Shown here: positions 1 through 21,860 of the stretch, piece after piece
How the letters are laid out: each line of letters begins with the position of its first letter
Numbering within the stretch: position 1 is the stretch's first letter
IMG/VR virus record: IMGVR_UViG_3300040808_000814
Span: 1 to 21,860 of that record
Source of the DNA: a virus
Direction: 5' to 3' (one strand)
DNA: 21,860 nucleotides
The notes under the pieces: model-generated
What the model was told of the DNA's origin: nothing
The model's input: only the letters and a program-made list of their open reading frames with translations
Databases searched by the model: none
Program-made: the position numbers and the translations under genes

Positions 1-403
1 ACATCTCTTTTTTGTCAAACTTGATACCGGGGACTGAAGTAAGGACGTAACGCTGATTCACTTTCTTCTTACGTTTTTTCTTATTCCTACTATTATCTTT
101 GTGGGTTACTACCCTGAGGTTCTCTATCCTGTTATCATCCGGGTCCCCATTAATATGGTCAATAACCTTATCTTCTGGGGCAGGCTCCTTGTAATGCAAG
201 AACCATACCACCCTATGAGCTAACAGTGAGACTTGTTTACCGTTAATAGACGTACCAATATACCTGTAGCCCCCATTAGACTCAATAGGGCTTCCGGCCA
301 CTTTTCCTTCGAATCTATGAGGACTTTTCCAAATTAGCTGGCCTTTTTCCTTATTATAGTAAAATTTACTCTCAAGTTCTTTTAAAGTGAATCCTTTATA
401 CAT
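1..403 (-). CDS. HNH homing-type endonuclease, C-terminal part cut by window edge
   Basis: Reading leftward from ATG at 403-401, the frame is open for 134 codons and runs off the window. The middle matches the phage HNH_3-type endonuclease pattern: AHRVVWFLHY, then VIDHINGDPDDNRIENLR, then a T-x3-N-x2-N tail. The H, N and H metal/catalytic positions are visible in AHR, DHINGDPDDN and VTHKDN. A lysine-rich stretch follows and then a segment (VPGIKFDKKEM) that resembles the start of an AP2-like DNA-binding domain, but the frame is cut there. Such enzymes are usually free-standing mobile genes that nick DNA. An AGAGAGA stretch just upstream could be a weak ribosome site. The gene lies beyond a terminator that ends the neighbouring leftward operon, so it needs its own promoter, and candidate elements lie at 529-776. 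Family is confident; target unknown. Confidence 0.85.
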   Translation of the reverse strand, partial: MYKGFTLKELESKFYYNKEKGQLIWKSPHRFEGKVAGSPIESNGGYRYIGTSINGKQVSLLAHRVVWFLHYKEPAPEDKVIDHINGDPDDNRIENLRVVTHKDNSRNKKKRKKKVNQRYVLTSVPGIKFDKKEM

Positions 404-563
404 AAATTTCTCTCTGTTTTTGTCTAGGGTATCTCAAGGCGGCTACTTCCAGCCCATAGGGCGTCGCATTAAAATGCTTATTTAAACCAATTTAAGTAAC
501 TACAAACCAATAAGTAAACAGACCTATTACATATGAATCCCCATCTCTTATGAATCTTAATAT

Positions 564-582
564 AACTACAATAAGAAATTAA
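564..582 (-). promoter_or_regulatory. Conserved AT-rich upstream element, copy 1
   Basis: The + strand reads AACTACAATAAGAAATTAA. The same 19 bases occur with one change, as the reverse complement, at 5964-5982. Both copies have TATGAATC-type motifs nearby. Relative to the downstream gene (HNH leftward here, the 101-aa gene rightward there), the two copies point the same way. This suggests a shared promoter or regulator site; the function is inferred. Confidence 0.5.
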
Positions 583-747
583 TTAGATACATAGTAGGTT
601 CCGCCCATAAGTGAACTCTCCATATGTAACTAGGATGAGATTACACTGAGGCTTCTATCTACATATGTAACTAATTACTTGATTATGAATTTATTTTACA
701 TATAGTATGATTATTTATTACTGTAGGTCAATATCCTTATGAATCTA

Positions 748-776
748 TATATGGGGTCTCGAATCGCATTTGTCAA
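748..776 (-). promoter_or_regulatory. Candidate sigma70-like leftward promoter
   Basis: On the minus strand a perfect -35 TTGACA (776-771) is followed after 17 bp by CATATA (753-748), with TATATA two bases further on as an alternative -10. It would drive transcription toward the HNH gene at 403. The -35 is perfect but the -10 is poor, and no transcript data are available. Confidence 0.35.
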
Positions 777-869
777 GAGGCTGTTCTCAACTATTTTACA
801 AGTGCTTGAAATCTAACGAAAGAAAGTTCCGTTCGAAGTGGGTTTACCCCTTGACAAGATCCGGAGGTG

Positions 870-919
870 ATCAACCCTTTTGACTTGATTCATTGGAAAT
901 CAACCATTTTGACTTGATT
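870..919. repeat. Direct repeat pair, 21 bp, 29-bp period
   Basis: Positions 870-890 and 899-919 are identical except for one base (ATCAACC[C/A]TTTTGACTTG core). Each copy contains a TTGACT box, so they could be paired promoter -35 elements or binding sites of one regulator. Confidence 0.6.
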
Positions 920-1405
920 ACGTCCTTCTCGGTTAAAATCTTTATTTTGTAGATCGAGGTGGGTACGCCCCCCGGACGAATCAGCAGCGGTATTTTACAG
1001 AGGGTCCCACATGTTTCTGTCCCTAATGTCAACCCCACCCAAGGAATAAATAAACAATAATATGAGACTGTGATACCCTGGACACACACTAGACATAGGG
1101 GCTTGACAAGGGGAGAATCAGGGGCGAATCACCCATATGTAGGTGTCAAGGGGAATTGCACATTTGCAACATATACCCATGAAAATAGGGCTTGACACTA
1201 GAAAAAACTTGCACATATCGAGCGAATCGGTAACCCACTGGACGAATCACCACATCCCCACAAGTGTTATATTATAACATTATGTATGCAACAAACGCAT
1301 AGCTAACCTACTGATCTATGTTAATATTGCACATGCTGTTTAGAGCCACTGTAAGCCCCACTGACAGGGTATAGAACATATGGGCTAGGTCACCCTACCA
1401 GACAA

Positions 1406-1441
1406 GTAAAAACCCCCACAGGAGGCCATCCTATGGGGGCT
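1406..1441 (-). terminator. Rho-independent terminator of the leftward operon
   Basis: Read on the minus strand: CCCCCATAGGA, loop TGGCC, TCCTGTGGGGG, then TTTTT. The stem has ten pairs (one internal mismatch) and the U-tract corresponds to AAAAA at 1408-1412 on the + strand. It sits directly after the last gene of the leftward operon (stop at 1469), where an intrinsic terminator is expected. Confidence 0.8.
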
Positions 1442-1468
1442 ATAAGTGTGTGTGCAATGGGTAGAGTA

Positions 1469-1903
1469 TTACATACTGACAAGAGTCCAGCTACCACCTT
1501 CCAAGTGGGCGCAATCCTTAGTAAGGCAATATCTTCCATGCCCCTTGTCGTCCACAATAGTAAATCCCTGACTCGAAAAGCCCCAGTCCTTGATAAGGTA
1601 TAGTTTACCGGGAGTCAGGTAATTATGTGAATAGTCCTCTACATTAAAGACTGCATGAGTCCATTTAGGCTTAGGCGGCTCTATAATACCAAAGGAACCG
1701 TCACTAGATTCGATAGGCTCAATATCACTGTGAAAGAAACCTGTGGACTCTCCAAAACTACAATTAAATTGGGCCTCTAGGGCGCAACGTCCGGCATGGA
1801 ATACGCCATAAGCATTTTCAGTTCTGTCATCCTTGTAAAAGTATTTGTAAATCTTCCACAATTCGATTGCCCATTTGGGGGCTTTATGTTGCACATTATC
1901 CAT
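1469..1903 (-). CDS. Hypothetical phage protein, 144 aa
   Basis: Last gene of the leftward operon. I choose ATG at 1903 rather than an upstream start at 1927 because AGGAACAAGACA sits just before it, the same leader found before the next upstream gene (2220). The protein is aromatic-rich. Its C-terminal half (PGKLYLIKDWGFSSQGFTIV...GRYCL) looks like a compact beta-strand SH3-like fold with the PGKxYxI pattern seen in many small phage proteins; the N-terminal third is helical. No catalytic motif is seen. The gene is followed after about 30 bp by the terminator at 1406-1441. Function unknown. Confidence 0.75.
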   Translation of the reverse strand: MDNVQHKAPKWAIELWKIYKYFYKDDRTENAYGVFHAGRCALEAQFNCSFGESTGFFHSDIEPIESSDGSFGIIEPPKPKWTHAVFNVEDYSHNYLTPGKLYLIKDWGFSSQGFTIVDDKGHGRYCLTKDCAHLEGGSWTLVSM

Positions 1904-1923
1904 TGTCTTGTTCCTTTCCTGTT

Positions 1924-2220
1924 TCACTCAGATTCCCATTGTGCGTCTACTGGCACGAGCCACAGATCACCATCTTGATACAGACCATATTCAATCCCAC
2001 TGGAATTATCATGCAAAGTCATGTTATCCAATATATCTGCCCAGATATCCCAATAGGACTCGCATTCATCGGGGCCTTTAGTCAATTCATCTAGATCATT
2101 GATCCACTTTGATCCCTCTACGATAGCTGACCTATTCACAGACTCCGCGAAGTATTGTGGTATGTAGATTCCACGGCTGGAGTCGGCATACAGGATAGAT
2201 TCATCAGGTAGGTTATTCAT
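1924..2220 (-). CDS. Hypothetical phage protein, 98 aa
   Basis: Start at ATG 2220 (MNNLPDES), preceded by AGAGGAACAAGACA. The same 14-base leader pattern precedes the gene at 1903, so these two genes share a translation-initiation module. The protein is acidic (many D/E) with clustered Trp and Tyr (ESYWDIWADIL; YGLYQDGDLWLVPV), suggesting a small soluble globular protein or an acidic inhibitor. No family is recognised. An upstream in-frame start (2253) would add eleven residues and is less likely because it lies ahead of the ribosome site. Confidence 0.7.
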   Translation of the reverse strand: MNNLPDESILYADSSRGIYIPQYFAESVNRSAIVEGSKWINDLDELTKGPDECESYWDIWADILDNMTLHDNSSGIEYGLYQDGDLWLVPVDAQWESE

Positions 2221-2256
2221 TGTCTTGTTCCTCTTCTCTATAGTGGCTGGCAAGCC

Positions 2257-2496
2257 CTAAAGGGCGTCGCATTGGAAATGCTTGGCAATCTCATAATAAT
2301 TGATTTCGCCTAGTGCACAGTTTAACAAGTCCAACATGAATCCCTCAGGGTTCAATTGCTCAACAAAGTACTCGACTTGCGCTTCAATATAATCTTCCGT
2401 TATCTCGATTCCTTCATCTAGGTCCATTGCGAACATATCGCCTAGCCACACATTGGCCAGCCATGTTTCTTTATTGCTCCAACCATTATAAGACAT
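2257..2496 (-). CDS. Small phage protein of the 'NGWSNKETW' type, 79 aa
   Basis: The N-terminus MSYNGWSNKETWLANVWLGD matches a pattern (NGWSN-x-ETW-x5-WL) that I know from many small phage and plasmid proteins of unknown function. The rest is acidic and probably helical. The ATG overlaps the stop of the upstream gene as TAATG, implying translational coupling. A weakly matching leader and a small gap separate it from the gene at 2220. Role unknown; small early proteins of this kind often act on host functions, but nothing in the sequence shows this. Confidence 0.8.
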   Translation of the reverse strand: MSYNGWSNKETWLANVWLGDMFAMDLDEGIEITEDYIEAQVEYFVEQLNPEGFMLDLLNCALGEINYYEIAKHFQCDAL

Positions 2497-2978
2497 TAGA
2501 CCATCTCCCCCGATTCAAGGAATTCATATTCATTGGCTTCACACATCTCTCTCAAACCTTCATCCGAATAAATATATCTTCCTTCATCGTGTAGAGTCTT
2601 CAAAACCCTATATTCTATATCCGCAAGGATATCAGACAAAGAGTCTTCAGGTTTAGCTTCCCGGATAGCGTCAAGGATATCTTCATCATAACACATCCCA
2701 GTCAATGGACAGTTACCGGACAAATCCAAACCTTTGAACATATTCTTTTTGTCAGACTCTGTTATAAACCTGACGAATTCCCCACGGTCAGGTGCAATCG
2801 AAAGGGAATAATCTACATAAGCTCCAATATGGGCCGCAAAGGCTTCAAGAGATTCCACCATTTCTTGTAACGCAAAATCACCTAAGTCATGCCAATGATC
2901 ACGAATCCAATCAAATACTTTCTCAAGGTTTGGGTGATCTTCGATTGTGTAGACGGTTTGTGTAATGGTTCTGGGCAT
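2496..2978 (-). CDS. Hypothetical phage protein, 160 aa
   Basis: Start chosen at ATG 2978 (MPRTITQTVYT), which overlaps the stop of the preceding small gene as TAATG; the longer start at 2993 would invade that gene. The opening 'RTITxTVYTxxxh' resembles a broad group of phage proteins of unknown function starting with a beta strand followed by helices carrying WIRDHWHD-like Trp/His clusters. The protein is acidic with a central 'DYSLSIAPDRGEFVRF' segment. No enzymatic motif is seen. It ends in a TAATG overlap with the next gene. Confidence 0.75.
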   Translation of the reverse strand: MPRTITQTVYTIEDHPNLEKVFDWIRDHWHDLGDFALQEMVESLEAFAAHIGAYVDYSLSIAPDRGEFVRFITESDKKNMFKGLDLSGNCPLTGMCYDEDILDAIREAKPEDSLSDILADIEYRVLKTLHDEGRYIYSDEGLREMCEANEYEFLESGEMV

Positions 2979-3148
2979 TAGACGACTCCACATGCTTTGA
3001 GAAAAGTGTATCGGTTAAACTGGGGGTTTTCTCCCTCGAGCCTATCCGCCCAATTGGAGCAAACCTGTCCATATTTCTTCTGAGTCATCATGTTCCTTTC
3101 ATTCTCTACTAACATTTCGGCAATCAGGGTAAAGTGCTTACGTGTCAT
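2978..3148 (-). CDS. Small hypothetical protein, 56 aa
   Basis: A 57-codon frame from ATG 3148 to TAA 2980-2978 that exactly fills the gap between its neighbours, with TAATG overlaps at both ends. The upstream GAAGGGAAAG is a good ribosome site. The protein (MTRKHFTLIAEMLVENE... to ...TFLKACGVV) is basic and probably helical, with the tryptophan of SNWADRL in the middle. This type, 'KHFxxIAxxL', is common among small phage proteins of unknown role. Its perfect fit within the overlap chain makes it a real gene despite its size. Confidence 0.75.
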   Translation of the reverse strand: MTRKHFTLIAEMLVENERNMMTQKKYGQVCSNWADRLEGENPQFNRYTFLKACGVV

Positions 3149-3729
3149 TATTCTTTCCCTTCAGGCTTGATCCATGCGGAGAAATTCATGTCGAACTGTC
3201 CCGTGCTATCAATGCACCATATAATATCCAAGGGGCCATGCTTAGACTCAAGAGCCTTCCTTGCGTTCTCTGGAGTATCGGTCTGGCCCGGGTAGAAGCC
3301 AGATTCGTAGTCTCCAACCTTGCGGAAACCTAGCTTCCCAAAATCAACATCCCATTGATCCGCACAGTCATCATTATTCACAAGCAAATCTGCATAGGAC
3401 TCTAGGTCATCCTCTACTTCATCTTGTGCCATGATCCACCCATCACCTACAATGAAAGTCGGAGTCCAGTGCCAACAGGTTGGTTTTGTATTGTGGACCC
3501 TGCCCTGTTCATCTGTGATGGTTTCATCATAGAACCTTAATTCTACGCCTATTCTCTCCATGATGTCATAAAGCCTATTTAAAGTCTTAGTATCGGTGGA
3601 ATCTCCACTGAATTGCTTGGCAAGGTGCCATAGGTCACCAGAGTAAACCGTCACGGATTCATCCTCATATGAGGGGCCAATGTCGGACCATCCATCAAAT
3701 GACGACAGGATTTTGTTTGCAGTTAACAT
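3148..3729 (-). CDS. Hypothetical phage protein, 193 aa
   Basis: The largest protein of the leftward operon. It is acidic, with Trp/Tyr/Asp clusters (YDIMERIGVELRFYDETITDE; CWHWTPTFIVGDGW; NNDDCADQWDVDFGKLGF). No known domain is recognised and there is no signal peptide or membrane segment. Its stop overlaps the next gene's start (TAATG at 3148), and its own ATG at 3729 overlaps the stop of the upstream 97-aa gene. Context suggests an early accessory protein expressed with the rest of the operon. Confidence 0.75.
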   Translation of the reverse strand: MLTANKILSSFDGWSDIGPSYEDESVTVYSGDLWHLAKQFSGDSTDTKTLNRLYDIMERIGVELRFYDETITDEQGRVHNTKPTCWHWTPTFIVGDGWIMAQDEVEDDLESYADLLVNNDDCADQWDVDFGKLGFRKVGDYESGFYPGQTDTPENARKALESKHGPLDIIWCIDSTGQFDMNFSAWIKPEGKE

Positions 3730-4022
3730 TATTCTAGCTCCGCACTAGTGTCATACCAGAGTTTATTCCAATCCGGTGTATTGTCCATTTCATAAGTATC
3801 AATCCACAAAACCCGATTGATATTGAAAGAGCGCCAACCGTCATCCGTCATGACAGGAACATTTGAAAGTCTGGACTTGCCATTAGGATCAAGAGTCCCA
3901 GTCAGCTTGCGTTGACTCCCGTCCTGTTTACGAAAGATCACTGTGAAGGGCTGCATAGGCTCGAGTCCATCCAAGAACCATTGCACATATTCGGGAGATT
4001 CATGTGTGTAAGTGTCAGGCAT
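3729..4022 (-). CDS. Small SH3-like phage protein (DUF2693-like), 97 aa
   Basis: The core pattern FTVIFRKQDGSQRKLTGTL ... VPVMTDDGWRSFNINRV resembles the phage DUF2693-type beta-barrel family (V-x-F-x-K-K-D-G-x-x-R-x-x-x-x-T-L followed by WRSFxxxxI). These are small proteins of unknown role. The start at 4022 follows shortly after a 23-aa membrane peptide frame. The stop overlaps the next ATG. Family assignment is from the visible pattern only. Confidence 0.7.
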   Translation of the reverse strand: MPDTYTHESPEYVQWFLDGLEPMQPFTVIFRKQDGSQRKLTGTLDPNGKSRLSNVPVMTDDGWRSFNINRVLWIDTYEMDNTPDWNKLWYDTSAELE

Positions 4023-4026
4023 TGGA

Positions 4027-4098
4027 TTAGACTCCTAGGATTAGAGATAGACCACACATTAGGCCAATGAAGAAACCGACAAAGATGAAGAAACCCAT
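4027..4098 (-). CDS. Tiny hydrophobic membrane peptide, 23 aa
   Basis: A 24-codon frame, MGFFIFVGFFIGLMCGLSLI..., almost entirely hydrophobic and long enough for a single membrane span. It has an AGGAG ribosome site (4106-4110 on the + strand) with 7-nt spacing, which is good support for translation. It is the first gene of the leftward operon apart from a possible eight-residue leader frame (4126-4100) that begins after AAGGAAAC and stops one base before this ATG. A second tiny membrane peptide occurs at 7681, so small membrane peptides may be a feature of this phage. It could affect the host membrane or block superinfection; this is speculation. Confidence 0.55.
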   Translation of the reverse strand: MGFFIFVGFFIGLMCGLSLILGV

Positions 4099-4520
4099 AC
4101 TAAGACTCCTCACATTGATCAGACATTGTTTAGTTTCCTTCCGTTTCTGTTGCATTCTTTATGCCTGACAGGTTTACGATTCGCAAGCATAAAAATACCC
4201 TAGATCAAAAATAGTTTAGTTACCCTAAAAGACTCAAGAAGAACGCGCGCGCGGTTACACTGATTCTATACAAGCTGTCAAACGGTATCAGATAGGCCCT
4301 AGGAGGCGCTGCAAGGGGGGCTACACCGACGAAACAGCTTGCCGGGGACGTTACCCTATCGAACACCCGATTCGTCGATCCTCAAGCATTTATTATTTGT
4401 CAATCCCCGACAGTCAAAAAACCCACTTTATTTGCATCGGCATCATGAAAAGTGTTGACGGATCGTGCTAGATAAGACTCACAAGACGAATCAATACCAC
4501 TTTTTGTAGGTCAGACACTA

Positions 4521-4580
4521 TGTGTAAATGTCATATAAACAATATCTATAAGTGTCGGATGCACAATATGTGTAAGTGTC
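4521..4580. repeat. Tandem array, 3 copies, 24-bp period
   Basis: The motif TGTGTAAATGTC / TCTATAAGTGTC / TGTGTAAGTGTC recurs at 4521, 4545 and 4569, exactly 24 bp apart, with AATAT before the second and third copies. It looks like iterons, i.e. repeated binding sites for one protein, in a divergent promoter region. Confidence 0.8.
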
Positions 4581-4624
4581 TTGCAGACGTTAACAGGGGT
4601 AAGGGTCTTCCGGACACCCCCTAT

Positions 4625-4714
4625 GAGGGAATTGCTTTCAATAGCCCCCATGAGGGAATTGCTTTCAATGACCCCCACGAGGGAATTTTTGAGGCAACCC
4701 CCCACGAGGGAATT
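4625..4714. repeat. Tandem array, 4 copies, 27-bp period
   Basis: GAGGGAATT occurs at 4625, 4652, 4679 and 4706, exactly 27 bp apart, each preceded by CCCC(C)-x-A-x. The first two units also share GCTTTCAAT. It lies just upstream of TTGACA (4721) and of the first rightward gene, so it may be an operator or origin iteron array. Confidence 0.85.
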
Positions 4715-4778
4715 TAGGGCTTGACAGAATCAACACAGTGTGGAAAAAGAGACTCACCAACACAAAAGGAGCTACACA

Positions 4779-5162
4779 ATGACTAACCAAGAAATCTTTG
4801 ACGAGGTTGCTGAAGCACTTATGGCACAAGGTAAACCCTCTACAAACCCTGATAGGTATTGCTACTGTAGCTACTACAGCAATGGTAACAGGTGTGCCGT
4901 CGGCTGGCTCATGGATGAGGCTACAGCAAAAAATCTGGAAGAATACTACCCGGGTAAGGATGTGTATGAGATTGACAGAGAGAACGAGGGCTACTTCATG
5001 GGCTATGATCTAGCGTTCCTGAGTGCCCTACAGTGTGCCCATGATAACGGTGCCCATAAGGAGAGTTGGATGGATGATTGGAGAGAAGAGATGCTGCAAA
5101 TTGCTGATGATTTTTACCTTGACAAGACTGTTTTTTGTGGTCTTTTTCAGGAGGTTTTTTGA
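4779..5162 (+). CDS. Cys/Tyr-rich phage protein, 127 aa
   Basis: First gene of the rightward block. Start at ATG 4779 with AAAGGAG 7 nt upstream; a GTG at 4740 lies ahead of this ribosome site and is rejected. The segment DRYCYCSYYSNGNRCAVGWLMDE fits a pattern seen in small phage proteins of unknown function (C-x-Y-x-x-x-x-G-x-x-CAVGxLxxD). The C-terminal half is acidic and aromatic. It ends 1 nt before the next ATG and carries that gene's AGGAGG inside its last codons, which implies coupling. Confidence 0.75.
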   Translation: MTNQEIFDEVAEALMAQGKPSTNPDRYCYCSYYSNGNRCAVGWLMDEATAKNLEEYYPGKDVYEIDRENEGYFMGYDLAFLSALQCAHDNGAHKESWMDDWREEMLQIADDFYLDKTVFCGLFQEVF

Positions 5163-5163
5163 G

Positions 5164-5337
5164 ATGGGAAAGATGAAGAATCAGAAGGTTAAGCCCCTCC
5201 AGATGGAAATCAAAGAGACCCAGAAGTTGATTGATGACTTGCTCTGGGAGGACGAACCTGTAGAAGGACTGGAAGCATACTTAGATCACCTCATGGAACT
5301 TGACAAAAAGGGTGAGAAGTATTACTGTCTTTTTTGA
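5164..5337 (+). CDS. Small helical protein, 57 aa
   Basis: Starts at ATG 5164, one base after the stop of the previous gene, with AGGAGG at 5149-5154. The protein is Lys/Glu-rich (MGKMKNQKVKPLQMEI..., then IDDLLWEDEPVEGLEAYLDHL), probably two helices. A longer frame beginning at 5023 lies inside the previous gene and is not used. No family is recognised. Confidence 0.65.
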   Translation: MGKMKNQKVKPLQMEIKETQKLIDDLLWEDEPVEGLEAYLDHLMELDKKGEKYYCLF

Positions 5338-5365
5338 GAGAAGATAAGAAAGGAAGGTAGACAAC

Positions 5366-5920
5366 ATGGATTTTTCTAGTATGGACCTTGGTGGTCTGGG
5401 TAACACGGCCATGGGCCACTACAAAGCAGCAGAGAAGCACAAGGAGAAAGCAGATCAACAATACATAGCAGCAGGTATCTACCTAAAAGAGGCCAAGCAA
5501 AGGTGCCTCAAGACTAAGGGCATGACCTTCGAGAAGTTTTTGCGGCAGCACTGCCCCATTGGTCGGTCACGAGCATACGAGGTGATTGCCATTGCTGATG
5601 GGACTAAGACTATCGAGGAGATACGAGAACGTAAAAAAGAGAGCATGAAGGCCACCAGAGAAAAGCAGGCCAAAGAAGAAAGTGTCCGCCACGTGGCGGA
5701 CGGGCAACCCATTGAAAAGAAAGAGAAAAATGTGTCACGACCCGAAGATAACCTACAAACTAATGAGGGGTTTTTTGGTGGAGTAGATGAGGATGTAGTC
5801 AAACAGGCACAGCAAATCGGAGAAGTAGAGATACACCACCTACGGAAGCGTATGGCCCTGAAAATCAACCTTGCCACCTACGAACAACTGCTCAAGATCG
5901 AAAGGATTCTGCAATACTAG
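5366..5920 (+). CDS. DNA-binding-like protein, 184 aa
   Basis: Preceded by AAAGGAAGG. Residues about 15-55 are helical and Lys/Glu/Ala-rich (HYKAAEKHKEKADQQYIAAG, then YLKEAKQ). Next comes a helix-turn-helix-like block, FEKFLRQHCPIGRSRAYEVI, then IADGTKTIEEIRERKKE. This arrangement resembles phage and plasmid proteins of the DUF3102 type, in which a Ser/Arg-rich turn precedes the recognition helix. The middle (residues about 95-135) is charged and low in complexity. The gene is followed by an AT-rich inverted-repeat region, so it might bind there, but that is only a hypothesis. It could equally be a replication or partition accessory. Confidence 0.6.
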   Translation: MDFSSMDLGGLGNTAMGHYKAAEKHKEKADQQYIAAGIYLKEAKQRCLKTKGMTFEKFLRQHCPIGRSRAYEVIAIADGTKTIEEIRERKKESMKATREKQAKEESVRHVADGQPIEKKEKNVSRPEDNLQTNEGFFGGVDEDVVKQAQQIGEVEIHHLRKRMALKINLATYEQLLKIERILQY

Positions 5921-6162
5921 AGAGTCCCTTAAGAGATTCATATGGATATTACTTAAGTATATATTAACTTCTTATTGTAGTTTTTATATTCTTTATGTAG
6001 ATTCCATATGAATCTCTATGTGGGTGTGAGAAGAAACTCTGTCAAGATGCTTGTAACATGAAATCACGCGTATGTGATGACCTACTAAAATCACGTTACT
6101 TGGTCTTGAAAGTCTCAGTGAGATCACTTACCTTATAGTGGTGAAGAAGAAAGGAGATACCG
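5921..6162. promoter_or_regulatory. AT-rich regulatory region with 15-bp inverted repeat
   Basis: A perfect 15-bp inverted repeat (5932-5946 and 6003-6017, AGAGATTCATATGGA) flanks 56 bp of very AT-rich DNA that includes the second copy (5964-5982) of the element at 564-582. Downstream is a small palindrome ATCAC-n6-GTGAT (6063-6078) with further ATCAC boxes. No gene fits here. It looks like a promoter/operator cluster, or possibly an origin, ahead of the gene at 6163. Confidence 0.6.
5932..6017. repeat. Perfect 15-bp inverted repeat, 56-bp spacer
   Basis: Left arm 5932-5946 and right arm 6003-6017 are exact reverse complements. Each arm contains CATATG and the TATGAATC motif that also recurs at 532-557 and 738-746. 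The spacer is nearly all A/T. The long spacer makes a terminator unlikely and favours paired protein-binding sites. Confidence 0.85.
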
Positions 6163-6468
6163 ATGAGTGAGTACAGAAGCCTAGGTGAAATCTTAGCTGA
6201 ATGTAGCGAAATACAAGAAGATATTGAGAAGCAGACCGAAGCTGATATGGACGAATGGTGGAATGGGTTGTCTAAGGATGACCAGATGAAGGCATTCTAC
6301 TCTGTTGTCAAGCGTCTTGTTGATGGTGAGTTGACTCAGAAAGGCTCTTATCGCTACGTTCTGTATGATGTGTTTGGTTTTGATGCAGAAGCGTATGGCC
6401 TAGGAATGATGTGTGGGTATATGGCACTACACAATAGCATTGAACGTGATGTGGAGAAGTTTACATGA
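6163..6468 (+). CDS. Hypothetical acidic protein, 101 aa
   Basis: ATG 6163 has a strong AAAGGAG upstream. The protein is acidic (MSEYRSLGEILAEC; EADMDEWWNGLSKDDQMKAF) and predicted mostly helical, with no membrane segment. No family is recognised. The stop overlaps the ATG of a tiny frame as ATGA. Its position directly after the AT-rich regulatory region suggests that it is the first gene of a transcription unit. Confidence 0.75.
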   Translation: MSEYRSLGEILAECSEIQEDIEKQTEADMDEWWNGLSKDDQMKAFYSVVKRLVDGELTQKGSYRYVLYDVFGFDAEAYGLGMMCGYMALHNSIERDVEKFT

Positions 6469-6536
6469 CCTATGTTAAAACGGTAAGGTCTACCGTACAT
6501 GCGGAGATTATCTTCGGTATTTACCGCAAAAGGTAA
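6465..6536 (+). CDS. Possible 23-aa micro-gene
   Basis: ATG at 6465 overlaps the stop of the 101-aa gene (ATGA), with GGAG 8 nt upstream. It encodes a basic peptide (MTYVKTVRSTVHAEIIFGIY, then RKR). The overlap and ribosome site favour translation, but the length gives no coding statistics. About 5 nt downstream lies a curious AAGGAG followed by ATG TAA, a start immediately followed by a stop. Confidence 0.35.
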   Translation: MTYVKTVRSTVHAEIIFGIYRKR

Positions 6537-6643
6537 GGAGAATGTAACCTTCGTACTACATACCTATAGATTATGACTTACGTGTGATACACATACGAGA
6601 AAGTCGGGAGTCTAGCCAAGATAGACCAATAGGACGGACTACT

Positions 6644-6934
6644 ATGACACCGGAACAGAAAGCAGCACACCTCGACAAAGTTATCTACTCGGATGGGTTC
6701 GATGAGTTGTTAGCATACCGCCTTAAGATGAGCCTTGAGTGTTCTATGGGGGACCTAGAGGAGTGGTCAAAGAAGAAGGACCTAGAGAACCTCTACCTTT
6801 TTGACGACTACGTAGAGAACCTAAGATACTGTCGCGCTCTTGTGACTGTTCTTGAGGCTTTCACGATGGATGACTACACCCCTACGATAGTGCAACTTAA
6901 CAAGTATTCCCTGACACTAGATGAAATGTTCTAG
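6644..6934 (+). CDS. Hypothetical protein, 96 aa
   Basis: Start chosen at ATG 6644 (MTPEQKAAHLDKVI) after an AGGA-containing stretch; a GTG at 6584 would add twenty unpromising basic residues. The protein is helical and acidic (SLECSMGDLEEWSKKKDLE; VENLRYCRALVTVLEAF). Nothing catalytic is seen. Its family is unknown; it sits among small early genes. Confidence 0.65.
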   Translation: MTPEQKAAHLDKVIYSDGFDELLAYRLKMSLECSMGDLEEWSKKKDLENLYLFDDYVENLRYCRALVTVLEAFTMDDYTPTIVQLNKYSLTLDEMF

Positions 6935-6978
6935 TGGGATCAATCTACAGAGACTGTGGCTAAATAGGAGATATGGAA

Positions 6979-7593
6979 ATGAATCAGGAATATCCAGAGG
7001 GTAAAAAAGGGGATGAGTACGGAAAGATGACCTACAAACCTTCAATTACTGTTGCTATCCTTGCTATCATTACTTGGCTACTTATAATTGCTGTGATTGT
7101 TTTTTGGGCAGGTTATGCCTCCGCAGAGGAAGGTCGAGCAGGGTTCTCTCGTGTAGATCAACAGACACATGATACCCAAGGTCGGTATATCCTACGAGGT
7201 GACAGAGACGCACGGCCTTCTCCTCATCACTCTGGGGGTGGTATTACTACACATGCTGCACGTTACTTCCTTAGTATTGCAGATCGTGGGCCTTTCCGTA
7301 TTGAAGGGACTTGGTTCTCTTCTGGCACTATGGTATTGGCATTGGTGGCTGGTCCTGATGCTGTAGAAGGCTCTTGCTTGGGTGAAGTAGAAATGAACTT
7401 CCACGAGGCTATCCCACTGTCTGGTGGTAACTCTAACCTGAACCAGAACCAAGGCTACTCTGGAGTTTTTACAAGGGAACTGCGGAACTGGTATCACACT
7501 ATGCGCAATGGTGGTGGCATGAGTTATCTGAATCCTGTGGTACTGGATCAAGATGACCTTGGCCTTATGGGTTACCATGTTTGTGAGGACTAA
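6979..7593 (+). CDS. Predicted exported or membrane-anchored protein, 204 aa
   Basis: I choose ATG 6979 rather than 6973 because AGGAG (6966-6970) is 8 nt away. After a charged N-terminus comes one long hydrophobic stretch (residues about 20-45: ITVAILAIITWLLIIAVIVF) ending in AGYASA, which could be an uncleaved anchor or a signal sequence with an Ala-x-Ala site. The rest is Gly/Ser/Asn-rich and would be outside the cytoplasm. Residues about 60-85 (RYILRGDRDARPSPHHSGGG) are odd, and a second frame in the same place (7169-7366) is hydrophobic, so a frameshift or nested gene cannot be excluded. No family is recognised; a role at the cell envelope is inferred. Confidence 0.6.
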   Translation: MNQEYPEGKKGDEYGKMTYKPSITVAILAIITWLLIIAVIVFWAGYASAEEGRAGFSRVDQQTHDTQGRYILRGDRDARPSPHHSGGGITTHAARYFLSIADRGPFRIEGTWFSSGTMVLALVAGPDAVEGSCLGEVEMNFHEAIPLSGGNSNLNQNQGYSGVFTRELRNWYHTMRNGGGMSYLNPVVLDQDDLGLMGYHVCED

Positions 7594-7604
7594 AATACAC
7601 TTAA

Positions 7605-7632
7605 CGGTTCCGTAGCTCAATAGGATAGAGAG
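7605..7632 (+). other. tRNA-like 5' fragment
   Basis: GGTTCCGTAGCTCAATAGGA followed by TAGAG has the layout of a tRNA 5' half: a seven-base acceptor strand, TA, a D-stem GCTC and a D-loop with GG. No matching anticodon stem, T-arm (GTTC-A) or 3' acceptor follows before the next gene at 7681, so this is not a complete tRNA. It could be a remnant or chance. Confidence 0.35.
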
Positions 7633-7680
7633 GTAAGTCCCGTGATTAAGGTACACTTAGCATAGAACAGGAGGATAAAT

Positions 7681-7758
7681 ATGACAGCGCTTGAACTGCT
7701 TTCAGAAATGCCAGCTTGGTTGTTTGTACTTATCAACACCATACTTATACTCAAATAA
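7681..7758 (+). CDS. Tiny membrane peptide, 25 aa
   Basis: A 26-codon frame with a near-perfect CAGGAGG ribosome site (7669-7674, 6 nt before ATG). The peptide (MTALELLSEMPAWLFVLINT, then ILILK) has a hydrophobic C-terminal half long enough for a membrane span. It immediately precedes the primase-helicase gene and may help its translation by coupling, or act as a small membrane effector. The ribosome site is stronger than that of the following gene. Confidence 0.55.
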   Translation: MTALELLSEMPAWLFVLINTILILK

Positions 7759-7778
7759 TACGCACCTCGGGAGTACTA

Positions 7779-9362
7779 ATGGAAATAAGCCACCAACCCT
7801 GTATTTTTTGTAGGTCCTCGGATGCGTTCTCACATAATACAGAAACTGGCATGTTCAAATGCTTTTCTTGTGGGTCTGACAGTGGAAATAAACGTGGACT
7901 GTGTTTTGATGGGCAAACCTTAGAACCATTCAACTCACTTAAAGAAACCGAGAAAGGAATCTCTTTGGAACCTTACGTCAAAGATATCTACCGAGGTATC
8001 AAGAAAGACACACTAGAGAAGTATGGAGTTTACTTTACTACCCAAGATGGAAAGGAGACTGTCCACTACACTTACCCCAATGGGACTAAGCACAGGGAAC
8101 TTCCTAAGACTATCCGTAATTCAGGTAAGATGGATCACTTCTATGGTGCAGAGGACTACAATGGAGGTAAGATTCTTACTATCACTGAGGGAGAAGAAGA
8201 CCGCCTAAGTGTTATTCAGATGATGGGGGACTGGCCTTGTGTATCTGTCCCTAGTGCTACCCCTTCGAGAGAATTCTGGGATAATGCTCAGAAGTATCTT
8301 GTGAACTTCGAGAAGATTTACCTTTCTGTGGAGGATGATGATCCTGGAAAACACCTTAAGGAAAAGTTCTACCGTATGTTCCCCGGTAAAGTCTATGAAC
8401 TGAACCATGGGAAATACAAAGATGCTAACGAGTTCCTGCAAGAGGGGGCTATAAAAGAGTATAAAGCATCTTGGTGGAATGCACAGAAAGTTAAGCCTGA
8501 TAACATCCTTTGTTCTGCTGAAGACTTTTTTAACCTGTACGATAAGACACCTGACTATGAATATTTTGAGACTGGTATCCCTGAACTAGATAAGAAGATG
8601 CTTGGTATCCATAAGGGTGCCTTCACTGTTGTATTGGCAGAGACAGGATTGGGCAAGACGGAGTTATTCCGCTACCTTGAGTATCAGTGCCTTAAGAATA
8701 CTAAATACACCATTGCCACTTGTCACGGGGAAGAAACACCACTACGATCTTTGCTTGGGCTAGTCTCCTATGAGATTGGTGCTAATGTAACCCGTAAAGA
8801 CTTGATTGATGCAGGTAACTATGAAGCACAAGTGAAGGAAGGTATCCGTAACCTAACCAGAGATGAACGCCTATACCAGTTCTCTATCCGTGTGAGTGAT
8901 GGTGTAGATGAGATCATTGACCAAGTACGTTTTTTGGCTACAGCTATGGAGGTGGACTTCATCTTCCTAGAGCCAATTCAGGACTTCGTAAGTGCGTCTA
9001 ACACCAGTGAGAAGGAGTCTCTACTGACTGACCTGAGCAACAAACTGAAGCGACTTGCCCCTGAACTGAATGTTGGTATCGTAGTTATTGCCCATGCGAA
9101 CAAGGATGGGGAGGCTAAGTATTGTGCAAGTATTATTCAGTCTGCTGCATATGAGATTCGTCTCGAAAGGGATGTTGACAATGAGGACCCTGATGTGCGA
9201 AACACTACCCAGTTGTTCATTGGCAGGAAGAATCGCACTGGTGGTGGTTCTGGACCTGCTGGTAGACTTTACTTCGACAAGGAGACTTACATGTTGACAC
9301 CTGACTTGGGGCCTCAAGAGCCTGTAATGGACCACTCTAGCAGCACAGTAGTGGGGTTCTGA
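7779..9362 (+). CDS. T7 gp4-type primase-helicase
   Basis: Bifunctional replication protein, 527 aa. Start at ATG 7779 after GGGAG; the longer frame from 7716 overlaps the small peptide gene and is rejected. Domains in order: zinc-binding domain with C8-x2-C11 and C28-x2-C31; TOPRIM primase with E137GEED and the later VEDDD (184-188); RecA-like hexameric helicase with Walker A AETGLGKT (K293), an H1a-like HGEE, Walker B-region FIFLEPIQDF, H3-like IVVIAHANKDG, and an Arg-containing GRKNRTGG near the C-terminus (arginine-finger region). It should synthesise primers and unwind DNA at the fork with the polymerase encoded just downstream. Length is near T7 gp4 (566 aa). Confidence 0.95.
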   Translation: MEISHQPCIFCRSSDAFSHNTETGMFKCFSCGSDSGNKRGLCFDGQTLEPFNSLKETEKGISLEPYVKDIYRGIKKDTLEKYGVYFTTQDGKETVHYTYPNGTKHRELPKTIRNSGKMDHFYGAEDYNGGKILTITEGEEDRLSVIQMMGDWPCVSVPSATPSREFWDNAQKYLVNFEKIYLSVEDDDPGKHLKEKFYRMFPGKVYELNHGKYKDANEFLQEGAIKEYKASWWNAQKVKPDNILCSAEDFFNLYDKTPDYEYFETGIPELDKKMLGIHKGAFTVVLAETGLGKTELFRYLEYQCLKNTKYTIATCHGEETPLRSLLGLVSYEIGANVTRKDLIDAGNYEAQVKEGIRNLTRDERLYQFSIRVSDGVDEIIDQVRFLATAMEVDFIFLEPIQDFVSASNTSEKESLLTDLSNKLKRLAPELNVGIVVIAHANKDGEAKYCASIIQSAAYEIRLERDVDNEDPDVRNTTQLFIGRKNRTGGGSGPAGRLYFDKETYMLTPDLGPQEPVMDHSSSTVVGF

Positions 9363-9365
9363 GGT

Positions 9366-9812
9366 ATGATCCTCATAGATATTGAGACGAATGGACTCAT
9401 AGACGAAGTAACCAAAGTCTATTGCATGTCCTACACAACTGATGGAGAAACCATTGAAACTACCACCTCTCTTTCTGATATGGTTAGTATCCTTGGCAAT
9501 AGTAGGGTTCTTGTGGGGCACAATGTGGGCCTCTATGATATCCCCGTAATGGAAAAATTAGGTGGCTTAGACTTCCAAGGGTTGACTATTGACACTCTGT
9601 GGCTTAGTTGGTATCTTTACCCCTCACGCAACAAGCATGGCCTTGAGGACTGGGGTGAAGAGTTTGGATACCCGAAGGTCAAGGTCGATAAGGAAGAGTG
9701 GAAAGAGGGTGATATGGACCTGATGATCAAGAGGTGTGAAAGGGATGTTTTGATTAACTGTAAACTTTGGGTAAAACAACGTAAGATGCTGGAGGAACTT
9801 TATGGAACTTGA
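9366..9812 (+). CDS. DNA polymerase 3'-5' exonuclease domain as a separate protein
   Basis: A 148-aa DEDD-family proofreading exonuclease. The motifs are complete: Exo I D5-I-E7, Exo II GHNVGLYD (N53, D58) and Exo III CERDVL (D127), similar in order and spacing to the N-terminal domain of T7 gp5. In T7 this domain is fused to the polymerase; here the protein stops after Exo III. The polymerase domain starts about 320 bp downstream, after two small genes. It starts 3 nt after the helicase stop. It presumably proofreads by docking on the polymerase in trans, but could be an independent exonuclease. Confidence 0.9.
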   Translation: MILIDIETNGLIDEVTKVYCMSYTTDGETIETTTSLSDMVSILGNSRVLVGHNVGLYDIPVMEKLGGLDFQGLTIDTLWLSWYLYPSRNKHGLEDWGEEFGYPKVKVDKEEWKEGDMDLMIKRCERDVLINCKLWVKQRKMLEELYGT

Positions 9813-9942
9813 CGAAATCATAGAGATACTTGAAAAGTCTGTTGAGAAGCATGGGGAAGTTCCTTTAACTAACACTTGGCTACTCAATATACTCAGGATG
9901 GCTCAGAGGAAATTGGATGAATACGGGGAAATCCCTTTTTAA
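9802..9942 (+). CDS. Small helical protein between exonuclease and polymerase, 46 aa
   Basis: ATG 9802 lies inside the last codons of the exonuclease gene, preceded by GGAGGAAC. The peptide (MELDEIIEILEKSVEKHGEV, ending RKLDEYGEIPF) contains a near-repeat, KHGEVPL / EYGEIPF, at the ends of two helices. Strong ribosome site and overlap make it likely real. Role unknown; its place between two pieces of a polymerase makes a linker or clamp-like role conceivable but unproven. Confidence 0.55.
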   Translation: MELDEIIEILEKSVEKHGEVPLTNTWLLNILRMAQRKLDEYGEIPF

Positions 9943-9956
9943 GGGGAGTTGTACGG

Positions 9957-10160
9957 ATGACTAACCTTAGGCGAAAGAGACTCCTACTGCTAGCAACAAG
10001 ACCCCATAACCACAAGAGATGGTACTCCCAATACTGTAAACTTATGGGGGAGGGACTTGTTATGTGGACAATGGGAACAGCCTTTTTGACTGAGGAAGGT
10101 TACGAATGGCTAAGACAGGAGGGCTACAATGGAAAAAGACTTCAACCCCCAACTGACTAG
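9957..10160 (+). CDS. Small basic protein between exonuclease and polymerase, 67 aa
   Basis: ATG 9957 with AAGGGGAG 8 nt upstream. Very basic N-terminus (MTNLRRKRLLLLATRPHNHK), then aromatic residues (RWYSQYCKLM; GYEWLRQEGYNG). The last 32 nt overlap the start of the polymerase gene, whose AGGAGGG ribosome site (10117-10123) lies inside this frame. Could bind nucleic acid; family unknown. Confidence 0.55.
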   Translation: MTNLRRKRLLLLATRPHNHKRWYSQYCKLMGEGLVMWTMGTAFLTEEGYEWLRQEGYNGKRLQPPTD

Positions 10161-11070
10161 GTTCCTTAATTACCTGACCTTCAAGATCAAGTGTATCAAA
10201 CACCAACAGGATAACCCTATCCGTCTGGACATGGACCTTGCAGTTAAGTGCCGTGACGAACTGTTGGAAATGCAAGAGGAAAAGGTAGAACAGCTTAAGG
10301 AGGTTATGCCTAAGGTCCCTGTGATCAAGAAGAAGACTAGGCCTAAGATCACACACAAGAAAGATGGCACTCTGTCTGCACATGGGGACAAGTGGTTCCG
10401 TCTACTAAGAGAACACAAGAAGCCTATGTCTTTTGATGGTGTAGTTGAAGTAGTGGATGACTACAAAGAACCCAATCCTAACTCTACCGACCAAGTGAAG
10501 GCATGGCTCTACGGTCTTGGATGGAAACCTTGCACTCATAAGTTCCTCAGAGACAAGGAGACTGGGGATGAGCGTCAGATTGAACAGGTCCGTAAAGATG
10601 GAGAGCTTACACCAAGTGTCCTGAGGCTCAAGGATACTACCCCCGAGGTAGAGATTTTGGAGGGTCTGACTATTATCCAGCACAGGCTTGGGGTGTTCCA
10701 AGGGTTCATTGACTGTGCATTGGAGATTGACGAGAAGTACTACCTCAGGGCAGAAATTGGAGGGCTTACAAACACACTACGCTTCAAGCACAAGAAGCCT
10801 TTGACAAACCTTCCCGGAGTAGACAAGCCTTGGGGTAAAGAGATCAGGAGTTGTCTTGTCTCTGATGAGAGTGAAGTGTTCATTGGGGCTGACATGACTA
10901 GCCTTGAGGATACTACTAAACGTCACTACATGAAGACTCTGGACCCTGACTATGTGAAGGAAATGTCTCAACCGGGGTATGACCCGCACCTGTCTCTTGC
11001 ACTGTTTGCAGGGGAGATAACACAAGAGGAGTATGACTTTTATGGATGGTATGAAACTAATTCAGGGTGA
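10129..11070 (+). CDS. Family A DNA polymerase, N-terminal fragment (thumb and palm motif A)
   Basis: The N-terminal part of a T7/Pol I-type polymerase lacking the exonuclease domain. The AGGAGGG site at 10117-10123 fixes the start. Residues about 1-100 are the helical thumb-like region; residues 250-262 carry motif A, FIGADMTSLE (D255 as first catalytic aspartate, E260 as in T7 DASGLE). The chain continues through DPHLSLALFAG and then, near position 11042, runs into the start of an inserted methyltransferase gene and ends after eight foreign residues (GWYETNSG). Motifs B and C are missing here and occur in the frame ending at 12314. It would need the C-terminal fragment to be active. Confidence 0.9.
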   Translation: MEKDFNPQLTRFLNYLTFKIKCIKHQQDNPIRLDMDLAVKCRDELLEMQEEKVEQLKEVMPKVPVIKKKTRPKITHKKDGTLSAHGDKWFRLLREHKKPMSFDGVVEVVDDYKEPNPNSTDQVKAWLYGLGWKPCTHKFLRDKETGDERQIEQVRKDGELTPSVLRLKDTTPEVEILEGLTIIQHRLGVFQGFIDCALEIDEKYYLRAEIGGLTNTLRFKHKKPLTNLPGVDKPWGKEIRSCLVSDESEVFIGADMTSLEDTTKRHYMKTLDPDYVKEMSQPGYDPHLSLALFAGEITQEEYDFYGWYETNSG

Positions 11071-11815
11071 CTGCCTTGAGGTTATGAAAACGATCCCTGA
11101 TGGTTCTGTTGATATGGTGCTCACTGACCCGCCTTATGGGACCACGGCTTGTAAATGGGATAGTATTATTCCCTTTGAACCTATGTGGGAGCAGTTGAAG
11201 CGGGTGACAAAGAAGAACGGCGCTATCGTGATGACTGCTAGCCAGCCGTTTACGAGCGCGTTGGTAATGTCGAATGTGAGAATGTTTAAGTATGAGTGGA
11301 TTTGGGAAAAGGCAGTTGGCTCAAATTTTGCAGTATTAAAGTTTCAACCTATGAAGGAACATGAGAATGTTCTGGTATTCTCTGAGGGTAAGCACAATTA
11401 TTACCCAATTAAGCAGCCAAGGAAAGGTTCCGGTTCAGATCGCCTGAAGTACGGGAATAATGGTAGTAAGACGGGAGAGGCAACGGGTTCCCTAAATTTT
11501 CATGGCTTCACACCAGAGACTTACGACCGTAATTGGAGGAACCCCTCATCAGTACAGTACTTCAATAACCGAGAGAAATATCGCGGCCTGCACCCAACAC
11601 AAAAACCCGTCGCCCTGATGGAATATCTCATCAAGACTTACACCAACGAAGGAGAGACGGTCTTAGACTTCACGATGGGTTCAGGGACAACCGGAGTAGC
11701 AGCAAAAGGTCTTAACCGTAACTTTATTGGAATTGAACTGGATGAGCAATACTTCAACATCGCAAAAGAACGAATTGAAAACACTCCCAAAGGATCAACA
11801 GAAACAACACTATGA
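11042..11815 (+). CDS. Site-specific DNA methyltransferase inserted within the polymerase gene
   Basis: A complete 257-aa N6-adenine/N4-cytosine methyltransferase (N6_N4_Mtase type). Order: motif IV DPPY (residues 29-32), a variable target-recognition region, then VLDFTMGSGTTGVAA (SAM-binding motif I, from residue 209) and the terminal FIGIELDEQYFNIA; DPPY-first order is typical of beta-class enzymes. ATG 11042 has GAGGAG 10 nt upstream; 11051 is an alternative start. No partner restriction enzyme is adjacent. Codon choice (CGG, GCG, CCG, TCG around 11190-11280) differs from the flanking polymerase sequence, suggesting recent transfer. The gene lies exactly between motif A and motif B of the polymerase. 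It could modify phage DNA against host restriction. Confidence 0.92.
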   Translation: MDGMKLIQGDCLEVMKTIPDGSVDMVLTDPPYGTTACKWDSIIPFEPMWEQLKRVTKKNGAIVMTASQPFTSALVMSNVRMFKYEWIWEKAVGSNFAVLKFQPMKEHENVLVFSEGKHNYYPIKQPRKGSGSDRLKYGNNGSKTGEATGSLNFHGFTPETYDRNWRNPSSVQYFNNREKYRGLHPTQKPVALMEYLIKTYTNEGETVLDFTMGSGTTGVAAKGLNRNFIGIELDEQYFNIAKERIENTPKGSTETTL

Positions 11816-12314
11816 AAGAATCAAGGCAATACGTAAAGCCTACAAAGTTGTCAACTACTCAGCAGTATATGGCGTAGGTGCACCTAAGTTAGCTAGAGAG
11901 ATGGGCATTAGTAGGGCAAGGGCACAAGAGTTGCTGGACGCTTACTGGCAAAAGAACTGGGCTGTGCGTAAGATTGCTGCTCAACAATACACTAAGGAAG
12001 TGGGAGGATACACATGGCTCAAGAACCCTGTCAGTGGTTTTTACCATGAGTTGCGGTATGACAAGGACCGATTTTCTACACTTAACCAATCAACAGGAGT
12101 TTACGTATTCGACTCATGGCTTGCTAGGGCGGCTCAACAAGGTTACTGGGGTCAAGCATCTTTCCACGACGAAACACTGGCCTCAGTCACGAACGAATCA
12201 CAAACTCGTGAGTCACTGAAACAAGCCCTTGCAAATCTCAACAAAGACCTTAAGTTAAACGTACCGTTCGGGATTGATACCCAAGTCGGTCAGAACTACG
12301 GAGATGTGCACTAA
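11742..12314 (+). CDS. Family A DNA polymerase, C-terminal fragment (fingers motif B and palm motif C)
   Basis: Contains motif B, RKAYKVVNYSAVYG (R31, K35, Y39, Y43 counted from ATG 11742, matching the T7 R518/K522/Y526/Y530 spacing), and motif C FHDE (H142, D143, E144). It ends in GQNYGDVH, a typical family A C-terminus. The homologous part begins about 11787 (PKDQQKQHYER), inside the tail of the methyltransferase gene and in a different frame. The start is uncertain: ATG 11742, TTG 11727 or TTG 11775, none with a clear ribosome site. All the catalytic residues missing from the N-terminal piece are here, so the two pieces together make one complete polymerase domain. Confidence 0.88.
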   Translation: MSNTSTSQKNELKTLPKDQQKQHYERIKAIRKAYKVVNYSAVYGVGAPKLAREMGISRARAQELLDAYWQKNWAVRKIAAQQYTKEVGGYTWLKNPVSGFYHELRYDKDRFSTLNQSTGVYVFDSWLARAAQQGYWGQASFHDETLASVTNESQTRESLKQALANLNKDLKLNVPFGIDTQVGQNYGDVH

Positions 12315-12535
12315 TGAAGTTTGAATTTGAACAGCAGGAAGACACTGCCAAAGAACCAGTGGCAGAGTTGTATGAGTTTGGTGGCGGTCCTGAACTCTGC
12401 CTAGCGATCAACACTAACACAAGTAGAAAGGTGTGGTTTTATGAGCATGGGGTGGTAAATGTCCAAAGCACTAATTGGGATGATGACCCTATTAAGAGAT
12501 TCTATCCCGGTGATTCTATCACTATCAAATTCTGA
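12314..12535 (+). CDS. Hypothetical protein, 73 aa
   Basis: ATG 12314 overlaps the polymerase stop (TAATG), with GGAG about 10 nt upstream. The sequence is beta-rich and acidic at the N-terminus (MKFEFEQQEDTAKEPVAELY), then CLAINTNTSRKVWFYEHGVV and a C-terminal RFYPGDSITIKF. No domain is recognised. Its position between polymerase and SSB suggests a replication-linked role, but nothing direct shows it. Confidence 0.7.
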   Translation: MKFEFEQQEDTAKEPVAELYEFGGGPELCLAINTNTSRKVWFYEHGVVNVQSTNWDDDPIKRFYPGDSITIKF

Positions 12536-12546
12536 AAGGACTAAAT

Positions 12547-12867
12547 ATGACTAAATACGAAACTGGACGTTGGCACAATTGGGATGGTAAGTCTGAGTGT
12601 CCTTTTGACCAAGACACCACTGACTATTGGATTGCTTGTTTTGACACAAGTAAGAATCACTTTCACGGGTGGAGGGTTGGCCCAAACGTGGGTAACGTGG
12701 GTATTAATGTTTATGAAAAATCTAAATACAGGGGGACATGGAAACACCTAGACTGCGTACACGAAAATGTAATCGCCTTCTATATCGTATCCTACAACGA
12801 GCCTAAAGAAATGACTGTCCAACAGGTTGAAGAAGCCCTTGGATACTCTGTCAAGATTGTAAAATAA
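12547..12867 (+). CDS. Hypothetical protein, 106 aa
   Basis: Preceded by AAAGGA. Rich in Trp, His, Tyr and Gly (GRWHNWDGKSECPFD; FHGWRVGPNVGNVGINVY), likely a small beta-fold. The C-terminus has EMTVQQVEEALGYSVKIVK, resembling the short 'sxxEVExxLGykVKIV' tails found in phage proteins of unknown function. No catalytic motif is visible. Confidence 0.7.
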   Translation: MTKYETGRWHNWDGKSECPFDQDTTDYWIACFDTSKNHFHGWRVGPNVGNVGINVYEKSKYRGTWKHLDCVHENVIAFYIVSYNEPKEMTVQQVEEALGYSVKIVK

Positions 12868-12881
12868 GGAGAACCCTACAC

Positions 12882-13445
12882 ATGGGTAAGAAAGTATACC
12901 TCAAAGGTAAAAGCCACTACATCCGCCCCTACTTCCTCGACACTGGTGAGAACCTTGAGGATGGTAGTGACATTAAGGAGAAACTGCTCAAGACTGGTGG
13001 TATCTACTCGACAATGGTAGAACTCCCCTTTGATAATCGTGATGATGCAGAGGAACACCTTAACGCTATCGGTATCCCTACTAATGGTATGTTTGGTAAC
13101 CTGCTCAAGAAGATTGAAGTGGACGGGGAGAAAAAGATTGTCTATAAGGTAGTCCGACCTCACGAGGTTCCTGCCTTTGATGATCCTGTGCAAGGGCCTC
13201 CTAAAGTCTGGACGAACGACATTGCCAAAGATGAAAACGGTAATCAAGTCCTGAATGACTGGGGTAAGCCTGTCTTGGGAGAGTGGGACCCTAATGTCCT
13301 TATTGGTAACGGTTCCGAGATTACTGTTAAATTGGACGTATGGAAAGGGACTAAGGCAACTAAGATCACTTGGGAAGGTGTACGTATTGACAGTCTCGTC
13401 GAGTATGATGTACCTGAGTCTGACCTCGAAGGGGTAGGGTTCTAA
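12882..13445 (+). CDS. Putative single-stranded DNA-binding protein (gp2.5-like role)
   Basis: 187 aa. AAGGAG site about 10 nt before ATG 12882. The middle, WDPNVLIGNGSEITVKLDVW followed by KGTKATKITWEGVRIDSLVEY, fits the pattern of phage OB-fold ssDNA-binding proteins (GNGS-x-V-x-V, then a late V-x-x-LVEY strand). The C-terminus is acidic and ends in phenylalanine (ESDLEGVGF), as in T7 gp2.5, where the acidic tail and terminal Phe contact polymerase and helicase. It lies between the polymerase and the endolysin, close to the T7 order. The family is inferred from pattern and context, not from a search. Confidence 0.65.
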   Translation: MGKKVYLKGKSHYIRPYFLDTGENLEDGSDIKEKLLKTGGIYSTMVELPFDNRDDAEEHLNAIGIPTNGMFGNLLKKIEVDGEKKIVYKVVRPHEVPAFDDPVQGPPKVWTNDIAKDENGNQVLNDWGKPVLGEWDPNVLIGNGSEITVKLDVWKGTKATKITWEGVRIDSLVEYDVPESDLEGVGF

Positions 13446-13447
13446 GT

Positions 13448-13648
13448 ATGAAAGTCACAGTCACTATTGAAAATGACCATGAGGATGATGGCTTTAGTGG
13501 TAGCACTACCGTCACTCGTAATGGTGTAGAGACTGACTATGACCTTATGTACTACTTTGGTGAGGTTGCACGTATCGCAGGGTTCACTTATGTAGATCGT
13601 GTAGGATGGTCAGATAAACGTGGTGTAACTAAATGGAGTGATTTTTGA
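13448..13648 (+). CDS. Small hypothetical protein, 66 aa
   Basis: Starts 2 nt after the SSB-like gene. The N-terminus is a beta-strand type (MKVTVTIEN) followed by an acidic stretch and a Trp/Tyr-rich C-terminus. No family is recognised. One nucleotide separates its stop from the endolysin ATG at 13650, so the two are probably co-translated. Confidence 0.65.
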   Translation: MKVTVTIENDHEDDGFSGSTTVTRNGVETDYDLMYYFGEVARIAGFTYVDRVGWSDKRGVTKWSDF

Positions 13649-13649
13649 T

Positions 13650-14066
13650 ATGTCTGAGACTGCTTACTTTGAGCATTGGTCAGAGTATCCTATGCACTTG
13701 TGGGATTGGCCTAATTTCACTCCAGAGGAACTAGCCTCCCGGACTGTAGTCAATGGAGAACGGGGGCCGAAAGGTCCTCTACTCCTGAACTTCGATGCTT
13801 TGGATAAACTACAAGACCTGCGGGATATTATTGGCAAACCCTTTCATGTGAATAGCGCATACCGTAGTCCTGAGTACAATAGGTTTGTAGGTGGAGCCTC
13901 ACGTAGCAAACATATGGAAGGGATTGCTTTCGACATTGGTATGTACAATCAGGATCGTACAGAGTTTGTTCGTCTAGCGCGTCAGTTTGGGTTCAATGGT
14001 ATTGGTCACTACAGCACCTTTACTCATATTGACACTCGTGAAAATCAAGCGGAGTGGTGGGGGTAA
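13650..14066 (+). CDS. Peptidase M15-type endolysin
   Basis: 138 aa. I use ATG 13650 rather than GTG 13638, which overlaps the upstream gene. The core matches the Peptidase_M15_3 zinc peptidase pattern: FHVNSAYRSPEYN, then SKHMEGIAFDI (H88, D95 in the HxxGxAxD motif) and THIDTR (H126, D128). These are the zinc ligands and catalytic region of D,D- or L-Ala-D-Glu-type peptidases that cut peptidoglycan cross-links. In T7 the lysozyme gene also follows SSB and endonuclease I. No signal peptide is seen, so a holin, not found in the window, would be needed for release. Lysis is the most likely role; host-wall remodelling is possible. Confidence 0.88.
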   Translation: MSETAYFEHWSEYPMHLWDWPNFTPEELASRTVVNGERGPKGPLLLNFDALDKLQDLRDIIGKPFHVNSAYRSPEYNRFVGGASRSKHMEGIAFDIGMYNQDRTEFVRLARQFGFNGIGHYSTFTHIDTRENQAEWWG

Positions 14067-14311
14067 TGGCAACTGATGACCATGGTATTTGTAAGAATTG
14101 TGGGTATGACCTGAATGGGCCTAGAGTGTATGACCATTTTCTTGATGAGTATGGCGACCCAGTGAAAGCTCTTGCCGTAGCATCTATGTACGGCTGTAGG
14201 GAAGGTTTTGGCAGATTCGGGAAGGCTATTTATGTCAAGGGGTACGATGAAAACTACAATAAACTACCACCATACTACATGTGCCCAGAATGTGGAGAGG
14301 AGTGTTACTAG
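14066..14311 (+). CDS. Small zinc-ribbon protein, 81 aa
   Basis: The ATG overlaps the endolysin stop (TAATG). Two Cys pairs, CKNCGYD near the N-terminus and CPECGEEC near the C-terminus, form a likely zinc ribbon, with a 50-residue insert containing YDHFLDEYGDPVKALAVASM between them. Such ribbons often bind nucleic acid or proteins. A longer start at 14054 would overlap the endolysin more and is less likely. Function unknown. Confidence 0.7.
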   Translation: MATDDHGICKNCGYDLNGPRVYDHFLDEYGDPVKALAVASMYGCREGFGRFGKAIYVKGYDENYNKLPPYYMCPECGEECY

Positions 14312-14376
14312 TGCCTGATGGCCAAGACATGTTTACAGAAAATGGGTACCACAAAAATCACGGGAGAATTACATGA
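14311..14376 (+). CDS. Possible 21-aa micro-gene ahead of thyX
   Basis: GTG 14311 shares its first base with the upstream TAG and follows GGAGAGGAG by 8 nt; it stops at TGA 14374-14376, overlapping the thyX ATG as ATGA. The sequence (VPDGQDMFTENGYHKNHGRI, then T) has no features beyond this perfect fit. It may serve to couple thyX translation to the upstream gene. Confidence 0.35.
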   Translation: MPDGQDMFTENGYHKNHGRIT

Positions 14377-15251
14377 GTTCAATAACTGTTAAGATCAACC
14401 CTGATGTTCAGCCTACAGGTTCTGATCTTGCGGTAGTTAATGCCGCTCGTAGGTCTTTTAATACTCGTAGTGAGTGGATACCAGAAAGCCAGTGCCCTAC
14501 TGATCCTATTACCGGGGGTAAGATTCCCCCATATAAAAGGCTTAAGGACAAAGACAAGCGCCTTATCCAGTTCCTTGCTCGTGGCATGACTGCTGATGAT
14601 TTTGAAGAGTTCCTCATAGACACTTCAGAAGTTGGTAAAGACTGGGCTCATGGTGAAACACTGTACCAAGAAGACCCTAAGGGGATGTTCAAGGGACTCC
14701 TCTGGCAATGGCGTAACACTCCTACCCACGGTACGCCCTTTAATCACTGCTTCATCTCCTTTGAAGTCAAGGCCCCTATTTTTGTAGCACGTCAACTTGT
14801 GAAGCATGAGTACCTTATCATGAGTGAGTTCTCTCGTAGGTATATTACAGATGATATCGAGTTCTATGAGCCTAACTATTGGCGTAAGGCAGCATCAAAC
14901 AAGAAACAGGGGAGTCTTGAGGAAGCTGTAACAAACGGATATTATGGGGATGCTAACGCCTATACTAAAGAGATTTACGAAGATGATGTCTGTGGCAGTC
15001 TCGAACATATCTACAAATTGATGATTGGGATTGGAGTAGCACCAGAGCAAGCACGTATGGTTCTTCCTCAATCGACTATGACTGAATGGACTTGGAGCGG
15101 TACGCTAGGAGCCTTTGCCAAGATGTGTCAACTGAGGCTTCACCCAGAAGCACAATACGAGGCTAGGTTGGTAGCACAGCAAGTGTATGAGTACCTTAAG
15201 CAGTATTACCCTGTGTCAGCTAAAGCACTAGTAGAAGGACCTGATGTATGA
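14373..15251 (+). CDS. thyX: Flavin-dependent thymidylate synthase
   Basis: 292 aa. Makes dTMP from dUMP using FAD, NADPH and methylene-tetrahydrofolate. The ThyX signature region is at residues 138-158: RQLVKHEYLIMSEFSRRY, with the canonical RHR-x7-S changed to KHE-x7-S (K144, H145, E146, S154). The C-terminal QARMVLPQSTMTEWTWSGTL then AFAKMCQLRLHPEAQYEAR matches the family's substrate-binding helix. GGGAG precedes the ATG. It sits with the other dNTP genes and gives the phage folate-sparing dTMP synthesis. The signature change is discussed as a finding. Confidence 0.93.
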   Translation: MSSITVKINPDVQPTGSDLAVVNAARRSFNTRSEWIPESQCPTDPITGGKIPPYKRLKDKDKRLIQFLARGMTADDFEEFLIDTSEVGKDWAHGETLYQEDPKGMFKGLLWQWRNTPTHGTPFNHCFISFEVKAPIFVARQLVKHEYLIMSEFSRRYITDDIEFYEPNYWRKAASNKKQGSLEEAVTNGYYGDANAYTKEIYEDDVCGSLEHIYKLMIGIGVAPEQARMVLPQSTMTEWTWSGTLGAFAKMCQLRLHPEAQYEARLVAQQVYEYLKQYYPVSAKALVEGPDV

Positions 15252-15592
15252 GTAATGACAATAACGTAGACCACCCAAGTCACTATACCCAAGCACAGGG
15301 TATCAAATCTACAGGTGGCCCATCTGATTATTATGACTTCCCTAAAGGTTGGAAAACATGGAATGACCTTGCAGACTACAAATCCCAAAAACAATGGAGA
15401 GAACACTCGTTCCACCTTGGCAATATCGGAAAAGCTATCTACCGTTGGGGGGAGAAATCTGGCACAACTAGAACATATGACGCTAAAAAGATTGTTTACT
15501 CTGGGTTGCGGGTGTTGATGATGTTGGAGGGTAAAGAGGCCACCTTAGCCTATCTTAAGGAGTTAGTTGAGAATGAGCAATTTAATACCTAA
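15248..15592 (+). CDS. DUF3310-family protein (T7 gp1.7-like)
   Basis: 114 aa. The start VDHPSHYTQAQGI and the block HSFHLGNIGKAIYRWGEKSG, then YDAKKIVYSGLRVL, match the DUF3310 pattern (N/D-HPSHY; F-x-x-GN-x-x-K-Y-x-x-R; DxxKAxxYL). T7 gp1.7, a nucleotide kinase that phosphorylates dGMP and dTMP, contains such a domain. Its overlap with thyX (ATGA) and place in a dNTP gene block support a nucleotide role, but activity is inferred. Confidence 0.8.
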   Translation: MSNDNNVDHPSHYTQAQGIKSTGGPSDYYDFPKGWKTWNDLADYKSQKQWREHSFHLGNIGKAIYRWGEKSGTTRTYDAKKIVYSGLRVLMMLEGKEATLAYLKELVENEQFNT

Positions 15593-15605
15593 AGGGAGAA
15601 ACTAA

Positions 15606-15869
15606 ATGAAAACGATTGAGATATTCACTACTAGTGACACTTCCGAGTGTGACTGTTGCGGCACGTCTTGGGCGGACGGTGGGGTTGTATATGTAGATGG
15701 CGTAGAGAAAGTGCTTGAGATAATACCCGTTGCTTATTGTTGTGGGGATGTATCAGTAAGCGAATCGGAACTGCTAGTTCTAGCCCTAAGTAAACTTGGC
15801 ATCTCCGTTAGAGTAGACAACGAACCCTTCCACGTAAGTAATGCAGAACTCTCTAAGGAACTCCTATGA
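15606..15869 (+). CDS. Small Cys-rich protein, 87 aa
   Basis: GGGAGAAAC precedes ATG 15606. Cysteines cluster as ECDCCGTSW near residue 15 and YCCGDVS near residue 45, a possible metal site. The remainder is beta-rich and ends in an acidic helix. The stop overlaps the next ATG (ATGA). No family is recognised. Confidence 0.65.
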   Translation: MKTIEIFTTSDTSECDCCGTSWADGGVVYVDGVEKVLEIIPVAYCCGDVSVSESELLVLALSKLGISVRVDNEPFHVSNAELSKELL

Positions 15870-16777
15870 CCAAAACAATTGACACACTAATCGCTGATAT
15901 GGAAGAGGTGCTAAATAGTGGACACGGGTGGACTGACGAAATCTCTGAGTGGGTCGCAAATGACATTGCAAAGTCACTGTCTCGCCAGTTTAACTCCATT
16001 GGAACACAACGAAAGGGAACTCTTCGTCTTAGTGGAATCGGAACTCCTTGCGAAAGGAAACTTTGGTACGATATCAATAGCACAACTGAACCTGAGCCTC
16101 TACCTGCCAGCGCACGTAACAAATTCATTTTTGGCGACCTTACGGAGTCATATATTCTGGGACTCGTCAAAGCGTCAGGGCACTCACTTGAAGGACTACA
16201 AGATCGTCTGGACGTATGCGGTATTAGAGGCCACCGAGATTGCGTTATCGACGGAATGCTCATTGACGTTAAGTCATGCTCCTCTTTCTCTTATACCAAG
16301 TTTAAGCAACATGAACTACGCGACAACGACCCTTTCGGCTACATCTCCCAACTGTCTTCCTACCTGTACGGCAGTCGTAATGACCCTCTTGTAACTTATA
16401 AAAATGAAGCTGGCTTTTTGGCATTCGATAAACAATTTGCGCACATCTGCTTGGACCGTTATGACCTCTCCAATGAAGTGGCGAATAAAGAACAAGAGGT
16501 TCAACAAAAGAAAGATGTAGTTAAACTTGACAATCCGCCTGAGCGACCTGCATGGGAAAGGAAGTATCGTGGTGAGGTTGTGGAGGTTGCTCAAGACTGG
16601 GAAGATGGTCAATCAGGTAACCGTAAACTTTCTACACAATGTTCTTACTGTCAGTGGAAACATGAGTGTTGGGGGGACAGCCTGAGGACTTTCGTGTATT
16701 CTAATGGACCTAGGTATTTGACTAAAGTTGTAAGAGAGCCTAAAGCATTTGAGGTGACTAACGATGAAAACTTCTAA
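15866..16777 (+). CDS. Cas4/RecB-like PD-(D/E)XK exonuclease with Fe-S cluster ligands
   Basis: 303 aa. The nuclease core shows an early IGTPCERKLWYDI with Cys62, then VIDGMLIDVKS (D129, D134, K136 of the D-x-D-V-K type). The C-terminus has C259-x2-C262-x5-C268. One distant Cys plus a CxxCx5C triple is the Fe-S cluster ligand arrangement of Cas4, AddB and related exonucleases. It likely fills the role of T7 gp6 exonuclease, degrading host DNA and processing recombination ends, together with endonuclease I. The last 14 nt overlap the next gene. No adjacent CRISPR genes are present, so a Cas4 immune role is unlikely. Confidence 0.85.
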   Translation: MTKTIDTLIADMEEVLNSGHGWTDEISEWVANDIAKSLSRQFNSIGTQRKGTLRLSGIGTPCERKLWYDINSTTEPEPLPASARNKFIFGDLTESYILGLVKASGHSLEGLQDRLDVCGIRGHRDCVIDGMLIDVKSCSSFSYTKFKQHELRDNDPFGYISQLSSYLYGSRNDPLVTYKNEAGFLAFDKQFAHICLDRYDLSNEVANKEQEVQQKKDVVKLDNPPERPAWERKYRGEVVEVAQDWEDGQSGNRKLSTQCSYCQWKHECWGDSLRTFVYSNGPRYLTKVVREPKAFEVTNDENF

Positions 16778-17162
16778 ACGTATTCTTGTGTGTGGTGGAA
16801 GAACTTGGGGCTACACCGAGTGTAGCGGATACACAAAGAAAGACCCTAAGGAATTTAACCTTGCTTTAGATATACTTAAATCCCTCGAACCAACTGTTGT
16901 TATCTCTGGTGGGGCTAAGGGGGCCGACGAATTGGGTCCTTTGCTTGCAGGGGTAATTGGTTGTAAGTCTCTAGTGTACCTCGCTAACTGGAAACAGTAT
17001 GAAAACGCTGCCGGTCCTATTCGTAACCAACAGATGTTAGATGAAGGTAAGCCAGATATTGTAGTAGCTTTTCCTGGTGGTACAGGTACTGCTGATATGG
17101 TACGTAGGGCTAGAAAGGCTGGGGTAGTAGTAATAGAGGTGACAAACGATGAAAACTTCTGA
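16764..17162 (+). CDS. SLOG-family (YspA/DUF2493-like) protein
   Basis: 132 aa. Rossmann-like motifs: ILVCGGRTW at residues 7-15, VISGGAKGADELG in the middle and VVAFPGGTGTADM near the C-terminus, typical of the SLOG/YspA nucleotide-binding family related to the lysine decarboxylase/LOG fold and DprA. It probably binds or modifies a nucleotide-derived ligand; family substrates are uncertain. The GAGGTGA ribosome site and its start lie within a segment (16751-16775) repeated at 17136-17160. It overlaps both neighbours by 14 nt. Confidence 0.8.
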   Translation: MKTSKRILVCGGRTWGYTECSGYTKKDPKEFNLALDILKSLEPTVVISGGAKGADELGPLLAGVIGCKSLVYLANWKQYENAAGPIRNQQMLDEGKPDIVVAFPGGTGTADMVRRARKAGVVVIEVTNDENF

Positions 17163-17340
17163 TCAATGGGTCAAGTGTGTGTCGTCTGGAACACGCTACT
17201 ACACAGTTGGACATGTCTATCAGGTGCATAGTGATGGGAAAGACCGTTACGTAGTAGGCTCTGATGGTTTGTACGACAACATGAGGACCATGGTGAGTAA
17301 ATTTATTCCCCATAAGGAACCAAGTGATGAAAACTTCTAG
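17149..17340 (+). CDS. Small SH3-like protein, 63 aa
   Basis: Begins MKTSDQWVKCVSSGTRYYTV, then GHVYQVHSDGKDRYVV. The V-G-x-V-Y-x-V pattern suggests a compact SH3-like beta barrel seen in many small phage proteins. Its start region is the duplicate of the preceding gene's start region, and it ends in PSDENF with another 14-nt overlap with endonuclease I. Function unknown. Confidence 0.7.
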   Translation: MKTSDQWVKCVSSGTRYYTVGHVYQVHSDGKDRYVVGSDGLYDNMRTMVSKFIPHKEPSDENF

Positions 17341-17734
17341 TGCCAAGCAAAAGATGAAAATGATAGGCAAGAAATACGGGTTCCGAAGTGGCCTAGAGGA
17401 AAAGGTTGGAGAGCAACTCAAGAAACTCTATGGTAGTGTGGAGTACGAGACTGAGAAGATCAAATACACAATCAACGAGGTAAGAACCTACACGCCAGAC
17501 TTCAAACTTCCTAATGGCATCATTATTGAGACTAAGGGTAGGTTCACCCCTGATGATCGTAAGAAACACCTACTAATCAAAGAGCAATACCCTGACCTAG
17601 ATATCCGCTTTGTATTCTCCAACAGCAACAACAAAATCCGTAAAGGGTCCAAGACAAGTTATGCTGATTGGTGCAGTAAGAATGGGTTCCTTTATACAGA
17701 CAAACTTATACCTGAGGAGTGGTTAGAAGAATGA
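17327..17734 (+). CDS. Endonuclease I (T7 gp3-type Holliday-junction resolvase)
   Basis: 135 aa, against 149 in T7. Matches T7 gp3 throughout: FRSGLEEKV, YTPDFKLPNG, IIETKGRF, DDRKKHLLIKEQYPDLDIRF and DKLIPEEW. The catalytic set is present: E24, D58, E68, K70 (T7 E20, D55, E65, K67). It resolves branched replication intermediates and breaks host DNA to feed phage nucleotide pools. ATG 17327 is chosen over GTG 17324 because it matches the repeated start ATGAAAACTTCT of the two upstream genes. The stop overlaps the next ATG (ATGA). Confidence 0.96.
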   Translation: MKTSSAKQKMKMIGKKYGFRSGLEEKVGEQLKKLYGSVEYETEKIKYTINEVRTYTPDFKLPNGIIIETKGRFTPDDRKKHLLIKEQYPDLDIRFVFSNSNNKIRKGSKTSYADWCSKNGFLYTDKLIPEEWLEE

Positions 17735-17934
17735 TTAAATACCTTAAACGACAACCACCACCTATGTCACTTACTTCACAACCTTACTCTCTGGAGGAAC
17801 TGGATGAGCATCCTAACTCGCACCGTATCTGGGCTACTATCATGGCTATCAAGGAAGAAGCAGACGAATACATCCAACGAGCCTATGATGACGGATATTC
17901 AGATGGACTCTACGACCGCCGTAAAGGTCCATAA
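17731..17934 (+). CDS. Small hypothetical protein, 67 aa
   Basis: ATG 17731 overlaps the endonuclease I stop (ATGA). The protein is basic at the N-terminus with Pro repeats (MIKYLKRQPPPMSL) and acidic helical at the C-terminus, with DDGYSDGLYDRRKG resembling the 'YxxGxxDG' tails of small phage proteins. No family or catalytic motif is identified. Confidence 0.65.
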   Translation: MIKYLKRQPPPMSLTSQPYSLEELDEHPNSHRIWATIMAIKEEADEYIQRAYDDGYSDGLYDRRKGP

Positions 17935-18139
17935 GATCATTGCAGGTCCCTACAGTGCTATGGACGACTTCGATGAGGAAGAGGACTTCTGGTTTGTAGA
18001 GGCTCTAGTTGAGTATGGGAATGGAGAACTTGAAGAAATGACTATCTGTCATGAAGACTTTAACAAGATTTATGCTATTGTAAAGCACCTGAATGGCCCT
18101 ACAGTAGAGCCTTACATTCTTGCAGAAGGGGGTAAGTAA
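17888..18139 (+). CDS. Small acidic hypothetical protein, 83 aa
   Basis: The start is uncertain: ATG 17888 or 17903 overlaps the previous gene by about 30-45 nt, and the frame is open further upstream. The core KVHKIIAGPYSAMDDFDEEE, then DFWFVEALVEYGNGELEEM is acidic and beta-rich. It ends directly before the next ATG (TAAATG). Function unknown. Confidence 0.55.
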   Translation: MTDIQMDSTTAVKVHKIIAGPYSAMDDFDEEEDFWFVEALVEYGNGELEEMTICHEDFNKIYAIVKHLNGPTVEPYILAEGGK

Positions 18140-18919
18140 ATGGCTAGAACTACAGTTGTCTATAGCTGTTGCCATGCAGACCCTTCCGCAGGGAATGAGC
18201 GTTTTGACTGGCTTGGTGCATTCCTCTATGACCTTAAACCTGACATGGTTATTGACCTAGGTGACGGGGCTGACATGAGAAGTCTCAACACCTTCGACAC
18301 CAGATACCCACAAGCAATCGTATCCCAGAGTTATGAGCAGGATGTGGAGTGTTATAATGACAGTCAAGATCGTCTCCGATGGAAGTTTCGTCACAACAAG
18401 CGTCGTAAGCCATTCTGGGTAGGTTTTGAGGGTAACCATGAAAACAGAATCAAAAAAGCCATTACACACGATCCACGATTGGAGGGATCAAAATACGGGA
18501 TTTCCTTTGGGCATCTTCAAACGGACCAATGGTTCGACGAATACCACGAATACGAAAATTCTGCCCCCTCTGTCGCTGATTACGATGGCGTCTCATATGC
18601 TCACTTCTTTAGTGCTGGTAACTATGGCACTGCTGTTAGTGGGCTTCACCATGCTTATACCCTCCTCCAGAATCGTAACTGCTCTAGCACTTGTGGGCAT
18701 TCTCATAAGCGTAGTCTCTACTTCAAGGACTCTGCTCATCCTAACCCGATCATTGGGGCAGTGGTCGGATGCTACAAAGGGAAAGATGAAGGATGGGCTG
18801 GACAAGCAAACAGGGAGTGGTGGAAAGGCGTCCTTGTGAAACGAGAACTCGAAAATGGTCACTATGACCCACAATGGATTAGTATGAAAGTGTTGGAGAG
18901 GGAATATGGAGTGTATTAA
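18140..18919 (+). CDS. Calcineurin-like metallophosphoesterase
   Basis: 259 aa. Motifs: SCCHADP (the usual D-x-H site, here C-x-H-like with a following Asp), IDLGDGAD (GD), GFEGNHENR (GNHE), SYAHFF (H) and CGHSHKR (GHxH). These form the two-metal active site of the calcineurin-like family. Phage homologues are common in T7-like and other marine phages and are presumed phosphodiesterases or phosphatases. The first motif is unusual in lacking the first Asp. The substrate is unknown. The end overlaps the next gene by 14 nt. Confidence 0.87.
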   Translation: MARTTVVYSCCHADPSAGNERFDWLGAFLYDLKPDMVIDLGDGADMRSLNTFDTRYPQAIVSQSYEQDVECYNDSQDRLRWKFRHNKRRKPFWVGFEGNHENRIKKAITHDPRLEGSKYGISFGHLQTDQWFDEYHEYENSAPSVADYDGVSYAHFFSAGNYGTAVSGLHHAYTLLQNRNCSSTCGHSHKRSLYFKDSAHPNPIIGAVVGCYKGKDEGWAGQANREWWKGVLVKRELENGHYDPQWISMKVLEREYGVY

Positions 18920-19280
18920 CTGTAAATCTCCCGCTGTTCACATGCACCATGTGATTCCTAAGGCCCTTGGGGGTAATAAGGAAGACAACCTTGTACCTTT
19001 GTGTGAGGCTTGTCACGGGTTAGTCCACAATAAGGACTTTACTGACTGGAAAGAGCTACAAAGAGCGGGTATAACTAAGGCCAAGGCCGAAGGTAGGTAT
19101 GTAGGAAGGAGTCCTAAAATAAGTAGAATTAAGGTATCTTACCTGAATCAAATTGGGATGTCTACCTACAAAATAGCTGCGATAATGGGTATCAGTAGGA
19201 TGTCGGTCCACAGGATACTAAACGAGGAGGGTTGGAGTAAATACCGAGTTAAAGTAAAGGAGGGTGTAGACCTTGGGTAG
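18906..19280 (+). CDS. HNH nuclease fused to resolvase-type helix-turn-helix
   Basis: 124 aa. Residues 1-45: C3-x2-C6, HMHHVIPKALGG, NLVPLCEACHGLVH, a compact zinc-stabilised HNH domain. Then ITKAKAEGRYVGRSPKISRI followed by a helix-turn-helix, STYKIAAIMGISRMSVHRIL, which resembles the C-terminal DNA-binding region of serine resolvases/invertases. Likely a mobile endonuclease with a borrowed DNA-binding tail. ATG 18906 lies in the end of the phosphoesterase gene. It is followed by an overlapping methyltransferase-like gene. Confidence 0.85.
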   Translation: MECINCKSPAVHMHHVIPKALGGNKEDNLVPLCEACHGLVHNKDFTDWKELQRAGITKAKAEGRYVGRSPKISRIKVSYLNQIGMSTYKIAAIMGISRMSVHRILNEEGWSKYRVKVKEGVDLG

Positions 19281-19797
19281 ACGATCCAATTACGAGAACA
19301 ACACACCTAAAGATTTTTTTCCAACTATTGACCCTGCCGCTATCCCTGAGGCTTTCATGAGTATGATCCGAGGTAAAACATATTGTGAGCCTTGTTATGG
19401 CAATGGGGACCTAGAGGACCTACTCATGGAAGTTGCCACATGCAAATGGCGTAGTGATGTAAGGGAGACTGTAGGTTCCAGTAAAGTTATGGATGCTACG
19501 GATATCACGAAAGGGATGCTTACAGGGTGTGACATGATTATCACTAACCCACCTTTTTCTTGGGGCCTCTTGAAACCTCTCTTGGACCATCTACCTACAC
19601 TAAAGCCTACATGGTTCCTTCTCCCTGCTAATGTAATGCACAATAAGCGCATGGGACCTTACATGGAAAGGTGTGCTTGGGTTATCTCTATTGGAAGGCT
19701 GTACTGGATGGAGAATAAGGTCAGAGGTGTAGATGACTTTGCATGGTTTAGGTTCCACGAGGAATGGGAAGATGACACTAGGTTCATTGGGAGGTAG
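19273..19797 (+). CDS. Adenine-specific DNA methyltransferase-like protein
   Basis: 174 aa. TTG 19273 start with GGAGGG (19258-19263) upstream, overlapping the HNH stop. TYCEPCYGNGDLEDLL is the SAM-binding motif (normally E-P-x-x-G-x-G), and MIITNPPFSWGLLKPLL carries the catalytic NPPF. This makes it a small gamma-type N6-adenine methyltransferase without a large target domain. It could methylate phage DNA, or protect it from the flanking HNH nucleases. Its small size leaves target recognition unclear. Confidence 0.78.
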   Translation: MGRRSNYENNTPKDFFPTIDPAAIPEAFMSMIRGKTYCEPCYGNGDLEDLLMEVATCKWRSDVRETVGSSKVMDATDITKGMLTGCDMIITNPPFSWGLLKPLLDHLPTLKPTWFLLPANVMHNKRMGPYMERCAWVISIGRLYWMENKVRGVDDFAWFRFHEEWEDDTRFIGR

Positions 19798-19799
19798 GT

Positions 19800-20336
19800 A
19801 TGCAGACAAAAGTATGTACAAAATGTGGAGTAAAGAAAGGGCTAGAGAGGTTTTCTAAGCATAAGGGGGGTAAGTATGGTGTTAATCCGAGGTGTAAGGA
19901 TTGCATTAAACAATACCGACAAGAGAATCGAGAGAGGATACTTGAGTACAACAAACAATACTGGCAAGAAAATCGAGGTAGGGTACGTAAGCAGAAAAAA
20001 CAATACTACCAAGAAAATCGAGATAGGGTACGTGAAGATCAAAAACAGTATCGCCAAAAGAGCCCAGAGATACTTAGGGCCAATAAAGCAAGATATAGAG
20101 CAAAAAAGCGAAGTGCTACACCAGATTGGTTGACACCTCTTGACTTCTTGGTCATACGTCATATATACGAGACTTGTCCTGAAGGCCATCACGTAGACCA
20201 TATAGTGCCACTGAAAGGTAAGACAGTCTCAGGTCTTCATGTCCCTTGGAACCTTCAGCACTTACCTGCGGCAGAGAATATAGCAAAAGGAAATAGGGAG
20301 TGGCCTGATATGTGGTTGTTAGAAGAGGCGGCATAA
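19800..20336 (+). CDS. HNH endonuclease with zinc finger and tandem-repeat linker
   Basis: 178 aa. Residues 1-40: zinc finger CTKCGVKK and CKDCIKQYR. Residues about 37-98: four tandem 15-residue units of the form QY-x-QENR-x-R, all charged and likely one long helix. Residues about 120-165: HNH core HHVDHIVPLKGKTVSGLHVP then WNLQHLPAAENIAKGNR. Such linker-HNH proteins are free-standing phage endonucleases. ATG 19800 lies 2 nt after the methyltransferase stop; its stop overlaps the next ATG (TAATG). Confidence 0.9.
   Translation: MQTKVCTKCGVKKGLERFSKHKGGKYGVNPRCKDCIKQYRQENRERILEYNKQYWQENRGRVRKQKKQYYQENRDRVREDQKQYRQKSPEILRANKARYRAKKRSATPDWLTPLDFLVIRHIYETCPEGHHVDHIVPLKGKTVSGLHVPWNLQHLPAAENIAKGNREWPDMWLLEEAA
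19911..20090 (+). repeat. In-frame 45-bp coding tandem repeat, 4 copies
   Basis: Four 15-codon units within the HNH gene (QYRQENRERILEYNK, QYWQENRGRVRKQKK, QYYQENRDRVREDQK, QYRQKSPEILRANKA). The DNA of the first three is also similar, indicating recent duplication. Boundaries are approximate. Confidence 0.7.
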
Positions 20337-20503
20337 TGACACAAGACGACATTACAGACCTACTAGACAAATATGGGATTGAGAGGATACTTGAAGACAA
20401 TCAATGGAAACTTTGTGAAATCCTGGAAATACTTGAAGAACTCGGTTATATTCACTTGGATATGTATACTGATCCTGAGTTCGACACTGACACTGATACT
20501 TAG
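20336..20503 (+). CDS. Small acidic protein, 55 aa
   Basis: ATG overlaps the HNH stop (TAATG). Helical, acidic (MTQDDITDLLDKYGIERILE; CEILEILEELGY) with a DTDTDT tail. The pattern 'LLxxYGxExxLEDNxxxxxxVLExLxExG' is familiar from small phage proteins of unknown function. It is followed 3 nt later by mazG. Confidence 0.7.
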   Translation: MTQDDITDLLDKYGIERILEDNQWKLCEILEILEELGYIHLDMYTDPEFDTDTDT

Positions 20504-20506
20504 CAC

Positions 20507-20896
20507 ATGGATACTGTTGTAATGCTAAATAACACTGACTTGGAAGCCTTTGACTACTATGAAACACGAGCACAACCTAGTGGCTCTGTCCTTGATAGTT
20601 ACTCTGATTTTGTAGAGCGTATGGTACTTACCACTGATCGTGACCGTCTTGCTGAGAATGCTCTTGGGCTTGTAGGTGAGGCTGGTGAAGTAGCTGAGAA
20701 GATCAAGAAGTTTTTCAGGGACGGTACTCTGGACATTGAGGCTATTCAAAAGGAACTTGGGGATGTAATCTTCTACTGGATGGCTTTGAGTAACGCTCTA
20801 GGTATTGACTCTGTAACTACAATCATAACTAACATGGATAAACTGATGGCACGTAAGAATAATGGAACCCTTCGGGGTAGTGGAGATAATAGGTAA
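20507..20896 (+). CDS. mazG: MazG-like nucleoside triphosphate pyrophosphohydrolase
   Basis: 129 aa. Core GLVGEAGEVAEKIKKFFRDG, then KELGDVIFYWMALSNALG: the E-x2-E and E-x2-D metal-binding helices of all-alpha NTP pyrophosphohydrolases. These hydrolyse dNTPs or alarmone-type nucleotides; phage copies are thought to adjust nucleotide pools or ppGpp levels. It is grouped with ThyX and NrdJ genes. Its stop overlaps the next ATG (TAATG). Confidence 0.9.
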   Translation: MDTVVMLNNTDLEAFDYYETRAQPSGSVLDSYSDFVERMVLTTDRDRLAENALGLVGEAGEVAEKIKKFFRDGTLDIEAIQKELGDVIFYWMALSNALGIDSVTTIITNMDKLMARKNNGTLRGSGDNR

Positions 20897-21069
20897 TGAA
20901 CATTCTGTGGCGATACTACAACTACCTGAAGACTTGGCGTAAACACCGAGACACAATCAAACACCTGAATAAACTGTCAGATCACGAACTGGAAGACATT
21001 GGATTGTCCCGTGGTGATATTGATGACATGATTTGGCTACAACAAGACAAGGAGAACCGAGGGAAATGA
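20896..21069 (+). CDS. DUF1127-family small protein
   Basis: 57 aa. After a basic N-terminal helix (MNILWRYYNYLKTWRKHRDT) comes LNKLSDHELEDIGLSRGDID, which matches the DUF1127 (YjiS-like) signature L-S-D-x-x-L-x-D-I-G-L-x-R-x-x-I. The family is typical of Alphaproteobacteria, where some members bind RNA and influence RNA turnover. Both ends overlap neighbours (TAATG with mazG, ATGA with nrdJ). A host-derived regulator carried by the phage is likely; function in the phage is unknown. Confidence 0.85.
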   Translation: MNILWRYYNYLKTWRKHRDTIKHLNKLSDHELEDIGLSRGDIDDMIWLQQDKENRGK

Positions 21070-21860
21070 GCGGACCTAAAATTGGAATTGCAGTCTGGGC
21101 AGATGAAGTTAAATACCGACAGGAAGGAGAAACCTACAAACAAAAGATTGCTCGTATCGCAGGGGCACTTTCTGATGGGCAAGAGCACTACGAGAAGATC
21201 AAAGAGATCATGGGGGATCAACGCTTCCTTGCAGGGGGCCGTGTACAGTCTGCTTCTGGGTCTTACCGCCGTGTAACTGCCTTTAATTGCTTTGTCATGC
21301 AGAAAGTCCCTGACTCTCTTATGGGTATTATGGAGGTAGCCAAAGAGGCTGCTAAGACCATGCAACTTGGTGGTGGTGTAGGTTATGACTTTAGTGATAT
21401 TCGCCCTAAAGGTGCCCGTATCAAGTCTCTAGGCTCTCAGGCGAGTGGTCCTGTATCTTTTATGGGTATCATGGATGCAGTGTGTAAAACCATTGCTTCT
21501 GCTGGCCATCGTCGTGGGGCTCAAATGGGATGCCTTCGTGTAGACCATCCTGACATTATGGAGTTCATCACTGCAAAGGCTAATTCCCACAATCTTACTC
21601 AGTTCAATGTCTCAGTACTAGTTACAGATGCTTTTATGGAGGCAGTTAAAGATGACTCAGATTTTGACCTAGTTTTTGAGGGGCGAGTATTTGAGACTGT
21701 TCGGGCACGTAGTCTTTGGGACGCTATCCTTCGCAACACTTGGGATTGGGCTGAACCGGGTGTGATCTTTATTGACCGTGTTAATGAGATGAACAACCTT
21801 TGGTATTGTGAGGAAATCAGTGCTACGAATCCCTGCCTCCATCCTGACTCTATGGTAGAG
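21066..21860 (+). CDS. nrdJ: Class II (B12-dependent) ribonucleotide reductase, N-terminal part with probable intein start
   Basis: Open to the window end (265 codons). Makes dNTPs from NTPs/NDPs using adenosylcobalamin. Recognised by LAGGRV, AFNCFVM (first redox Cys, C75), QLGGGVGYDFSDIRP, RRGAQMGCLRVDHPDI, then ISATNPC at 251-257. No ATP-cone is present. In class II enzymes NPC is followed by GEQ and carries the thiyl-radical Cys and its Asn/Glu partners; here it continues CLHPDSMVE, resembling intein block A. Thus the gene is probably interrupted by an intein whose Cys1 is C257 or equivalent. The remainder lies outside the window. Confidence 0.88.
   Translation, partial: MSGPKIGIAVWADEVKYRQEGETYKQKIARIAGALSDGQEHYEKIKEIMGDQRFLAGGRVQSASGSYRRVTAFNCFVMQKVPDSLMGIMEVAKEAAKTMQLGGGVGYDFSDIRPKGARIKSLGSQASGPVSFMGIMDAVCKTIASAGHRRGAQMGCLRVDHPDIMEFITAKANSHNLTQFNVSVLVTDAFMEAVKDDSDFDLVFEGRVFETVRARSLWDAILRNTWDWAEPGVIFIDRVNEMNNLWYCEEISATNPCLHPDSMVE

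Follow-up and report, generated by a model that had tools for sequence, protein, structure and literature searches.

The window analyzed here, the whole 21,860-nt stretch of DNA, is an entire linear IMG/VR virus contig (G000) that ends inside a ribonucleotide reductase (RNR) gene. The last open reading frame (21066-21860, plus strand) stays open up to the contig end and reads ...YCEEISATNP/CLHPDSMVE, where the slash, here and below, marks a predicted splice junction. The 256 N-terminal residues, ending in EEISATNP (21066-21833, plus strand), were assigned to a class II, adenosylcobalamin (B12)-dependent RNR on the basis of the translation, the profile matches to TIGR02504 (E = 1.7e-74 for the partial protein) and PF02867 (E = 4.4e-53), and 87% identity to the IMG/VR relatives L002-L004. 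Because it is truncated, the window RNR falls below the full-length TIGR02504 cut-off, which the RNR of L002 exceeds with 529.7 bits. The profile and the NPCGE finger-loop motif agree in identifying the enzyme as NrdJ, and we take the Cys of this motif to be the thiyl-radical carrier, in line with established RNR biochemistry. The closest annotated phages are roseophages and their relatives, and a MazG-RNR gene order is common to the window and PQ867845 (family Zobellviridae, subfamily Cobavirinae). The remaining nine codons of the reading frame (CLHPDSMVE, 21834-21860, plus strand) are the predicted block A of an intein.

Further potentially mobile or inserted genes are present elsewhere in the window. 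Free-standing HNH-type open reading frames lie at 2-403 (minus strand) and 18906-19280, both with Pfam HNH matches, and at 19800-20336, the last being HNH-like by eye only. The gene for the family A DNA polymerase is split at 11029-11825 by a DNA methyltransferase gene (N6_N4_Mtase, reading frame 11033-11815), with 797 nt in place of the 42 nt found in the intact gene of L101/L102 (~90% identical). This insert is not an intein, since it is not in frame; the N-terminal polymerase fragment has its own stop and the C-terminal one may start at an internal ATG, which suggests a two-piece polymerase.

We assessed what follows NP in the 80 nearest RNR relatives in IMG/VR. NPC[GA]E is read directly in 70 of the 80, bearing out the expectation of the first-pass annotation that GEQ should stand here; six contain an in-frame insert and four have a stop straight after NP, and in every case any other continuation past NPC was an intein. 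A divergent RNR lacking both GEQ and an insert is hardly credible against this background: it draws on nothing beyond the absent GEQ, and every gene that reads NPCLHPD proved to be an intein carrier in which GEQPL comes back ~240 codons later. Five relatives found with the window's own RNR (L002, L003, L004, L007 and L008; 82-87% protein identity) read ATNP/CLHPDS[IL]IETVEGRVKIKDI...VVHN/CGEQPLPPYGACLLGS, with an insert of 241-247 aa after which the extein resumes as VVHN/CGEQPLPP. In-frame inserts that begin with Cys and return to the extein at a +1 Cys (ATNP/C...VHN/CGEQ) were found in L002, L007, L008, L087 and others, the window showing the N-terminal junction only. Full inteins with the same start occupy the same junction in L002, L008, L087, L093 and others, as had been proposed from the window sequence, and the use of the intein as query identified ~20 further contigs with an intein at the same NP/C site, in four RNR subtypes.

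The insert is cut by the window end after nine residues, as previously noted, CLHPDSMVE running to 21860. These residues are identical at all nine positions to the intein start of L091, and likewise across L091/L094/L097; seven of nine match L002, with codon changes that comprise three synonymous and two conservative ones. Matches of this extent, with mostly silent or conservative changes, indicate that the nine residues are not a chance continuation. They also bear on a dead or chimeric gene end, produced by an assembly artefact or by decay of the RNR. A contig that stops 27 nt into an insert is a plausible break in an assembly graph, but independent contigs from different metagenomes share the junction, and the differences from the relatives in the nine codons are mainly synonymous or conservative, so that we regard this explanation as highly improbable. 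An exact copy of the last 34 bases of the window was found in none of the other viral contigs.

The identity of the insert was established in the relatives. Profile searches with the L002 insert exceeded the gathering threshold for PF14890 Intein_splicing (E = 1.3e-20) and HNH_3 (E = 7.2e-15), as well as the cut-offs of TIGR01445 (intein_Nterm) and TIGR01443 (intein_Cterm). The first-pass annotation had anticipated blocks B, F and G followed by GEQPL, all of which are present in relatives with the same start (CTPDH, VYDL[ST]VE.THNFIA, VVHN and then CGEQPLPP); the window itself contains block A only. In an alignment of 17 relatives, Cys1, T66 and H69 of block B, H236 of block F and the terminal N247 are invariant, and H246 is nearly so. 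An HNH_3 domain is placed between the two Hint halves of the relatives, and the window ends before the corresponding region; of the two homing domains that had been suggested, LAGLIDADG or HNH, it is thus the latter that the family carries. An AlphaFold2 model of the L002 intein based on the 17 sequences reached a pLDDT of 89.6. In a Foldseek search of this model against the PDB, the top matches were inteins, with NrdJ-1 (8UBS) second best (E = 1.6e-8), and the L002 intein is accordingly modeled as a Hint fold. An earlier AlphaFold model from seven sequences was discarded (pLDDT 51).

The window's insert is therefore very probably an in-frame, class 1 (canonical) cis-splicing intein located between Pro and the thiyl-radical Cys (ATNP/C-GEQ). 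A limit of this reading is that the window contains only 27 nt of the insert, the remainder of the window's copy being expected to resemble that of the relatives. Judging by its splice junctions, the intein lies between Pro and Cys of NPCGE, which makes the C encoded at 21834-21836 the intein Cys1 and the enzyme's own Cys the +1 nucleophile. The enzyme had been described as normal up to NPC; it is normal to NP, and the C belongs to the intein. Likewise, the insertion adjoins the catalytic Cys, as had been claimed, but lies before it and uses it as the +1 nucleophile. Pro at position -1 usually slows the first step of splicing, which counts against the assignment.

Variants at the same RNR site were considered as alternatives for the portion of the insert beyond the window. 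L095 harbors a 162-aa mini-intein (L095:3001-3486) from which the HNH region is deleted, and its CLHPDSLIE start is like that of the window. The window could accordingly carry an endonuclease-free mini-intein of the same family, which would splice and no longer home; we consider this unlikely, as every other complete relative in the family, from at least 17 loci, keeps the HNH region. A second alternative is that the insert is the N-terminal half of a split intein, in which case the RNR would end ~100 aa further on and a second gene product would be ligated to it in trans. The phage-type RNR intein NrdJ-1, which is inserted one residue later (NPC/SEI), is split (PMC13123727), and L094/L097 have a split intein elsewhere in the RNR; nevertheless, all complete relatives at the exact NP/C site are continuous, and a split form is very unlikely here.

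The RNRs of L094 and L097 (~3001-5217) contain two inteins, the continuous HNH intein at NP/C and the split intein at KPEG/TSS. The N-half of the latter ends in NDEILSW followed by a stop, and its C-half is encoded by a separate downstream reading frame ending SHN/TSSAF; the close relative L091 is without the split intein. A different intein (29% identical) occupies the same site in L081, whose RNR is 61% identical to that of L002. The inteins of L007 (3559-4281) and L008 (3977-4711) are identical except for a 12-nt deletion where the HNH region begins, which drops the four residues EHRM and possibly marks an inactivated endonuclease.

A continuous cis-splicing intein would act as follows. The RNR would be made as an inactive precursor, in which Cys1 of the intein attacks its own bond to Pro (N-S acyl shift), the catalytic Cys (+1) of the RNR receives the N-extein, the terminal Asn cyclizes with the aid of the penultimate His, and an S-N shift leaves an unbroken ATNPCGEQ. 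Most likely, the HNH domain between the Hint halves, as a putative endonuclease, would cut empty alleles of co-infecting phages, and repair would copy the intein in. The site, the frame, the blocks, the predicted fold, empty-site alleles and horizontal spread are observed in the relatives.

As expected for a homing intein, empty alleles occur and the family crosses RNR subtypes. The N-extein DNA of the empty L005 is 97.3% identical to that of the occupied L002. Inteins of the same family are found in RNRs with four C-extein motifs (CGEQPLP, CGEQGLP, C[SA]EIILR and CAEQSLAD). Between L002 and the NPC-SEI/AEI subtype, the inteins share 60-62% and the exteins 22-25% identity; the corresponding values are 62% and 25% for L002 and L091, and 71% and 25% for L184 and L230. 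Intein identities (60-71%) so far above those of the exteins (22-25%) indicate that the intein has moved horizontally. We also compared L002 with L005 for co-conversion: over the initial 100 nt of the C-extein the identity is 79%, compared to 93-98% further on, in a stretch that includes a variable loop with an indel, and ~6 positions differ in the conserved first 66 nt. A search of 50,697 phage genomes revealed no close relative of the intein, the best match reaching 58% over 43 aa of HNH and ~41% across the N-terminal part of the splicing domain. Among genome contigs, the scan gave a single cellular-labeled carrier, L230 (JAESUL010000160.1), which belongs to the bin of a Phycisphaerales MAG; its intein-bearing RNR could be a host gene or lie on a viral contig.

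The same Cys codon is interrupted by a different type of element in other relatives. In L045/L046/L048/L049, the RNR reading frame halts after ATNP. A 638-nt element (L046:6770-7407) splits the Cys codon as AAT CCG T^AAGAG...GATTG^GT GCA GAA, and its removal restores NPCAEQ in frame; its position (CCGT^...^GY) is one nucleotide from the intein site. In the predicted P1 of the L046 element, the 5' exon AAUCCGU pairs with an internal GCGGAUU, with a U.G at the splice site, and the last intron base is G. The fold of the L046 core, with the open frame left out, gave a z of -3.9, and the alignment contains a compensatory helix change from CCUUUCC/GGAAAGG to CCUCUCC/GGAGAGG. The open frame, located in one peripheral loop, is HNH-type nuclease-like by eye and has no Pfam match.

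The cultured Roseobacter phage CRP-118, in which two CDSs are annotated for the RNR, contains a stretch with 88% identity to the L046 core over 94 nt. In this phage the element measures ~172 nt and occupies the same codon in a different subtype (FGTNP-CSEI); the predicted intron-free RNR junction is AATCCGTGCTCAGAA, and the fold of this copy is only moderately more stable than those of shuffled sequences (z -1.65). A pattern scan identified 12 contigs, with the element after AATCCGT in all of them; the loci of the family include L311:2490-2661 and L312-L323. L319 (GVNP), which ends before the 3' exon, appears to represent a third RNR subtype with the intron; the family spans at least two and probably three subtypes. 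Group I anatomy, namely the P1 U.G, the terminal G, core helices and a restored exon frame, was found in L046, L311 and others, outside the window. No Rfam match was obtained within the intron for E values of up to 10, and the CRP-118 z was only -1.65; the group I assignment therefore relies on the anatomy and the reading frame.

RNRs are well-known carriers of inteins, and the window alone thus adds one more. The Mth RIR1 intein of Methanothermobacter and the archaeal RIR1 inteins lie in the RNR large subunit, Mth RIR1 likewise with Pro at -1 and Cys at +1; these inteins are archaeal. NrdJ-1 (PDB 8UBS) resembles the present family as an RNR intein first found in marine metagenomes, in the active-site finger loop and with a Hint fold. 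However, with its native exteins NPC/SEI (PMC13123727), it lies one residue later, after the catalytic Cys, has Ser at +1, is split and without endonuclease, and has only ~14% of its residues identical when the structures are aligned. Dwivedi et al. (2013; PMC3653736) surveyed the self-splicing elements of phage RNR genes, mostly nrdA/nrdE/nrdD, together with their homing endonucleases. Group I introns in phage RNR genes, such as Staphylococcus phage Twort nrdE, lie near conserved functional sites (PMC3653736), whereas the intron family described here interrupts the codon for the catalytic Cys itself in class II RNRs. A coincidence of introns and inteins in RNR genes is already known (Derbyshire and Belfort, 1998; Lazarevic, 1998; both cited in PMC3653736). 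For a coincidence at one and the same codon in several subtypes of class II RNR we found no description, in a coverage of the literature that is incomplete, and we claim no priority.

We tentatively suggest that homing elements contest the codon for the catalytic Cys in phage class II RNRs, a reading to which we give somewhat less than an even chance of being correct. The site would have been invaded independently, one nucleotide apart, by the group I intron family, by the HNH intein family and by one or more unrelated intein lineages (L081), with the HNH intein and the intron each spreading across subtypes that share about a quarter of their residues. If so, each occupant would destroy the target of the other and the occupants would compete for the codon, the enzyme remaining idle until splicing. 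The coincidence of intron and intein is the more interesting part of these results compared to the intein of the window: depending on the phage, one radical-Cys codon is occupied either by a protein or by an RNA that splices itself out. This may provide a natural test of whether homing sites are picked by conservation of the DNA target or by the benefit of interrupting an active site, and also of whether parasites of the two kinds are mutually exclusive.
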